Assembly (NCBI GenBank): GCA_030692565.1
Contig: JAUYAO010000041.1
Span: 124,001-188,000 of the forward strand
Direction of reading: 5' to 3'
Length of the DNA: 64,000 nucleotides
Source of the DNA: Nitrospira sp.
GTDB taxonomy: Bacteria; Nitrospirota; Nitrospiria; Nitrospirales; Nitrospiraceae
The notes below the pieces were generated by a model. It was not told the origin of the DNA, ran no database searches, and saw nothing but the letters and a program-made list of their open reading frames with translations. A program made the translations under genes and the position numbers. Shown here one piece after another: positions 1 to 64,000 of this stretch. Each line of letters opens with the position of its first letter. The first letter of the stretch is position 1.

Positions 1-306
1 CTGCTGCCTTGTCTCTGGACCACAGGAGACCTGGTCGTCGATCTGGTGTTTGAAGCGCCGGACGTGACGTCCAACGCCGATGCCTCAGCAGAGGAACCGG
101 ATAATGCCGCCGAACATCTGCTCATGCCATCCGCACAAACGGACCGTTTAACCGCAGCCGCACTCGCAGCAACTCCGGCAACTGACTTCGATGTCTCCTC
201 CATTGTCGTCACGGCACCGGGCAACGCGACTCCGAGAGCCGCGCCCGCTCTGCACTATCCTCCTAGAAACAAACCCGTTTCCCTGCCTCTGCCTCTTCGT
301 ATCTAG
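1..306 (+). CDS. C-terminal end of a gene cut by the left edge
   Basis: Reading frame 1 is open from the first base of the window to a TAG stop at 304-306, so this is very probably the tail of a longer gene that starts outside. About 101 residues are visible. They are rich in Ala, Pro and Thr, end in a low-complexity Pro/Leu stretch, and contain no motif I recognise. A GTG at 46 could be an internal start but has no convincing ribosome-binding site. The function is unknown; the composition suggests an extracytoplasmic tail or linker. Confidence 0.5.
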   Translation: MLPCLWTTGDLVVDLVFEAPDVTSNADASAEEPDNAAEHLLMPSAQTDRLTAAALAATPATDFDVSSIVVTAPGNATPRAAPALHYPPRNKPVSLPLPLRI

Positions 307-385
307 ACTCATCCAGCGTCTCCACGCCCTGCGCTCGTCCTGTTGATCGACGGGCGCTTCTCTTTATTACCAACGGAGGCCTGTG

Positions 386-1693
386 ATGCGGCATGCGTGC
401 ATCCTTTCACGTTTCATACGTAATCGCGCTCGGTTAATTCTCGGTTTGGGCCTCATATATACGCTGAATCACCCGGCAGTATTCGATGTTGCTCTGGCTG
501 CACAAGGCATTACGGAAGGTGAAACCGCCTCGATCGATGCGGTTCATATCGAAGGATTGATCCATACAAAACAGGAGACCATTCTCCGGCTGCTGCCCCG
601 GCCCCTGCCGGCCGAATTCACCGGAACGGAAGTTGAGGAGTTTGAGCGGCGTGTGCGAAATCTAAGCCTCTTCGATCACGTGCAGGTGGCGCGAGACGGC
701 CACTCTCTGACGGTTGCCGCTCAGGAAAAGATCACCCTGGCGCCGATCCTCAACTTCACCAGCGGCAGCAGTGTCAAGGATCTGAATGCGACCGTCGGTC
801 TGGTCGAATACAATCTGTTCGGCACGGGCACGCAACTTGGCGGGCAGTTCAACTACAGCCAGCGCGGGCCGAACGTCGACCTATGGCTCTCACAACATGC
901 CTTCGAGCCCAATCGATGGGCCAAAGAAATCAAGGGCTCGTACAACGTCAACGGCATCCGGTTTGCCGATTCGACGTCCACCTGGACGCGGAATCGGATC
1001 GGCACCGAATTGGAACTCAAAGGGCCGTACGACTATCGCACGCCGTTGCGGTATGAGGTGGTCCTGAAGGTGTACCGTGAGCTGGTCGAAGACATGAAAG
1101 GAGATCGCCGTCCGCCCGATGGGTATTACGTCGGGGTGATTCCTGAACTGACCTGGGATCAATACCACTGGCACGATCTGGTGCCCAGCGGGTATCGCAT
1201 TGCGCTGGAACTTCGACCGGGATTCTTGTTCGGCGCCAATCAGCAGCGGCATGAAGCCAAGGTGCGGTATCTCCACGGCATTCCCCTTGGATCAACCACC
1301 GTGCTGATGGTGAACAGCGTCGCGGAAGCGGTCAACAATAGCGGAAACCCGAATCACAGCCTCCTGATCGGCAGTATCACCGGCGTGCGTGGACTGTCCG
1401 ACAATCTCTACCGAAACCGAGCACAGGCCTATACCAATCTGGAGCTCCGGCACGCCGTTGCGGTGGCGTCGCGCTGGGCGGTGCAAGGCGTCCTGTTTTC
1501 CGACTTCGGCACATTTCAATCATTCACTGAAGAAGGGAGGCTCCAACACTGGCAGGGAACCGTGAGTGTGGGGACCGGAATACGCATCATCCCCACCTTC
1601 CTCTCCAATACCCTGTTACGAGTAGACATCGCCCAGCTGTTCTCGCCGAGTCACAATACGCTACTCCAGATCGGCATCACCCAGTATTTCTGA
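386..1693 (+). CDS. Omp85/BamA-like outer-membrane protein with one POTRA-like domain
   Basis: A 435-residue protein with a hydrophobic N-terminal export signal (to about residue 38), one POTRA-like segment (about residues 45-115) and a C-terminal barrel rich in alternating strands that ends in Phe, as outer-membrane barrels do. The segment GVRGLSDNLYRNRA resembles the conserved VRGY/F-R loop of the Omp85 superfamily. BamA and TamA carry 3-5 POTRA domains, so this is a short family member, closer to the single-POTRA surface-antigen type. ATG 386 lies six bases after GGAGG (375-379) and is preferred to the GTG at 383. The role in secretion or assembly is inferred from the fold only. Confidence 0.75.
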   Translation: MRHACILSRFIRNRARLILGLGLIYTLNHPAVFDVALAAQGITEGETASIDAVHIEGLIHTKQETILRLLPRPLPAEFTGTEVEEFERRVRNLSLFDHVQVARDGHSLTVAAQEKITLAPILNFTSGSSVKDLNATVGLVEYNLFGTGTQLGGQFNYSQRGPNVDLWLSQHAFEPNRWAKEIKGSYNVNGIRFADSTSTWTRNRIGTELELKGPYDYRTPLRYEVVLKVYRELVEDMKGDRRPPDGYYVGVIPELTWDQYHWHDLVPSGYRIALELRPGFLFGANQQRHEAKVRYLHGIPLGSTTVLMVNSVAEAVNNSGNPNHSLLIGSITGVRGLSDNLYRNRAQAYTNLELRHAVAVASRWAVQGVLFSDFGTFQSFTEEGRLQHWQGTVSVGTGIRIIPTFLSNTLLRVDIAQLFSPSHNTLLQIGITQYF

Positions 1694-1798
1694 CCAAGAC
1701 AGAGTCCCCATCGCCGGGATAGGCCAGTGCTCGCTGTTTCAAACCGCCGGTGGAATTGATAGAGTGCGGCGCACGTACCGAAGCGGAGCACAGAAACC

Positions 1799-2116
1799 AT
1801 GGACAGCGAAGAAACTCTTCCCGTCGTCGAACTGAGAGTCACACCCTGCTATAGCCAGGCCAACCCCTGGGTGATCCAGGCGATCTCAGGATTCTTATCG
1901 GCCTATTTTATGGAATACCCGGGCTTCCGGGTGCTGAGACACGCCGATGAAGCTTCATCGGGTATGCACGTGTGGACCTGTGAGATTCCCGCTTCGCTGA
2001 AAGTGCCTCGCCTGCTCAAACGGCTGCAAGCCGACATCCCGCCATCCAAAGTCGTGCCTCCGGACGAATCTGCCCCAACCCCAGCTCGATACATTATCGA
2101 TCGCCTGGAATCCTAG
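1799..2116 (+). CDS. Conserved-looking hypothetical protein, 105 aa
   Basis: A 105-residue soluble protein without signal peptide or membrane segment. It has a Trp/Tyr-rich middle (residues about 23-58) and a Pro-rich C-terminal third. I recognise no domain. It starts with ATG about 105 bases after the barrel gene and ends well before the next gene, so it may be transcribed with its upstream neighbour. Its normal codon use and composition support a real gene, but its function is unknown. Confidence 0.55.
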   Translation: MDSEETLPVVELRVTPCYSQANPWVIQAISGFLSAYFMEYPGFRVLRHADEASSGMHVWTCEIPASLKVPRLLKRLQADIPPSKVVPPDESAPTPARYIIDRLES

Positions 2117-2206
2117 CCTGAACGGACAACTGACATTCTGACGGCCTTTGGCAGCACCATGCTGCCGCCAGATTATAGATAGGTGGGAAAGCTCGGAGGG
2201 AAGATA

Positions 2207-2332
2207 CTAGCGAGGCTTGAACCACTCCAACACGCGCTCACAGGCGGCTTCCAGCGGGCGATCTGCCATGATCGCAATCCCGGCTAACGCCAACAGACTC
2301 ATCACAAAACCGGCTTCTTCAAGGTCTGTCAT
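2207..2332 (-). CDS. Small hydrophobic protein, 41 aa
   Basis: A minus-strand reading frame of 41 codons from ATG (2330-2332) to TAG (2207-2209). It is preceded by a perfect AGGAGG (complement of 2341-2346) with eight bases of spacing. The peptide begins MTDLEEAGFVMSLLALAGIA and has one hydrophobic stretch (about residues 9-22) flanked by acidic and basic residues, followed by an amphipathic helix-like tail ending WFKPR. The strong ribosome-binding site is the main support. It could be a small membrane-associated protein; no family is recognised. Confidence 0.5.
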   Translation of the reverse strand: MTDLEEAGFVMSLLALAGIAIMADRPLEAACERVLEWFKPR

Positions 2333-2570
2333 AGGGAACGCCTCCTCTTGAGACGTACCCTATCTCACTTGTCGGCGACACGGTAGTCCCCGAAAGAGGG
2401 GCGCGGCTTACCGAATCATCGATTCGCACCCCCTCCTTTTGAGGGAGGCTGTCCACGGCCTGTCGCTCAATGCACAGGAACCGCGATCAGCGAGTCGCAG
2501 GTACTTCAGGATAGTGAGTTGATCCCACATCGCGTTTTTCAGCGTCTTGTGACCCGCGGATTCTTCTCAA
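2333..2570. other. Intergenic stretch with a minor hairpin
   Basis: No gene is seen between the small ORF and the palindromic repeat. A short hairpin (CCCTC / GAGGG, around 2431-2447) could be a weak relative of the nearby repeat or a terminator. Nothing else is recognised. Confidence 0.4.
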
Positions 2571-2705
2571 CCTCCCCTTTGTAAGGGGAGGCTAGGAGGG
2601 GTAGAGACTCAGGGGCTGCTGCGCGCCTCGCGAATGGCCAAGCGCCTGTTATGGCAGCCGGAAGATTCGACCTCCCCTGGCCCCTCCTTATGAAGGAGGG
2701 GTGAA
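2571..2705. repeat. Composite palindromic intergenic repeat, copy 1
   Basis: Two perfect 9-bp inverted repeats with 3-nt loops lie about 100 bases apart: CCTCCCCTT-TGT-AAGGGGAGG at 2571-2591 and CCCCTCCTT-ATG-AAGGAGGGG at 2681-2701. The left palindrome is followed by a GGAGGGGTAGAGA-like tail, and the right one is preceded by CCGGAAGATTCGACCTCCC. The same arrangement recurs at 10109-10225. This looks like a REP/MITE-type dispersed element. Confidence 0.8.
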
Positions 2706-2773
2706 TTTGAGATGGCCGATATCAATCCGATCGTGCTACCTCACTCAGGCCCCCACATGAAATCCGGAATCGC

Positions 2774-4537
2774 CTAATCGCGGAACAGTCTGACCGTGAC
2801 TTTCTGTCCCTTAATCCTGGTGCGGCCCAACGCTTCGATCACGTCGCGTGCCATGGATTCCGGAACTTCCACGAGCGAAAAGCGTTCTTCGATTTCAACG
2901 CCGCCGATCTGAGCGGACCCCAGCTTGGCTTCGTTCGCAATCGCGCCCACCAAATCGCCCGGCCTGATGCCCGCGGCACGGCCGGCCCCGATGTAGATCC
3001 GGGCGGAGTTCGGCGTCCGACCGCCGGTCGGTCTGGCGCTCGGCCGCCCCTGCGCCTCGCGAGGCCGGATACCGCGCGACATCTCGCCGGACATCGGCGA
3101 CGGACGCCGCATCCCCGGTCGCGCATAGTCCGGACGGGAATAGTCCGGCACTCTGGCCTGCACGGAAGGAATTTCCTGCTCTTCGACATCCCCGCCCTGC
3201 GCCTGATGCGCCAGTTTTACCGCTGCCGCCGCCACATCGACCAATTCAAAATCTTTGGCCAATACCGTGACGACCGACCGGAAATGCTCCACATCGCCTG
3301 CGGCCAGCAGCTCTCGAATCGACGTCAACGTCCGCTCAATCCGCTTGGTCCGCAGATCGGCCACGCTCGGCACTTGGGCGACAATAATTTTCGCCTTGGT
3401 CAACTGTTCGATATTCCGAAGCAACCGGTGTTCGCGCGGTTCGACGATGGTAATCGCCTCCCCTTCACGACCGGCCCGGCCGGTACGGCCGATCCGATGC
3501 ACGTACACTTCGGGAGAAGACGGCAAGTCGTAATTCACCACGTGCGAGACGCTCGGAATATCCAAGCCGCGCGCCGCGACATCCGTGGCCACCAGAATTT
3601 GCGTTTGCCCGGACTTAAACGCGGTCATGACGCGGTCCCGTTGCGGCTGGCTCATGCCGCCATGAATGGCTTCAGCACGATAGTCCCGTCCCGCCAGGCC
3701 GGCCGTCAATTCATCGACCTCCAACCGGGTCCGGCAGAAGACCAACGCCGATTTCGGAGCCGCCAAATCCAATACCCGTATCAGCGCCGCCACTTTGTAT
3801 GGACGATTCACGACATAGGCCGTTTGCAGCACGCGCGGAGCGGCGCCGGCTTTGACCGGCTCCTTGGCGATCTTGATCTCGACCGGGTTTTTCAGATGAC
3901 GATGGGCAATCGACGCGATGCGCGGCGGCATCGTGGCGGAGAATAAGGCCGTCTGCCGATCCGCGGGCGTCTGGGTCAGGATCGCCTCCAGATCGTCGGC
4001 AAAGCCCATGTCCAGCATTTCATCCGCTTCGTCCAATATCACCATCTGCACATGCTTGAGCTGCAACGTATTCCGTCGAATGTGGTCGAGCGCCCGGCCG
4101 GGCGTCGCCACCACGACATCCACGCCGCGCTTCAGCGCATACAATTGCGGCCCGATGGCCTGCCCGCCGTACACCGCCAGCACTGAAATCCGCAGCTCCT
4201 TGCCGTACCGCTGCACGGCTTCGCCGACCTGAATCGCCAACTCGCGCGTCGGCACCAGGATCAGCGCCGCGGGGCGCTGCTTCGCGCCATGCGCCAGCCG
4301 CTGCAACATCGGCAAGGCAAACGAGGCGGTCTTCCCGGTCCCGGTGGCCGCCTGCCCCAACAGATCGCGGCCTGCCAACAGCGGAGGGATCGACTCACGC
4401 TGAATCGGCGTGGGCTCTTCATACCCCAGCTGGTCCAGCGTCGCCAGCAACGAGCCTTCGAGGCCGAGTGCGGCAAAGCCGGGAGAAAAGCCATGAACGG
4501 AGGGGGCGGTGGACGGTTCAGTGTGATCGGATTTCAT
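2774..4537 (-). CDS. DEAD-box ATP-dependent RNA helicase (DeaD/CsdA type)
   Basis: An ATP-dependent RNA helicase, probably acting in ribosome assembly or mRNA turnover. All core motifs are visible: Q motif GYEEPTPIQ (about 38-46), Walker A AATGTGKT (63-70), PTREL, TPGR, DEAD (169-172), SAT, and the C-terminal HRIGRTGRAGR. After the two RecA domains comes a linker rich in Arg/Pro, then a DbpA-like RNA-binding domain (last 75 residues, with RIYIGAGRAAGIRPGDLVGA). Start chosen at ATG 4537; an in-frame codon at 4570 would add 11 residues. A lone gene between repeats and ppa. Confidence 0.93.
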   Translation of the reverse strand: MKSDHTEPSTAPSVHGFSPGFAALGLEGSLLATLDQLGYEEPTPIQRESIPPLLAGRDLLGQAATGTGKTASFALPMLQRLAHGAKQRPAALILVPTRELAIQVGEAVQRYGKELRISVLAVYGGQAIGPQLYALKRGVDVVVATPGRALDHIRRNTLQLKHVQMVILDEADEMLDMGFADDLEAILTQTPADRQTALFSATMPPRIASIAHRHLKNPVEIKIAKEPVKAGAAPRVLQTAYVVNRPYKVAALIRVLDLAAPKSALVFCRTRLEVDELTAGLAGRDYRAEAIHGGMSQPQRDRVMTAFKSGQTQILVATDVAARGLDIPSVSHVVNYDLPSSPEVYVHRIGRTGRAGREGEAITIVEPREHRLLRNIEQLTKAKIIVAQVPSVADLRTKRIERTLTSIRELLAAGDVEHFRSVVTVLAKDFELVDVAAAAVKLAHQAQGGDVEEQEIPSVQARVPDYSRPDYARPGMRRPSPMSGEMSRGIRPREAQGRPSARPTGGRTPNSARIYIGAGRAAGIRPGDLVGAIANEAKLGSAQIGGVEIEERFSLVEVPESMARDVIEALGRTRIKGQKVTVRLFRD

Positions 4538-4649
4538 ATAGCCTAGGCGGCACCTTTCTGGTGTGAGCATCCTGAGATTGCGCCGAACTCAGCTCCAGGC
4601 TGAAGCTCTTCGCTCTCCCTTTGGCAGCGGCCGAGTTGTCCGCTACCTG

Positions 4650-5333
4650 TTAGACCGACATGTGCTTGGGCCACAACGACTCAAGCTCAGGGAACTTTTT
4701 ACGATAATCAGCATGACTGGCGTGAATCACTTTCATCGCTTCTTCGCGCCCGTACACGCTCGTAATTTCAACTTTATGCTGCACCGAACCCGGCGCCATC
4801 TTGTAGGTCAGGAAGTAATGCTGCAGCCGGTCGATCAGCGAGATCGGACAGTCGCCGATATCTTTAAAATCACCGTAGGCCGCATCGTCTTTCATGACTG
4901 CGATGATCTTGTCGTCCGCTTCCCCGCCGTCGGCCATACTGAACCCGCCGATGGGAATCGCGGTGAGCAGGATATCGCTATGAGCGATCGTTTTCTCCGT
5001 GAGGACGCAAATGTCCAACGGATCGCCGTCGCCGATCATATTCTTCCGTTTCGCCCGTTTACCGAACAATGCGGCCACTTTTTCGCCGCAATAGGTTTGC
5101 GGAACCAGTCCGTAATAGACGGGACAGAAATTCGAAAACCGCTGCGGACGATCGACCTTCAAAAATCCGCTGTCTTTATCGACTTCGTATTTCACCGTGT
5201 CGGTCGGCACGATTTCAATGTAGGTCGTAACCACATCCGGCGCCTGCTCTCCGATCGATACGCCGTGCCAGGGATGCGCCTTGAACATCAAGCCCATCAA
5301 ACGCTGAATTGGATCCATACCCGAACGCCCCAT
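4650..5333 (-). CDS. ppa: Inorganic pyrophosphatase (family I)
   Basis: Hydrolyses pyrophosphate to two phosphates in the cytoplasm, pulling biosynthetic reactions forward. The family I signature D-G-D-P-L-D-I is at residues 102-108, with further conserved acidic residues around KDDAAYGDFKDIGD. At 227 residues it is longer than the E. coli enzyme (about 175) and has an N-terminal extension. The ATG at 5331-5333 follows AGGAGG with five bases of spacing; an upstream in-frame start at 5459 would add 42 residues of unlikely composition. Confidence 0.93.
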   Translation of the reverse strand: MGRSGMDPIQRLMGLMFKAHPWHGVSIGEQAPDVVTTYIEIVPTDTVKYEVDKDSGFLKVDRPQRFSNFCPVYYGLVPQTYCGEKVAALFGKRAKRKNMIGDGDPLDICVLTEKTIAHSDILLTAIPIGGFSMADGGEADDKIIAVMKDDAAYGDFKDIGDCPISLIDRLQHYFLTYKMAPGSVQHKVEITSVYGREEAMKVIHASHADYRKKFPELESLWPKHMSV

Positions 5334-5625
5334 CGACTCCTCCTGATCTGAATGCCAATATTCACGCGCCGGCATACGCCGAACGCAGTTGTCTGAACCG
5401 AGTACAGAATGCTGAATGAGAGACCGTTGAACGGATCGCGCGGCTGACCGGTTCCGCATTCATCGACAACCGCCTGCACGACCGACCCGGCACCTGGCTC
5501 GCTCAACGCACCAGACCAAGGCCTGCGTGCTCAAGCGGCAGCATACGTGGGCCGCCTACATGCGACAAGATGCGGAACGGTCTCTTTCGTAGAGGACAAC
5601 GAACAACGGACAAGAGGATAAACGG

Positions 5626-5826
5626 CTAGTCGTCTTCAGGCAGTTGAATCGGTCCCGCCCATTCCCCTTTGGCCAGCGCCACTTCCTGATACCCGCCATC
5701 AGGCCACTGAAACTGTCCGACCTGGTCCACTTCCACGATAAACGGGTCGGCTTCATGCGCCGCTCCCCGAAACCAATACCATCCAGCCACTCTCGGCTTT
5801 TCGAGAGTCCACCGATAGCCCGCCAT
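5626..5826 (-). CDS. Small conserved hypothetical protein, 66 aa
   Basis: A 66-residue soluble protein with a Trp/Gly/Pro pattern (GWYWFRG, QWPDGG, GEWAGPIQLPEDD) that looks like a compact beta domain. It is encoded divergently from the hrpB gene, with only 69 bases between the starts. The ATG at 5824-5826 follows a GAGGATCGAGGAG purine tract. I do not know its function; the regular pattern of aromatic residues and the good start signal make it more than a shadow frame. Confidence 0.6.
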   Translation of the reverse strand: MAGYRWTLEKPRVAGWYWFRGAAHEADPFIVEVDQVGQFQWPDGGYQEVALAKGEWAGPIQLPEDD

Positions 5827-5895
5827 CTCCTCGATCCTCTCGTGCTTCCCCACGCGGTCTGTTACAGTCTGCTCCACGTGAGGTTGCACCCTATC

Positions 5896-8421
5896 ATGTC
5901 TCGGCTCCCAATAGAAGATGTCCTTTCGGACCTCTGCCACGCGCTCATTCGGTCCCCCAATGGGCTTCTGACCGCCCCACCGGGGGCCGGCAAGACCACC
6001 CGCGTGCCGTTGGCCCTGCTGGACGCGCCCTGGCTCCGCGACAACAAGATCCTCATGCTGGAGCCCAGGCGCCTGGCCGCCAGGGCCGCGGCCCATCGTA
6101 TGGCAGCGACGCGCAACGAGCGCCCCGGCGACACCATCGGGTATCGCATGCGGCTCGATACGAAGATCGGGCCGAAAACCAGGATTGAGGTCGTGACCGA
6201 AGGGATTCTGACCCGATTACTCCAACAGGACCCCTCGCTCAGCAGCTATGGCGCCGTCCTCTTCGACGAATTTCACGAGCGCAGCCTCCAAGCCGACACC
6301 GGCCTGGCGCTCTGCCTCGAATCGCAGCGGCTCTTCCGTCCGGACCTCCGCCTGCTCGTCATGTCGGCCACATTGGATTGCGGACCGGTCAGCGAACTGC
6401 TGGGCGGCGCACCGGTCATCACCTGCGAAGGGCGGATGTTTCCGGTCGAGACCAGATATCTGGATGAACCCATTACGGGGCATCTCGATACCGCCGTCAC
6501 CAAGATCATCCGCCGCGCGCTGGCACGGGATCAGGGCAGCCTGCTCGTCTTCCTGCCGGGCATGGCCGAGATCCGGCGCGTCGAACGCCAGCTACTCGAT
6601 GCGAATCTGGAATCGACCATTCATGTCACGCCCCTCCATGGCGACCTCCCCCAAGATGCCCAGGATGCGGCGATCGCCCCGGCGCTCCCGGGCACGAGAA
6701 AAATCGTGTTGGCCACATCCATCGCCGAGACCAGCTTGACGATCGATGGCGTCCGCATCGTCATCGACGCGGGCCTGTTGCGCGTACCGCGCTTCGATCC
6801 GCGTTCAGGACTCACGCGGCTGGACACGATTCGTGTCACGCAGGACTCCGCCGACCAGCGGCGCGGGCGAGCCGGACGATTGGAACCGGGCGTCTGCTAT
6901 CGGCTCTGGACCGAGCGAGAACAGGCCACGCTGGCCGCCCGCCGGCCGCCTGAGATGCTGGACGCCGATCTCACATCACTCGTCCTGGAGCTAGCGCTCT
7001 GGGGAACGACCAACCCGGCAGAACTCTCATGGCTCACCCCCCCGCCTACCGGATCGGTCACCCAGGCGTCCGATCTGTTGATCCGATTGGGCGCGTTGGA
7101 TTCATCGGGCCGCATCACAGCCCATGGCAGGCAGCTGGCTGAACTGGCGTTGCATCCCCGCCTCTCTCACATGCTGCTGAAGGCCGGGCCGCTAGGCCTT
7201 AACGACCTGGCCTGCGACCTCGCAGCTCTGCTGGGTGAGCGCGACCTGCTCCGGGGTCCGGCGGGACGACAGCAGGCCGATATTCGCACCAGACTCGATG
7301 TCTTACACGGACAGCATGACCATCCAGCGGGCATTACAGTCGATCGAGGCGTGTATCATCGCGTGACCAGCACGGCGGAGATGTGGCGACGACAGCTCCT
7401 TCGCCACTCCGCTAAGACATCCCCTCGTACCAAGCCTGATCAACGTGGCGTCGGTATCCTGCTCGCCCTCGCCTATCCGGATCGGATTGCACAGCGCCAG
7501 GCTGGCACTGATGCGCGCTATGTGCTGGCCAACGGACGCGGAGCCCTCTTCGCCACCCCCGATCACCTGGGATCGGAACCCTATCTCGCCATTGCCGAGT
7601 TAGACGGCGGCGCGCAATGGGCCAAGATCGAGTTGGCTGCGCCGATCTCGCAGGCAGAAATCCAAAGCCTCTATGCGGACCAGATCATTGAGACTGAAGC
7701 CGTCGGCTGGGATGAGAAAATGCAAGCGGTCCAGGCGCTGCGCCAACGGCGATTCGGCGGACTGATTCTCTTGCAGCAGAACCTCTCCAAACCGGATCCC
7801 GCTCTGATCGCAACCGCCTTGCTCCACGGTGTGAGCCAGGCCGGGGTAAACCAGCTGGCCTGGACGCCGGAGCTGCGCCAATGGCAAGCGCGCGTGCAGT
7901 TCCTCAGACGAACGGAGGGAACTCCGTCACTCTGGCCGGATCTGTCCGATGCACACCTGTCGCAGACGCTGGACCATTGGCTCGGCCCTTTTCTCCAGAG
8001 CATCACCACACTCGAACGTGTACAGCGGATGCCGCTCGATCAGCCGCTCCACGCCCTGCTGAGCTGGGATCTTCAACGGCAACTTGATCGTCTCGCACCG
8101 ACACACATCACAGTCCCGAGCGGCTCGAATATCCGAGTGGATTATGAGAGCGGCGAGATCCCTGTTCTGGCCGTGCGACTCCAAGAACTCTTCGGCTGTC
8201 AGGACACTCCCCGCGTGGCAGGAGGAACAGTTCCCGTCATGTTGCACTTACTTTCCCCGGCCAAACGCCCGGTCCAAGTCACCAAAGACCTAGCCAGCTT
8301 CTGGGCCAACGCCTATCAAGATGTCCGGAAAGAACTCCGTGGCCGCTACCCGAAACATTCCTGGCCGGAGGACCCCCTCACCGCGCCGCCGACCGCAAAG
8401 GCCAAACGGCGGTCCTCATGA
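5896..8421 (+). CDS. hrpB: HrpB-type ATP-dependent (DEAH-like) helicase
   Basis: A superfamily 2 helicase of the HrpB family, 841 residues, the usual length. Visible motifs: Walker A APPGAGKT (27-34), DEFH in place of DEAH (124-127), SAT (MSATLD), and RRGRAGR near residue 320; the HrpB-specific C-terminal domain follows. The biological role of HrpB is poorly defined in most bacteria. The frame is open upstream to 5644, but the leader there lacks helicase similarity, so ATG 5896 (MSRLPIEDVL) is taken as the start. Confidence 0.9.
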   Translation: MSRLPIEDVLSDLCHALIRSPNGLLTAPPGAGKTTRVPLALLDAPWLRDNKILMLEPRRLAARAAAHRMAATRNERPGDTIGYRMRLDTKIGPKTRIEVVTEGILTRLLQQDPSLSSYGAVLFDEFHERSLQADTGLALCLESQRLFRPDLRLLVMSATLDCGPVSELLGGAPVITCEGRMFPVETRYLDEPITGHLDTAVTKIIRRALARDQGSLLVFLPGMAEIRRVERQLLDANLESTIHVTPLHGDLPQDAQDAAIAPALPGTRKIVLATSIAETSLTIDGVRIVIDAGLLRVPRFDPRSGLTRLDTIRVTQDSADQRRGRAGRLEPGVCYRLWTEREQATLAARRPPEMLDADLTSLVLELALWGTTNPAELSWLTPPPTGSVTQASDLLIRLGALDSSGRITAHGRQLAELALHPRLSHMLLKAGPLGLNDLACDLAALLGERDLLRGPAGRQQADIRTRLDVLHGQHDHPAGITVDRGVYHRVTSTAEMWRRQLLRHSAKTSPRTKPDQRGVGILLALAYPDRIAQRQAGTDARYVLANGRGALFATPDHLGSEPYLAIAELDGGAQWAKIELAAPISQAEIQSLYADQIIETEAVGWDEKMQAVQALRQRRFGGLILLQQNLSKPDPALIATALLHGVSQAGVNQLAWTPELRQWQARVQFLRRTEGTPSLWPDLSDAHLSQTLDHWLGPFLQSITTLERVQRMPLDQPLHALLSWDLQRQLDRLAPTHITVPSGSNIRVDYESGEIPVLAVRLQELFGCQDTPRVAGGTVPVMLHLLSPAKRPVQVTKDLASFWANAYQDVRKELRGRYPKHSWPEDPLTAPPTAKAKRRSS

Positions 8422-8477
8422 CTCCCATCATTGGTAGGGTAGACCGCGCCGATGAGCCGACCGTATAGTGGCTGACT

Positions 8478-9122
8478 ATGCGCTGGACTCTCGCCTTCAT
8501 ATTCATGTCCATCCTGACGGTTCTGCCGGCCTCGCTCAAAGCAGAATCCGTCACATCGTTGCCACCGCCGACCTTCGACGTGCCTTTCGATGATCTCGAT
8601 CCGGTTGTGGCACAGGCGGAGCTCGCGCAGCACATCGTCCTCTTCCTGAATCGATTGCAGCAGTATTGGGGATCGAGCCCCGAAGCTCTTCGCAATAATG
8701 TGACGGGAGAGATTGAGCGGGATGAGCGGGAGGCCCTTGTCGTGGCCACACGCTTCGCGGATCATGGCGTATTGGAAGGCTACGATTTCAGGGAAGGCTC
8801 ATTGGTCGCCGGGCAATATCTCGTTCTACAGCGCCCGGTCAACGGGTTAAACGAATTCATCGACTACTACGGCGCTCTCAAGATGTCCTTGACGAAGGTC
8901 TACGGGCAACCGGCAGAAGACCAGTCTGTCTGGAGCAACGATCTCTACCAGCCGCTTCCCGACTATTGGGGGATCGCCGTCCAAATGGGCCACCTCCGGT
9001 ACGCCGCCAGGTGGGAGACCCCGGATGGCATCATTACGCTTGAACTGACAGGCAACCATCACAGCCGTCTCGCGATTGACTATCGGAGCAACGCTTCTCT
9101 CCGACCGTCTCGAAACACCTAG
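8478..9122 (+). CDS. Hypothetical exported protein, 214 aa
   Basis: The N-terminus (MRWTLAFIFMSILTVLPASLKAES) is a Sec signal peptide with a likely cleavage after LKA, about residue 22. The mature part is mostly alpha/beta with a central acidic helix and no cysteine pair or lipobox. I recognise no domain. It is co-directional with hrpB and separated by 56 bases. A periplasmic location is inferred; its function is unknown. Confidence 0.6.
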   Translation: MRWTLAFIFMSILTVLPASLKAESVTSLPPPTFDVPFDDLDPVVAQAELAQHIVLFLNRLQQYWGSSPEALRNNVTGEIERDEREALVVATRFADHGVLEGYDFREGSLVAGQYLVLQRPVNGLNEFIDYYGALKMSLTKVYGQPAEDQSVWSNDLYQPLPDYWGIAVQMGHLRYAARWETPDGIITLELTGNHHSRLAIDYRSNASLRPSRNT

Positions 9123-9230
9123 CGCCTGGCCCATTTCCCTTCCTCAACCTTCGACACGGCCCGGCGCCTTGAGACGATCGCCTAACCCAGTTACACTGCG
9201 GAAGAGACCGATCACGTTGAAACAGGGACG

Positions 9231-10037
9231 ATGAACAGAAAACCGACGAAACCAGACAGCCCCGCCCACGCTCAGTCGCCACCGATTCCTGCAGGCGCGG
9301 CTGCACCCGATGATGCCAAGCGGGTGACCTTGGACCGCCTCTTCTCAAAACTGGGATTGGCCAGCCGAACCGTCGCCCAGGAATGGATTCGTGCTGGACG
9401 GGTCCGTATCAATGATCGCGTGGTCCGCACGACGGAGACCTGGGTCGCCTGGCCCGGCGACTGCGTGTCGCTCGACGAGCAGCCGATTCAACCAAGCACA
9501 CCACGATTCGTGCTCTTTCACAAACCGAAGAGCGTGGTGACGACGCGCCAGGATGAGAAAGGCCGAACGACTATTTTCGATGTCCTTCCCGAAGAACTGC
9601 AGACACTCCATGCGGTCGGACGACTGGATCAAGCCACCAGCGGGCTGCTCTTATTGACGAACGACACCACCCTCTCCAGCTTTCTCACCGATCCGGCCAA
9701 CCGGGTCACACGCCGCTATCTGGTCACGGTACGCGGGGAAGTCACAGAAGAAACCCGCCAGGACAGTCTTACCGGCCTTACGGACGAAGGGGAGCTGTTG
9801 CATTGCGAGAGCGTGACGGTTCAGAAGCGCTCAGGACGGGAATCGCATCTCGACGTGACGCTGACGGAGGGAAAAAACCGGGAGATCCGGCGGCTCTTCA
9901 AAGCACTCGGACATGAAGTGATCCGGCTGCGGCGCATTCAATTCGGGCCCTTCGTCATAGACGATCTGCCGCCCGGTGCCTGGCGTGAAATCCCGATCAC
10001 AGAAGCAAGAGCCGCACTGTACCCCCAACCCTCGTAA
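9231..10037 (+). CDS. S4-domain pseudouridine synthase of the RsuA/RluB family
   Basis: Converts a specific uridine of rRNA to pseudouridine. It has an N-terminal Pro/Ala-rich extension (1-30), an S4 RNA-binding domain (about 33-80) and a catalytic domain with the family motif GRLDQATSGLLLLTND, whose Asp is residue 133. The C-terminal KNREIRRLFKALGHEVIRLRR segment is typical of the RsuA/RluB/RluE/RluF group. Which subgroup, and therefore which rRNA position, cannot be decided by eye. ATG 9231 is used; no strong ribosome-binding site is visible. Confidence 0.88.
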   Translation: MNRKPTKPDSPAHAQSPPIPAGAAAPDDAKRVTLDRLFSKLGLASRTVAQEWIRAGRVRINDRVVRTTETWVAWPGDCVSLDEQPIQPSTPRFVLFHKPKSVVTTRQDEKGRTTIFDVLPEELQTLHAVGRLDQATSGLLLLTNDTTLSSFLTDPANRVTRRYLVTVRGEVTEETRQDSLTGLTDEGELLHCESVTVQKRSGRESHLDVTLTEGKNREIRRLFKALGHEVIRLRRIQFGPFVIDDLPPGAWREIPITEARAALYPQPS

Positions 10038-10108
10038 GAGCGGTCCGCGAACACATGGCAGCAAAAGTTTTTGGCTCTTCCGCCTATAAGGCCTACGCCT
10101 TCTCCCTA

Positions 10109-10225
10109 CCTCCCCTTTGTAAGGGGAGGAAAGGAGAGGTAGAGATTCTCACGCTGCTGCACCAAGCTGGTCATGGCCACCGGAAGATTCAACCTCCCCT
10201 GGCCCCTCCTTACCAAGGAGGGGGA
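10109..10225. repeat. Composite palindromic intergenic repeat, copy 2
   Basis: Same two-palindrome architecture as at 2571-2705: CCTCCCCTT-TGT-AAGGGGAGG at 10109-10129 and CCCCTCCTT-ACC-AAGGAGGGG at 10203-10223. The intervening sequence shares CTGCTGC, a GGC-ACCGGAAGATTCAACCTCCC block and a GAGGTAGAGA tail after the first palindrome. It fills most of the gap between two convergent genes. Confidence 0.8.
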
Positions 10226-10320
10226 TCATCTGGGATAGCGGGCAGCAATCCGAGCATACAACCCCGTGCTGTTCCTCTCACGTCACGAAACCAGGAAACA
10301 CCAGTTTTTTCATTCGCCCG

Positions 10321-10731
10321 TCAATATCCGCGCCCGGTGCTGCCGCCGCGGCCCATCCGGTCCAGGGGAAGCGCTTCGAATCGAGACTTGAGATCGGGAT
10401 GCGCCGCGAGGAAATTCTTCACGCCCGCGTCATCGGCGAACACATCTTTACTGCGCCCGCGATACTCTTCGATCGTCAGTCCGTGCTTCGACAGCAGCGC
10501 GCTGAGCTTCGTATTGATATCCGCGCCCATTTCTTTCATCTGCTCGGGCGACGGCCGCTGTCCCTGGCCGAACTGCTCCCCGCCCTTGAAATAGTTCGTC
10601 ATCATCTCGCCGATCTCAATCCGCGCCTTCACGAACTTTTCGATATCGGCCGGCTCCGCCGCCAGACCGCGGCCTGCGAATAATGCAACACCCAGAACCA
10701 TTGCCAGCATGACCCGTGTCTTTGTCATCAC
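10321..10731 (-). CDS. Hypothetical exported helical protein, 136 aa
   Basis: A signal peptide (MMTKTRVMLAMVLGVALFAG, cleavage likely after GLAA) is followed by a small, highly charged, mostly alpha-helical protein ending in an Arg/Gly-rich tail. The segment around residues 40-75 (YFKGGEQFGQGQ, PEQMKEMGADI) and the NFLAAHPDL segment recall other small periplasmic helical proteins, but no family can be named. Two adjacent ATG codons leave the start uncertain by one residue. A monocistronic minus-strand gene. Confidence 0.6.
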   Translation of the reverse strand: MMTKTRVMLAMVLGVALFAGRGLAAEPADIEKFVKARIEIGEMMTNYFKGGEQFGQGQRPSPEQMKEMGADINTKLSALLSKHGLTIEEYRGRSKDVFADDAGVKNFLAAHPDLKSRFEALPLDRMGRGGSTGRGY

Positions 10732-10829
10732 AATGTCCTTTCAGCAATTACCGGTATCCAGTGAACCGGCAGACTGCAATATGACACCCCTGTCGGGCAT
10801 CGCCGACGGGCAATACGAATAATCCCTCG

Positions 10830-11108
10830 CTAGGTGGGGATGTCCCTGGTCCCGTCGTACGACATGCGGGACTGGAATGACACCTTGACCGTATCGCCGT
10901 CCTTCACCACCGTATCTTCGGTGCCGACCTTTTTATTTACAGAAATAAGGGCTTCCCGGCTGTCGATAAAACGAAGCAGCGGGCCAAGGCTCTCGGCGTT
11001 CGCCTCGATCAACTTTCTCACCGTCGTCGGCTCCGCCGACTCGATGGAGAATTCATTCTCCCCTGTCGCTTCTTGAATGACCCTCCCGAATACCAATACG
11101 GTAACCAT
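10830..11108 (-). CDS. MoaD/ThiS-like ubiquitin-fold protein lacking the C-terminal diglycine
   Basis: A 92-residue protein with the ubiquitin-like beta-grasp pattern of MoaD/ThiS (N-terminal MVTVLVFGRV strand, ISVNKKV, DGDTVKVSFQSR). Sulfur-carrier members end in Gly-Gly, which is thiocarboxylated. Here the chain continues past that point and ends DGTRDIPT with no diglycine, so it is unlikely to act as a normal sulfur carrier. It lies about 100 bases downstream of the dihaem gene on the same strand. A regulatory or structural role is possible but not shown. Confidence 0.65.
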   Translation of the reverse strand: MVTVLVFGRVIQEATGENEFSIESAEPTTVRKLIEANAESLGPLLRFIDSREALISVNKKVGTEDTVVKDGDTVKVSFQSRMSYDGTRDIPT

Positions 11109-11213
11109 AATTCCTCGTTCTTTGCCTGACGTCCGTTACATGTATGGTATAGCACAAACCTGCCGACTACTTTTTGATGCCTACGCCAGTCCCCTCTGCG
11201 AATTCCCTGCTTC

Positions 11214-11447
11214 TCACCTGGCGTGGCAGCGGAAACAATCCTGCCGTCTGGGGTGGCGATCCCGCAGCGGTTTGGCAGCGCCGGCCTGATGGCAGGTGAC
11301 GCAACCTTTCTCAACCGTGACAGCCTGATGAGCTTCGTTCTTAGGAACAACCGGGTTGCGATCTTTGGGGGTCGGCAGCAACGACACGCCCACGACAACC
11401 GCGACGGCGAAGAGAACGAACCACCAATCGACTTTTCGCAACTTCAT
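11214..11447 (-). CDS. Small membrane-anchored dihaem c-type cytochrome
   Basis: A 77-residue protein with one N-terminal transmembrane helix (about 8-25) and two CxxCH haem-attachment motifs, CVTCH (49-53) and CFRCH (71-75). His40 and His65 could be distal ligands. Its start overlaps the stop of the upstream FAD/Fe-S oxidase by 4 bases (ATGA, 11444-11447), so the two are translationally coupled. The natural inference is that it passes electrons from the oxidase to the membrane chain. It is much smaller than NapC/NrfH proteins. Confidence 0.8.
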   Translation of the reverse strand: MKLRKVDWWFVLFAVAVVVGVSLLPTPKDRNPVVPKNEAHQAVTVEKGCVTCHQAGAAKPLRDRHPRRQDCFRCHAR

Positions 11448-14290
11448 GAATGGGGTATTCCTTTGTTCCGCTCCGCTGCCTCATAGGCCTCGTTCAGCAA
11501 CTGCGCCACATGTTTCACCTCAACCCGTTCCCGCAATCCATTCTTGAGCTGGATCATACAGGCGGGGCAACTGGTCGCCACGACTTCCGCCCCGACCTGT
11601 TCGACGGCCCTGGTTTTGCGCTCCAGGATTTTTTGCGAGGTGTCGTAATCCTTCACGATGAACGTCCCCGCTCCCCCGGCGCAGCGGTCGGCATCGGGCA
11701 TCTCGACATAGTTAAGACCTGGCAACGACGCCAGAATCTTGCGCGGTTCTTTCGTCACCCCGGCGGCCCGGAGGTGGCAGGAGGAATGGTACGTGACGCA
11801 TTTGGTGCGCGACGCGGCCTGCGCCATGGGCGGATGGAGCGGGGATCGCGCCACGAATTCGGCGATATGCGCGACCTTCTTCGCCAGATGTTCCGCCTGG
11901 CGCCGCTCGTCGCCGTCGGGGAAGAGCGTAGGATAATCTTTCAGCATCAGCGTGCAGGACGCGCAACCGGTCACGATCGTCTCATAAGACGCAAACGAGG
12001 CGATATTGAACCGAGCCCCCTCGCGAGTCAGCTCTTGATGTCCATAGGTTTGGATCGGCGTCCCGGAACAACGCTGCGGCGGCATGGCCGGCTCGACTCC
12101 ATGCTTCCGCAAGACCCCGATGACGGCGTCTCCGACCCCGTCATCAAAATAATTCGCCGCGCAGCCGTGGAAATACGCGACGCTGCCAGGCGCAGGCTGC
12201 GCGCCAGGCTGAGGGATCAATGCCGCGTGCCGCTCACGCAGTTGTATGGGAGCAATGCGCGGCAACAACAACTCATGAGGCAGCTTGGCTGTCGGCGCGA
12301 GAGCCTTGAGCGCCAGCGCGGCTCCCCACTCCATAATCCGTCGGACAACCGGCCGATCCCACAGGCGTTGAGTGCGTCCCAGAAACTTGAGGAACGGCTC
12401 AAACGACGTTCCTCGTGCCTGCCAGCGAAAAATCCATCCGGTCAGGCGATTGGGATGCTCGGCCCGCTTCTTCAGAATAAGCTCCGACACATCGACGCCG
12501 GCAGGACATGCCGTCCGGCAGGATTTACAATTCACGCAAGCCTCGACCACCCGCTTGGAATTGAGGTAACTGTAGTCCGTTGACGTCACAATCTCGAACC
12601 AGCCGCGTGAGCTCATGTCCTCTGACTGGAAGACGTCATAGACCGGACAGACCGCGTTGCACTTCGCGCAGGTCGCGCAGGACTTCGAGAGCCTGGGGTA
12701 GTCGATATGCTCGGTGAAGGACGCGTCGCTGATCTTGATGCCGGGATTCAGCACGCCGGTGGGGTCAAAACTCTTTTTGACCTGCACAAACAGCCCGTAG
12801 AGCTCCTCGCCGAACATCTTCCTGACGTACTCAGCCCGCACACGGCCGTCGCCGTGTTCTCCGCAGATAGACCCGCTAAAGCGGTCCAATACCGTCGAAT
12901 GAATCTCGCGATAGGCCTGCACCATCTTGTCGAAATCCTGGCGATCGTTGACGTCGAGCAGCGGGACGATATGCGCGTTGCCGTTCCCGATATGACCGAA
13001 AATCGCCACCGGCACCTTCTGTCCGGAAAAATACTCTTCCAGATAGTGGATCAGCTCGCTGATCCGCTCCGCCCGTACGACCACATCATCCACAAAATTG
13101 ATCGGCTTCTTGCGCGGATCGAATCGATAGAGGGTGGGATAGAGGGCTTTGCGCGCCTTCCACAATTGCTCACGCTGCTCAGGATCAAACGCCAGCGTCA
13201 GGTCAGCCGCGAGTCGGAACGGCCGGCAGACGGCTGCCATCTGCTCCGCCCGTTCATGCAGATCTACCGCGAGCGAGTCGGCATCGAGTTCAGCAAGCAA
13301 GGTGGCCGCCGCATCAGAGGGAATCCCATGCTTGGCGCGACCGATCAGGTCGAGCGTGTTGGCGTCCATGACTTCGAGCGCACTGGGCTGAAGGGCCAGC
13401 AACAGCGGGACAGCCGCCCCGACATCCTCCAGATGCCGGAAATGGATCAAGGCCGTGAGCGTCGCTTTCGGTTTCTCGACCAGCCGGAGCGTGGCTTCGC
13501 TTATGACTCCAAGCGTGCCTTCGCTCCCGACCAGAAGCTTCGGCAAATCGAACTGCCCGTGAGCCAACCCGTCAACCAGGCCAAACAAGTTATATCCGCA
13601 GCTATTCTTACTGACCGTCGGGCGCCTGCCGTTGATCAAATCGGCATGAGACTGCGCCAGAACCAGCACGTCCCGCAGGGCCGGGATCGTCGAAAGGAGC
13701 CGTTCCAAGGTCGGATCGTTCAGCGCGTAGGATTTCGCCTCCAGCCACGTTCCCGACTCCAGGCACAACCTGAGTCGATGCACATTGTCCTTCACCGACC
13801 CATAGCGCAGTGTGTGCGGCCCGGATGAATTATTCGCCAACATCCCGCCGAGCTTGCACATGTCGCCGCTGGACGGATCGGGCCCGAACAAGAGCCCCTG
13901 CCGGGCCAGCTGTTTATTCAATTCCGCCAGGACGATGCCCGGTTGCACCCGCGCCCACCGTTCTTCGCGATTGATTTCCAGAATCCGGTTCAACCGCGAC
14001 ACGTCGAGAATGATCCCGCTCCCGACGGCCGACCCGGTGAGATTGGTCCCGGCCGCGCGCGGCGTGAGCGGAATGCCGCGAGACCGGGCATAGCGGAGGG
14101 TCTTCGCGATGTCGTCCTCGGACTCCACCAGCACCACGGCCTGCGGCACCACCCGGTAAATGCTGGCATCGACGGCATAGGCCGTCTTGGTGGGGAAATC
14201 GTCTTTGACTTTCTCGGACCCGAGTTGGGCTCGGAGATCAGCGGCGATCGCTCGCGATCGGTCTGGAAGAATGAGGGTTGGCGCAGTCAT
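11444..14290 (-). CDS. FAD-linked 2-hydroxyacid oxidase fused to a GlcF-like Fe-S module
   Basis: A 948-residue fusion. The N-terminal FAD_binding_4 domain (RAAGTNLTGSAVGSG) and FAD-oxidase C-terminal domain resemble GlcD/D-lactate dehydrogenase. Two 4Fe-4S motifs follow at about residues 533-545 (CATCAKCNAVCPVYD) and 583-597 (CVNCKSCRTACPAGVD). Two CCG-type cysteine domains of the GlcF/HdrB kind complete it. It probably oxidises D-lactate or glycolate and feeds electrons to the coupled dihaem protein. Substrate cannot be told from sequence. Its first 93 codons and leader are duplicated at 15262-15588. Confidence 0.88.
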   Translation of the reverse strand: MTAPTLILPDRSRAIAADLRAQLGSEKVKDDFPTKTAYAVDASIYRVVPQAVVLVESEDDIAKTLRYARSRGIPLTPRAAGTNLTGSAVGSGIILDVSRLNRILEINREERWARVQPGIVLAELNKQLARQGLLFGPDPSSGDMCKLGGMLANNSSGPHTLRYGSVKDNVHRLRLCLESGTWLEAKSYALNDPTLERLLSTIPALRDVLVLAQSHADLINGRRPTVSKNSCGYNLFGLVDGLAHGQFDLPKLLVGSEGTLGVISEATLRLVEKPKATLTALIHFRHLEDVGAAVPLLLALQPSALEVMDANTLDLIGRAKHGIPSDAAATLLAELDADSLAVDLHERAEQMAAVCRPFRLAADLTLAFDPEQREQLWKARKALYPTLYRFDPRKKPINFVDDVVVRAERISELIHYLEEYFSGQKVPVAIFGHIGNGNAHIVPLLDVNDRQDFDKMVQAYREIHSTVLDRFSGSICGEHGDGRVRAEYVRKMFGEELYGLFVQVKKSFDPTGVLNPGIKISDASFTEHIDYPRLSKSCATCAKCNAVCPVYDVFQSEDMSSRGWFEIVTSTDYSYLNSKRVVEACVNCKSCRTACPAGVDVSELILKKRAEHPNRLTGWIFRWQARGTSFEPFLKFLGRTQRLWDRPVVRRIMEWGAALALKALAPTAKLPHELLLPRIAPIQLRERHAALIPQPGAQPAPGSVAYFHGCAANYFDDGVGDAVIGVLRKHGVEPAMPPQRCSGTPIQTYGHQELTREGARFNIASFASYETIVTGCASCTLMLKDYPTLFPDGDERRQAEHLAKKVAHIAEFVARSPLHPPMAQAASRTKCVTYHSSCHLRAAGVTKEPRKILASLPGLNYVEMPDADRCAGGAGTFIVKDYDTSQKILERKTRAVEQVGAEVVATSCPACMIQLKNGLRERVEVKHVAQLLNEAYEAAERNKGIPHS

Positions 14291-14338
14291 AGTTCAAGCG
14301 TGGGGCATTCTAGACGGACAGAGAGAGAGAGAACAAGG
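14012..14338. repeat. Direct repeat, original copy (5' end and leader of the FAD oxidase gene)
   Basis: This block aligns base for base, at a constant offset of 1250, with 15262-15588, without gaps. I count roughly a dozen differences over about 280 aligned bases, i.e. about 96 % identity. The homology covers the first 93 codons and about 48 bases upstream of the start and stops at a GA-rich run (14320-14332). The toxin-antitoxin-like pair lies between the two copies. Confidence 0.9.
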
Positions 14339-14504
14339 GTATGATTATGGGCTCACCGCTTGCCTCCTCACCGTCATGCAACGACTCACCTCTTTTCTCC
14401 AAGCCAGCCTTGCACGTTGCCATTGATCGCTGTAGACTTTCGTTATCTAGTGGGGACAGCGGAGTTGGACCAATTCCCTGCCTAGTAGGATAAATTGATT
14501 CTGC

Positions 14505-14828
14505 ATGACCATAGAAGACATCCGATATCGCATTCTCAGCGGGCATTACCTCATTTCCTTTACGCATACGGAGAAACTGCGCCGTCGAAAAATTTCCCTG
14601 ACAACTATCGAAGACGCGATTCGGAACGGGACCATCATCGAAGACTACCCGAATGATCCCCGAGGTCCTTCATGCCTCATTCATGGCCTCACACAGGAAA
14701 GACGGCCTATTCATGTGGTATGCGGACGAATCGACCGCGAGGAGATATTAATCATTACAGCGTATGAACCGAGCCTCGAAGAATGGGAACCCGACTGGCG
14801 AACGAGAAGGAAAGGCGGTGCACAATGA
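14505..14828 (+). CDS. DUF4258-type protein, putative toxin of a YgiT-linked pair
   Basis: A 107-residue protein resembling the DUF4258 family: MTIEDIRYRI start, SFTHTEKLRRRKIS, then a beta-rich core (IHVVCGRIDREEILIITAYEP) ending EWEPDWRTRRK. Members are commonly encoded directly upstream of a YgiT/MqsA-type zinc-finger protein, as here, and are suspected RNase-like toxins related to the RelE/MqsR fold. The stop overlaps the start of the next gene by 4 bases. An AT-rich stretch with GATAAA (14489-14494) just upstream may hold its promoter. Toxicity is an inference from context. Confidence 0.8.
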   Translation: MTIEDIRYRILSGHYLISFTHTEKLRRRKISLTTIEDAIRNGTIIEDYPNDPRGPSCLIHGLTQERRPIHVVCGRIDREEILIITAYEPSLEEWEPDWRTRRKGGAQ

Positions 14829-15061
14829 CCACATCCTGCTATTTCTGCAAAGGAACCGTCGTGCAACAACCCACCACTGTAGACTTCTGGTGGGGAGACG
14901 ATCTCAAGATTATTGAAAACGTCCCAGCAGGAGTGTGCACGCAATGCGGGGAACGATACTTCGACGCCCCCGTCTACAAACAGATGGAACGCCTCACGAA
15001 GGGAACAAGCACAACGATCCGGCAATTATCCGTAGACGTCGTCCGATACTCCGCCGCGTAA
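14825..15061 (+). CDS. YgiT-type zinc-finger protein, putative antitoxin
   Basis: A 78-residue protein with two CxxC pairs (CYFC near residue 5 and CTQC near residue 39), the zinc ribbon of the YgiT/MqsA N-terminal domain. It lacks the C-terminal helix-turn-helix of full MqsA, as is common for DUF4258-linked partners. ATG 14825 overlaps the upstream TGA (ATGA). It is expected to neutralise the DUF4258 protein. An in-frame start further upstream at 14783 lies inside the toxin gene and is rejected. Confidence 0.82.
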   Translation: MTTSCYFCKGTVVQQPTTVDFWWGDDLKIIENVPAGVCTQCGERYFDAPVYKQMERLTKGTSTTIRQLSVDVVRYSAA

Positions 15062-15261
15062 GCGACTTGACCGCGTCCCGATCGATACGAAGAACTGCTC
15101 CCCTTACATGCCGATCAACGTCACCGCGAAATTCTCAACAAGATCCTGGCACGCCTCCGGAACTGTCTCCCGAGAATCGCATACCCACCATGAGCAACGA
15201 CAAGCCGCCGCGCTTGCCGCAAAACCGCAATGTTTGATTGCAAGACCCGACCCTATACATC
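15062..15261. other. Short intergenic stretch between the zinc-finger gene and the duplicated fragment
   Basis: Two hundred bases with no supported gene, repeat or clear promoter. The homology of the duplicated block starts at about 15262. Confidence 0.4.
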
Positions 15262-15588
15262 GTTCCCGTTCCCGATCGCCGACCCGGTGAGATTGGTCCC
15301 GGCGGCGCGCGGCGTAAGGGGAATACCGCGAGACCGGGCATAGCGGATGGTCTTCGCGATGTCGTCCTCGGACTCCACCAGCACCACCGCCTGCGGCACC
15401 ATCCGATAAATACTGGCATCGACGGCATAGGCCGTCTTGGTGGGGAAATCGTCTTTGACTTTCTCGGACCCGAGTTGGGCCCGGAGATCAGCCGCGATCG
15501 CTCGCGATCGGTCTGGAAGAATGAGGGTTGGCGCAGTCATAGTTCAAGCGTGGGGCATTCTAGACGGACTGTGCGGGAGAGAACAAGC
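15262..15588 (-). pseudogene. Truncated duplicate of the FAD oxidase 5' end
   Basis: Reading on the minus strand from ATG 15540 gives the same N-terminus as the intact oxidase for about 92 residues, with a few substitutions. It then runs out of homology at the SAIGNGND segment and hits a stop. The leader is duplicated as well (to 15588). It is not a functional oxidase but may still carry the oxidase promoter. It was probably formed by duplication when the intervening toxin-antitoxin-like segment arrived. Confidence 0.88.
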
Positions 15589-16185
15589 TGTCGGGCATGA
15601 GGCGAGGGGCCAGAGGTCAGGGTGATGGGTCGAGGAGAAATTCTTCGTTAGCCAATGGCGTCGGATCGACGAACCCGCCGTTCAAGAAATAGGGACATTG
15701 CGTGCCCCCACCCACAGGCTGACTGGACGGAGTTCTTGCTACGGATCGGACAGGAGCTGCCGCCGCGGCGATGGCATAACGCAACGTCGAGCAATGGCCC
15801 CACCCTTATGACCAGGTTTCACGTTCTTCGGCACTCATGTGTCTATAGGTTCTCGTTGGCACGGCAACACCCTACCCCCTCCGGGCGTGAAGTGTTGCAC
15901 TTGGAGTGAGATCTCAAGAATTTTAATAAATTAGTGAGAAGGGGGCTCAAAACATGGAAATGATTGGCATGGATAGAACTCCTTATCACCTCGCAACCTG
16001 CTGTCGCCTAACCAAGCGGCATCAGGATTTTCCTCGACGGGGCCCGCCGTGTCAACAACAGTTCCTCAGTGGTTCAGGAAGATCAGCAGCGGGTAAGAGT
16101 GACGTCGGAAGCGACTACACGTAAGCTCCCCTGTCAAGGAGACAGTTTCACAGGAGAACTTCGGGCTTCAAGTTGGGCCCGATAC
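15589..16185. other. Gene-free accessory stretch
   Basis: About 600 bases with several short frames but no recognisable protein. The base composition is patchy, with an AT-rich run at about 15920-15945, suggesting decayed mobile DNA. Nothing can be assigned. Confidence 0.4.
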
Positions 16186-16238
16186 GGGACAAAGAGATGG
16201 GGTCGGGACAAAGAGATGGGGGACAAAGAGATGGGGTC
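16186..16238. repeat. Short tandem repeat before the transposase remnant
   Basis: Three head-to-tail units beginning GGGACAAAGAGATGG lie at 16186, 16205 and 16220; units one and three continue GGTC. The last unit runs directly into the leader of the transposase remnant. Confidence 0.8.
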
Positions 16239-16243
16239 GTTGC

Positions 16244-16272
16244 TTGACTTTGCACTGCCACCCTCCTACCCT
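16244..16272 (+). promoter_or_regulatory. Promoter-like leader of the RAYT remnant
   Basis: TTGACT (16244-16249), 17-base spacer, TACCCT (16267-16272), eight bases before the remnant's ATG at 16281. The same arrangement recurs at 17298-17326, and a poorer copy lies near 16617-16645. Conservation between copies rather than fit to consensus is the main support. Confidence 0.4.
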
Positions 16273-16280
16273 CCCGCCTC

Positions 16281-16620
16281 ATGGCCCGCCAACTGCGATT
16301 GGAATATCCCGGCGCCTTACCACCTGACCGCCCGCGGCAACGAGCAGCAGCCCGTCTTTCACGATGTCACCGACCGACAGCATTTCCTGAAACTATTTGG
16401 CAGAGAAATTCTCCAGCAGCACTGGCGGTGCTATGCCTATTGACTGATAGGGAATCATTATCATCGGCTCATGGACACACCCGAACCGAATCTGAGCCGC
16501 GGCATGCGGCGGCTGAATGGCAGGGCTATACACAGCGCGCTTCAACTGGCGGCATCAACGCGTCGGCCATCTCTTGCAAGGGCGATTCAAAAGCATCCTG
16601 GTCTAGATCTTGGCCTAGGG
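16281..16620 (+). pseudogene. Decayed REP-associated tyrosine transposase (RAYT, Y1 family)
   Basis: Starting at ATG 16281 (MARQLRLEYPGA) the sequence encodes a RAYT but is broken. There is a small deletion after GA, after which YHLTARGNEQQPVFHDVTD continues in another frame. A TGA stop (16441-16443) stands before LIGNHYHRLMDTPEPNLSRG. A further frameshift follows, then YTQRF-type, GHLLQGRFKSILV text. GNHYH is the family's HUH-like motif. The C-terminal part is missing. RAYTs mobilise REP palindromes; this copy cannot make active enzyme. Confidence 0.85.
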
Positions 16621-16700
16621 TCGTTGCTTGATTTGGCACGACCCTGCTATCCCTCGGCGAGCGCGCTGAAGAGACAGGAGGCGCTGAACCGATGCCGTGC

Positions 16701-16955
16701 CTACCGCTTATAGATCTCTCGTCGGTGTCCCACGCGCAGAATTACAACCTGGCCTCCTTCCAGATCGAAGACGACGCGATAATCACCGATGCGAAATCGG
16801 TAGGAGCCCAATTCCGATTGCTTGAGAGGCTCGGCGTACTTGAGAGGATCGGATTCGTAACGGAGGAGAGTTTTCCCTATGCGCTGCTTTACCTTCAAAT
16901 CAAGCGCATCGATATCCCGGATCGCCCGGTGTGTGTAGACCAACCGGTATTTCAC
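16701..16955 (-). CDS. RelE/ParE-family toxin
   Basis: An 84-residue protein with the RelE/ParE pattern: KYRLVYTHRAIRDIDAL, a basic helix, a central YRFRIGDYRVVFDLEG strand pair and the C-terminal ILRVGHRREIYKR. RelE members cleave ribosome-bound mRNA; ParE members poison gyrase; this one has the RelE-like C-terminus. It starts at GTG 16955, overlapping the antitoxin stop by 4 bases (GTGA). Translational coupling after the antitoxin is the usual arrangement for such modules. Confidence 0.88.
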   Translation of the reverse strand: MKYRLVYTHRAIRDIDALDLKVKQRIGKTLLRYESDPLKYAEPLKQSELGSYRFRIGDYRVVFDLEGGQVVILRVGHRREIYKR

Positions 16956-17152
16956 CGGCCAAAGACCTCGTGGTGGGGCTTTACTTTCCCCGTCTTGAAA
17001 TCTCGTCGCGCCTCCCGAATGCTCTGAAGATACTCCGGAGAGGTCGCGGCAATGAGATCTTCCAAGAACACTCGTCTGACAGACTTCCTCATGCCTTTGA
17101 CCGCTCTGATGATCGTCTCCTGACTGACTTCCATTTTGACGGCAGCCGGCAT
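16952..17152 (-). CDS. Antitoxin of the RelE-type pair
   Basis: A 66-residue protein immediately upstream of the toxin: MPAAVKMEVSQETIIRAVKG, then an amphipathic helix and a basic tail (RRDFKTGKVKPHHEVFGR). Small size, position and coupling mark it as the antitoxin. It resembles short RelB-like or AbrB-less antitoxins seen next to RelE, but no DNA-binding motif is clear. ATG 17152 follows a GAAGGTGAATA tract that can serve as ribosome-binding site. Confidence 0.75.
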   Translation of the reverse strand: MPAAVKMEVSQETIIRAVKGMRKSVRRVFLEDLIAATSPEYLQSIREARRDFKTGKVKPHHEVFGR

Positions 17153-17278
17153 TATTCACCTTCCTTCATTCGGCCCAACAGATAGGCAGATCGCATCACT
17201 AATTCTACGATTCTATTATCGGCGAGGCCTTCGGTAGGGTCAAGCCATCGAGTTGATCGTTGCTCGCATAGCCCCTCG

Positions 17279-17375
17279 GAACGATGGGGATCGTTGCTTG
17301 ACTTTGCACCTCCCTCGCCCTACCCTCCGCGATCATGACGCGCCGGATCCGTCTGAAGCATTGCGGGACAGAAGT
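17279..17375 (+). repeat. Third copy of the RAYT leader with remnant 5' codons
   Basis: This copies the leader of the remnant at 16232-16283: GGGGATCGTTGCTTGACTTT, TTGACT (17298-17303), 17-base spacer, TACCCT (17321-17326), then an ATG (17336) followed by codons for MTRRIRLKHCG. That matches the RAYT start pattern M-A/T-R-x-I/L-R-L-x-x-x-G. It ends 37 bases before the start of the dehydrogenase gene and might supply its promoter. Confidence 0.65.
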
Positions 17376-17411
17376 ATCAGGCCCTGCCGTGAGTCCGTTC
17401 ACCGTCATCCG

Positions 17412-18383
17412 ATGACCCAACCCAAGCTCGTCTACGTCACCCGCATACTCCCTGAGCCGGTGATGACTGCGCTACGACAGCAGTACCGGCTCATTTCTGA
17501 ACCAACAGATCAGCCGCCTTCCTCAGACGAGCAACGCCGCGGCTTTGCCGAAGCCGACGCCGTCATCTGCACGCTGGCCGATCCGATCACCGACGACTTG
17601 CTCGCGGCAGCGCCGCGCCTGAAGATCGTGGCGAACTATGCGGTGGGATACAACAACATCGACGTGGCCGCCGCCACGCGCCGCGGGATCGTGGTGACGA
17701 ATACGCCGGATGTCCTGACGGATGCGACGGCGGATCTCACCTGGGCCCTGATTCTGGCAGTCGCACGACATGTGGTGGAAGGCGACCGATGGGCCCGCTC
17801 CGGGACCTGGCCGGGATGGGCGCCGACTCAAATGCTGGGGACGGATGTCACAGAAAAAACGCTGGGCATCATCGGCATGGGTCGGATCGGGCAGGCTGTC
17901 GCCTTGCGCGCGCAAGGGTTTCGTATGCCGGTGATCTATGCCAGCCGTCGGCCCTGTCCCCCTCCATCCGGTGTCACAACCTGGACTCACCGACCATTGG
18001 AAGAGCTGCTGACGCAGGCCGACTTCGTGTCGGTGCACGTGCCCTTGTCGGAGGCGACGCGCCATCTCATTGGATCGCGCGAGCTGGCCATGATGCAATC
18101 CACCGCCTTTCTGATCAACACGTCCCGCGGACCGGTCGTCGACGAAGCCGCCCTCCTCGTCGCCTTGCGACAAGGGACGATTGCCGGAGCCGGGTTGGAT
18201 GTGTACGAACGCGAACCGGTGATTCTGTCTGGATTGGAACAGCTCTCGAACGTCGTGCTGTTGCCCCATCTTGGATCGGCAACACTGGACGCTCGTTTGA
18301 AGATGGGAATGATCTGCGTGGAAAATATTGCGGCCGTACTTGGAGGCCGGGCTCCGCTGAATCCGGTCATTCGGGGAGTCTAG
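17412..18383 (+). CDS. D-isomer-specific 2-hydroxyacid dehydrogenase (glyoxylate reductase-like)
   Basis: A 323-residue NAD(P)H-dependent enzyme reducing a 2-oxoacid such as glyoxylate. The Rossmann motif GMGRIG is at about residue 156. The catalytic Arg lies in NTSRGPVV (about 238), the Glu in YEREP (about 265) and the His in PHLG (about 285). The VGYNNIDV segment is typical of the GyaR/GhrB group. The frame is open further upstream, but ATG 17412 fits the family N-terminus. Together with the nearby 2-hydroxyacid oxidase it hints at glycolate/glyoxylate metabolism, an inference. Its 3' end overlaps the convergent TPR gene by 3 bases. Confidence 0.9.
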   Translation: MTQPKLVYVTRILPEPVMTALRQQYRLISEPTDQPPSSDEQRRGFAEADAVICTLADPITDDLLAAAPRLKIVANYAVGYNNIDVAAATRRGIVVTNTPDVLTDATADLTWALILAVARHVVEGDRWARSGTWPGWAPTQMLGTDVTEKTLGIIGMGRIGQAVALRAQGFRMPVIYASRRPCPPPSGVTTWTHRPLEELLTQADFVSVHVPLSEATRHLIGSRELAMMQSTAFLINTSRGPVVDEAALLVALRQGTIAGAGLDVYEREPVILSGLEQLSNVVLLPHLGSATLDARLKMGMICVENIAAVLGGRAPLNPVIRGV

Positions 18384-20374
18384 CTGGCGATGCGAAACTC
18401 ACTCTGGGCAGATGACGCCTTGCCTCGGAGGAACTCCAGCCGTTGCGGAACATCATGGAATGCCGGAATCATCTGGTAGGTGGTGACGGCCTTCCCCCAC
18501 TGCGATTCAGCTTCATACAACATCCCCAGCTCGTAGCGAATCGCCTGCCCCTTCGCTCCCTGGCAGCGAGGATCAGACAGGACCGCTTCCAAGCCGCGAA
18601 TCGCCTGCGCATATGCACGCTGGTCCTTGAGACACAGCGCTGTCATGAGACAGGAATCCAGATAGAACGAATCGGCTGACTTGGACACATGAAACTCGTC
18701 CATCGCGTCTTCGTAGAGCCCCATATTCTTGTAGGCAATCCCCAAGGTGAAATGCGCCTCATAGTCTGGCGGCAGTTCCGCAGACGGCACCGATGCTGTT
18801 TCAGCCATGACAGCTGGGATTGCCATCGGCTCAATGGAGATAGGCTCAACCGCCTGCGGTATCTCCGGAGGCGCATTCGTCAGCCAGGCGCCGGGACGCG
18901 ACGTCTCTGTCTCCGCTGCCGCCATTGTCGCTGCTGATGATCCGTCATCGACCGATGGCTCACTCGCACTCAGAGATACCGGAGCACCATCCGGGATCGC
19001 GTCATTGACGGGAATCTGCCAGGCCTCGGACGACACCGCGCGCGGGACGGTAAACAAATGATCGTCAGGAACCGCTCCGTCTAATGTGAATTCCGGAGAC
19101 TCGACGACCGACGGCGATGCGACCGGCTCCGGAGCGACCGTTTCCGCAACAGACTGTACGACTGATTCGACGACACCCGCAGGCTCAACCGGAGCCTCAC
19201 CACCCATAAGGACGGTCAGGCGTGTAACCAAGTCGGAGTCCGAGGCAAGCAGCTTGACCTTCTCAAAGAGCTCCTCGTGCAAACTCTCCATCCCTGCTTC
19301 GGGATGAAGCAATAACAGCTCCACCGCCCTCGCATACTGCTGTGCGGCAGCAGCGGAATCGCCTTTTTCCTCGAAGAGTTCTGCCGACAATTCAATGAGG
19401 GGAACCGAATTCGGCTCGGCAGCCAGGAACTCCGAGACCAGCGCTTCGGCCAATGGATAATCCTGCGCGCGGAGTGCGGCGCCGGCCAGGAAGCGATACT
19501 CTCCCAACGCCACCTGCACGTCGCCGCGCTGCAGATGGAGCCGCGCGAGCAATTGGCACACCTGCGGATTTCCCGGTTCCCGCGTCAGCAACTGGTTGAG
19601 GATCGCCTCAGCTCCGGCATACTGTTTCTCATCCATCCGGCGCGTCGCTTCAGCCAACAAATCTAACGGCTCCGACGGCCTGCTCGCCATGGTGGCCATA
19701 TGGCCGGACGCTGCGGGCTTTCCCGGAGCAGCCCCGCCTTTTTGCGCACCCTCGACAAACTGAGCGGCTTCGTTGTTCTTCGGATCGATCCGGAGCACGG
19801 CGAGATAGGCATCCTTCGCCTCATCGTAGCGGCCCTGCGCCGATCGCTCCCGCCCGAGTTGCAGATAGACTTTGGTCGCTTCGTCCTGAAGATTTTCTTG
19901 GAGGCACAGCTCCGCCACACGCTGCTGAGCGTCGAGGTTCGATGGATCCTGGCTGACGATCTTCTTATAGACCTCCAGCGCCTCTTTGCCTTTTCGCTCT
20001 TTGAGGTAATACTTCCCCAGCGTGAGATAGTCCTGGACCGCACTGCTCAACAAACCACGTTCCGCATTGAGATCACCGAGATGGCGGTAGACTTCGTACC
20101 GGGTGGGATCGACTTTAAGGATCTTTTTGTAGGTCGCGATCGCCTTCAGCGTTGCGCCTTCCGATCGGAAGCCGGCCGCCGCTTGAAGAAACGCCGTGAT
20201 CGCTTCGGGCACGGCGTTGCGTTTGAGATGAAGATCGCCGATCGAGTTGTGAATACTGCCGTCGTTCGGAGCTTCTCCGGCCAGCTTCCGCCACTCAGCA
20301 ATAGCCGCGTCGTACTGGCCTTTAGCGGCCAACAACTGCGCACTTTGGAGAACTTTTGTCCGATCAAGGGCCAA
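18380..20374 (-). CDS. TPR-repeat protein, 664 aa
   Basis: Multiple tetratricopeptide repeats are visible in the N-terminal third (about residues 1-200: GQYDAAIAEWRKLAGEAPND, then repeated units), again at about 240-370, and near the C-terminus (ALCLKDQRAYAQAIRGLEAV). A low-complexity Ala/Pro/Val/Glu linker (about 400-540) separates them. There is no signal peptide, so it is probably a cytoplasmic scaffold. The start is TTG (20372-20374) after AGAGGT; it is the only start consistent with the first repeat. Its partner is unknown. Confidence 0.8.
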   Translation of the reverse strand: MALDRTKVLQSAQLLAAKGQYDAAIAEWRKLAGEAPNDGSIHNSIGDLHLKRNAVPEAITAFLQAAAGFRSEGATLKAIATYKKILKVDPTRYEVYRHLGDLNAERGLLSSAVQDYLTLGKYYLKERKGKEALEVYKKIVSQDPSNLDAQQRVAELCLQENLQDEATKVYLQLGRERSAQGRYDEAKDAYLAVLRIDPKNNEAAQFVEGAQKGGAAPGKPAASGHMATMASRPSEPLDLLAEATRRMDEKQYAGAEAILNQLLTREPGNPQVCQLLARLHLQRGDVQVALGEYRFLAGAALRAQDYPLAEALVSEFLAAEPNSVPLIELSAELFEEKGDSAAAAQQYARAVELLLLHPEAGMESLHEELFEKVKLLASDSDLVTRLTVLMGGEAPVEPAGVVESVVQSVAETVAPEPVASPSVVESPEFTLDGAVPDDHLFTVPRAVSSEAWQIPVNDAIPDGAPVSLSASEPSVDDGSSAATMAAAETETSRPGAWLTNAPPEIPQAVEPISIEPMAIPAVMAETASVPSAELPPDYEAHFTLGIAYKNMGLYEDAMDEFHVSKSADSFYLDSCLMTALCLKDQRAYAQAIRGLEAVLSDPRCQGAKGQAIRYELGMLYEAESQWGKAVTTYQMIPAFHDVPQRLEFLRGKASSAQSEFRIAS

Positions 20375-20443
20375 GACAGACCTCTATGAAGAAGAATAGG
20401 CAAACGCTAACAGTCTCAATAGGTTTTGTCCAGAAAATGGCAG

Positions 20444-20483
20444 AAACGAAAGGGGCGTGTTTTCCCTGAAGAAAACACGCCCC
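20444..20483 (-). terminator. Intrinsic terminator of the cold-shock gene
   Basis: A perfect 13-bp inverted repeat (GGGGCGTGTTTTC at 20452-20464, GAAAACACGCCCC at 20471-20483) with a 6-base loop lies 25 bases past the stop. On the minus strand it is followed by a T-rich run (TTTCGTTTCTG). Confidence 0.85.
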
Positions 20484-20507
20484 CACCCTAGCGGTCTATG
20501 CAGAGTT

Positions 20508-20723
20508 TTACGCGGACAGCTCGCCCTTCAACACGTTGGCGGCTTGCGGCCCTTTCGCTCCTTGCACGATGTCGAACTCAACCGGTTCGCCTTCTTTCAA
20601 GGTCTTAAAGCCATCGCCCTGAAGCGCTGAATAGTGCACAAAGACATCATCCCCGCTATCCAATCGGATAAAGCCGAAACCCTTCCGATCATTGAACCAC
20701 TTCACTGTTCCTTTGGTCTTCAC
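20508..20723 (-). CDS. Cold-shock domain protein (CspA family)
   Basis: A 71-residue single cold-shock domain that binds single-stranded nucleic acid and acts as an RNA chaperone. RNP1 KGFGFI is at 14-19 and RNP2 VFVHY at 27-31. The start is GTG at 20721-20723 behind a strong AAGGAGG. A leader of roughly 170 bases separates it from a promoter-like element, as expected for cold-shock genes whose 5' UTR responds to temperature; that regulation is inferred. Confidence 0.93.
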
Positions 20724-20899
20724 AAGATCCTCCTTTTCTCAATGACTACGTGTAGTTACGCAGTCTGCCAAACACGCCGTACAGAGACACAGATGATTGC
20801 GATGAACAGAAAGAGAGAAGTGAGGAGATCGACTGACGGGCGTCTGCAGAAAAATTGAATCACGCACAGAACCCATCGGTGAAATGATAAAGCGAAGTG

Positions 20900-20928
20900 G
20901 AAGTACCACAGCACTTTCACCTTGTCAA
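20900..20928 (-). promoter_or_regulatory. Putative promoter of the cold-shock gene
   Basis: On the minus strand a perfect -35 TTGACA (complement of 20923-20928) is followed by a 17-base spacer and a weak -10 TACTTC (complement of 20900-20905). The predicted transcript would have a leader of about 170 bases. Confidence 0.4.
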
Positions 20929-20963
20929 GGGACGCATTCGGCCCGGGCCATATCCGCACGCGG

Positions 20964-20992
20964 TTTACAAGGTCGCACGACTGCCCTATAGT
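20964..20992 (+). promoter_or_regulatory. Putative sigma-70 promoter of the lptF operon
   Basis: TTTACA (20964-20969), 17-base spacer, TATAGT (20987-20992). Transcription would start near 20999, giving a leader of about 23 bases before the GTG at 21022. Confidence 0.6.
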
Positions 20993-21021
20993 GCCGCAAC
21001 GCGCTCACGACCGTTACGCTT

Positions 21022-22113
21022 GTGATTCTACGAACACTACTCGACCGGTATATTTTCACAGAACTCCTCGCCCCGTTCGGGCTGAGCCTGGGGGCGTTGT
21101 GCTTCGTGATGCTCACGCGAGAGCTTCTGCGTCTCGTCGAGCTCTTGGTGTCAAAAGGCGTCGGCCTCTGGTCTGTACTGAAAGTCTTCGCGACCCTCCT
21201 CCCGTCGTTCCTGGTCCTGACGCTGCCCATCGCCGGCATTATCGCCTCGATCACGGCCTTCGGACGCCTCTCCTTCGACAAGGAACTTGTGGCCATGCGG
21301 GCCGCGGGACTGAGCCTCTACCGGCTCACCCAGCCGGTCCTCTTATTTGCCCTCTCGGTCTTTACCTTGACGCTCGTCCTCTCCCAATGGGGACAGCCGT
21401 GGAGTTCGGTGAATCTGAAGAAAGTCGCGCTCAACCTCCTTCGAGACCAACTGGTGCTGGCCCTGGAACGAGGCACGTTCAATGAACCTGTTCCCAAATT
21501 AGTGATCTATATTCCGGATAGCGGATCCGGGCAGGCGACATCCGGCATCTTCATATCGGACGAGCGCAGCCCTGATGAGCCTCGCATTATCGTGGCCGAT
21601 GACTTTCAGGTCCTCATGGATCCTGAGCATGAACAGGTCGCACTTCGACTCGTGAACGGCGTCATTCATAGCCAGCCGGATGTCGTCGATCAATATCAAC
21701 AGGTCTCGTTTACCAGTTACGACCTGAAGATGAGCCTGAACCAAAGCGGGTATGCCACGACTGAAGAGCGTCCGACCTACGCTTCGATTCAAGCCCAACT
21801 GACTGCCAGCCAAGGGAAGGACACGCAAGCCTTGCGTCGCCTGATGGAGTACTACAAAGACTTGGCCTTTCCGACCGCCTCGCTGGTGTTCTGCTTACTG
21901 GGCGTCCCGGTCGGCATTGTCTCCAAGCGATCGGGACGGATGGGCGGATTCGCCGTCGGCGTGCTGATCGTCGTCGCGTACTATATTTTGAATATCGCCT
22001 GCGAATTCCTCGTCACCACGCTCTGGATCTCCCCGTTTGCCGGCGCCTGGATGCCGAATGGATTATTTACGCTCCTCACCGCCTGGCTGTTCTGGAAAAT
22101 GAGCTACGAATAA
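21022..22113 (+). CDS. lptF: LPS export permease LptF
   Basis: A 363-residue YjgP/YjgQ-family inner-membrane protein: three N-terminal transmembrane helices (about 12-120), a periplasmic beta-jellyroll (about 130-260) and three C-terminal helices. With LptG and the ATPase LptB it extracts lipopolysaccharide from the inner membrane. Order relative to the next gene and the FGRLSFDKELVAMRAAG coupling helix support LptF. The GTG start has no clear ribosome-binding site and follows a good promoter. lptB is not in this window. Confidence 0.85.
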   Translation: MILRTLLDRYIFTELLAPFGLSLGALCFVMLTRELLRLVELLVSKGVGLWSVLKVFATLLPSFLVLTLPIAGIIASITAFGRLSFDKELVAMRAAGLSLYRLTQPVLLFALSVFTLTLVLSQWGQPWSSVNLKKVALNLLRDQLVLALERGTFNEPVPKLVIYIPDSGSGQATSGIFISDERSPDEPRIIVADDFQVLMDPEHEQVALRLVNGVIHSQPDVVDQYQQVSFTSYDLKMSLNQSGYATTEERPTYASIQAQLTASQGKDTQALRRLMEYYKDLAFPTASLVFCLLGVPVGIVSKRSGRMGGFAVGVLIVVAYYILNIACEFLVTTLWISPFAGAWMPNGLFTLLTAWLFWKMSYE

Positions 22114-22118
22114 GCCCG

Positions 22119-23210
22119 ATGACGATTCTCTTTCGCTATATTCTTCGCGAGTACGCCAAGATCTTCCTGATGTGCTTTTCAGGGCTGATGACGATCTATC
22201 TCGTGATCGACTTTTTCGAAAAAGTCCGCCGCTTTCTCAAGTTCGACGCCAACATGGTCGACGTCCTCACCTATTTTGTCTTGAAGACTCCCGCGATATC
22301 GTTTCAGATCACCCCGCTGGCAATCCTCATGGCGACGCTCCTGACTCTGGGACTCCTCGCGCGCAACAATGAGATTACCGCCATGCGAAGTTGCGGGATC
22401 AGCTTGACCTGGATTGCCTCCCCCTTCCTTATTTTCGCCGCGTGCATTTCCTTGATCCTGTTGAGCTTCAGCTCAACGGTGATTCCGCTGGCCTTAGAAA
22501 AAGCCGAGGAGATCAGGCTCATCCGCATCGAAAAGAAGCCGGCCCCCATGGCCGTCAAAGCGCCTCGCCCCTGGATCCGCATGGGATCGGACAGCCTGAT
22601 GCACGTCGCAGAGGTCGAGATCGGCGGAGCGGTTCTCCATCGGGTGCATCTCTACCATTTTCAAAACGGGTTTCGATTAGACCGCATGACGGAAGCCGCG
22701 ACCGCGACCTATACCCCGGACGGATGGATGCTTCAGAACGGAAACCAGCGGCGGTTCCACCCGGACGGATCGGTGGCGCTCGTCCAATTCGGACAGCAAC
22801 CGGTCGAGTTGTCGCTGATTCCCGACGACTTTTCGACCTGGCTGGCCGGAGATTCCGAAACGATGACCATCAGAGATATTCGTGGATACATGAGCCGCTT
22901 CAAGAACGAAGGCAGTTCATTTGCCCGCCTGCTGACCGACTATTATGGGCGTCTCGCCTTTCCCTTCGTCGCGGTCATCATGGTCATCGTGGGCATTGCC
23001 CTCAGCCTCCGGCGAAGCGGCGTCCGCGGCGGCACCATGGCGGTTGGGATTGGCCAGGCCTTCGTGGTGGGATTCTGTTATTGGACGACACATTCCATTG
23101 CGATCGCCCTAGGACGAGGCGGGCTGCTCGCCCCCATGCTGGCCGGATGGATCGCCAATTTGCTCTTTGCAAGCTTTGGCCTCTACCTCCTGCTCAAAGT
23201 ACGCTACTGA
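22119..23210 (+). CDS. lptG: LPS export permease LptG
   Basis: The second YjgP/YjgQ permease, also 363 residues with the same 3+3 helix layout and periplasmic domain. The coupling helix region reads LGLLARNNEITAMRSCGISL. Five bases separate it from lptF, so the pair is co-translated. Assignment of F versus G is by order and similarity of pattern. It forms the LptB2FG transporter in the inner membrane. Confidence 0.85.
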   Translation: MTILFRYILREYAKIFLMCFSGLMTIYLVIDFFEKVRRFLKFDANMVDVLTYFVLKTPAISFQITPLAILMATLLTLGLLARNNEITAMRSCGISLTWIASPFLIFAACISLILLSFSSTVIPLALEKAEEIRLIRIEKKPAPMAVKAPRPWIRMGSDSLMHVAEVEIGGAVLHRVHLYHFQNGFRLDRMTEAATATYTPDGWMLQNGNQRRFHPDGSVALVQFGQQPVELSLIPDDFSTWLAGDSETMTIRDIRGYMSRFKNEGSSFARLLTDYYGRLAFPFVAVIMVIVGIALSLRRSGVRGGTMAVGIGQAFVVGFCYWTTHSIAIALGRGGLLAPMLAGWIANLLFASFGLYLLLKVRY

Positions 23211-23279
23211 CACCGGTTGACTGCACGCAGACCTTCCGGTAAGTAGTGACCGAACCTGTGTGAATAAGGAGTATGACGC

Positions 23280-24536
23280 GTGGCTAGTCGGGTCGTAATT
23301 ACAGGCCTGGGGGTGGTATCGCCGATCGGCATCGGCGTGAGCACCTTCTGGAAGTCGGCCATGGCGGGACAGTCGGGCATTTCAGCGATTACATCCTTCG
23401 ACCCGTTTCCCATGGATGGCTACCGGTCGAAGGTCGCCGGACAAATCCGACACTTCTCCCCTGAACAGCACATCGGTTCCTCGCTTGGCGACCGTGTCGA
23501 CCGGTACGCGCAGTTTGCCCTTGCGGCAAGCCGCGAGGCGTTGTCCGATTCAGGCATGCACATGGAGAAGGAATCCCCTCATCGAGTTGGCGTCATTGTC
23601 GGAGCCGGTATGGGCGGCATGGTGATGGGCGAACGGGAAATTACGCAACTCTATCTGCATCAGAAGCCGCACCGCGTTCATCCCAACTTTATCCCCGTCA
23701 TCACGCTGAATTCCGCGTCCGGAATTGTCGCGATGGCCACCGGCGCGAAAGGGCCCAACTTTACGATTTCAACAGCCTGCTCATCCAGCGCCCATGCGCT
23801 CGGCCAGGCCTGGTACTGCATTCGAACCGGACAAGCCGATGCGGTCATCGTCGTCGGAGCCGATGCGAGCATTACCCCGCTCGTCTTCGCAGGGTTCTGT
23901 TCGCTGCGCGCGCTTTCCAGCAAATTCAACGACCAACCGGAGCGGGCCTCCCGCCCGTTCGACCGGAACCGGGACGGATTTGTGATGGGAGAAGGCGCCG
24001 GCGCGCTGATCGTGGAGTCGCTTGCCCATGCCAAGAAGCGCAAAGCCCGCGTCTATGCTGAACTCGCCGGCTATGCCGCGACGAGCGAAGCCTATCATAT
24101 GGTCATCCCCCGCGAAGACGGCGAGGAAGTCGCCACCACTATGAAGCTGGCGTTGAAGGCCGCTGATGTCAGCCCGTCGGAAGTGGACTACATCAACGCC
24201 CACGCCACATCGACCAACATCGGCGATGCCGTCGAATCCAAAGCGATCAGAGCGCTGTTTAAGAATCGCGCGGACAAAATCGCCATCAGCGCGACCAAAT
24301 CGCTGGTTGGCCATACCCTGGGCGCCGCCGGCGCGATCGGAGCCATCGCCACAACATTGGCCATTCATACGGGACACATCCATCCCACCGCCAATTATGA
24401 CGATCCTGACCCTGACTGCCGGCTGGGCGGCCTCAGCCGCGATCCACAAGAGAAGAAGATTCGAGCCGCGCTCCTGAACGCGTTCGGCTTCGGCAGCAAC
24501 AATGCTGCAGTCGTCTTGAAGCAATTTCGTGCCTAA
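23280..24536 (+). CDS. fabF: 3-oxoacyl-[acyl-carrier-protein] synthase II
   Basis: A condensing enzyme of fatty-acid elongation, 418 residues. The active-site Cys lies in STACSSSAHALG (about residue 166), with His residues in NAHATSTN (about 306) and KSLVGHTLGAAGA (about 342). The start is GTG 23280, eight bases after AAGGAG; an ATG at 23273 is out of frame. It lies just upstream of a carrier-protein gene and lpxD, so it may serve lipid A acyl-chain supply rather than being the only housekeeping copy. Confidence 0.92.
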   Translation: MASRVVITGLGVVSPIGIGVSTFWKSAMAGQSGISAITSFDPFPMDGYRSKVAGQIRHFSPEQHIGSSLGDRVDRYAQFALAASREALSDSGMHMEKESPHRVGVIVGAGMGGMVMGEREITQLYLHQKPHRVHPNFIPVITLNSASGIVAMATGAKGPNFTISTACSSSAHALGQAWYCIRTGQADAVIVVGADASITPLVFAGFCSLRALSSKFNDQPERASRPFDRNRDGFVMGEGAGALIVESLAHAKKRKARVYAELAGYAATSEAYHMVIPREDGEEVATTMKLALKAADVSPSEVDYINAHATSTNIGDAVESKAIRALFKNRADKIAISATKSLVGHTLGAAGAIGAIATTLAIHTGHIHPTANYDDPDPDCRLGGLSRDPQEKKIRAALLNAFGFGSNNAAVVLKQFRA

Positions 24537-24564
24537 GCGACTCCCGACCAAGAGGAATGACACC

Positions 24565-24882
24565 ATGGCTGACCGAGTGATCGTCGAGAAGATTATCCAG
24601 GCTCTTTCAGAATATCTCAAACGAGACGCCAGCACCATCAAAGCCTCGCACCATCTTCGCGATGACCTCGGCCTGGACTCCATGGCGGTGATTGAATTGC
24701 TCTACAAGATCGAAGAAACGTTCGACCTTCAAATCCCCGACCAGGACCTGGTCGGCCTGGCCACCGTTGGCTCGGTCGCTTCCTACGTCGAAGGACGTCT
24801 GGCACCGGCGAAGCCGGTCGCCAAGAAGGCATCCAAGCCAACGGCGACGAAGTCGCCCACGAAACGAAAGGCGAAGTCATGA
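24565..24882 (+). CDS. Acyl carrier protein with a basic C-terminal tail
   Basis: A 105-residue carrier protein. The 4'-phosphopantetheine attachment Ser39 sits in [11 protein letters not shown]. The carrier domain ends near residue 80 and is followed by an unusual Lys/Ala/Pro/Thr-rich tail ([20 protein letters not shown]). Normal AcpP is about 78 residues and acidic to the end. ATG 24565 follows AAGAGGA. Its stop overlaps lpxD by 4 bases, linking it to hydroxyacyl transfer in lipid A synthesis. Confidence 0.85.
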
Positions 24883-25976
24883 GCACGCCCTCCCCCTCGA
24901 TCACGCTGACGCTCAATCAGGTTCATCAGCTCGTCGGAGGGGAACTCCATGGAAATGGGACGACTCCCATTACGACAGTGGACAGCCTTCCGGATGCCAC
25001 AGCCGAAGCCATCGCTTTCGTGAGCAGCGACAAGGACTTGAAAATACCGGCCGGCATCAAGGCCGGCGCACTGCTCGCGCATCGTCACCTGCCGGAGTTG
25101 TCGATCCCCCACATCGTCGTGACGAATCCCAAGCTTGCCTGGGCCCGCGTGGCTCAACGATTGACTCCGCCATCTCTCCCGCGTGGCATTGCAGCGGATC
25201 TCACCAGGGGCCAGGATGTCGAGATTGGAGCGGAGGTATCTATTTGGCCGTCTGTGACTCTTGGTGATCGCGCTAAAGTCGGCGCCCGCGTGACCCTCTA
25301 TCCCGGCGTCTTTCTGGGATCCGGCTCCACGATCGGAGACGATTCAATCCTCTACCCCAATGTCGTGATCCGCGAAGGGTGCTCCATCGGCGCCCGTGTC
25401 ATCATTCATAGCGGAACCGTGGTGGGCTCAGATGGCTTCGGGTATGCGCAGGATCAGGGACGACACGTGAAGATTCCCCAGCTCGGCGGAGTGGCGATCG
25501 AAGACGATGTGGAAATCGGAGCCAACGTGACGATCGACCGCGCGACCACGCGGATGAGGCACACGCGCATTCAGACCGGAACGAAGGTGGATAATCTCGT
25601 TCAGATCGCCCACAACGTCACGATCGGCGCCCATTCCATCGTCGTCGCGCAGGTCGGCATTGCCGGGAGCACGACCATCGGACAGCATGTGATGATCGGG
25701 GGGCAGGCCGGATTGGCCGATCACATCACGATTGGGGATCAGGTCATGATCGCCGCCCGAGCCGGAGTCAATCGGAGCCTTGAACCCAATCAGATCGTCT
25801 CCGGAGCGCCGGTCATGCCACACGAAACCTGGATGAAAGCACAAGCCGTCATTCCCAGACTTCCGGAGCTCCGCCAGCTGGTGAGGAGCCTGGAACAGCG
25901 AGTGGCAACACTGGAAACCCAGCTTGCCCAGACGCCCCGCCCGTCAAAGAAGCCGTCGGCACGCGCCCGCAAGTAG
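24879..25976 (+). CDS. lpxD: UDP-3-O-(3-hydroxyacyl)glucosamine N-acyltransferase
   Basis: Transfers a 3-hydroxyacyl chain from ACP to the 2-amino group of the lipid A precursor. It has an N-terminal uridine-binding domain (about 1-100), a left-handed beta-helix of hexapeptide repeats (about 105-315, many [IV]GxxxxI units) and a C-terminal helix. The catalytic His is in [11 protein letters not shown] (about 245). At 365 residues it is a little longer than E. coli LpxD (341), with a Lys/Arg-rich tail. It overlaps the carrier-protein gene (ATGA). Confidence 0.93.
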
Positions 25977-26020
25977 CCTCTGTTGATTCGGACCGGTCTA
26001 ATTACCTTTTCAGGATCCTG

Positions 26021-26545
26021 CTAGACGCGGCCCCGCCAGAAAAACAACCGCGCCCAATAGAACCCGGCCCATGGCAAGAGAATGGCGGGAACAATCGAGA
26101 CCTGTCCGATTGACAGCGCCAGCCACGACCCTCCAAGCATGACCCCTGCACCGAGCATATACGCCATCGGGATCAACGAACGCCCCGGATGCTCCAAGGC
26201 AGGCGGTTCAGGAACTTTGGCCCCCTTCTTACTCTGCTTGGCCGTAGCCACGCGTATACGAGCCGCCAGGACCTCTGGAAACGATCGCAAGAGATAGGAA
26301 TGGTAGAGAGACTGGGCAAACCCCAGCGCCGCACCCAATGCAATGAGCCCCGTGCTCTGAAGGAAGGTTCCCCAGGTATACTGATCGGTGGCAAACAGTT
26401 GATACCCTAGTCCTGCGACTCCACCGAGCATACTGACCAAACCGACCAACCCAGAAGGAATGAGAATGTAGGTCTTGACGTAGTCATGCGCGTGTTTCGT
26501 AACTTGCTCCGGCCGTTGTACAGTAATCAGCTTGGGCACAATCAC
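26021..26545 (-). CDS. Hypothetical inner-membrane protein, 174 aa
   Basis: Four hydrophobic segments are visible: about 28-50, 60-78, 126-143 and 147-166. A basic, Lys-rich cytoplasmic loop (ATAKQSKKGAKVPEPP) lies in the middle. No family is recognised. The first in-frame start is GTG 26545; a second GTG two codons later is also possible. It is convergent with lpxD, and its stop is followed by a short motif also seen after cobO. Confidence 0.55.
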   Translation of the reverse strand: MIVPKLITVQRPEQVTKHAHDYVKTYILIPSGLVGLVSMLGGVAGLGYQLFATDQYTWGTFLQSTGLIALGAALGFAQSLYHSYLLRSFPEVLAARIRVATAKQSKKGAKVPEPPALEHPGRSLIPMAYMLGAGVMLGGSWLALSIGQVSIVPAILLPWAGFYWARLFFWRGRV

Positions 26546-27109
26546 CTCATTCGATGAGACACAGATCCGATACCATCAGCAACATTTCTAAGCCCCCGCC
26601 ACGACAACTGCCCCTCCGAAGAGCCGCAGCGGCACAAGACGGGATCATCTGAGTGCAGTGCGGTATTTATCGCGACAGGCTTGTCGTTCTTCTTCTAACA
26701 TTCATGATCAGCAGGATCAACGTCCCCTTTTCACGTCTGAACTGCCAAACCTCCCTGTCCGCTTAGCGGACTATGCCGATCGATCGGTTTCCCCTCTCCC
26801 GATACCACGATCCGCCCTTCATCGCGGCAGACTCCAGCCTACAGCGGCATTCAGAAGACCACCCGCGAAACAGGAGAGTCGCATGTCCACAAAATCTGTG
26901 TGTGACCTGTGGATATCCATGTGGATGATAGGCCAACCAGCATCACAGGTGCCACCGCCACCTCAGTGCCTATTGTTTAGGCATGAGTTCTTCATTGATA
27001 TCAAATTGATACGCAGCGTCCGCTCGTGGCAATGCCCAACCACTAGCCATAGAGCTAGTGCGTGATATCAATACGTTGCGAGTTCGAAAAATGTGCGTGG
27101 AAAGAAATT
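26546..27109. other. Gene-free stretch downstream of the chemosensory cluster
   Basis: No supported gene in 560 bases. One 7-bp inverted repeat (CACTAGC / GCTAGTG, 27041-27060) lies about 50 bases past the last chemosensory gene. It lacks a T run, so it is only a possible transcript end. The rest shows nothing recognisable. Confidence 0.4.
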
Positions 27110-29188
27110 TCAGGCAGGAAGGATTTCCTCGATAGTGGCTCGCTCAAGACGCCCCAGATTCACCCATTGCTCAGCCATGGGGACTAACGTCTTCAAGCGC
27201 AGTTCAAGAGCTTCGAGCCGAATGGGTAACGATGTCACCTTTCGGTACGCCGTGACCGTCAAGAACGACTTCAACCCTTGGAGAAACATCATGATGGTCA
27301 TCGCCTGAACCAATTTCGCCTGATCATGCAAGAACTCGACATGGTCAAGAATGGGATCAAGCTGAGACGCCGTGACGAAACTGGCGGCCTGCGCCCGAAG
27401 CGATGCAAGCGCCTCCGTCATTTTCGGGACGCGCAAGTGAACGGCCTGAAGAAACTCATTATCCTGCCGGTCCAAGTCGCGAAGGATACGCTCGATCGTA
27501 GCCACATCGACCGGCTGTTCGGCCTCACCCACTTCTTCGGCCCGATGGATCACCGCTTCCAACATATCGCGGGCCGGCTGCATCGATCTCGATCGAGCCT
27601 TCTGGAGCTCACGTAACGCACTTAATAACGGGAGCGAGGACCATTCGCTGTTCGGTCCGCTGGGATGGAGGTTAGGCGTGGCCGTCTCCACACATTCGAC
27701 AGCATCCATCTCCTCCGCGTGCACCACGGATGCTTCCCCGGCGCCGAATATCCGTTCATCTCCCGCTACGCTCTGGGACGGAACGGATGCCAACTGCCGG
27801 ACCGCGGCAACGACGCGATTCAAGCCGTGGTGTAACTGACGCAACGACTCGGAAGCAACGGCCGTCTCTGCTCCGCCGACGTCACGAAGCGCGGGCAGCA
27901 GGTTCGTCGCCATCGATTCAATCTCATCAAGGTGCACCGTGCCCGCAGACTTCGCCAGATTCGTAATGCCGTTAAGGACAATCCCGTAAACATGCGAACG
28001 AACCGGCCCCTCTTTATCGGCACTGAGCCGTGCGAGCGCCGATTGAATTTGCGCCAGCCACTCATGCGCCTCTAGCGCAAATAAGCCCACGACTTCCTTG
28101 TCAAAGCCGGCATCATCCTGACCCGGCGTCTCCGCCACGGCCTCTTGACCAGGGACAGCTTCAGATTTTCCCCCGACCACCGCGCCAGGATGCCGCGCAT
28201 GTTCCACGACGCCTTGAATGGCAGTCGCAATGGCGTCCAGGCTCTCTAGAAGCGACGTAAACTGATCAGACGCCGCCCCCGGCACGGCCACGCTCGGAAC
28301 CTCAGGCGCAAAAGTAAGACGACCGACCACGGGAGCCTTGAGCGCTTCGATAATGCTCACCAGAGGAGTCAAACTAAGATTGATGTGCCGACTCTCGACG
28401 TGACCCGCCTCTCCCGATTCATCGACCTCCACGATCGGCCGTAATGGGTACTGCACATTCACTCCCACCACTATCCCGGTTTCTCCGGTCGTCAGTCGGA
28501 CGGTGGTGCCGAGCGGGTACACCGACAGCTGCTCGACCAGCGCTTTGGTCATCTCCCGCGGAAACGTGGCTCGCTCTGCCACCAGCAACTCTTTGATCGC
28601 CTCATGCGGAAAAAGCCTGGGGCGATACGGCCGTTCGCTGATCATCGCGTCAAACACATCGGAGACGCCGATGATCAGCGCCATCTCGCCGATTTGGCGC
28701 CCTTTCAACCGATTCGGATACCCCAATCCGTTGGTGCGCTCATGAGCCTGGCGAATCAATTCCGCCAACCAGGTGTAGTCAGGCCCCGATCGCTTGATCG
28801 CCTCGAACCCCAGTTCTGGATGCTGTTCGATCAACGTCCGTTCGTCCGCCGTCAGTCGGCCGGCTTTCGTAACGAGCGATTGCGGGACCGCAAACAATCC
28901 GATGTCGTGCAACAGCCCGGCCAGCGCCAGACGCTCCAATTCGCGTCCGTAGTATCCCAGTCCCATCCCCACCTTCGTCGACACGACGGCCACGTTCACG
29001 AGGTTGGTCAAGAGCGGCGATCCCGACGGACTGGAGAGCGCCATGACGATCAATTCATCGCTGCGCTTCAACGATGCGACCAGCGAGGCTGCTAAAGCCT
29101 CGAGTCGATCGAGCTGAATGGTCCGTTGGCTTTGTATGGCCGAGGCAACAAGGGTCAGCTCGGCTTCTGCGTCCCTATACCATGTCAT
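27110..29188 (-). CDS. HD-GYP protein with degenerate HPt and a novel C-terminal domain
   Basis: 692 residues. An HD-GYP domain spans about 30-215 (HDIG at 94-97, HERTNGLGYP at 149-158, DVFDA near 177). Two canonical metal ligands look lost: the first His of the HH pair is Ala148, the early His before NV is replaced (LTNLVNV), and the Lys of HDxGK is Leu. An HPt-like segment follows at about 385-445, where the phospho-His position is Gly. The last 90 residues match the C-terminus of the HPt protein at 30138-31076. It may bind or sense c-di-GMP without hydrolysing it. Start ATG 29188; a 9-residue longer form is possible. Confidence 0.8.
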   Translation of the reverse strand: MTWYRDAEAELTLVASAIQSQRTIQLDRLEALAASLVASLKRSDELIVMALSSPSGSPLLTNLVNVAVVSTKVGMGLGYYGRELERLALAGLLHDIGLFAVPQSLVTKAGRLTADERTLIEQHPELGFEAIKRSGPDYTWLAELIRQAHERTNGLGYPNRLKGRQIGEMALIIGVSDVFDAMISERPYRPRLFPHEAIKELLVAERATFPREMTKALVEQLSVYPLGTTVRLTTGETGIVVGVNVQYPLRPIVEVDESGEAGHVESRHINLSLTPLVSIIEALKAPVVGRLTFAPEVPSVAVPGAASDQFTSLLESLDAIATAIQGVVEHARHPGAVVGGKSEAVPGQEAVAETPGQDDAGFDKEVVGLFALEAHEWLAQIQSALARLSADKEGPVRSHVYGIVLNGITNLAKSAGTVHLDEIESMATNLLPALRDVGGAETAVASESLRQLHHGLNRVVAAVRQLASVPSQSVAGDERIFGAGEASVVHAEEMDAVECVETATPNLHPSGPNSEWSSLPLLSALRELQKARSRSMQPARDMLEAVIHRAEEVGEAEQPVDVATIERILRDLDRQDNEFLQAVHLRVPKMTEALASLRAQAASFVTASQLDPILDHVEFLHDQAKLVQAMTIMMFLQGLKSFLTVTAYRKVTSLPIRLEALELRLKTLVPMAEQWVNLGRLERATIEEILPA

Positions 29189-29230
29189 GGAAACCCGTTC
29201 TCCCCTTCTTCCCAACCCGATTTGGTCGGT

Positions 29231-30061
29231 TTAACGCGGATCTGCGACGTGCAAAACCAGCGTCTGATCGATGCAATCCACTTTTCCTTGCGCTCCGCTG
29301 AACAAGCAGAGATCGCAGAGCGCGTTGATCAAGCGGCAGACGCCGCCCGTGTGTCGATAAATCGCTTCCACCGCATCCACGGTAAAGAGCCTCCGCGGGC
29401 ACCCTGCCGCAGCCAATCGGCCCTGAATATAGGTCTGCGTTTCTTCGACGTCAAACCGCTCCAGATGATACCGAACCGCAATCCGTTGCATCAGTTGCGG
29501 AATACGCGCCACCCGTTCTCGAAGTTCCGGCTGGCCAAGCAACACGAGCGTCAACAGAAACCGATCGTTCATCTGGTAATTCATCAAGAGCCGAACCTCG
29601 TCAAAGATCCGATCCTCAAGGATGGTCTGAGCCTCGTCGATGACGAGGACCGTATCGAGTTCCTGCCTGGCGTTCGATAGCAAATGCTCATTCAGGCGCC
29701 TCAGCTGCACCGCTTTTGATCCACCGACCGGCAATCCGAATTGATAGAGAATCTCGCCAAGAAATTGCTTTTCCGGGAGAGAAGGGTTTGCCAGCAAGGC
29801 CACATCGTATTTCGACCTCGGTAAATTGAGAATCAGCGCACGGCTCAGGAGGGTCTTCCCGCTTCCAATCTCGCCGGTCAACATCACGGCGCCCTTTCGA
29901 GCCTGAATCCCATACAAAATCCGTTGCCGCGCCTCCTCATGTTTCACCGAGGGGACATAAAAGCGCGGATCGGGAACATTCTCAAACGGCTGGGCCTGCA
30001 GCCCCCAATGCTGTTCGTACGTAAACGATTCGGGCTCAGCGATCAACACATCGGGCTCCAT
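29231..30061 (-). CDS. ExeA/MshM-like AAA ATPase
   Basis: 276 residues: Walker A GEIGSGKT at 63-70, Walker B VLVIDEAQ at about 138-145, and a C-terminal winged-helix-like region (YRHTGGVCRLINALCD). ExeA, GspA and MshM proteins use this fold with type II secretion or MSHA pilus assembly. ExeA has an additional transmembrane and peptidoglycan-binding part that is missing here, so this one is cytoplasmic. It lies between the HPt and HD-GYP genes of the chemosensory cluster, suggesting an output role on pili or secretion. Confidence 0.85.
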   Translation of the reverse strand: MEPDVLIAEPESFTYEQHWGLQAQPFENVPDPRFYVPSVKHEEARQRILYGIQARKGAVMLTGEIGSGKTLLSRALILNLPRSKYDVALLANPSLPEKQFLGEILYQFGLPVGGSKAVQLRRLNEHLLSNARQELDTVLVIDEAQTILEDRIFDEVRLLMNYQMNDRFLLTLVLLGQPELRERVARIPQLMQRIAVRYHLERFDVEETQTYIQGRLAAAGCPRRLFTVDAVEAIYRHTGGVCRLINALCDLCLFSGAQGKVDCIDQTLVLHVADPR

Positions 30062-30137
30062 TCCATCTTCGCCTTGCGAAGGAACCGGTTTGGGGAAGAT
30101 TCAATGGTCGGCGAAACACAGCGGTACGGGATCACCG

Positions 30138-31076
30138 CTACGCCGCGGGCAATAAGGCTTCGATGGCACCCCGCTCTCGTCGCCCAGCCTCTGCCCACGC
30201 GTGAATGATCGAAGCCATCGAACGCAACCGGGTCTCCACCTTCTTAAACTGAGCAGCCGGGAGCGTCACCCGCTGTTCCATCGCAATCGTGAGAAAGCTC
30301 TGCAGCCCGGTGAAGAACGTCATCGCGTCGACCGCATTCACCTGTTGAGAGACAGACCAGAGTTCAGACGCGTGATTTGCCACGGCACTCCACTCGCCGG
30401 ATACCTCTTTCCATTGACCGATAGACGTTTGTGCCATCTTTCCGATGCCGTCGGCTACGAGCGGTCCAAGCCGCTGAACCGTCTCTGCATACACCTGCTC
30501 GACCTCGGCACCGCGCGCTAGCACCTCACGTAGCGACGCAGCGTCACAATGCGTCACTCCATTTCTCATCATTCCGTCAATCTGTGCCATGATTGTTGTC
30601 GTCACGTGGCATGGCATAGCCGTACCGCCGCCCAGGCGACTGATCAGATCGGAGAGCGCGGCCAGGAACTCCTGTGCCGGCACCGTGACGGGCCCCACCT
30701 CTTCTGTTGCGGACTCAGGATCAAACGCCACACCGGTCGCCCTGGTCAGCGCATCGTGAATCTGCCCCAGTTGTTTGCACAGCGCCAAAAAAGCGGAGGC
30801 CGAGAGAGGGACGGACGGATCCTCTACCGCCTCAACCAAGGGAAGGCCGGAGAAACTGGCCTGCTCGACGTCGTGCAGATTAATCGTTGCGGCGGACCCG
30901 CCAAGATTTGCCAATCCGGCCTTGATGGTGTGCGCCAATTTCAGGTGACGGTCAGCCGGAGGCCCTTGTTGCAATTCATCAAGGGCCACATGAATCTGCT
31001 GCAACCACTCCTGCGCTTCCTGGGCAAACAGCGCAATTAACTCTTTTTGAAATTCATCGTCTGTATCGACTGCCAT
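30138..31076 (-). CDS. HPt-domain protein with a novel C-terminal domain
   Basis: 312 residues. The N-terminal HPt-like domain (about 8-75: LIALFAQEAQEWLQQIHVAL, then LAHTIKAGLANLGG) keeps a candidate phospho-His at residue 49. The canonical HTLKGS is altered to HTIKAG. A middle helical region follows. The C-terminal 75 residues (AMTFFTGLQSFLT, VTLPAAQFKKVETRLRSM, RRERGAIEALLPA) are clearly paralogous to the end of the HD-GYP protein. It could relay phosphate from the ChpA-like kinase; that is inference. Confidence 0.75.
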   Translation of the reverse strand: MAVDTDDEFQKELIALFAQEAQEWLQQIHVALDELQQGPPADRHLKLAHTIKAGLANLGGSAATINLHDVEQASFSGLPLVEAVEDPSVPLSASAFLALCKQLGQIHDALTRATGVAFDPESATEEVGPVTVPAQEFLAALSDLISRLGGGTAMPCHVTTTIMAQIDGMMRNGVTHCDAASLREVLARGAEVEQVYAETVQRLGPLVADGIGKMAQTSIGQWKEVSGEWSAVANHASELWSVSQQVNAVDAMTFFTGLQSFLTIAMEQRVTLPAAQFKKVETRLRSMASIIHAWAEAGRRERGAIEALLPAA

Positions 31077-31130
31077 GCCGCGTTATTCCTTCGCATGCGC
31101 ACAGGTCTGGGTTCGCGAGATCGCGCTGTT

Positions 31131-32510
31131 TTAATCCCGCCCTTTTCCACCACCGAGCTGAGAGGCCAATCCGGCTATTTCCCCGAGCTTCCGCGCCATA
31201 TCTTCAAACCGCTTCATAGATTGTTCAGCTGATTGCTCAGATTCCGACACACGCCGTGCCAACACGGCGTTCCGTTCCCGCTCGGTCGCCAAAAGCGTCT
31301 CGAACTCATGCGCCGCAGCCACCATTGCTTCCAACTCCTGAATACGACTCTCTTTGGCATGTGCAGCCTGAGTCGCCGCGGCCAATTGGGCTTCCAAGTC
31401 TCTCAACCGCTGCACCTCGCGTTCAGCCTCAGCAAGACGTCCGCTTACCTCCCCGATACGAGCCCGTTCAGCCGTCAGCGCGGCGTCCGCTTGCTTCACT
31501 TGCCGCTCGAAGTCGGCAGCGCGATGCTCTTCACGGGCCAACCGCGCTTCCAGATCTTTCGTCCGGGCCGCGGCAGCCTCTAAGACAGTCAATTGCTCGA
31601 CCAGTTTTGCCGTGGCCGCTCGCTCGGTCATCAGCGTGGATTCCAACTGAGGTACCGCACTGACGGCCTGCTGAAGATCGGCGACCTGCTGCCGAAAGCC
31701 CTGAGCAGAATCCTGCTCTGACTTCAACGCTGATTCGAGAGCCGCTGTCTTCGCCTGCGCATCTGACCGCAACTCCTCACTGCTCGCAATCCGTGCCTTC
31801 AAAGACACAATCTGTTGCCGCTCTTGAACTAACTCAGCTTCTATGGCCTGCGCCCGGCTCGACTGATTGCTCGCTTCCTCAACATGGTGACGCTCGGCGG
31901 CAAGCTGGCCTTCCAGTTCCTTCGCCTGTGCCGCCAGCACCTCCAGTTCTCCTACACGTTTCTTGAGCCCCTCACCCTTCACCCTCTCGGCTTGCAACTG
32001 AGCATCAAGTTCACTGGCATGCGCGACTGCTTGTTTATAGGTCGCAAGCTGCTCATCAGTGATACGAGGACCGTTCCATACGTCCCCGGACATCACCGGC
32101 TTGGGAGCCGGCGCGGCAGGGGGAGGAGCCACTACCGGCTCCTGGCGCTTGGCAAGCAGCTCCAAAACCCGATCCTTAAGCGAAGTTCCCTGAAACGGCT
32201 TTTTGAGCACCCCGTCCGCATGACAGGACTCAGCCTGTTTCGTCACCTCGTCATTCACAATGCCTGAAATCAGCAATACCGGAGTTGTGGCCAGCGACGC
32301 ATGCCCCCGCACAAACGCGCAGACTTCATATCCGCTTTTGTCCGGCATGATCACGTCCGACACAATGACGTCCGGCCGTTCCTTCGACAAATACGCGAGC
32401 GCTTCTTCCCCATTGGCAGCTAACGTGACGCCGAGTCCGGCTTCCGTCAACAAGCGCTCCGCGACTTTTCTGACCGCAATACTGTCATCTGCTACAAGAA
32501 TCTTCGGCAT
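31131..32510 (-). CDS. Response regulator with long coiled coil (AglZ/FrzS-like architecture)
   Basis: 459 residues: a CheY-like receiver (about 1-120) with acidic pair Asp8-Asp9, phospho-acceptor Asp52 in SDVIMP, Ser82 and Lys104 in KKPF, so phosphorylation is possible. A Pro-rich hinge (about 128-145) follows, then about 290 residues of continuous heptad-rich coiled coil. Receiver plus coiled coil is the architecture of Myxococcus FrzS and AglZ, polar motility proteins; similarity here is architectural. ATG 32510 follows AAGGGAG; an upstream in-frame start adds five residues. Confidence 0.8.
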   Translation of the reverse strand: MPKILVADDSIAVRKVAERLLTEAGLGVTLAANGEEALAYLSKERPDVIVSDVIMPDKSGYEVCAFVRGHASLATTPVLLISGIVNDEVTKQAESCHADGVLKKPFQGTSLKDRVLELLAKRQEPVVAPPPAAPAPKPVMSGDVWNGPRITDEQLATYKQAVAHASELDAQLQAERVKGEGLKKRVGELEVLAAQAKELEGQLAAERHHVEEASNQSSRAQAIEAELVQERQQIVSLKARIASSEELRSDAQAKTAALESALKSEQDSAQGFRQQVADLQQAVSAVPQLESTLMTERAATAKLVEQLTVLEAAAARTKDLEARLAREEHRAADFERQVKQADAALTAERARIGEVSGRLAEAEREVQRLRDLEAQLAAATQAAHAKESRIQELEAMVAAAHEFETLLATERERNAVLARRVSESEQSAEQSMKRFEDMARKLGEIAGLASQLGGGKGRD

Positions 32511-32545
32511 ACTGACTCCCTTCACCTCTGTTCGTAACCATCAAC

Positions 32546-32989
32546 TTACGCTCCCCCCAATCGGGCAGCTGAAATAATGGGGACGTCTTCAAACTCATCA
32601 GTAAAACATCCCACCGTGTCGATATCGTTGTCGCGATAGACCTGAATCTTTGCGGCATCGAGGGAATGCAACACCGGCATTTCCTCATCGATGCAAATCG
32701 CCATCGCACCGTCGGCCTGCTTAGCCATCAAACAAAGACGCTGCTCTCCCTTCACCCGAACCTTCAGCATCCCTGCGAGATCAAATACAGGAAACACGGC
32801 CTGATCTCGGCGGATCACCGACGAGATGAAGGGCGTACAACTGGGAATGGGAATACTGCCAACCCAAGCAGAGATCCCGCCAATCTCTTCAGTCTTTACC
32901 GCCAGCCGGCGTCCCCCTACCGAGAAGACTAAGAGATGACACAGCTGGGAAGTGACCTGACGTTGCCGGCCAACCGCGCCCCTTAGCAT
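32546..32989 (-). CDS. CheW-like adaptor protein
   Basis: A 147-residue CheW-like domain: LCHLLVFSVGGRRLAVKTEE opens the first strand pair and VFPVFDLAGML is the core motif. It is a soluble coupling protein for kinase and receptor. The ATG at 32987-32989 follows GGGGAAGGG and overlaps the end of the upstream CheW-like gene by 7 bases. It is one of three CheW-type proteins in the cluster, in addition to the one within the kinase. Confidence 0.8.
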   Translation of the reverse strand: MLRGAVGRQRQVTSQLCHLLVFSVGGRRLAVKTEEIGGISAWVGSIPIPSCTPFISSVIRRDQAVFPVFDLAGMLKVRVKGEQRLCLMAKQADGAMAICIDEEMPVLHSLDAAKIQVYRDNDIDTVGCFTDEFEDVPIISAARLGGA

Positions 32990-33516
32990 GCGATGCCCTT
33001 CCCCAGTTTGTCGGATGCGTCCGACAGGCGCAGCGGCAACCGTTGACTCTGATCCTGCAACCCGCCATGTCCCTGCATGCCGCCGCTCAGCAGCCACCCC
33101 GAATGAAGCCCTACCGCCACTCCGTCCCCATATAATACGAGGCCCACATACCAGTTCCGCTCTTCACTGCGGAATTGACGCGGCAAAGGCAACACGCGCG
33201 TCCGTTCGATTTCAACCAGCCCATGAACCCGATCCACCCGGATATGGGCGCGAATCCCCGCCTGGGCCAGCAGCACCATGCGTGTCTCCGGCCCGTCGCC
33301 AGCCTGAGCAAGCCCAAGCTGATCCCCAAGATCCAGCGAGGGATACTCCTGACCTTGAACCGTGAGGGCGCTCACGGATCCACGCTCTTCCATCGTCAGC
33401 AACCCTTGCACTAACTCAGCAGACAAGGCGAATTGCTGCCTGCCTATTCCGACAATCAGAAAGCGCTCGCTCGGTACATGAGCAGCCGTCCCGATCCGAT
33501 GGCCCCGCAAACTCAT
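32983..33516 (-). CDS. CheW-like protein, divergent
   Basis: 177 residues with a divergent CheW fold: FLIVGIGRQQFALSAELVQG at the start, then VSALTVQGQEYPSLDLGDQLG. The usual hydrophobic core pattern is kept, but the C-terminus is extended and Gly/Gln-rich. It is translationally coupled to the next CheW gene and lies 70 bases downstream of the kinase. It may be a ChpC/PilI-type adaptor. Confidence in the exact role is limited. Confidence 0.7.
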   Translation of the reverse strand: MSLRGHRIGTAAHVPSERFLIVGIGRQQFALSAELVQGLLTMEERGSVSALTVQGQEYPSLDLGDQLGLAQAGDGPETRMVLLAQAGIRAHIRVDRVHGLVEIERTRVLPLPRQFRSEERNWYVGLVLYGDGVAVGLHSGWLLSGGMQGHGGLQDQSQRLPLRLSDASDKLGKGIAC

Positions 33517-33586
33517 ACCACCGCCTCATCGATCATGTGCCCTCGGTTCTGCATATCATCCTATCGTGGACCTGCACCCGATGCCC

Positions 33587-36500
33587 TTACTTCCGGGCCG
33601 CCGTCACCTGCCCGACCCATCGCTCGACCTCTTGAAGCAACGCGCGTTCTTCCACCGGCTTAGCGATATATGAGCTGGCCCCGATATTGAGCGCCATCTG
33701 ACGGTGCTTGTCCCCCGCACGCGTGGTCATGACCACGACTGGGGTCTGCTGCGTCTGTGGCCGACTACGCAACGCCTGGATGACTTCCAATCCGTTCAAC
33801 TTCGGCATCTCCAAATCTGTAAAAATCAACCGGTAGGAATGCGCCGAGGCCTTCCGCAATCCATCTTCGCCATCTACCGCGGTATCGACCTGATACCCGG
33901 CATTTTCCAACATGCGTCCGACAAATTTCCGAATGCTCAGCGAATCGTCGATCAAGAGAATTGACGCCATCGCAGGGCCTTGGCCATCCGTACTTTGGCC
34001 CGCGTCCTGATGAGTCCCCACGGTCGTTTCCGGGGCCGCCAACATCGCGGCCGACTCCCGAGACTCCCGCGCGAGCAAACGTCCCGTATCCACCACGAGC
34101 ACTACATGCCCTTCAGGATCGATCGTGGCCCCGCCGAAGCAGGAACGTTCCATCGAGCGTAACGTACCCAATGATTTAATGACGATTTCCTGGCGCCCCA
34201 ACAACTCATCGACCGCCAGTCCGATCGGACCAGAGACGGTGCGTACCACGACCACTGGCATGGAGATATCGACCATCCCGCTTTCCCGTCGGACCAAGTG
34301 GCGCAATGAATAGAGATCGATCGCCTCTTCGCCCATCTGCAAAATGGCCCGCTCCCCCATGTGCTGCAACGAGCCCACCGTCGGCATGGTGACCTCGCGC
34401 ACGTTGGGCAATGGAATCGCATACCGCTCCGATCCCACTCGAACCATCAAAGCCGTCGCAATGAGCAGCGTCAGCGGCAAATCCAACGTAAACTTGGTGC
34501 CCACTCCGGGAAGCGACTCCACGTCGATATGACCGTTCATCCCCTCAATCACCCGCTTGACCACATCGAGACCGACGCCTCTCCCAGCCTGATCCCCCAC
34601 CTTCTCCGCCGTCGAAAACCCGGGGGCAAAGATAAACTTCAAGGCTTCTGCATCCGGCATCGCCTGAATCTGTTCCGGCCGAGCCAGCCCAAGATTCGCG
34701 GCTTTCGTCCGAATCCGTTTGAGATCGAGACCCGCCCCGTCGTCTTCCACTTCGATGATGATCGAGTTGCCTCGATGAGCGGCGTGCAAGTAGACCGTGC
34801 CAACCGCTGGTTTTCCTTTCGCCACTCGAGCGCCGGCGGGTTCAATGCCGTGGTACACCGCATTGCGCACAAGATGGACCAAGGGGTCGACGAGGCGCTC
34901 CACGACCCCCGTATCCACCTCGGTATGTTCACCGGACGTCACCAGCGACACTTCTTTCCCTGAAGCACGGGCAATCTCCCGAATCGCTCGGCGGAACCGC
35001 GTAAACGGAGTCCCGATGGGAACCATGCGGGCACGCGCGATTTCATCCCGCATACCGAGGGTCAGCTGCTGCAACTGGCTCATATCATCATGGGATCGGC
35101 GGATGGATCCGCTCAGTTGCGACATCGATTCCGTAATATCAGCGGTCACCTCACTGATACGTCTCGCCAGAATATTGAAATCGTCATACTTATCGAACTC
35201 CAGACTGCCGAAATCGCTTAAACCAGCCATGCCTGGAGCGGCGGTCTCTGTGGAAGCTGCAGGAGTGGCCGGAAATGTGAACGTATGTTTCTCTTCAAAC
35301 GATTGTACGGCATCGACCAGCCTGGATTTGCAGGCTAATACCTGTTGAGATAGCTGCTCTAACACCCGAAGACGCTGCTCTAACCGGCCTCGCCCAATGA
35401 CCAATTCACCGACCAGATTCAGCAGTCGCTCTAGTCGGTCCCGGCTGACCCGAATCACTTCACGATCTTCTGCAGACCGTCCATCGGCGGCTTTGGGTTG
35501 GGCCGCTTCTTCATTGAGTCCGGCAGGCGCTGGCATGAGAGGAGTCGCAGCATCGTTCGAGACAACCGGCTCCATACGTGGGACACCGCCATCATGCAGA
35601 ACTTTCAGCTCAGCGAGCGCGGAGGCGAATCGGTGCTGAGTTGTCGCCAGAGCCGCAGGGTCACGGCGCATCAGCACGCGAACGACATCGACGGCTCGAA
35701 GCAATAAATCTGTCTGACCGGGCTGCACAGCCAAATGCCCGTCACGCACCGCTCCCATAAAGTCTTCAATGTGATGGACCAGATCGCCGATGGATTGAAA
35801 CCCTACGGTATACGCAGACCCCTTGAGGGTATGCGCAGTCCGGAACAATTGATTGATCAATTCGTCGTCCTGAACGTTCTTATCCAGCCGCAGGAGATTG
35901 GCCTCAAGCGTTTCCAAATACTCCTGGGCCTCCGGGGCAAAGTAAGACAGCACCTCGGGATCCAGTTGCGGAATCAAATACTCAGCCGATAGCACCGGGC
36001 TCGCCGCCGCTTCGCCATCGACTGTCGCCGCACCTGAAGGCGCCGCCGCTACCTGGACAACCGGAGAAGCTGATGCCGCGACCACGACAGCCTCACCATC
36101 CCGCAACTGCGTCAGGAAGTTAATCACAGCCGGCACATCATGCTGTAATTGCGGCACCTGGGTTGGATCTCGCCGCAGTGCCAGCCGAATAATGCCAACC
36201 GCACGGGTCAATCCCTCGAAGAGCGCGTCGCTCAGCTGAACCCGTCGTTCCCGAACCTTCCCCATACACTCTTCCATGGGATAGGCAATATCGCCGATGA
36301 CGGTAAAGCCAACCGTATGGCCTGATCCTTTCAAAGTATGAGCCGTTCTAAAGAGTCGGTAGATCGCATCCTCGTCGTGTGGCTGAGCCTGCAAATTCCG
36401 AATCAGGCTATCAATCGTATCCAGGTATTCCAATGCCTCGGGGACGAAGTAGGACAGCACTTCCGCATCCACGTTTGGCACAAGATAATCCTGACTCAGT

Positions 36501-36958
36501 TGAGCGCCATCTCCGAAATCCCGTGCATCGCCATCGGCGATAGAGGCCACCTGACCTGTGGTTTCAGCGAGGAGAAACCCATCGGACACGGCCAGGCATC
36601 GATCGATCGTCACCTGATCTTCACCCCCACCTTGTCCGATCACATCGAGCTGCAGCTGGACGCCCTGCACAATTTCACGCATCGCACCAACGGCGCGAAG
36701 CCAGTCCGTTTCAGGAACCATGTGACTCTGCTCAAACAACAATTCCAGCCGCTCGCTCAACTGTGCGATCCCGGCAAAGCCATAGAGCGCCGCCGCCCCT
36801 CGGATCCGGTGAGCCACAATAAATTGCTCATGCAATTCTTGCGGACTTGGGACGGACCCATCGACTGGATGTAAGGCGCGCTTGAGCTCGGCCATGCCAT
36901 CGACGGCCTCGGCCACAAAAATGGCCATCAGGTTGTCCGGATCAAATTCAGCGCTCAT
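33587..36958 (-). CDS. ChpA/PilL-like hybrid chemotaxis histidine kinase
   Basis: 1123 residues. Three HPt domains carry candidate His residues: VAHRIRGAAA (His50), RTAHTLKGSGH (His206) and RTAHTLKGSAY (about 375). CheA dimerisation region follows at about 500-600. The HATPase has N-box HLVRNAVYHGIEPAG, G1 EDDGAGLD and G2 GRGVGLDVVKRV. A CheW-like regulatory domain and a C-terminal receiver (DDSLSIRKFV, TDLEMPKLNG) complete it. This multi-HPt plus receiver layout is that of ChpA/PilL kinases of type IV pilus chemosensory systems. Part of the eleven-gene cluster. Confidence 0.93.
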   Translation of the reverse strand: MSAEFDPDNLMAIFVAEAVDGMAELKRALHPVDGSVPSPQELHEQFIVAHRIRGAAALYGFAGIAQLSERLELLFEQSHMVPETDWLRAVGAMREIVQGVQLQLDVIGQGGGEDQVTIDRCLAVSDGFLLAETTGQVASIADGDARDFGDGAQLSQDYLVPNVDAEVLSYFVPEALEYLDTIDSLIRNLQAQPHDEDAIYRLFRTAHTLKGSGHTVGFTVIGDIAYPMEECMGKVRERRVQLSDALFEGLTRAVGIIRLALRRDPTQVPQLQHDVPAVINFLTQLRDGEAVVVAASASPVVQVAAAPSGAATVDGEAAASPVLSAEYLIPQLDPEVLSYFAPEAQEYLETLEANLLRLDKNVQDDELINQLFRTAHTLKGSAYTVGFQSIGDLVHHIEDFMGAVRDGHLAVQPGQTDLLLRAVDVVRVLMRRDPAALATTQHRFASALAELKVLHDGGVPRMEPVVSNDAATPLMPAPAGLNEEAAQPKAADGRSAEDREVIRVSRDRLERLLNLVGELVIGRGRLEQRLRVLEQLSQQVLACKSRLVDAVQSFEEKHTFTFPATPAASTETAAPGMAGLSDFGSLEFDKYDDFNILARRISEVTADITESMSQLSGSIRRSHDDMSQLQQLTLGMRDEIARARMVPIGTPFTRFRRAIREIARASGKEVSLVTSGEHTEVDTGVVERLVDPLVHLVRNAVYHGIEPAGARVAKGKPAVGTVYLHAAHRGNSIIIEVEDDGAGLDLKRIRTKAANLGLARPEQIQAMPDAEALKFIFAPGFSTAEKVGDQAGRGVGLDVVKRVIEGMNGHIDVESLPGVGTKFTLDLPLTLLIATALMVRVGSERYAIPLPNVREVTMPTVGSLQHMGERAILQMGEEAIDLYSLRHLVRRESGMVDISMPVVVVRTVSGPIGLAVDELLGRQEIVIKSLGTLRSMERSCFGGATIDPEGHVVLVVDTGRLLARESRESAAMLAAPETTVGTHQDAGQSTDGQGPAMASILLIDDSLSIRKFVGRMLENAGYQVDTAVDGEDGLRKASAHSYRLIFTDLEMPKLNGLEVIQALRSRPQTQQTPVVVMTTRAGDKHRQMALNIGASSYIAKPVEERALLQEVERWVGQVTAARK

Positions 36959-37008
36959 CCTGGTCCCTTCGTACCCGGAGGATGACGGACATCCCCCGGG
37001 TAATTTGA

Positions 37009-38895
37009 CTACACCAGTTTGAATTGCGACACAGAGGCCGTCAGCGTTTCAGCGAGCTTCGCCATATCTTCTACGGTGACTCGCGCGGAATCCGTGGCTT
37101 TCTGCGTGGCCACCGCGCCGCCGGTAAAGTCCTTAATCGAGCGTCCCACCTTATCGGTCGAAGCGGTCTGCTCAACCGCAGAGGATGCGATGCTTTGCGC
37201 CAGCTCGGATGAACGCTGGGCGATCGTAGAAATTTCTTTGAACACATCACCCGTACGCAACGCAGAAGCCGACCCCGCTTCCACGGCCTGAGTTTCATGT
37301 TCCATCGCGACCACGGCATCCTGCGTTTCACTTTGAATCACTTTCACAAGGTCCGCAATTTCCCGCGTGGCCTGCGTGGAGCTTTCCGCGAGCTTTCTCA
37401 CCTGGTCGGCGACGACGGCGAATCGGGCGCCCGCTTCTCCGGCGCCGGCGGCCTCGATGGCCGCGTTCAAGGCCAGGAGGTTGGTCTGATTGGCAATATC
37501 CCGAATCGTCGACACGATCTGTGAAATTTCCAGCGACCGGTCGCCAAGGGCTTTCACCTGTTTCGACATACGTTGCACCGCAGCGCGGATACTCTGCATG
37601 TCCTGCACGGTTTCTTGGACCGCCACGCGACCGCGCTCGGTCGCTTGCAACACTTGGCGGGCCGATTCAGAAGACGCCCCGGCGGTTTCAGCGACCTGCC
37701 GCATCGACGCCGCCAACTGTTCAACCGCGCCCAGCGTCTTGACGGATTCGTCGGCTTGATGCTTCGCCGTACCGGCCATCTGTCCGGCGTTGTCTCTCAG
37801 CGTCCCGGCTGATTTATTCACCCGTTCAGCCGCTTCACGCACTTGGCGCATCAACTGCGCGAACCGCTGAATCATGAGATTGAATCCGTCGGCCAAGTTT
37901 CCGAACATATCCGCCGTGACTTCGCCGCGCTTGGTCAGGTCTCCTTTCCCGACGTCAGACACCAACACAAGGAATTGCATCAAGCGCTTTTGCATCACGT
38001 CTCGCTCTTCCTCGGTGGACACAAGGGCCGTAATACGATCCAACATCGAGTTGAACGCTTTCGCCATGTGGCCCACCTCGTCGTCGCTCTCGAGCTTCGC
38101 GCGGGCCTGGAGGTTACCCGCAGCGGCTTGCTCGGCGACATCGGCCACGTGCACGATGTTTCGTGCAATATATCGGGCCAGGTAGTAACCGATGGTGCCT
38201 CCGAACAGGAGCGCGATAAGGCCTCCGAACAACACCAAATTCGTGCTGCGCGTCGCTTCGGCCTGTCCGCTCTCGTTCTGTTCTTTGGCCAATTCTCGAA
38301 TCGTGGTCATCAACTCTCGCACACGCAGCGTGGCCGTGCTGTACTTGTTCGCGACTTCGACGGAGAGGGCCAGGTTACCCAGGTCTCGCATGCTCTGCTT
38401 CTGATCTTCGGAGAGTGACGCAGCGTAACTATCAGCAAAAGCGCTGACGGCACCGTCGGTCGACACGAAATATTCTGCCAACGCGGTCTTCAGCGCAGCG
38501 ATATCCTTCGCTTCGTTTCGGCCCGTCGCCGACTCGCGGAACTCCGACCCCTGATAGGCTTGCAAGGGTTCCAATGTCTGTTTTTTGAGAACGGCCAGCG
38601 GCGCGATTGCATCGTCAAAGTCGCTCTTCCGTGACTGGCGGCCGGCGTTCAGCAGCGCGTCATGATACAGACCGAGGTTCGTACTGCTGACTCCGGTGTT
38701 CGACAGCGCGACCGTTGATCCGTCGTAAATATTCTGCAACTCAGCTTTTAGCCGGCTCAAACCGATAAGACCCACGAGACCGACCATGATCATGATGACA
38801 CCGACGGCAGAGAATCCGAGAATCAACTTCGGCAGTGTTTTGAGATTATTGAACCACGTCTGAATCGTCCACGCTGACTTGCTGTGCCTCGCCAT
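37009..38895 (-). CDS. Methyl-accepting chemotaxis protein, PilJ-like
   Basis: 628 residues: transmembrane helix near 25-50, a periplasmic four-helix-bundle-type sensor (about 52-220), second helix (about 225-245), HAMP and a second HAMP-like unit (about 245-370), then a signalling domain with the hairpin tip around [34 protein letters not shown]. The double HAMP and the C-terminal FKLV resemble PilJ. It is the only receptor in the cluster and sits between CheW and kinase genes. Confidence 0.92.
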
Positions 38896-39001
38896 AACTT
38901 CCTCCTCCTCAACCCATAGGGTAATCGGTTCCTATCGTCGTCGCGCCGCTTCCCTGAGCGGCGGTCAGCCAACTCAGCGGACAGACTCACGTGTCGGCCA
39001 T

Positions 39002-39499
39002 CTAATTCAACACGCCTTCCACACAGGCCAAGAGCTTCTGCACATCGACCATGCCGCTCATGCGCTCTTCAATCTTGGCCAGTCCTGAAAGGAATGGCCG
39101 GGACTCCGATAATCCCCTTGACGTCGCGTTCAACAGATCATCGGGATGGATCGTACGTATTTCAGGGACGGCGTCGATCAGAATGCCCACCTGCTGCTGA
39201 CCATGGCGGACCACCACCACGAAAGGCAGTGACGCGGTCGACGGAATCCCGAGCGACGGACGTAGATCTGCCAAGGGCATGACCGTACCCCGAAGATTGG
39301 CCACCCCCACTAATGTGGACGGCATCCCAGGAACGGGTGTCACGGATTCCAGCTCGAAGACTTCTCGTACATGACGCAAATCAATGGCAAACAGTTCCCC
39401 CCCGAGAGTGATGAGGCAGATACGCGACGGAGTGGGTACTTTGACACCGTCAGCCAGGACAGCCCCGACAGATTGCGATGTGCTGAGAGCTGGTTCCAT
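39002..39499 (-). CDS. CheW adaptor protein (PilI-like)
   Basis: 165 residues, the most canonical CheW of the cluster: LGGELFAIDLRHVREVFELE, VPGMPSTLVGVANLRGTVMP (the conserved NLRG segment), DLRPSLGI, and VVVVRHGQQQVGILIDAVPE. It couples receptor to kinase. It lies directly upstream of the receptor gene and downstream of the PilH-like regulator, the order seen in pil-chp clusters. Confidence 0.92.
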   Translation of the reverse strand: MEPALSTSQSVGAVLADGVKVPTPSRICLITLGGELFAIDLRHVREVFELESVTPVPGMPSTLVGVANLRGTVMPLADLRPSLGIPSTASLPFVVVVRHGQQQVGILIDAVPEIRTIHPDDLLNATSRGLSESRPFLSGLAKIEERMSGMVDVQKLLACVEGVLN

Positions 39500-39539
39500 G
39501 ATCTCCCTTCAACAACCAGGTTCGGTGTCGTACGGAAGC

Positions 39540-39902
39540 CTAGTTCAACGCGCGCTTCACGGCGGCCAAGAGATCTTCAGCCTTGAACGGCTTCACCACA
39601 TATCCATTGGCGCCCTGCTGCTGCCCCCAAAACTTGTCGCTCTCCTGCCCCTTGGACGTGCAGAGCACGACGGGAATATTCTTAAACCGATCATCGGCTT
39701 TCAGATCGCGGCAAGCCTGGAAGCCATTCCGGCCCGGCATGACCACATCCATCACAATCAGATCAGGTTTTTCGGAGACGATCTTATCTTCCAGCTTGTC
39801 CGTATTCGGGAAAGACACCACGGTGTGGCTGGCCGCCTTGAGATACCCTTCGATCATCTGCAACTCCGCGTACGAATCATCGACGACTACGATCTTGCTC
39901 AT
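39540..39902 (-). CDS. Single-domain response regulator (PilH/CheY-like)
   Basis: A 120-residue receiver domain with the acidic pair in VVDDS, phospho-acceptor Asp52 in MDVVMPGRNG, the CTSKG switch residue and Lys in VVKPF. There is no output domain, so it acts by protein binding. The FWGQQQGANGYVVKPF segment resembles PilH. It follows the haem-protein gene by 40 bases. Confidence 0.92.
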   Translation of the reverse strand: MSKIVVVDDSYAELQMIEGYLKAASHTVVSFPNTDKLEDKIVSEKPDLIVMDVVMPGRNGFQACRDLKADDRFKNIPVVLCTSKGQESDKFWGQQQGANGYVVKPFKAEDLLAAVKRALN

Positions 39903-39941
39903 AATGCTCGTCCTCCAGCTCGAATAGTTGATTGCTTACCC

Positions 39942-40676
39942 TTACCGCATCGGCACCACGACGCTGATTGCGCCGGCCAGATCTCCCTCTTTCCATCCTT
40001 CTTTTCTCGTTCCGGTAATATCCCGTTCCCCTTTCGGCCCCCCATGGCAGGTGAGACAGGTCGGGCCGGCATATTCAGGATCCATGACACGCATCACCGG
40101 CTTGCCCCCGACCATCGTGGCCTTCGCATATTGTTGTCCCTTCGGATGGCGGGAATCGCCGAACATTCGAAGTACTTCGGCCTCAAAATCATCCGGCTTG
40201 TTGCCAGGGTAACGATAATCGGTTCCCGTTAATTTCAATCGAATGCCGGTTTTCTTGTAGAATTTTTCTCCTGACTTTCGAGCGAACACCGCTGGAATAA
40301 ATCCCTTGAAGGCGACGCCCTGCTTATTGATCACCGGCTGCCCTTCCAACACCACTTCACGCTCCGCTTCGAGCAGCGCCAGGAGGACGGCGCTCTGCGG
40401 GACTCCATTCGGGCGACTCAGATCCACGCGCGTCTTCGCTTTAAATTTCTCAATGACCTGATGGGCCATAAATTCGTCCGTGAACCCCTTATTGCCTTTG
40501 CTGGGATCGTTAATCAGTGCCTGATGTTCCGACACCACCGCGCGGCCGGATTTCAACAGTGCGATCAGCAATTCCGCTGTCTCACTCTCATCGCCTGCGC
40601 GAGCGAACGATGGCGCCCCTATCACCGTCGCACACATCGCCGCACCAAGCATGAGTGATGTTAACTGTGCCTTCAT
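39942..40676 (-). CDS. Tll0287-like (DUF3365) periplasmic haem-binding protein
   Basis: 244 residues: signal peptide (MKAQLTSLMLGAAMCATVIG, cleavage after ARA), then a PAS-like DUF3365/Tll0287 domain with one haem-attachment motif CLTCHGGPKGERDITG near the C-terminus. Proteins of this family bind c-type haem, and the domain also occurs as the periplasmic sensor of kinases and chemoreceptors. Here it is a separate secreted protein encoded first in the chemosensory operon, suggesting redox or ligand input. AAGGAGGAGGGG precedes the start. Confidence 0.85.
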   Translation of the reverse strand: MKAQLTSLMLGAAMCATVIGAPSFARAGDESETAELLIALLKSGRAVVSEHQALINDPSKGNKGFTDEFMAHQVIEKFKAKTRVDLSRPNGVPQSAVLLALLEAEREVVLEGQPVINKQGVAFKGFIPAVFARKSGEKFYKKTGIRLKLTGTDYRYPGNKPDDFEAEVLRMFGDSRHPKGQQYAKATMVGGKPVMRVMDPEYAGPTCLTCHGGPKGERDITGTRKEGWKEGDLAGAISVVVPMR

Positions 40677-40724
40677 AGGATCCCCTCCTCCTTCAAGACT
40701 GGCTCGTCTAGTGGTTCACGCCCA

Positions 40725-40752
40725 AGTGTAGTCGCTTGCTTTTCATTCGCAA
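40725..40752 (-). promoter_or_regulatory. Possible promoter of the chemosensory operon
   Basis: On the minus strand TTGCGA (complement of 40747-40752), 16-base spacer, TACACT (complement of 40725-40730), about 50 bases before the haem-protein start. Four of six bases match in each element. Confidence 0.35.
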
Positions 40753-41080
40753 GAAATCGATGAAAACCGGCAACCCCTTTCATCCACTGCGTCTTCGCAC
40801 AAGTTGGACGACACGGACGTGCGGAGACCGCAACCGAGAACAACATCAGAGGAATGGCAACTATTGTGCCGGGATGGGCGAGAGAGAATCCGGAAAGACA
40901 CTCGACAGGAGAATGCGTTCAAATGCTGCCATATCTGCCAGAATTGTGAGCGACGCGGACAGAAGGATACCCTCGCCTCAGATTGCTGATGTCTGTGCAC
41001 GGCTGTGCACAAGTGACAATTCTTGTTACTGAATGATCACAGAGACCGCAGAATCCCGGAGAAAGAAAAGGGGGTGCGAG
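40753..41080. other. Intergenic stretch between the chemosensory and cobalamin regions
   Basis: About 330 bases with no supported gene or clear terminator. A short direct or inverted GTGCAC pair (around 40995-41008) is the only structure noticed. Confidence 0.4.
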
Positions 41081-42619
41081 TTAGAGACGAGTGGCGACAG
41101 TCTGGATGAGCGGCCTGAGATCAAGATGTAGCTGCAGATGATCAGCCCATACATCGAGTTGACTGGCGAGTGCCTGTGAAATATCCCGCGAGACTCCGTC
41201 TGCCAAAGGCGGGAGCGACTTTCGACCACGAATGCGGTTAATCCAGGCGCGCCTGAAGTCGGGAAGATCGAAGACGCCGTGAACATAGGTACCCCAGATC
41301 AAACCGGTTTCGTTCACGGCTCCATCAGACCCCGCTTCTCCCCCTCCCTCCGGCTGTCCGGCCTCACCCCTGATGGAGCGAACATGAAAGCAGGATCGCG
41401 CTCCACATCGGGTCGTCTGCCCCATATGAATCCAATACCCTCGAATTGGCAAACTGCGTTGCGGCTCGAGCTCCAGAGACTCCCCCTCGACCCATTGTGT
41501 CGTCTTGGTCGTCGCAAGCCTGGTCGTCACATCTAATAGCCCAAACCCTTCAACCTCGCCCCCAGCTTCGACCCCGTCAGGATCCGCAATGCTCCGCCCC
41601 AGCATCTGATACCCACCACAGATGCCAACGACCTCAGCCCCGTCACTCGCATGGCGACCAATCGATGCTGCCATCCCGGACTGACGGACATACGCGAGAT
41701 CCTCGATCGTGTTCTTACTCCCGGGAATCACAATCACATCGGCACCATCCAGATCTGCCGGCGTCGCGGCATAGCGAACCACGACATCAGGCTCCGCAAT
41801 CAGCGGATTGAAATCGGTAAAGTTGCTCATCCGCGGCAATAAGGCCACCGCGATGTTGACTCGCTCCTTGGCGAACACCGCATGACGACGGCCCTCGACA
41901 TCAACGGCATCTTCCTGATCGAGGATCAGGCCCCGCAACATGGGCACGACCCCTAGAACGGGTAGGCCAGTCCTCTGTTCGATAAACCGCACTCCGTCAT
42001 GGAACAAGCTGGCATCGCCCCGAAATTTGTTGATGATAATCCCGACGACCCGCGCGCGCTCGTGGGGAGCCAGCAAATCCAGCGTGCCGATGACCTGCGC
42101 AAACACGCCGCCACGATCGATATCCGCCACCAACACGACTCGTGCATCCGCCATCTCCACCGCAGACCAATTGGCTAGATCACGATCCCTCAAATTCATT
42201 TCGGCCGCACTCCCGGCTCCCTCAATAATCACGGCATCATATTGACCAGCCAATCGACCGTAGCTCTCTTGCACTCGTTCGGCCAATTCTGTCCGCTGCT
42301 CAAAATAGGTTCTGGCTTCCGCCTTGCCCCAGACCTTCCCTTGGACAACAATCTGCGCGCTACGATCCGATTCCGGCTTCATCAAGATCGGATTCATATC
42401 GGCGTCGGGATCGAGACCACAGGCCTGCGCCTGCAACGCCTGGGCACGACCGATTTCCTTCCCGTCCGGCGTCACGAAGGAATTATTCGACATGTTCTGC
42501 GCCTTGAAAGGGGCGACCCGGATTCCGGCTCGAAGAAACAGTCGGCAAAGCCCCGCCGTGATCAGACTTTTCCCGACATCAGAACCCGTTCCAAGCACAG
42601 CGAGTGCGCGAGCTTTCAT
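41081..42619 (-). CDS. cobQ: Cobyric acid synthase
   Basis: Amidates four side chains of adenosylcobyrinic a,c-diamide to adenosylcobyric acid. 512 residues: an N-terminal P-loop-like synthetase (LGTGSDVGKS near residue 8) and a C-terminal glutaminase with the nucleophile Cys in GICGGYQMLG (about 331) and His in GTYVHGVFD. ATG 42619 follows AGGAG and overlaps the stop of cbiZ by 4 bases; a 17-residue upstream extension is rejected. It is the last gene of the cobalamin run. Confidence 0.94.
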   Translation of the reverse strand: MKARALAVLGTGSDVGKSLITAGLCRLFLRAGIRVAPFKAQNMSNNSFVTPDGKEIGRAQALQAQACGLDPDADMNPILMKPESDRSAQIVVQGKVWGKAEARTYFEQRTELAERVQESYGRLAGQYDAVIIEGAGSAAEMNLRDRDLANWSAVEMADARVVLVADIDRGGVFAQVIGTLDLLAPHERARVVGIIINKFRGDASLFHDGVRFIEQRTGLPVLGVVPMLRGLILDQEDAVDVEGRRHAVFAKERVNIAVALLPRMSNFTDFNPLIAEPDVVVRYAATPADLDGADVIVIPGSKNTIEDLAYVRQSGMAASIGRHASDGAEVVGICGGYQMLGRSIADPDGVEAGGEVEGFGLLDVTTRLATTKTTQWVEGESLELEPQRSLPIRGYWIHMGQTTRCGARSCFHVRSIRGEAGQPEGGGEAGSDGAVNETGLIWGTYVHGVFDLPDFRRAWINRIRGRKSLPPLADGVSRDISQALASQLDVWADHLQLHLDLRPLIQTVATRL

Positions 42620-43344
42620 GCGTGCCGCTCCTGCCATTGCGTCGCCTTCGCTAGACCGCGAGTCACACACCGAGTAACAACTTGCCCGATCAGCGCCCCG
42701 ATCATGGTATGGGTTCCACTATAGGCATGCCAGGGTCCCGCTCCACGAAGCCGGCAGGCAATCACCACCGCATCGGTCCCGGTCCCGGTGGCGCCAGACA
42801 GTCCGGACCAACTCGGCACGGCATGATCTCTCAAGACACCGGTCTTGCTCTCTGTGGCCACCTGCACTGCGCCGACCATTGCCGCAGTTGACAGACCGAC
42901 GTTCGTCACGACCATGAGATTAATTGTTCCTACTGCACCTGCCCGGCTTCGACGGCCGTCCGTCTCCGGCCACTCCCCCGCCTTCACCGCATTGGTCACA
43001 CCGACGGTAGCAAAGCACTCAACCCAGACGGCGCCGGACGAGACCCTGGCCGTGACCAACTGTTTCATCGGGACGGCCGTCATGAGCCCAACCGTTCCCT
43101 GCTTCACTCCCAGCCTGACCGCGAGTCGCCGAAGCGCCCGGGCAGGATCACCGTGAGATCGAGGATGCCTATTGGTGATCGGATTCGACTCGACCTGGTG
43201 ATTCAGGATATACGCCGCAACGGTAAGTCCGCCGCCTTGCGGGGCAGAAGACAGCACTCGCCTCTTGCCTCCGAGATCAATGACCAGCGTGTGCTCCGTC
43301 ACGCAATACCGAGTCTGTACGCGTGATGCCAGTCTCGGCGTCAC
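42616..43344 (-). CDS. cbiZ: Adenosylcobinamide amidohydrolase
   Basis: 242 residues with the CbiZ pattern (LMTAVPMKQLV, GTINLMVVTNVGLSTAAMVG, ATESKTGVL, SGATGTGTDAVVIACR). CbiZ cleaves adenosylcobinamide, or AdoCbl-like pseudo-forms, to adenosylcobyric acid. This lets scavenged incomplete or wrong-base corrinoids re-enter the pathway. Coupled to cobD and cobQ by 4-base overlaps. Its presence beside CobQ indicates both synthesis and salvage branches. Confidence 0.9.
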   Translation of the reverse strand: MTPRLASRVQTRYCVTEHTLVIDLGGKRRVLSSAPQGGGLTVAAYILNHQVESNPITNRHPRSHGDPARALRRLAVRLGVKQGTVGLMTAVPMKQLVTARVSSGAVWVECFATVGVTNAVKAGEWPETDGRRSRAGAVGTINLMVVTNVGLSTAAMVGAVQVATESKTGVLRDHAVPSWSGLSGATGTGTDAVVIACRLRGAGPWHAYSGTHTMIGALIGQVVTRCVTRGLAKATQWQERHA

Positions 43345-44453
43345 GATCGGCTCTCACTCAGCACTCGAGAGAGCGATTTCAGGAGCCGATCGTTATCCTG
43401 TCGGGACCTGACCGCGATCCGGATCGAACGAGGATTCGCGCCTAGGACCGAGGAACAATCCCGAATGAGTAATCCTTCACGCCTCAGCCATTCGGTCATG
43501 CTCCTCGCCGGCCACCCAGGCGGCAACTCCACGAAGATGAAATTCGCATGCGCCGGGAACACCGTGCATCCCGGCAAGCACGCAAGCGCGCTGGAGATTC
43601 GAGTCCGCTCTTCCTCGACGAACTGGAGGCTCCTCTTCGCATGAGCCGTATCCTGCAGCGCGGCCAATGCGGCCACCTGCCCCATGATATTGACGGACCA
43701 GGGCGGCAATTCATTGCGCAATTGCTGGATGACGGTAGGGGCCGCAACCGCATACCCGACCCGCAATCCCGGCAATCCATAGAATTTTGTCAGGCTGCGC
43801 AGGATCACCACTCTGGACCAGGATGCCACGAGGGAAAGGATAGACCGTTCCGGGCAGTAATCCGTGAAAGTTTCGTCAACGATCAACCAGACGCCCCGTC
43901 GCTGCGCGGCGCGCGCCAGCTTCAAGACCTCATCAGCCTCGCATGCCCGCCCTGTCGGACTATTGGGATTACACAACACGATCCCCTCGATCGTCCGAAA
44001 GCCCTTGGTGGGCCGTTCCAGTAACCCACAGAGGCGATCGATGGGCAACGCATACTGTTCATCTCGATCTGCGCACACCGTCGTGACGCGCCCGCCGGCC
44101 CGCGCCATCGACGCGGCATATTCTGAAAATGTCGGTTGGACCAGCAAGAGGTGATCGATCTTGAGCGCCCGCGGAAGCGCAACAATCAACTCCATCGAGC
44201 CGTTCCCCACCAGAATCTGTCCGGGTTTGACGTGCCAACGACTGGCGAGCGCCTGACGAAGATCCCAACACTCAGGGTCGGGATAATGAGGGAGGAGATG
44301 ACGTGCCCCGGTGATGGCGCGCCAAACGTTCGGAGAGGGCCCCAGCGGATTAATACTGGCGCTGAAATCGATCAGCTCGGTGATCTTCCGCCCGAGCTCG
44401 CGCGAGGCCGCATACACATCGCCGCCGTGAACGGATTTCTTTACTGGCGCCAC
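43341..44453 (-). CDS. cobD: L-threonine-O-3-phosphate decarboxylase
   Basis: A PLP-dependent class I/II aminotransferase-fold enzyme (370 residues) that makes (R)-1-aminopropan-2-ol phosphate for the nucleotide loop. Typical features: DFSASINPLGPS near the start, CNPNSPTGR, VDETFTDY, and the Schiff-base Lys in RSLTKFYGLPGLRVGY. The start overlaps the end of cbiB. The context, between cbiB and cbiZ, distinguishes it from histidinol-phosphate aminotransferase, which it resembles. Confidence 0.9.
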   Translation of the reverse strand: MAPVKKSVHGGDVYAASRELGRKITELIDFSASINPLGPSPNVWRAITGARHLLPHYPDPECWDLRQALASRWHVKPGQILVGNGSMELIVALPRALKIDHLLLVQPTFSEYAASMARAGGRVTTVCADRDEQYALPIDRLCGLLERPTKGFRTIEGIVLCNPNSPTGRACEADEVLKLARAAQRRGVWLIVDETFTDYCPERSILSLVASWSRVVILRSLTKFYGLPGLRVGYAVAAPTVIQQLRNELPPWSVNIMGQVAALAALQDTAHAKRSLQFVEEERTRISSALACLPGCTVFPAHANFIFVELPPGWPARSMTEWLRREGLLIRDCSSVLGANPRSIRIAVRSRQDNDRLLKSLSRVLSESRS

Positions 44454-45397
44454 AAGATTCCCGCTCCGATCACCATGCCCAAGACACTCCCCACCGCCAT
44501 CAACTGAGCCGCACGCGCAATGTCCCCTGACACCAAGATTCGCCGCCCATCGCCCAGGATCGGCCGTTCATTCGCCACCCCGTCGTAATAGTTGGTCCCG
44601 CCCAGCCGAACATCCAATGCGCCAGCCATGGCCGCCTCTGGTCTTCCACTATTCGGACTGGGATGTTTATGGCCGTCCCGCCACAGGACTTGCCAGCCAT
44701 CCACCATTCGGGCAGGTGTTCGTGTCACCAAGCCGGCAGCCAGTATCAGCAATCCCGCGGTGAGTCTTGCCGGAACCCAATTCATCACATCGTCAAGCCG
44801 GGCCGACGCCCAGCCCAAATCGATATACCGTTCGTCCCGATGACCGACCATGGAGTCCAGCGTATTCACCGCCTTATAGGCCAAGGCCAGCGGCGGACCG
44901 CCGATCACAAGGAAGAACAGCGGCGCGATCACTCCGTCCGCTGTGCTCTCCGCCACGGTCTCGACAGTCGCACGAACGACTTCAGATTCAGACAGCTGTT
45001 CCGCATCTCGCCCCACAATTTTCGCCACGGCCAGACGCGCATCGGCAATATCTCCCCGCTGCAACGGCTTCTTCACGGCCTGCGCATGATCCCACAGATC
45101 ACGTCCGGCAAGCGTCGTTGACGCCAGGGCGATCGTCACCGCAGTTCCAAGCCAATCCGCCACGGATCCGGCTTCCGCCACCATCCCCCATGCCACCAGA
45201 TAGACTGCCGCCGGCAGCCCTAACGCGAGGATCAACCCTGCAAGACGCAACGCGAGAGGACGCCGGCACAATCCTCTTACACGGTGGTCGTACCATCCAA
45301 TGACCCGACCCATCCCGCGAACCGGATGCGGAAACCAGCGGGGATCGCCTATCATCAGATCGAGGCCTGCCGCGAGCACCAGTTCATTCCCTGTCAT
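44441..45397 (-). CDS. cbiB: Adenosylcobinamide-phosphate synthase
   Basis: A 318-residue integral membrane protein joining aminopropanol phosphate to adenosylcobyric acid. It shows the family pattern LDLMIGDPRWFPHPVRGMG near the N-terminus, SEVVRATVETVAESTADGVI in the middle, and NTLDSMVGHRDERY. Several hydrophobic segments are visible. ATG 45397 overlaps the stop of cobS by 4 bases. Order cobS-cbiB-cobD is typical of the nucleotide-loop assembly branch. Confidence 0.93.
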   Translation of the reverse strand: MTGNELVLAAGLDLMIGDPRWFPHPVRGMGRVIGWYDHRVRGLCRRPLALRLAGLILALGLPAAVYLVAWGMVAEAGSVADWLGTAVTIALASTTLAGRDLWDHAQAVKKPLQRGDIADARLAVAKIVGRDAEQLSESEVVRATVETVAESTADGVIAPLFFLVIGGPPLALAYKAVNTLDSMVGHRDERYIDLGWASARLDDVMNWVPARLTAGLLILAAGLVTRTPARMVDGWQVLWRDGHKHPSPNSGRPEAAMAGALDVRLGGTNYYDGVANERPILGDGRRILVSGDIARAAQLMAVGSVLGMVIGAGILWRQ

Positions 45398-46158
45398 GAG
45401 CGTAACAGCAGTGACGGGGCCAGGAGCAGGAACAGGATTTCAATCACTTCGTTCGTCGCGCCCAATGTATCTCCGGTAATCCCGCCGAACCACAAGCGGC
45501 ACCCGGCCCACAACGCACACACCACCAGTGATCCGCCCAGGAGAATCGCCGCAGCGCTCAACAGTCCACACGCCCAGCCCAGCCCTGCGGCGAGTACCCC
45601 CGTTGCGACGACGACATGGGGCCAGGAAAGACATGTCAGGAACGAAGCGGCCAATCCTCCTTCGGCGCGCGCATAGGGAGAGGCCCAGGCCAGGGTCACC
45701 ATCGCCCACCGCCCGATGGCCGGCATACAAAGGAGCGCAGGAACTCGCATCGCCTGAGGCAGTGCCATCAGTCCCGCATAACGCAGCAGCAATGAGAGGA
45801 AGAGGCCCGTGGCACCGATGGCGCCGATACGGGGATCGCGCATGATCGGCAGCCGTGCGGCGGGTGTCTTCCCTCCCGCCAATCCGTCCAGCGTGTCAGC
45901 GAGCCCATCCTGATGCAATCCGCGCGTCACGATCACCGCCAAGACGATCAACAAGACGTTCACCACCGCCTGATCGAACACTCTCGACAACCCCGCGTCG
46001 GCAAGAACCAATCCGCCGCCGATCAGCAAGCCAACCACCGGGTACCAGGCCATCGACCTCGCGAGTTCGACAGCGGTCGGTTCGTGCAAGGCATGGCTCA
46101 ACGGAATCCCCGTCAGGAAGTGCCAGGCGAATACAAAAGGGCGAACGAGCGTTCCCAT
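45394..46158 (-). CDS. cobS: Adenosylcobinamide-GDP ribazoletransferase (cobalamin synthase)
   Basis: A 254-residue polytopic membrane protein joining AdoCbi-GDP and alpha-ribazole. The metal-binding motif DGLADTLDGLAGGKT is at about residues 86-100, preceded by ARSMAWYPVVGLLIGG, both diagnostic. Six or so hydrophobic helices. It follows cobT by five bases. Also called CobV. Confidence 0.94.
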   Translation of the reverse strand: MGTLVRPFVFAWHFLTGIPLSHALHEPTAVELARSMAWYPVVGLLIGGGLVLADAGLSRVFDQAVVNVLLIVLAVIVTRGLHQDGLADTLDGLAGGKTPAARLPIMRDPRIGAIGATGLFLSLLLRYAGLMALPQAMRVPALLCMPAIGRWAMVTLAWASPYARAEGGLAASFLTCLSWPHVVVATGVLAAGLGWACGLLSAAAILLGGSLVVCALWAGCRLWFGGITGDTLGATNEVIEILFLLLAPSLLLRS

Positions 46159-46163
46159 GGGTC

Positions 46164-47216
46164 CTAGGCTTTCTCCGACACGCCAGCCTCACCGAATGTC
46201 GCCATCTCTGTATAGATTTTCACGGCGGCACAGACCAGGCTCATGCCTAAACAGGCGCCGGTGCCTTCACCGAGACGCAAATCGAGATCCAGCAACGGCT
46301 TCAGCCCGAGGTGATCGAAGATCGCGGCATGTCCCCGTTCAACGGAACGATGCGACGCGATGAGATACTCGCGGCAGCGAGGCTGAAGTCCTACGGCGAT
46401 CAATGCCGCGGCTCCGGCAATGAACCCATCCAGCACCACCGGCACGCGCTCCGCCGCGGCACCGAGGATCAACCCGGCCAGCCCGCCGATTTCCAACCCG
46501 CCCACTTTGGCCAACACGTCAAGTGCATCGGTTCGATTAGGGCGATGCAGATCGAGCGCCTGTTGGATGATCGCCACCTTCCTCACATGCCCCGCATCAT
46601 CAATACCCGTTCCGCGCCCGGTCACTTCAGCCACAGGCCGTCCGGTCATCACCGCCGTGATTGCCGCACTGGGCGTCGTATTTCCAATGCCCATATCACC
46701 GGTACCGATGAGGCCAATGCCTTCCTGAGCCGCCTGCGTCGCGAGCTCGACTCCGATCAAGACTGCCTGCTCCGCTTCTGCGCGAGACATCGCAGGTTCA
46801 ATCGCCAGATTGCGCGTCCCCCGCATCACTTTCTTCGAGATCAGATCCGGCACCGCTCCGAAATCATGATCGACGCCGATGTCCACCACGCGCACGCCCA
46901 CGCCGGCATGACGGGCCAACACATTCACACCCGCCCCGCCGCGCAGGAAGTTCAACACCATCTGCGGCGTGACTTCTCTGGGATAGGCACTCACGCCTTC
47001 CTTAGTGACGCCATGATCCGCCGCAAAAGTAAAGACCACGCCACGAGGAATCGCCGGCTTCAGCTCCCCGGTCATCATCACATAACGCGCCGCGACTTCC
47101 TCCAATCGCCCTAAACTGCTTTGAGGCTTCGTGAGGCGATCCAGTCGTGCCTGGGCTTTTGCCAGTAACTGGGGATCGGGTGATTGAATCCGGTCACACA
47201 CAGCTTGTAACGACAT
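46164..47216 (-). CDS. cobT: Nicotinate-nucleotide-dimethylbenzimidazole phosphoribosyltransferase
   Basis: Forms alpha-ribazole phosphate from the lower-ligand base and nicotinate mononucleotide. 350 residues; conserved [10 protein letters not shown] near the N-terminus, [27 protein letters not shown] and the C-terminal [12 protein letters not shown] with the catalytic Glu. The ATG at 47214-47216 lies seven bases after AGAGGGGG and is preferred to the ATG two codons upstream. Confidence 0.94.
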
Positions 47217-47231
47217 TCCCATTCCCCCTCT

Positions 47232-47747
47232 TCATTTCAATCGAAGCGGAATCCCGCTCACGGCCAGGTGCGCCTCATCGGCGCCTGCAGCGAGCAATTG
47301 GTTCACCCGCCCGGCCAGATCTCGAAAGGCCCGAACAGTCGGCTCCGCCGGCACGAGCCCCAGCCCCAACTCGTTGCTCACGATCACGATCCTCGCCTTC
47401 GTCTTCCGCATCGCCTCCAGCAAGCCGGCCACTCGCTTGAGCACCAGTGGCTCTTTCATCCCCGAGCCCTGCAGATTGCTGAGCCAGAGCGTCACACAAT
47501 CAACGACAATCGTCTGATAGCGGCTCCCTGCGCGCGCAAACCAGGCTGCGAGTTCGAGCGGCACCTCTGCCGTCTCCCAATCCGCTGCACGGCTTGCCTG
47601 ATGCCGTGCAATCCTTGCCGACATCTCAGCGTCAAGACCTTGCCCCGTCGCGACAAACGCTCTCGGCCCCTTCGACCCAGCAAGCCGCAGAGCGATCTCG
47701 CTCTTTCCCGACGCCGACCCACCGAGCACGAAGATGATCCGGCTCAC
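47232..47747 (-). CDS. cobU: Adenosylcobinamide kinase / guanylyltransferase
   Basis: A 171-residue bifunctional enzyme that phosphorylates adenosylcobinamide and attaches GMP. P-loop GGSASGKSEIA is at residues 8-18. The guanylylated-His region reads RHQASRAADWETAEVP, and VVDCVTLWLSNL follows. The start is GTG (47745-47747), giving a standard N-terminus; the longer in-frame form would overlap the adenosyltransferase gene. Also called CobP. Confidence 0.92.
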   Translation of the reverse strand: MSRIIFVLGGSASGKSEIALRLAGSKGPRAFVATGQGLDAEMSARIARHQASRAADWETAEVPLELAAWFARAGSRYQTIVVDCVTLWLSNLQGSGMKEPLVLKRVAGLLEAMRKTKARIVIVSNELGLGLVPAEPTVRAFRDLAGRVNQLLAAGADEAHLAVSGIPLRLK

Positions 47748-47766
47748 GGACTTTGCCCGAATGGAG

Positions 47767-48363
47767 CTACTCCGCTTTCTTGGCGACATCCCGCTCCCAC
47801 AAGAATTCCGGCTCTCCCTGCGTCTTCGCCACCCAGCGCGCGAGCACAAACAACGTGTCGCTCAGCCGATTCACATACTTAATAATCGCCGAATCGACGG
47901 GTTCGATTTTCGACAGGGCCACACAGAGCCGCTCAGCCCGTCGGCACACGGTTCGAGCTTGATGCAGGAAACTGGAGACTTTTCCTCCGCCCGGCAGGAT
48001 GAATTCCTTCAGCGGCTTCAATTCCTTCTGACAGCGATCGATCAGCTTCTCTAACCGCGTCACATCCTTCGCCGTCACCTGCGGCATATTTTTAAACGTC
48101 TGGCCCGGCGCGGTGGCCAAGATGCTCCCGACATCGAACAGCTTGTTCTGCACCCAACGCAGCTCTTCTTCGAGGATGCCCGCCGCTGAATACTCGTCGA
48201 GCATGTCGGCATTCATAGCGCGCACGACTCCGATTGAAGCGTTCAACTCATCGACCGTCCCATAGGCCTCGACCCGCAGACTGTCTTTCCAGACCTGCTG
48301 GCCTCCCGCAAGACGCGTTTTCCCCGCGTCGCCTGTCCTCGTATAGACTTTGGTAATACGCAT
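47767..48363 (-). CDS. PduO-type cob(I)alamin adenosyltransferase
   Basis: 198 residues with the PduO/MMAB signature TRTGDAGKTRLAGG at the N-terminus, YGTVDELNASIG, and the CRRAER and NRLSDTLFVLAR helices. It transfers the adenosyl group of ATP to reduced cobalamin or cobinamide. It is unrelated in fold to the CobO enzyme also encoded in this window (50320-50922). ATG 48363 follows GAGGGGAAATT and overlaps bluB; a GTG one codon upstream is possible. Confidence 0.92.
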   Translation of the reverse strand: MRITKVYTRTGDAGKTRLAGGQQVWKDSLRVEAYGTVDELNASIGVVRAMNADMLDEYSAAGILEEELRWVQNKLFDVGSILATAPGQTFKNMPQVTAKDVTRLEKLIDRCQKELKPLKEFILPGGGKVSSFLHQARTVCRRAERLCVALSKIEPVDSAIIKYVNRLSDTLFVLARWVAKTQGEPEFLWERDVAKKAE

Positions 48364-49130
48364 CACAATTTCCCCTCAGATCCGGCCGCGGTATTGCCCC
48401 ACGATTCGTAGTGAATGAGTTCTTCCACCGGAATCCTCGCGCGCCACCCGGCTACCTCCAAGTCCGGCTTCGTCGCAAAGTCCGACACGTACCCGAGACA
48501 GAGATAGGCTAGCACTTTGACCGGCTTAGGCACCCCGAGTACCCGTTTCAACGCGCCATGATCGAGAATGCTGACCCACCCAACCCCGATGCCCTCCGCA
48601 CGTGCGGCCAGCCAAAGATTTTGAATGGCGCAGCAGGTGCTGTACAGATCCGTATCGCGCACCGTCGAACGGCCCAGCACGTGAGGGCCTCCTCGCTGGC
48701 GGCTGCACGTCACGCCGATATTGATCGGGGCTTCCTCGATCCCCTCCAGCTTGAGGCTCCGGTAGAGCGCGGCCCGCTCTCCTCGATAGCGCGTCGCGGC
48801 TTCGGTATTGGCCTGCTGAAAGAGCTCTTTCACCGCGCCCTTGGTCGCACGATCGCGAACCACGACAAAATCCCATGGCTGCATGAATCCCACAGACCCG
48901 GCATGGTGGGCTGCGGTCAGCACGCGCGTCAAGATCCGGTCAGGAATCGGCGTCGGAAGAAAGTTCCGGCGGACATCGCGCCGCTCAAAGATCGCCCGAT
49001 AGACCGCCTCCCGCTCTGGCAAGCTAAACTCATGGCGCGGTCCATGGCCTTCTTGCGTCACGCTCGCCCGAGGAGCTGCTCCATCGCGGCCGGATCGTAT
49101 GACCCTGCGAACACCCGTTTCCCGAGACAT
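48363..49130 (-). CDS. bluB: 5,6-dimethylbenzimidazole synthase
   Basis: A flavin-destroying nitroreductase-fold enzyme that makes the lower ligand of B12 from FMNH2 and oxygen. 255 residues; FERRDVRRNFLPTPIPD, HHAGSVGFMQPWDFVVVRD and GWVSILDHGALKRVL are typical of BluB. About 30 extra N-terminal residues precede the domain. ATG 49130 follows AAGGAG. The oxygen requirement fits an aerobic lifestyle. Confidence 0.92.
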   Translation of the reverse strand: MSRETGVRRVIRSGRDGAAPRASVTQEGHGPRHEFSLPEREAVYRAIFERRDVRRNFLPTPIPDRILTRVLTAAHHAGSVGFMQPWDFVVVRDRATKGAVKELFQQANTEAATRYRGERAALYRSLKLEGIEEAPINIGVTCSRQRGGPHVLGRSTVRDTDLYSTCCAIQNLWLAARAEGIGVGWVSILDHGALKRVLGVPKPVKVLAYLCLGYVSDFATKPDLEVAGWRARIPVEELIHYESWGNTAAGSEGKL

Positions 49131-49225
49131 ACATCTCCTTCACATGGCTTCAACCAACTGACACAGGCCTTCCATTGGACGATCGAATGGAAGTACAGCT
49201 CAATCACCCTGTGGTCCTGTCTCAG

Positions 49226-49813
49226 CTAACTCGAAGTCCTGAATCGGTTGGTCCGTGCCGCTACCACACCGGCCACGCTCAATAACGCATGAATACCACC
49301 GGCAATGCCGACATAGAACAACACTGACGAGAAGGCTCCTGGGAAATACTCCACAAGACGCGTGGCAAACTGGGTCAGATTCGTCTGCTCAAAACGGCCG
49401 GAGAAAAAGTAAAAGCCGCCGCTTGAGATCAGTTCGCAGAAAGCCGTGCCGAGCACGAGACTCACCGCCAGCGGAAGCAGCGTGGCCACCCTCTCCTGGT
49501 GACGCGCGGCGTACCAGCGGCCGGCTCCCCACAACACACCATAGGCCGGCAACAAAAAGCCATAGGCGGGACTGACACAGAAGTTATCCACGCCGCCCCA
49601 CGTCACCGCCGCAAAATCGAGCAATGCCGCTTCAACCAGCAACGCCGGAAAAACCCAGCGAGAGGAGAGATAGAGTCCGGCAAGAAAGAAGACTGCCCAG
49701 GAGGCGCTCGGCAGATGTTCGAGCGTGCCGAAATGGTGGCCGCGCGTGGCGGCCATCAGCGTGGCCAGAGCGCTACCGATGACGATCTGCGTCCGGGGAG
49801 AATTTATACACAT
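49226..49813 (-). CDS. btuM: Probable BtuM-type vitamin B12 transporter
   Basis: A 195-residue membrane protein with about six hydrophobic helices. MAATRGHHFGTLEHLPSASW near the start and NFCVSPAYGFLLPAYGVLWG in the middle fit the BtuM family of stand-alone, ECF-S-like B12 transporters. In characterised BtuM a cysteine at residue 80 binds the cobalt; here a Cys is at residue 79 in the same surroundings. Genomic position beside bluB and adenosyltransferase genes agrees. AGGAGGG precedes ATG 49813. Assignment is from memory of the family, not a search. Confidence 0.72.
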   Translation of the reverse strand: MCINSPRTQIVIGSALATLMAATRGHHFGTLEHLPSASWAVFFLAGLYLSSRWVFPALLVEAALLDFAAVTWGGVDNFCVSPAYGFLLPAYGVLWGAGRWYAARHQERVATLLPLAVSLVLGTAFCELISSGGFYFFSGRFEQTNLTQFATRLVEYFPGAFSSVLFYVGIAGGIHALLSVAGVVAARTNRFRTSS

Positions 49814-49877
49814 CGTAGGGTCCCTCCTAGCGAGTTGTTGGATATCCGACTCTGAATATTTTCATCACGCGCACGGT

Positions 49878-50093
49878 TCACGTGGCACGCTGATTACTCT
49901 GCGATATCTGAGGGCCCAGTTCGCCGGCGGCAACTTTCCCCAAACAGACGGGACAGAGACAATCTTTATAATGTGCAGCGATCCAATCCATCTGATCTTC
50001 CGTGATGCCGACCTTCCCGCACCAACACTGGTAGCCACCGCACGAGAATGCCACACCGCAAGCTTCGCACGTCTTGGTGACCGGACCTCTCAT
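49878..50093 (-). CDS. Cysteine-rich CWC-family small protein
   Basis: 71 residues starting MRGPVTKTCEACGVAFSCGG, with CWCGKV and DCLCPVCLGKV further on. Eight cysteines in CxxC, CWC and CLCPxCL groups match the cysteine-rich CWC family, whose function is unknown and probably zinc-binding. Lies between cobO and btuM. ATG 50093 follows a GAGGTGGGAAG tract; an in-frame longer form is less likely. Confidence 0.75.
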   Translation of the reverse strand: MRGPVTKTCEACGVAFSCGGYQCWCGKVGITEDQMDWIAAHYKDCLCPVCLGKVAAGELGPQISQSNQRAT

Positions 50094-50319
50094 AGTGCTT
50101 CCCACCTCGCGCGTCGGGAATCCTTCAGGCTGTTCAAAATGGCCGTCCAGCGCGGCCGAAGCAAGCGAAGAGGCGAGGAGGTACATACCAAGCTTCGCTT
50201 GACCCGCTCGCTTCGATCATATGCGAGCGGATAGGCCCTTCGCCTCAAGTCAGCTCTTCCGTACGTTGAGCCGCTGAGCGACGCGAGAACAAAGCTGGCG
50301 GACTTTTTCAACAGCCTGA

Positions 50320-50922
50320 TCAAAATTCCACCCCCGGTTGCGCCTTAATGCCCTTACGGAACGGATGCTTGATCTGCTTCATCTCGGTGACGAGATCGGC
50401 TTCTTCTATTAAGACGTCCTTCGCCCCACGGCCCGTCAGCACCACATGTTGCATCGGAGGGCGAGCACGCAGTACGGTCACCACCTCCGCCACATCCACA
50501 TAATCCTGCTGTAGCGCGATATTGAACTCGTCGAGAATCACCATCGCATAGGACGGATCGCGCAGGAACCCGCAGACGGTCTTCCAAGCTTCTTGAGCGA
50601 ATGTCGTATCTCGTTCACGATCCTGCGTTTCCCAGGTATAGCCTTCACCCATTCGAAGAAACGTGACGCGATCGCCGAACGATTTCAACGCCCGCTCTTC
50701 CGCAGTGTCGATGGCCCCTTTAATAAATTGGACCACGGCCACCTTCATCCCGTGACCGATGCATCGGAGGGCCATCCCCAGCGCAGCGGTCGTTTTGCCT
50801 TTGCCCGCTCCCGTATAGACGATCAACAGGCCTCGCTCTTCTTGCGCCGCCTCAATGCGCCGATCGACCGAGGCTTTGAGCCGCTCCATCTTTGCTTTAT
50901 GTTCATCCTGCTCCGTCATCAT
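50320..50922 (-). CDS. cobO: CobO/BtuR-type cob(I)yrinic acid a,c-diamide adenosyltransferase
   Basis: 200 residues; P-loop YTGAGKGKTTAALGMALR (about 36-53), VVQFIKGAIDTAEERAL, VILDEFNIALQQ and TGRGAKDVLIEEADLVTEMK are diagnostic of the CobA/CobO/BtuR family. It adenosylates corrinoids during synthesis and salvage. ATG overlaps the stop of cobB (50919-50922). With the PduO-type enzyme this gives two non-homologous adenosyltransferases in one cluster. Confidence 0.94.
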   Translation of the reverse strand: MMTEQDEHKAKMERLKASVDRRIEAAQEERGLLIVYTGAGKGKTTAALGMALRCIGHGMKVAVVQFIKGAIDTAEERALKSFGDRVTFLRMGEGYTWETQDRERDTTFAQEAWKTVCGFLRDPSYAMVILDEFNIALQQDYVDVAEVVTVLRARPPMQHVVLTGRGAKDVLIEEADLVTEMKQIKHPFRKGIKAQPGVEF

Positions 50923-52304
50923 CGTCCTCCCTGCGTTCCGCGAGCAGACGAGACCAAGGACGCCGCGACCTGGGGCTGACTGGAGAAATGAAGGTGCGTA
51001 TAGAGCGCCACCACATTGCCAATCGATAGCCCATCCGGCCCCTTCGATTCTCCTCGAACATCCGTCAGCCCACAGGCATGGGTCAATGGGCCTTTCGAAA
51101 CTACTGTCGAATAATGAAATTCGTGGCCCCGCACCGTCAGGCCCGCTGCGCCAAGAATACAGGGCCGGGTAAGCTCCACCGTCCGGTATCCCACCGTCAG
51201 ACCAGGCTTTCGCATCACCGCTTCGGCAGAAAACAGTCCGACCATTTCATGGGGCCGCCCCTCGAAGTCGCGAATGGCTTGCGTGAGGTACATCATGCCG
51301 CCGCATTCCGCATAGATCGTCCCGCCCCTCCCGGAAAATTCTCTAATGGAGGTACGCATGGTGATATTTTCCGCCAACTCCGTGCCGTGCAGCTCAGGAT
51401 AGCCACCACCGAGATACAGCATGGCCACATCATCAGGTATGGCGTGATCTGTCAGTGGAGAAAACGGAACCAGCTCGGCCCCCTCCGCTTCCAGCAGTTC
51501 AAGATTCTCAGGATAGTAGAAGCAAAAGGCCTGGTCCCTCGCAACACCTATGCGAACTCCCATCTTCCCCCTCCTTTGTAAGGAGGGGGACGGGGAGGTA
51601 GCATCTTTCATCCCACCGGCCGATCGAGCCATGGCCTCGATTCGATCCAGATCGATGGTGTCAGCAGCAGCCTTCGCCAGTCGGTCATATAGTTCGCCGG
51701 TGCCTTGCTCCATCGCGGTCACCAGTCCGAGGTGACGATCGGCGATCGTTACGGCCTGATCCGACCGCAAATACCCTACCACCGCCACGTTCGTGTGCTG
51801 CTCGACCGCGTCCTTGAGCAGCTGGTAGTGTCCCTCGCTGTCGACCCGATTAAACAAGACACCCGCTACCTTCAACGCCGGATCGAACTGCGCGTACCCC
51901 GACACCATCGCCGCAGCGGAACGCGCCATCGCGCTGCCGTCGATGACAAGAAGGACCGGCGCATCCAACTGTTTGGCCAATTCAGCCGTGCTGCCAATCT
52001 CGTTCACCGGCGAACTGCCGTCGAACAATCCCATCATCCCTTCGATGATCGAGATATCCGCATCGGCTGCGGCCCGGCCAAAGACTTGGCGATTGAGAGC
52101 CGCTCCCAGCATCCAGCCATCCAGGTTGCGAGATGCACGACCGGTGGCCGCCGTGTGATGGCCGGGATCGATAAAATCAGGTCCCGCCTTGAACGGCTGC
52201 ACCCGGCGGCCCCGCTCTCGCAGAGCCGCCAGGATCGCCAACGTCACCGTCGTCTTACCCACACCGCTCGCCGTGCCGGCAATGACCAGTCTCGGATGAG
52301 TCAT
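50919..52304 (-). CDS. cobB: Cobyrinic acid a,c-diamide synthase with an in-frame palindromic insert
   Basis: 461 residues. It amidates the a and c side chains of (hydrogeno)cobyrinic acid. The synthetase domain has GTASGVGKTT near residue 10 and VQPFKAGPDFIDPGHH; the glutaminase domain has the nucleophile Cys in YAECGGMMYL. Between them (about residues 234-249) lies ATSPSPSLQRRGKMGV, encoded by a perfect palindrome of the dispersed repeat family. The frame is kept, so the enzyme is probably functional. ATG 52304 follows GAGG; it lies 10 bases after btuB. Confidence 0.92.
   Translation of the reverse strand: MTHPRLVIAGTASGVGKTTVTLAILAALRERGRRVQPFKAGPDFIDPGHHTAATGRASRNLDGWMLGAALNRQVFGRAAADADISIIEGMMGLFDGSSPVNEIGSTAELAKQLDAPVLLVIDGSAMARSAAAMVSGYAQFDPALKVAGVLFNRVDSEGHYQLLKDAVEQHTNVAVVGYLRSDQAVTIADRHLGLVTAMEQGTGELYDRLAKAAADTIDLDRIEAMARSAGGMKDATSPSPSLQRRGKMGVRIGVARDQAFCFYYPENLELLEAEGAELVPFSPLTDHAIPDDVAMLYLGGGYPELHGTELAENITMRTSIREFSGRGGTIYAECGGMMYLTQAIRDFEGRPHEMVGLFSAEAVMRKPGLTVGYRTVELTRPCILGAAGLTVRGHEFHYSTVVSKGPLTHACGLTDVRGESKGPDGLSIGNVVALYTHLHFSSQPQVAASLVSSARGTQGGR
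51567..51601. repeat. Palindromic repeat inside cobB
   Basis: CCCCCTCCTT-TGT-AAGGAGGGGG: a perfect 10-bp inverted repeat (51567-51576 and 51580-51589) followed by ACGGGGAGGTAG. It has the same core, loop and tail as the intergenic copies at 2571-2591 and 10109-10129, but lies within a coding frame. Confidence 0.85.
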
Positions 52305-52314
52305 GTACTCAACC

Positions 52315-54294
52315 TCATGGTTTGGCACTAAATGCGACACGCACGCCGCCGAATATCGAGCGAATCGGAACCCCGGCACTGGCGACCTCCTCGTACTTTT
52401 CATTGAAGAGGTTTTCCGCGCGGAGGTAGACCTGCACCTGCTTCGTCACATCATACGTAGCCGCCAGCGACCAGACATCGAACGCGCGAAGGCTTTGATT
52501 GTTTCCCGTGGTATTGAACCGCGAGCCTACATAACGGCCCGTGACGGTGATCCACATCGGCTCGATGGGTTGATACCCAAGCACCATACTCCATTGATCG
52601 ACCGGCCAACGCGGGAGACGCGCCGCCGTATCCAGATCTCTGGTCAAAGTATTCGTATACTGCGCCTGGAAGGTCAGCCCTCGAAGAAACATCCGTTCGC
52701 TGGTGTAGGCGTACGACAAACTGGCCTCCCACCCCTTCGTCGATGCATCACCAAGTTGCTGCGGACAAAACCCGAATGTACTAAAGGGAGCACAAAACAC
52801 CGGATCGTTCGTCGTCACGATCAGATTGCGGTAGCGGTTCCAGAAAAACCCTCCGCTGAGCTTGAGAGACTTGGAAAGGAAGAACTGATCGACCCCCACA
52901 TCCATGCTCTGACTCTTTTCCGGGCCGAGATTCGGATTACCGAAATTAGGAAAGTACAACTCATTCATGCTCGGTGCACGGAAACCCGTTGAATAGCTGG
53001 TACGGAGTTTCGTGTCGGTCTCCTTGCTATAGTAGCCACCGGTCAATCGATAGGTCGTGGCATTGCCGAACACGTTATAGCTGTCGTAACGAACGCCCGC
53101 CGTCCCAAAGAGACGATCCCAGAGATTGACCTGAGCCTGGGCAAATCCCGCATTCGAACTCAAAATCCGATTGGTCAGACCGGTATCGTTTTCACCTTGC
53201 TGCTCCCGAAACTGATAGCCCCCGCTGAGCAAAAGCATCTCGGTGATACGGAAATCGTGCTGCCATTCGATCCGATTGGATAACACCCGCGTCTCATTCG
53301 GCGTGCCAAAGGGAGTGCTGAATGCGCCCGTGACCAAGTTTCGCTGTAACGTACCAGGCAAGAACAGCGACGCCTCCTGCGCCCGCGAGAGCGTCAGTTT
53401 CTGCGACCACCATTCCGTCAACGGTTGCTGATAGCTTCCGCTAAAAATATAATCCTGGCTCCGACTCTTCGATCCGAACACATCACTCGGAGACGTCGCC
53501 GAAACACTGTCAAGTGCCACATCGGAATTGGTCCATCTGAAATTGAAATCAAGACGCCCGTCTTTCGGCAGATCCACACCCACGCGAGCAGAGCCCGTCC
53601 AGTTTCGATAGGAATCCCGCTCCGTGGCGCCCCGCCGGTAATTGACTGCGGAAAAGCTGGAGGTATCCCAACGAGACAGCGCCAAGCTATAGTCCACAAT
53701 CCCTTGCTTGCCTGAAACCGTCCCGCCTTCACGCACAGTAGCAAACGAACCGTATTCAAGGAAGGCGCCCACGGTCGGAGGCCCCTGCCCTTTCTTCGTG
53801 GTGATATTGATGACGCCGCCCATCGCATCCGCTCCGTACAGCATGCTCTGCGCCCCTCGAAGAATCTCGATCCGTTCGATGTTGTCGGTCGTCAGGTTGG
53901 CGAAATTGTAGCTCCCAGTCGTTGCACTATTGACGATGGCTCCATCGATGAGCACCAGCGTTTGAGCTGACCCGCCTCCCCGAATTCTGACACTCACATC
54001 TGTCCCCGGACCGCCGCTGGAAAATGCCGCCACGCCCTGAGCCAAACGGAGTGCATCGATCACGCTTCGAAGATTCTGCCGTTTCATATCCTCAGCCGTG
54101 ATCACCTCGACCGCACTCGTGACCCGAGTAACCGGAATCGGCGTCTTCGTGGCGCTGACAACGATCTCGGGGGTCTCAATGATGTCGGCCTGATCCGCCA
54201 TGGCGACTTCTTGCTGGGCACGCGCCGATTGGAGGGGGATGAGAAAGCAGAGGAGACAGACACACCGAATCAATCGATCGATGAACAACAACAT
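52315..54294 (-). CDS. btuB: TonB-dependent vitamin B12 receptor
   Basis: 659 residues: signal peptide (cleavage after ARA, about residue 26), TonB-box-like ETPEIVVSATKTP, plug domain (about 40-160, with VLIDGAIVN and RIEILRGAQSMLYGADAMGG) and a 22-strand-type barrel ending ...RVAFSAKP. Size and plug motifs match BtuB. It is preceded by a cobalamin riboswitch, which fixes the substrate. Start ATG 54294 after AAGGGAG. First gene of btuB-cobB-cobO. Confidence 0.92.
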   Translation of the reverse strand: MLLFIDRLIRCVCLLCFLIPLQSARAQQEVAMADQADIIETPEIVVSATKTPIPVTRVTSAVEVITAEDMKRQNLRSVIDALRLAQGVAAFSSGGPGTDVSVRIRGGGSAQTLVLIDGAIVNSATTGSYNFANLTTDNIERIEILRGAQSMLYGADAMGGVINITTKKGQGPPTVGAFLEYGSFATVREGGTVSGKQGIVDYSLALSRWDTSSFSAVNYRRGATERDSYRNWTGSARVGVDLPKDGRLDFNFRWTNSDVALDSVSATSPSDVFGSKSRSQDYIFSGSYQQPLTEWWSQKLTLSRAQEASLFLPGTLQRNLVTGAFSTPFGTPNETRVLSNRIEWQHDFRITEMLLLSGGYQFREQQGENDTGLTNRILSSNAGFAQAQVNLWDRLFGTAGVRYDSYNVFGNATTYRLTGGYYSKETDTKLRTSYSTGFRAPSMNELYFPNFGNPNLGPEKSQSMDVGVDQFFLSKSLKLSGGFFWNRYRNLIVTTNDPVFCAPFSTFGFCPQQLGDASTKGWEASLSYAYTSERMFLRGLTFQAQYTNTLTRDLDTAARLPRWPVDQWSMVLGYQPIEPMWITVTGRYVGSRFNTTGNNQSLRAFDVWSLAATYDVTKQVQVYLRAENLFNEKYEEVASAGVPIRSIFGGVRVAFSAKP

Positions 54295-54303
54295 GACGAA
54301 ACT

Positions 54304-54320
54304 CCCTTGTGCTCGAAGGG
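54304..54320 (-). promoter_or_regulatory. Hairpin covering the btuB ribosome-binding site
   Basis: On the minus strand CCCTT (complement of 54316-54320), 7-base loop, AAGGG (54304-54308). The AAGGG arm is the ribosome-binding site of btuB. The hairpin starts about 20 bases past the riboswitch B12 box and could switch translation off when B12 is bound. Confidence 0.55.
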
Positions 54321-54334
54321 TTCAGTCGAATCAA

Positions 54335-54590
54335 CTGCGGGCTGGGTCTCCTGACTTGCGGATCGTCGCCTTCTTCCGCCTTCCCGGTCTTCGTCATTCG
54401 TCATTGGTCATTCGTCAATCGTGGGAAGCAAAAGAGGCTCTCAGCCTCCCGCATGACGATTGACGGTTGACGATTGACGTCTAACCAGTGGCTTACCTGG
54501 AAGAACGCTCCCCGCTGACAGTGGCGGCACCGTGATGGATTTGCACCATCTTCCCCGTCCCCCGCGTCGTTTCTACAAAACTCCCTTTCA
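54335..54590 (-). ncRNA. Cobalamin riboswitch upstream of btuB
   Basis: Read on the minus strand, the conserved core appears in order: GGGAAGATGGTGCAAATCC, ACGGTGCCGCCACTGT, AGCGGGGAG, GCCACTGG, GGGAAGG, and the 3' B12 box AAGTCAGGAGACCCAGCC (complement of 54340-54357). Between GCCACTG and GGGAAGG lies an unusually long arm built of GTCAATCGTCAA-type repeats (54395-54475), which can fold into a 26-bp imperfect stem. No U-tract terminator follows. Confidence 0.92.
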
Positions 54591-54671
54591 CCTTAAAATG
54601 ATCGTCCCCCCTCACATCAGCCCGTCACGGCCGGGGACATGACCGTGCGGAATTGCATCCAACCGAACCGA

Positions 54672-55529
54672 TCAACCCGGCATCGTGACGCGCGGACGAC
54701 CGCTAGACGGATGCGCATCGACCACGACGTCGCAGCCGTACACCGCACGCAAGCTCTCCGGCGTGATCGTCTCCAGGGGCGAACCGATTCGGACAATCCG
54801 CCCATCCTTCAACATGATGATCCGATCGCACGACTGACTGGCGACATTCAAATCATGCGAGACCAGCACGACCGTGAGCTGCCGTTCATGTTGCAGCCGG
54901 CTGATGAGCGCACAAATCTCAATCTGGTGGTTGATGTCGAGAAAGGCCATCGGTTCATCCAGCAAGAGAACGCTGGGTTCTTGCGCCAACGCCCGTGCAA
55001 TCATCACCCGCTGGCGCTCGCCACCCGAGAGGTCGGACACGAGGCGCCCGGCCAATGCCACCACATCCGTCTCGACCATCGCTTGATGCGCTTGCCGCAG
55101 ATCATCTTCAGACTCATCACCGATCCCCATCCCCCACCAGGACCCGCGGCGATGCGGGAAGCGTCCCATGAGGACGGTTTCCGCCACCGTAAAGGGAAAT
55201 ACCTGCACATATTCCTGCGGAACCACGGCAATGGCACGCGCCAGGAGGGGTGGATCCATCTGTCCGATCGACTGGCTTCCGAGCCGAATCTGTCCTGAAC
55301 TCGTCTGTAAGAGCCCTGCCAACAGTTTTAGCAACGACGACTTCCCCGAGCCGTTGGGTCCGACAATGCCCAACACTTCTCCCGCTCGCACATCGAACGA
55401 GAGGTCCTCGACGGTCCAGGGCCTCCCCGGTTGATCGGTCCGATAGCGAAACGAGACCCGGTCGACCTGCATGGCCGTACCTGGAGCGCACGCGACGGGC
55501 ACGGAGGCCCCGGTCAATTGCCTATCCAC
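54672..55529 (-). CDS. btuD: Vitamin B12 ABC transporter ATPase
   Basis: 285 residues: Walker A GPNGSGKSS (about 56-64), Q-loop VPQEYVQVF, signature LSGGERQR, Walker B VLLLDEP and H-loop VSHDLN. The iron-siderophore/B12 importer subfamily. Adjacent btuC and btuF and the upstream riboswitch give the substrate. GTG start one base after the btuC stop. The C-terminus ends in an Arg/Pro-rich tail. Confidence 0.9.
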   Translation of the reverse strand: MDRQLTGASVPVACAPGTAMQVDRVSFRYRTDQPGRPWTVEDLSFDVRAGEVLGIVGPNGSGKSSLLKLLAGLLQTSSGQIRLGSQSIGQMDPPLLARAIAVVPQEYVQVFPFTVAETVLMGRFPHRRGSWWGMGIGDESEDDLRQAHQAMVETDVVALAGRLVSDLSGGERQRVMIARALAQEPSVLLLDEPMAFLDINHQIEICALISRLQHERQLTVVLVSHDLNVASQSCDRIIMLKDGRIVRIGSPLETITPESLRAVYGCDVVVDAHPSSGRPRVTMPG

Positions 55530-55530
55530 G

Positions 55531-56679
55531 TCACAACATCCGATCTTTGCGCCAGAGCAGGAGATACAGAAAAAATGGACCGCCGGCGAGCGCCGTCACG
55601 ATCCCGACGGGGATTTCAGCCGGCGCCAGGATGGTCCGCGCCAGCGTGTCGGAGATGACGAGAAACATACCCCCCACCAAGGCCGACGCAGGAAGCAAAA
55701 GCCGGTGATCAGACCCCACCACCAGGCGAACCGCATGCGGCACCACCATCCCCACAAATCCGATCATCCCGCTCACTGACACCACGGCTCCGGTCAGCAA
55801 GGCCGTCAGGACGAACAACTGCGTCTTAATTCGCTCCGTCTCAATCCCCAGGGAGCGAGCCGTTTCTTCTCCCAGAGTCAGCACATTCAGCGCATGGGCC
55901 TTGTGCATCACAAGCGCCAACACGAACACCGCATACGCGACCAACACGCCCAAGGCCGGATAGCCGGGCGCCGTGAGGGATCCCATGAGCCAGGCCATCA
56001 GGCCCGCGGACCTGTTCGGTTCCATGATCGATGTGATGAACATGATCAGCGCGGTGAGAATCGCGTTCAGAATCACGCCGGCCAGCAAGAGACTATGCAC
56101 GGGCAAGCGTCCCTGCGACTGCGCCAAACGATAGATCAGGAGCAGCGCCAGCAACCCGCCGGCAAAACCGCACAGGGGAAGCACGGGCAGCAACATCATC
56201 GAGGCCCCGATGCCCAGGAGCATAGCCAGCGCCGCCCCTAAGGCAGCGCCGCTTGAGACACCGAGCACATAGGGATCGGCCAAAGGATTTCTCAGCAACG
56301 CCTGCAAGGTCACGCCCACCGCGGCAAGGCTGCCCCCGACGACAAACCCCATCAACACGCGCGGCAGCCGGATGTGCAGCATGATGGTGGCCGCGGTATC
56401 CCCGCCGGCGGCTTCAGCATTCCCTGCCGTCAACAGCTGCGTCATGACGGACAGCAGCGTCGCGAGATCGACACGCGTCGCGCCAAACTGGAGGCATAGG
56501 ATGCATATTGCGACGCTGGCTGCGGCCAACGCCCCCATCATACCCAACCACCGGCGGTGCGTCAGAATCGTACCCGCGCGCCGCCACTCATCCCGATGAC
56601 CAGCAGTCCCTCCAGCGAGTCTGTTCGACGCGAGAGAGGGCGATTCGGAAGTCAGCAGTTGGGGAGATCCAGGCATCAT
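55531..56679 (-). CDS. btuC: Vitamin B12 ABC transporter permease
   Basis: A FecCD-family permease of about 382 residues with nine to ten hydrophobic helices. Typical segments: LRLPRVLMGFVVGGSLAAVG, GVTLQALLRNPLADPYVLGV and VSGMIGFVGMVVPHAVRLVVG. About 50 residues of polar N-terminal extension precede the first helix. The ATG pair at 56674-56679 is used; a longer form reaching 56721 would overlap btuF. Confidence 0.9.
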   Translation of the reverse strand: MMPGSPQLLTSESPSLASNRLAGGTAGHRDEWRRAGTILTHRRWLGMMGALAAASVAICILCLQFGATRVDLATLLSVMTQLLTAGNAEAAGGDTAATIMLHIRLPRVLMGFVVGGSLAAVGVTLQALLRNPLADPYVLGVSSGAALGAALAMLLGIGASMMLLPVLPLCGFAGGLLALLLIYRLAQSQGRLPVHSLLLAGVILNAILTALIMFITSIMEPNRSAGLMAWLMGSLTAPGYPALGVLVAYAVFVLALVMHKAHALNVLTLGEETARSLGIETERIKTQLFVLTALLTGAVVSVSGMIGFVGMVVPHAVRLVVGSDHRLLLPASALVGGMFLVISDTLARTILAPAEIPVGIVTALAGGPFFLYLLLWRKDRML

Positions 56680-56692
56680 AAAGAATTCTTTG

Positions 56693-57691
56693 CTACGGTT
56701 GGGACGGAGGTCCGGCCGCAATCTCAGGGTGAAGAATATTCACCAGCATCGTCAGCGCCTGGCCGATTCGAGGCCCGGGCCGGTTCAAGAGATCCGCGGG
56801 GATCTGATGCAGCCGCCCTCGCCGGACCGCCGCCATCGTCTGCCATTGCCGCCAGGTCTGCTGTTCACTGTCCGAAATCCCTTCGGCCTTTCCGATCGGA
56901 AAGAGCAAGACTTCCGGGTCCTGTTGCAGCACGACCTCCAAACTCATCCGCGGATACGGCAGCTGGCTCTGGGCCGCGACGTTGGTGGCTCCCGCGATTC
57001 GAAGCAGTTGATCGATGAAACTTCCCGGCCCCACGGTAATCAATGGGTGACTATTGAGCACATAGAGCACTCGCACGGGAGACACGTTCTGCATCCTCAG
57101 CCGGATAGCCGCCACGTCCTGCCGCAGCGTCATCGCGATGGCATTGGCCTGCACCGAGCGATCAAGCATGCGCCCCAATGTCTGAATATGTCCGAGAATG
57201 TCCTCCACCGTTGTGGCGGACAAAATAAAGACCGGAACTTTCAACTGCTCCAGCTTCAGAATGACGTCGGGCTTTAGAAATTCCCGTGGAGCCAAGACCA
57301 GGTCCGGCTGGAGAGCCATCAACGATTCAAGATTCGGATGGGCATACCCGAGCTTCGGCTTCGCTTTAGCCTCCGGGGGATAGTCACAAAAATCCGTCAC
57401 GCCGACGAGTTGCTCTCCGGCCCCGATGGCAAACAACATTTCCGTGACACTCGGCGCCAGCGAGACGATGCGCACCGGCGTCTTGGCCAAATACATTTTC
57501 CGGCCGGCGTCGTCGACAAACGACCGGGACGACACATGCGCCATAAACGGCATGCCGGTCAGAATTCCCTGCTGACGCCGCGTCATATCCGCACAGCCCC
57601 CCTCACCACAGGCCCAGGCGATGGACCCACCCGTCACGATGGCAACGGCCAACGTGACACCCGTCAGAATCCAGCGGCCACACGAGTTCAA
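56693..57691 (-). CDS. btuF: Vitamin B12-binding periplasmic protein
   Basis: 332 residues; a signal peptide (SCGRWILTGVTLAVAIVTGG) is followed by a class III solute-binding fold: VRIVSLAPSVTEMLFAIGAG, LVGVTDFCDYPPEA, LESLMALQPDLVLA. It delivers B12 from the periplasm to BtuCD. The best start is TTG at 57689-57691, just past the terminator; the TTG at 57706 lies inside the terminator stem. First gene of btuFCD. Confidence 0.85.
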   Translation of the reverse strand: MNSCGRWILTGVTLAVAIVTGGSIAWACGEGGCADMTRRQQGILTGMPFMAHVSSRSFVDDAGRKMYLAKTPVRIVSLAPSVTEMLFAIGAGEQLVGVTDFCDYPPEAKAKPKLGYAHPNLESLMALQPDLVLAPREFLKPDVILKLEQLKVPVFILSATTVEDILGHIQTLGRMLDRSVQANAIAMTLRQDVAAIRLRMQNVSPVRVLYVLNSHPLITVGPGSFIDQLLRIAGATNVAAQSQLPYPRMSLEVVLQQDPEVLLFPIGKAEGISDSEQQTWRQWQTMAAVRRGRLHQIPADLLNRPGPRIGQALTMLVNILHPEIAAGPPSQP

Positions 57692-57730
57692 ATAAAAAAT
57701 CCCCAAGGCCTGACAGAGACCTTGAGGATT
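57691..57730 (-). terminator. Riboswitch-controlled intrinsic terminator before btuF
   Basis: On the minus strand AATCCTCAAGG (complement of 57720-57730), 11-base loop, CCTTGGGGATT (57698-57708), then TTTTTTATTT. Eleven pairs with one G-U. GAGGAT upstream (57742-57747) could pair with ATCCTC of the first arm as an antiterminator. The second arm also carries the likely ribosome-binding bases of btuF. Confidence 0.85.
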
Positions 57731-57789
57731 GCACCCGGTTCTTCATCCTCGCCTGTTCCCCAGCCCTCGAGGGAACGATGGTCAATTCA

Positions 57790-58025
57790 TTGGGCAGGTC
57801 TTCTGGCTCATGGTTCACCCTACTCCCCGCGCCTTCCCATCTCCGAACCGTAACGCGTGACGCGAAACATGTGACGAGCGAGACCGCTCCCTAGTCACCT
57901 GTCACTCATCACCCGTCACTGTCCTCCAAGACAGTGGCAATGCCGGGTTTCGTCCCCATTCACAGCGGCGGGACCGCGAGGGATTTACACCCTCTTCCCT
58001 TACCCAAGAATCATAATTGTGGGGG
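57790..58025 (-). ncRNA. Cobalamin riboswitch upstream of btuFCD
   Basis: On the minus strand the core reads GGGAAGAGGGTGTAAATCCC, GCGGTCCCGCCGCTGTGA, GCCACTG, GATGGGAAGGC, and the B12 box TGAGCCAGAAGACCTGCC (complement of 57793-57810). A long arm between GCCACTG and GGGAAGG, made of GTGAC-rich repeats, can form a stem of about 26 bp. Downstream lies an intrinsic terminator, so control is transcriptional. Confidence 0.93.
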
Positions 58026-58259
58026 CACAATAGGAGACCCTGCTGAATAATGTCAAGTCCATTAATGACCGGGTCAGTGTGCGACAATCGCAGGATTCAG
58101 TATCTCTCTGTTTCTAATCTAACCAGGAGAACAGCCTATCAATGCGAGGTTAGAAGAGCTCCCAGGGTCGGCATGGGCCTTGCTGATCTCCATCCAGGCC
58201 ACATCCGGGAGTTGCAGAAAGTTCTTCCACAACGACACGTAACGAGGCTGAATCCATTC

Positions 58260-59651
58260 ATGCGGAACATCATTATCAGCATCTGTATTATTGGACTCTT
58301 CCTTGAACTATCAGGCTTGATCTGGTCAGCCAAGAAAGAGAAGCCCAGTGAGGGGTTTGTCAGACTATCGACCCCACCGGCCCACAGCATCGAACGCCCG
58401 CTCGACAATGGCTATTTCCTTCTGCTTGGGATGGCCGCGGCAGGTGGATCGAACCCCGTCCAAACCGGATACGACATTTGGAGTGAGACCGGGGCGCGGC
58501 CGACGGAACGTGGCTTTGACTTAGACAAACCGGGACGCACGGAGCTTCGTCTGCCAATCGCGTATGACCGTGTCGTCCCCGAATGGCATACCAGTGACCC
58601 CTTGTCGGAATTCCGAAATAAAGAGGCTTCGTTTCGCTCGTCAGCGCCGCTCTACGCGCCGCTCGTCACCCGATACGAGCAATTTCTCCGGATGAAGTTT
58701 GAAGATTGGGGATATGGACATACGGGCGCCCCCCGCATTGAGGAGCTCATAGGCGCCCATCGCCTGTTTGTGGCAATCGGATTCGGTGATGAAATAAGGA
58801 CCGGCCTCGATCGACTCACACTGGACGTAGCCAAGTGGCGTAGCGTCCTACGGGAGGCCCGAACTCTTCCGGTCAAAATCCTGGCGTCCGTGATGATCGA
58901 GGACGATGTCGAACTCTTGTCGCGCATGCTGAGTCAAAGCACAGTCGACAAGCACGTGCTGGCTCAAGGGCTCAACCTACTGCAGCCCTTGACGCCAACC
59001 GAATACTCACTCCGCTGGCCGATTCAAAATGAATTTATGATGGGGTATCAACGAAGCCGGACGGAGCCAGTCAATGGGCCACGGCTTGCTCAGGCCGATC
59101 CTCAAGCCCTGGGGGCGATCACAAGCCTGGCCCATCTGCCAGCCAACGCATTTCAAAAAGTGGCGCACCCCAGAAGCCTCACGGGATTTGGATTCACCTC
59201 TCCCGGCCAACGCACCTGGGACGCCTATTCAAGCTATTACGATGCAACGATTAAGGCGGCTGAAACAATTCACAGCCCGCTCCCTCGCCTGCAGGACATC
59301 GCGAAACAATCGCCACGGACGTTTCTCGAACGGCTGGCCGACCCGATGGAATTCGAGCCGCAATGGGAACCCTTCAGTCAGCACCTGGTTGAAACAGATG
59401 CGCGGCTGCGCCTGGTCTCGCTGCAAATCCTCATGCGCAAACCCACCGCCACGGTGACCATCCCAACCAGACTGGCGGAAGTCGGCTCGATGTACTTCGA
59501 CCCCTTCACTGGACTCCCCATGCTTTGGAGCCCAACGCAAAAGAAACTCTATAGTGTCGGAAAAGACCGCCTCGACGATGGGGGGGATCCAAGCTTCGAC
59601 ATCAGCGTACCGCTTCCGCCTGCCTTCACCGCACCTGCACCCACGTCTTAG
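58260..59651 (+). CDS. Hypothetical membrane-anchored or secreted protein, 463 aa
   Basis: A hydrophobic N-terminus (MRNIIISICIIGLFLELSGL) acts as signal anchor; the remaining 440 residues are extracytoplasmic. No domain is recognised. The C-terminal SPTQKKLYSVGKDRLDDGGD motif is of a kind often found near the end of secreted or pseudopilin-like proteins. The frame is open to 58050 but the upstream part is not protein-like. Start ATG 58260. Transcribed divergently from btuF. Confidence 0.6.
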   Translation: MRNIIISICIIGLFLELSGLIWSAKKEKPSEGFVRLSTPPAHSIERPLDNGYFLLLGMAAAGGSNPVQTGYDIWSETGARPTERGFDLDKPGRTELRLPIAYDRVVPEWHTSDPLSEFRNKEASFRSSAPLYAPLVTRYEQFLRMKFEDWGYGHTGAPRIEELIGAHRLFVAIGFGDEIRTGLDRLTLDVAKWRSVLREARTLPVKILASVMIEDDVELLSRMLSQSTVDKHVLAQGLNLLQPLTPTEYSLRWPIQNEFMMGYQRSRTEPVNGPRLAQADPQALGAITSLAHLPANAFQKVAHPRSLTGFGFTSPGQRTWDAYSSYYDATIKAAETIHSPLPRLQDIAKQSPRTFLERLADPMEFEPQWEPFSQHLVETDARLRLVSLQILMRKPTATVTIPTRLAEVGSMYFDPFTGLPMLWSPTQKKLYSVGKDRLDDGGDPSFDISVPLPPAFTAPAPTS

Positions 59652-59694
59652 AGCGCAGCGCGCACCCTTGAGTAAATGCACCGCATCCACGATT

Positions 59695-59958
59695 TCAACG
59701 CCGCTTCTGATACTTGAGCTTGAGAACCAAAATCGCGAGTGTCAGTATAAACGTGATGGCGTTTGTGACGACGATCGGCCACGCCATCAGATACAAACCG
59801 TAGATCAGCCACAGAAAGACTCCGGTTGTAAAGGTCAACAACATCGCCAGCGACATATCCTCGGCAGACTTTGTCGTCCAGGTCCGCTGTAGTTGTGGCA
59901 AGAACGCGATCGTTGTGAGCGTCCCGGCGACAAATCCGATCCAATTAGCAGTCTCCAT
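59695..59958 (-). CDS. SemiSWEET sugar transporter
   Basis: 87 residues with three hydrophobic helices and the PQ-loop motif FLPQLQRTWTTKSAEDMS. Bacterial SemiSWEETs dimerise to a six-helix passive sugar carrier. VNAITF-like third helix (VTNAITFILTLAILVLKL) is also typical. It is a monocistronic minus-strand gene; substrate unknown. Confidence 0.9.
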   Translation of the reverse strand: METANWIGFVAGTLTTIAFLPQLQRTWTTKSAEDMSLAMLLTFTTGVFLWLIYGLYLMAWPIVVTNAITFILTLAILVLKLKYQKRR

Positions 59959-60083
59959 TCCACCCTTCCTAATCGATTCTCAAGACAACCTCCGGCACCC
60001 GGCCAGCCACTTGTCACAGTTCATCCTAATGTGCTAATTTATCAAGCTAATCATTCGCTCGATCACTCAGAAGGAGCACCACC

Positions 60084-60275
60084 GTGGCATTCACTTGCGA
60101 TCTCTGTCAGAAAAAGCCGAAGTCTGGGAATAACGTCAGTCACGCGAACAACAAGACCAAGCGGGTATTTAACCCCAACATTCAGACCGTTCGCGCAGTG
60201 GTAGACGGAGCGAACAAAAAGATTCGCGTGTGCACCCGTTGCCTCCGATCAGGACTGGTCACGAAGGCCGTTTAA
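60084..60275 (+). CDS. rpmB: 50S ribosomal protein L28
   Basis: 63 residues. Two CxxC pairs (Cys5/Cys8 and Cys50/Cys53) make this the zinc-binding C+ form. The [19 protein letters not shown] segment is diagnostic of L28. ATG 60084 follows AGAAGGAG with proper spacing. A single-gene unit. Confidence 0.95.
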
Positions 60276-60301
60276 GCCTTTTCTCCGCTCCCATTCAATC
60301 C

Positions 60302-60616
60302 TCACGGCATTGAGAGCAACACTCGGCCTCCGCGCTCTGTCAGCTTGATTGCCCGTGGGTCATCAGCTGACAGCGTGAGAGTCCTGCTGCCGTCTTTGCT
60401 CGTCAGGACAAGACCCACTTCACCATTGGCGTCCAACCCAAGTCCGGCTCTGGCTTTCCCCGCCTGATCCAACAATAAGAACTCTTCGGCATTCACACCG
60501 TTTGCCTTCTGCGCATGAACGGTCCTGCCGGAAAGGAGCTGATCACTCAACACGCCTCCGACGATACCACCCAAAAATGCAGCCATCACGATCACCAGGG
60601 GTTGCCCCATCTTCAT
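60302..60616 (-). CDS. Hypothetical membrane-anchored protein with short beta repeats
   Basis: 104 residues: one N-terminal transmembrane or signal segment (PLVIVMAAFLGGIVGGVLSD), then D-x-G-K-x-R-A-x-L-G-type beta repeats (LDQAGKARAGLGLDANGEVG, LTSKDGSRTLTLSADD). Similar repeat proteins of unknown role occur in many bacteria. It is convergent with rpmB. An AGGGACGGGAC tract precedes the ATG. Confidence 0.6.
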   Translation of the reverse strand: MKMGQPLVIVMAAFLGGIVGGVLSDQLLSGRTVHAQKANGVNAEEFLLLDQAGKARAGLGLDANGEVGLVLTSKDGSRTLTLSADDPRAIKLTERGGRVLLSMP

Positions 60617-60704
60617 GTCCCGTCCCTCCTACATAACTCGTGTGCATTCTGATGCGCTTCATAAAGAGGACACTGCCTGTTTCATCACAGCACCTTCATG
60701 AAAA

Positions 60705-60740
60705 ACAAAAAAAGACTTGGAAGCGCATGCCGTCCAAGTC
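60705..60740 (-). terminator. Intrinsic terminator after tRNA-Gly
   Basis: GACTTGGA (60733-60740 on the complement) and TCCAAGTC (60714-60721) form a perfect 8-bp stem with an 11-base loop. On the minus strand it is followed by TTTTTTTG. It ends transcription of the tRNA, perhaps of tyrS as well. Confidence 0.85.
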
Positions 60741-60770
60741 CTTAGGTCCTCACGTGTGACGTCTTAATGT

Positions 60771-60845
60771 TGGAGCGGGCGATGGGATTTGAACCCACGA
60801 CAACTTGCTTGGGAAGCAAGGACTCTACCACTGAGCTACGCCCGC
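60771..60845 (-). tRNA. tRNA-Gly (anticodon TCC)
   Basis: 75 bases including an encoded CCA (complement of 60771-60773). Acceptor arms GCGGGCG / CGCCCGC, D arm with AGTGGTAGA, anticodon stem CTTGC / GCAAG around loop TTCCCAA, and TTCAAAT in the T loop. It lies just downstream of tyrS on the same strand. Confidence 0.95.
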
Positions 60846-60897
60846 TCGCTGTGGTGCATCCTACGCGGGCGACGATTCCAAGTCAAGAAAGGCCACC

Positions 60898-62109
60898 CTA
60901 CTTGGCCCATTCCACCAAGGCGAACTTTCGCCGGCCGATTTTCATTTGATACCGGCGGCCGGCATCGAGCACGACCACCGCATTGGCATCGCTCTGTTTC
61001 TTCTGATCGAACTCCACACCGCCCTGAATCACCAGCCGCCTGGCCTCGCTCTTACTCGTTACCAGACCCGTTTTGGCCACTAGATCAACCAGCCCGATCG
61101 ACTGGCCGTCTTTGAGATCCAGATCGGTCAACACCAATCGAACATCCGGCTCATCCGGGAACTCCCGCTCGGAAAACTTGTGCTGAAAGGCCCCTCTTGC
61201 CTGCTTCCCCGCTTCTTCTCCATGATAGCGGGCTACGATGAGTTCCGCGAGGGACTGCTTCGCCTCCATCGGATGCAGCGCCTTCACCCGATCCAGATCT
61301 TCAGTGGTCAACAATTCGTAGTATCGCAGCATCAACGTATCGCTGATCGACATCACCTTGCCGAACATGTCTTCAGGCTTATCTTCAAGCGCGATATAGT
61401 TGCCGACACTCTTACTCATCTTCTTGATGCCGTCGGTCCCTTCAAGCAGCGGCATCGTGATGACGACCTGCGATTCCTGCCCGAAGTCGCGCTGCAGTTC
61501 CCGCCCGACCAACAAATTAAACTTCTGGTCGGTCCCGCCCAGCTCCACATCGGACTTGAGCGCGACCGAGTCGTAGCCTTGCACCAGCGGATAGAGAAAT
61601 TCATGGACGCTGATCGGTTTTTGCTCGTGAAAGCGTTTATGAAAATCGTCTCGCTCCATCATCCGCGCCACGCGATAGTGCCCCGCGAGACGAATTAACT
61701 CCCCAGCAGACATCGGTTGCATCCACTCGTTGTTGTATCTAACCTCTGTCTTTTTAGGATCTAGAACCTTAAAAATCTGCCGTTCGTAGGTACCCGCGTT
61801 CGTGAGTACCTGATCCTCAGTAAGTGCCTTCCTAGTCTCTGAGACACCTGTCGGATCTCCGATCATCGCAGTAAAGCTGCCAATCAAGAAAATCACCTGA
61901 TGCCCGAGATCTTGAAAATGCTTCAGCTTGTGGATCAAGACGGTATGGCCCAGATGCAAATCCGGCGCAGTCGGGTCGAATCCCGCCTTCACGCGAAGCG
62001 GACGATTCTCTTTCAGCGAATGTGTCAACTTAGCCTCGAGCTCTGTACGCTGGATGACTTCCACCGTCCCTCGCAACATCAGATCAAGCTGCCGACTTAA
62101 TTCGCTCAT
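60898..62109 (-). CDS. tyrS: Tyrosyl-tRNA synthetase
   Basis: Charges tRNA-Tyr. 403 residues; class I motifs HLGH (52-55, the HIGH signature) and KKMSKS (about 229-234), with a C-terminal S4 RNA-binding domain (about 335-400). It belongs to the TyrS subgroup with KMSKS rather than KFGKT. Its ATG overlaps the comEA-like stop by 4 bases, giving an lpd-comEA-tyrS run followed by the tRNA gene. Confidence 0.95.
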
Positions 62110-62564
62110 ATCGGCCCCTTCTTTCCCTCTTCCAGCGTGGCGGACTTCGTAACGGTGACAAATGGCTTCAGTTGCTCCAACTTCTTCTTTCCAATCCCCT
62201 TCACCGCACGCAGATCCTCCACCGCATGAAACCGCCCGACGGACTTTCGGTAATCCACCATCCGTTTGGCCAACACCGGGCCGACGCCCGGAAGCTGATC
62301 GAAGTCGGCTGCCGTCGCACCATTCAGATCAACCCGTGGAGGCCTACCCGATAGCATGCGCCCCTCACTGACGCTGGCCGGCGAAGTCTTCGAATCAACT
62401 GCCGGCACTGTTGTTTCCGCTGCGCTCTCTGAAGAAAACGACGCCGCATGGCTCACCGCAGGCCGCTGCATCGTTTGCGGAACCTGCCAGCCGATCCACA
62501 ACACAACACCCATCGTCATGGCTAACATACCCAACTTGATGAGGAGTGACTGGAGGATGCTCAT
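62106..62564 (-). CDS. ComEA-like helix-hairpin-helix DNA-binding protein
   Basis: 152 residues: N-terminal transmembrane segment ([20 protein letters not shown]), Ser/Ala-rich linker (about 35-75), then two helix-hairpin-helix motifs ([20 protein letters not shown] and [18 protein letters not shown]). ComEA proteins bind incoming DNA in the periplasm during natural transformation. Whether this species is competent is unknown. Translationally coupled to both neighbours. Confidence 0.85.
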
Positions 62565-63982
62565 GACTTCTTCTTCATCTGGTGAATCGCACAGCCCTCC
62601 ACATCCTCGACGGCCTCGACGAAACCTTCAGCGAGTGTGGGATGAGCATGGATCATGTGGGAAATTTCTGACACCGTGGTACCGTTTTCCATGGCCAATG
62701 CGGCCTCATGAATGAGGTCGGCTGCATGCGCACCAACAATGTGCGCGCCCAGCAATTGTCCGGTCGCCGCATCCGCAATCACCTTGAACAATCCCGTGAT
62801 ATCGCCGGTCGCCTGGGCCTTGCCCAGCGCCGCATAGCGGAAGCGTCCCACCTTGACGGCCTGTTCAGGATCCTGGTCGGCCGCTTGCGCCCGTTCGCGA
62901 GCCTGCCGCTCGGTCAGCCCGACCCGACCGACTTCCGGCAAGGTAAAGATACCGGCAGGAATGACTTCGTAGCGAATCGTCGTCGGATGCCCCATGATGT
63001 TTTCGACCGCCACTTTCCCCTGCGCGGACGCCACGTGAGCCAACATGGCCTTTCCGACCACATCGCCGATCGCATAGACGCCGGGCACATTCGTCTCCAT
63101 CCGGTCATCGACGAGAATCTCGCCCCGCTTCCCCAGCGTAACACCGGCCGCCTCCACCCCGATGTCACGCGACTGAAACCCGCGGCCAATCGAGACAAGG
63201 AGCATCTCCGCTTCGACCGTAGTGCCGTCTTTCAATTGTGCCGTCACCACCCCGTCACGCACCTGCGCCTCTTGAATCGTCGTCCCTGTCCGAACATCGA
63301 CGCCGCGCTTCTTGAGCTCGCGCGCCATCAAGACAGAAACCTCTTCATCTTCCAGCGGAAGCACGGCCGATTGCAGCTCGATCATGGTCACCTGCGTGCC
63401 CAGGCCGCTGAAAAGCGAGGCGCATTCGCACCCCTCGACCCCGGCGCCGAGAATGATCATCCGCGGCGGAGCCGACTCCAGATCCAGCGCCTGCTTGCTG
63501 GTGATAATGGTTTTGCCGTCGACGGGAAATTGCGCCAACTGCGGCCAGGACGATCCCGTGGCAATCAGAATCGCATCCGCCTGCACCTGCTGCTGGGCGC
63601 CGTCCTTCGCCGTCACCGCAATCGTGCGGGCATCGACCAACCTGCCGCGTCCGTCGACCACGTCGATCTTCCAGGCATTGAACAGCGTGGCAATCCCTTT
63701 GACCAGCGACGCCACCACTTTGTTCTTCCGCGCCACCATGCGGGCGAGATCGTAACGAGGCGGACCGGGCAGCAGAATGCCGAGATCCTCCGCTTTCTTG
63801 AGCTTATCGCCGAGTTCGATGACGGAGAGGAGGGCCTTGCTGGGGATACAGCCCCAGTTCAAACACACGCCGCCGAGCGCCTGCTGCTCGATGACTGTAA
63901 CCCGTGCGCCTAATTGGGCTGCGCGAATCGCCGCCACGTACCCGCCGGGCCCGGCTCCAAGAATCGCGATGTGTTTCGACAT
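62561..63982 (-). CDS. lpdA: Dihydrolipoamide dehydrogenase
   Basis: The E3 flavoprotein of 2-oxoacid dehydrogenase complexes or the glycine cleavage system. 473 residues: FAD motif GAGPGGYVAAIRAA (9-22), redox cysteines Cys40 and Cys45 in GGVCLNWGCIPSKA, NAD motif ILGAGVEGCECAS, and the C-terminal IHAHPTLAEGFVEAV with the catalytic His. Within this window its E1/E2 partners are absent. Start ATG 63982 lies close to the right edge. Confidence 0.95.
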   Translation of the reverse strand: MSKHIAILGAGPGGYVAAIRAAQLGARVTVIEQQALGGVCLNWGCIPSKALLSVIELGDKLKKAEDLGILLPGPPRYDLARMVARKNKVVASLVKGIATLFNAWKIDVVDGRGRLVDARTIAVTAKDGAQQQVQADAILIATGSSWPQLAQFPVDGKTIITSKQALDLESAPPRMIILGAGVEGCECASLFSGLGTQVTMIELQSAVLPLEDEEVSVLMARELKKRGVDVRTGTTIQEAQVRDGVVTAQLKDGTTVEAEMLLVSIGRGFQSRDIGVEAAGVTLGKRGEILVDDRMETNVPGVYAIGDVVGKAMLAHVASAQGKVAVENIMGHPTTIRYEVIPAGIFTLPEVGRVGLTERQARERAQAADQDPEQAVKVGRFRYAALGKAQATGDITGLFKVIADAATGQLLGAHIVGAHAADLIHEAALAMENGTTVSEISHMIHAHPTLAEGFVEAVEDVEGCAIHQMKKKS

Positions 63983-64000
63983 GGAAAGCGTTACGGCAGA

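What the first reader, a model, noticed from the sequence alone, without database searches (positions are those of the whole stretch)
16186..17375. RAYT remnant with three dispersed copies of its promoter-like leader
The leader GGGGTCGTTGCTTGACTTTG recurs at 16232, about 16617 and 17286. In the first and third copies TTGACT is exactly 17 bases from TACCCT and is followed by an ATG with RAYT-like first codons. The third copy lies just before the dehydrogenase gene and may have become its promoter.
Basis: seen in the sequence. Interest (0 to 1): 0.5.

Follow-up and report, generated by a model that had tools for sequence, protein, structure and literature searches.

The report
Jumping-gene end with built-in promoter
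The repeated leader is the end of a small bacterial jumping gene that seems to carry its own start signal for transcription, and one broken copy now sits where a neighbouring enzyme gene's own start signal is found in relatives.

Summary
The leader occurs at 16233 (0 mismatches), 16617 (3) and 17287 (1); chance gives 0.01. It is the ~23-nt terminal inverted repeat (TIR) of a ~1 kb RAYT-like transposon of the published TIRYT kind; its 16-nt core has 27 places in this genome at <=2 mismatches.

The promoter reading is well supported for the transposase within the window's phylum. TA...T lies exactly 17 nt after TTGAC[N] in 16 of 25 transposase-bearing ends from own and phylum genomes and 4 of 14 from a wider contig scan, against 3 of 288 other TIR-like sites. 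Copy 3 keeps this promoter but only a few transposase codons. It stands where 25 of 28 other orthologue loci have a TANAAT box. One relative (G002) shares copy 3, so co-option by the dehydrogenase is plausible (about 0.5), not proven.

The same scar meets a fixed score at 8 of 27 own TIR copies and 14 of 109 in a contig scan, against 0.2% and 0.9% of random positions. Later sets were weaker or empty. It may record transposase action. I found no description in the papers searched.

The parts
16186..16232 (+). Stutter: three serial copies of the flank GGGACAAAGAGAT followed by 6, 2 and finally all of the TIR bases (units 16186-16204, 16205-16219, 16220-16232 + TIR)
   Evidence: read from sequence; score 20, 0 of 300 shuffles; family D3
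16233..16255 (+). Copy 1 of the terminal inverted repeat (left end of the RAYT/TIRYT element)
   Evidence: aligned to the left end of intact elements
16244..16272 (+). Transposase promoter candidate: TTGACT - 17 nt - TACCCT
   Evidence: -10 signature across transposase-bearing ends
16281..16606 (+). Transposase (RAYT) remnant, 5' third only, with frameshifts and a premature stop
   Evidence: 88% identity over 384 alignment columns (16225-16606) to the G069 element; no Pfam hit at E<=0.01 for three of its frames
16617..16639 (+). Copy 2 of the TIR, decayed, without a -10 box
   Evidence: the aligned place in G002 holds a decayed GGGGTCGTTG
17287..17309 (+). Copy 3 of the TIR
   Evidence: shared with G002
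17298..17326 (+). Promoter candidate for the dehydrogenase: TTGACT - 17 nt - TACCCT, 2 of 29 bases changed in G002
17335..17415 (+). 26-codon open frame starting with the transposase-like codons; its TGA overlaps the dehydrogenase ATG (ATGA), with the same length and frame in G002
17412..18383 (+). D-isomer-specific 2-hydroxyacid dehydrogenase (best NCBIfam match glyoxylate reductase, below its cut-off), open frame intact

Best explanation
The leader is the ~23-nt terminal inverted repeat of a compact RAYT-like (TIRYT) transposon. Its left end doubles as the transposase promoter: TTGACT lies inside the repeat, a TANNNT box follows exactly 17 nt later, and the start codon is usually 8 nt after that, which predicts a leaderless message. 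The window holds three remnants. Copy 1 is a left end with a third of a broken transposase, copy 2 a bare decayed end, and copy 3 a left end reduced to promoter plus a few codons. Copy 3 lies between a toxin-antitoxin-like pair and the dehydrogenase, where relatives have a TANAAT box, and probably supplies transcription now through a 26-codon frame that overlaps the dehydrogenase start codon. Shown: the repeat, its transposon context, the 17-nt rule, and the absence of the box seen in relatives. Inferred: leaderless start, use of copy 3 as promoter, coupling. My estimate for co-option alone is 0.5.
For: 27 genome places vs 2 for the reversed pattern. Of 27 TIR copies in the own-genome loci, 14 have an inverted partner (up to 6 mismatches) within 1.3 kb, spanning 73 to 1114 nt; the 989 and 994 nt spans enclose a transposase gene. 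Nine elements were read out: 8 give 312-314 aa proteins with NHYH and Y[VI].LNP, 1 (L007) is frameshifted; all four given to Pfam match Y1_Tnp. TA...T at spacer 17 in 20 of 39 transposase-bearing ends and in 0-2 at each other spacer from 10 to 25; 3 of 288 sites without a transposase start (Fisher 2e-18). By source: 16 of 25 own or phylum loci, 4 of 14 contig-scan loci vs 1 of 174 other scan sites (Fisher 9e-5). In G068 and G023 the start codons of the two divergent genes are 111 nt apart, with no TIR in the stretch. TANAAT box 7-29 nt before the dehydrogenase start in 25 of 28 orthologue loci other than window and G002, 0 of those 2. Copy 3 and the 26-codon ATGA-overlapping frame are shared with G002.
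Against: The -10 box TACCCT matches only 3 of 6 consensus bases and the consensus scan does not report it. The 17-nt box is mainly a trait of the window's phylum; outside it rests on few cases, and related sequences make the P values too small. Core conservation against G002 is borderline and the amino acids of the 26-codon frame are not conserved. A supposed remnant of the native promoter upstream of copy 3 was not significant (133 and 875 of 1000 shuffles as good). No transcription data.
Confidence: 0.75

Rival explanations
1. Copy 3 is only a decaying transposon end. The dehydrogenase is transcribed from another, unrecognised promoter, or from read-through.
For: The -10 box is weak by consensus. 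Conservation of 29 nt in one relative is borderline. Two of the other 28 orthologue loci (L054, L062) also lack a TANAAT box, so its absence is not unique; a third, L067, is cut short.
Against: Position, orientation and the 17-nt spacing fit; the same arrangement is kept in G002 while 3 of the 12 outer TIR bases differ; the scan reports no + strand promoter between 16150 and 17450 at all.
Confidence: 0.4
2. The three copies are chance or a free-standing promoter family, unrelated to a transposon.
For: 13 of 27 own copies have no partner within 1.3 kb.
Against: Inverted pairs around transposase genes, 989 and 994 nt long. In 7 of 8 full-length elements the transposase stop codon lies just inside a matched right repeat. 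Chance expectation 0.01.
Confidence: 0.03
3. The stutter is ordinary replication slippage or an assembly artefact, not a trace of transposase action.
For: Short tandem repeats arise everywhere (0.2-0.9% of random positions reach the score). Same-genus matches to the leader show none at score >=12 (0 of 70), viral matches none (0 of 24) and a further batch of contigs 1 of 49. Many of the records are metagenome assemblies. In 13 of 28 cases unmatched bases separate the units.
Against: It sits at the outer and not the inner TIR edge (14 of 109 vs 1 of 107; 8 of 27 vs 0 of 27). It recurs in records from several phyla, an isolate (Alkalimonas, L204) among them. Of 28 cases, 14 end 7-9 nt and 10 end 1-4 nt inside the TIR.
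Confidence: 0.35

Closest known systems
TIRYT / TIRtron (RAYT-like tyrosine transposase flanked by GGGGWSAS terminal inverted repeats; Di Nocera 2013, PMC3733652, passages read)
   Same: Long inverted repeats beginning GGGGTCA, RAYT-like Y1 transposase, single and dimeric repeat copies in the genome, repeats overlapping gene ends in some cases
   Different: The passages I saw describe neither a 17-nt promoter rule in the left end nor stuttered outer edges; this genome's repeat GGGGTCAT fits GGGGWSAS at 7 of 8 positions
TnpA-Y1 subclass 2.1 (Quentin 2018, PMC6006769, section 12 and first part of section 15 read)
   Same: NH[YF]H and Y..LNP motifs, C-terminal tail, no REP hairpins; the authors suggest 2.1 corresponds to TIRYT
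   Different: Median length 238 aa there, 313 aa here; the C-terminal HTH profiles were not recovered by Pfam here. Subclass 2.3 (median 325 aa, NHYH, YVDLNP) is an alternative that I did not test
REPIN tandem clusters (Bertels and Rainey 2011, PMC3116915, passages read)
   Same: Tandem reiteration of the mobile repeat together with flanking host DNA, units usually separated by a short non-repeated stretch
   Different: There the whole REPIN is repeated; here mostly only the outer 1-9 nt of the TIR plus 3-13 nt of flank
REP cleavage by TnpAREP (PMC8266576, passages read)
   Same: Related Y1 enzyme that cuts single-stranded DNA beside its repeat and rejoins strands
   Different: Its sites are C|T (or C|A) chosen through GTAG; no TIR with GGGGTCA was tested in the passages seen
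Promoter capture from insertion sequences (general knowledge, recalled)
   Same: A mobile element end supplies the promoter of a neighbouring gene
   Different: Here the element is almost gone and the left-over frame overlaps the host gene start

Membership tests
TIRYT / RAYT-like transposon | Y1 tyrosine transposase with HUH motif and catalytic Tyr | tested here: met
   Intact copies: NHYH and Y[VI].LNP in 8 of 8 full-length proteins; PF01797 E 2e-10 to 6e-9 in 4 of 4 tested; NCBIfam REP-associated tyrosine transposase 79.7 and 78.4 bits, under the cut-off of 80. The window copy itself is a fragment.
TIRYT / RAYT-like transposon | Long terminal inverted repeats flanking the gene | tested here: met
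   Both ends of intact elements
TIRYT / RAYT-like transposon | TIR motif GGGGWSAS | tested here: inconclusive
   Own-genome consensus GGGGTCAT matches 7 of 8; phylum relatives such as G290 and G019 have GGGGTCAG, 8 of 8; the window copies GGGGTCGT, AGGGTCGT and GGGATCGT have two or three departures
TIRYT / RAYT-like transposon | Single and inverted-pair repeat copies dispersed in the genome | tested here: met
   27 places; 14 of 27 with an inverted partner, spans 73-1114 nt
TIRYT / RAYT-like transposon | Actual mobility or cleavage of the TIR by the transposase | not testable with these tools
   No biochemistry; no clean two-sided empty site found for L006, L010 or L009
REP/REPIN with RAYT (GTAG type) | GTAG or GTGG at the foot of a stable hairpin | tested here: not met
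   No GTAG or GTGG in the repeat consensus. Two copies fold only to a 4-bp GTCA/TGAC hairpin, -2.0 and -0.8 kcal/mol, no better than shuffles (37 and 123 of 200 as good)
Sigma-70 type promoter | -35 and -10 hexamers 16-18 nt apart, close to consensus | tested here: inconclusive
   TTGACT (5 of 6), 17 nt, TACCCT (3 of 6); position-specific signal across elements but below the consensus scan threshold

The most novel reading that the evidence does not exclude
The stuttered outer edge is a molecular scar of the RAYT/TIRYT transposase. It nicks the repeat at fixed points (about +1 to +4 and +8, the end of the conserved octamer), and repeated copying from one fixed point a few bases out in the flank lays down serial units. 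Reading these scars in public genomes would give the cleavage positions of a transposase family whose spread is poorly understood.
Probability: 0.28. Interest if true: 0.62.

Novelty: new variant of a known kind. Interest (0 to 1): 0.4.

Why it matters
How RAYT-type elements spread is described as poorly understood (start of the abstract of PMC8266576, listing). A left end that is both recognition repeat and promoter, and a right end that also encodes the last codons and stop of the transposase, would explain why the repeat is so conserved. The stutter, if confirmed, makes the cleavage geometry testable from sequence. Copy 3 is a case where a mobile element's promoter may have replaced a gene's own.

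Tried and rejected
Empty sites with both flanks: for L006 five of 12 relatives matched the left flank only; L010 and L009 gave scattered partial matches. I saw no uninserted site with both flanks, so the duplicated flank could not be compared with an ancestor. Native promoter remnant upstream of copy 3: rejected after shuffling. Consensus promoter scan: does not report copies 1 and 3. Target-site duplication abutting the element: 0 nt in 5 of 5 paired elements checked (L004, L006, L007, L009, L010). Stutter as a trait of all members: same-genus matches to the leader gave 0 of 70 at score >=12, though 3 of 70 beat at least 99% of shuffles (the 1 of 72 is a set that includes L043, which is own genome). 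One same-genus element with the GTT variant of the repeat (G019, L299) does score 18. Viral matches gave 0 of 24 and the second batch of genome contigs 1 of 49. The search pattern has only 15 fixed bases, so an unknown share of these matches are not real TIRs; yet restricting to sites with an inverted partner did not raise the rate (9 of 114 vs 9 of 87 without). Promoter box as a trait of all phyla: only 4 of 14 ends in the contig scan. Papers: general RAYT search (30 listed); TIRYT in 2 held papers; RAYT with tandem duplication, nothing relevant among the 15 of 2,875 shown; four TIR-like strings in none; TnpAREP cleavage, 12 of 69 shown. Main texts were read in part only, and no supplementary files.

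Full report
What is there. The leader occurs three times on the + strand, at 16233 (exact), 16617 (3 mismatches) and 17287 (1 mismatch), against 0.01 expected. In copies 1 and 3 TTGACT is exactly 17 nt from TACCCT, and an ATG follows 8 nt later. Copy 2 has no such box.

Identity. The window's own genome has 27 places within 2 mismatches of the 16-nt core TCGTTGCTTGACTTTG, against 2 for the pattern read backwards. Of 79 genomes of the genus (own included), 30 have at least one match to the 22-nt repeat, and the reversed control has none in any. Reading around the own places (window and loci L001-L013) gives 27 repeat copies at <=3 mismatches (the number equals that by coincidence). The leader is the outer end of an inverted repeat, GGGGTC[AG]TTGCTTGACTTTGCAC: 14 of these 27 have an inverted partner within 1.3 kb, spanning 73 to 1114 nt, of which the 222 and 1114 nt spans may be incidental. 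Two spans, 989 and 994 nt, hold a transposase gene, one intact (313 aa, L009) and one frameshifted (137 aa, L007). Intact proteins carry NHYH and Y[VI].LNP and match Y1_Tnp; two fall less than two bits below the NCBIfam cut-off for REP-associated tyrosine transposase. Copy 1 is the left end of such an element: 16225-16606 matches the first third of the G069 element at 88%.

Known kind. These are features of TIRYT elements, many of whose repeats share GGGGWSAS (PMC3733652, passages) and which a later survey tentatively equates with subclass 2.1 (PMC6006769, parts of two sections). The own-genome repeat GGGGTCAT fits that motif at 7 of 8 positions. The right repeat also encodes the end of the transposase: all 8 full-length proteins read out end in [CY][KN][VI]K[QN], and in 7 of the 8 the stop codon is followed by four bases to the outer edge of a matched right repeat (positions); for the eighth (L200) I did not find the right repeat.

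Promoter. I collected TIR-like sites from all loci held and divided them by whether a transposase-like start region follows, without regard to a -10 box. TA...T lies at spacer 17 in 20 of 39 transposase-bearing ends and in 0-2 of 39 at every other spacer from 10 to 25; among 288 sites without such a start it is 3 at spacer 17. The ATG is 8 nt after the box in 16 of the 20 and 6 or 9 nt after it in the rest (one of the 20 starts with CTG). The split by source matters: 16 of 25 ends from own and phylum genomes, among them the window's copies 1 and 3, and 4 of 14 from the contig scan, against 1 of 174 other sites in that scan (Fisher 9e-5). The signal is thus strong in the window's phylum and thinner outside. 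The overall Fisher value of 2e-18 overstates independence. This is the pattern expected of a sigma-70-like promoter giving a leaderless message; the leaderless start is inferred.

Copy 3 and the dehydrogenase. The dehydrogenase finds matches in 58 of 59 genomes, own included; loci of the best 30 were fetched. In G068 and G023 the start codons of the divergent oxidoreductase and dehydrogenase genes are 111 nt apart and no repeat lies there. A TA[ACG]AAT box stands 7-29 nt before the dehydrogenase start in 25 of 28 loci other than the window and G002; L054 and L062 lack it and L067 is cut short. The window and G002 lack it and have copy 3 instead. A search with 17270-17440 gives matches in 7 of 79 genus genomes; only the own locus and the G002 locus cover more than 65 of the 171 bases, the other hits being short repeat-sized matches. 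Between window and G002, 2 of 29 bases differ from -35 to -10, against 22 of 97 in the outer TIR bases, the 8 nt before ATG and the 26-codon frame (binomial 0.026, Fisher 0.064). The nucleotide match of copy 3 to an intact element ends at 17344; beyond that only the amino acids M.R..RL resemble the transposase. The frame ends in ATGA over the dehydrogenase start in both genomes, but its amino acids are not conserved. I therefore rate co-option at about 0.5. A supposed remnant of the native promoter did not survive shuffling, and the consensus scan does not report the promoter.

Stutter. The finding's region begins with three serial copies of GGGACAAAGAGAT followed by 6, 2 and finally all TIR bases (16186-16232). 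The same pattern, with a different flank each time, stands at other own TIRs: 9 of 27 beat all 300 shuffles. With one fixed score (>=12) the rates are: own genome, outer edge 8 of 27, inner edge 0 of 27, random positions 5 of 2479, non-TIR GGGG 8 of 772; first 80 loci of the contig scan, outer 14 of 109, inner 1 of 107, random 95 of 10263, GGGG 21 of 3004. In three later sets the outer edge gives 1 of 49 (contigs L226-L264), 0 of 24 (viral) and 3 of 43 (phylum), together 4 of 116 against 38 of 10326 random positions (Fisher 0.001). The GGGG control there was 16 of 1302, 1 of 591 and 0 of 312, so the first of these sets is not clearly above its control. Same-genus matches to the leader gave 0 of 70, while one same-genus element with a variant repeat (G019, L299) scores 18. 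Of 28 cases at score >=8 from the first two sets, 14 units end 7-9 nt, 10 end 1-4 nt, 1 ends 11 nt and 3 end 18-25 nt inside the TIR, with 3-13 nt of exactly matching flank. In 13 of 28 the units abut with 0-1 nt of extra homology, in 13 they are separated by 1-14 unmatched bases (the window's case because a middle unit intervenes), and in 2 the extra homology is 2 or 5 nt. Where several units stand in series (window, L009, L148, L010) they start at nearly the same flank base but end at different TIR bases (read).

How it might work. The element's ends would be processed as single strands by the Y1 transposase, as for IS200/IS605 elements and for TnpAREP on REP substrates (PMC8266576, passages); this was not shown here. 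No target-site duplication abuts the ends in 5 of 5 paired elements, which fits. The stutter could arise if the enzyme nicks a few bases and about 8 bases inside the repeat and the break is refilled repeatedly from one fixed point in the flank. REPIN clusters in Pseudomonas are reported to repeat in tandem with their flanks, usually separated by a short unrepeated stretch (PMC3116915, passages), which is the nearest precedent. Slippage unrelated to the enzyme remains possible, and the uneven rate between sets is against a universal rule.

Verdict. The thing itself is a remnant of a known kind of transposon. The 17-nt promoter in its end and the stuttered edge are the parts that I did not find described in the passages and searches listed.

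Noticed in passing
about 14016-14342 and 15266-15587: The 5' end of the oxidoreductase gene (11444-14290, -) and its upstream region are duplicated; between the copies lie a DUF4258 protein and a YgiT-type zinc finger protein (MqsA-like, weak), 14505-15061, perhaps a toxin-antitoxin pair.
   Followed up: partly
16701-17152 (-): ParE/RelE-like toxin (within 16701-17000) and an overlapping small frame without a family hit above cut-off (16952-17152), lying between TIR copies 2 and 3 and shared with G002 at 90%.
   Followed up: partly
15801 (-): A 5-mismatch TIR-like site, GGGGCCATTGCTCGACGTTGCGT; perhaps a fourth, older end.
   Followed up: no
L009 (own contig C41:106000-114500, about 10 kb left of the window): Several TIR copies within a region whose stretches of roughly 110-145 nt recur several times in G068 C22 and G019 C21; possibly an integron-like cassette array, not tested.
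   Followed up: no
right TIR of intact elements, e.g. L009:6270-6292: The right repeat encodes the last residues and the stop codon of the transposase (CKVKQ and variants; 7 of 8 with a matched right repeat), so the repeat is under coding constraint at one end and perhaps promoter constraint at the other.
   Followed up: partly
L081 (G002) just before 4417, L044 (G069) before 1501, L087 (G002, -) before 1558: Three TIR copies follow the end of what reads as the same small gene (...PIW..Y stop), which suggests a recurring insertion place (read).
   Followed up: no
TIR copies in general: The repeat contains a short GTCA-N5-TGAC inverted word; it folds only weakly in the two copies tested. Its role is unknown.
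   Followed up: partly
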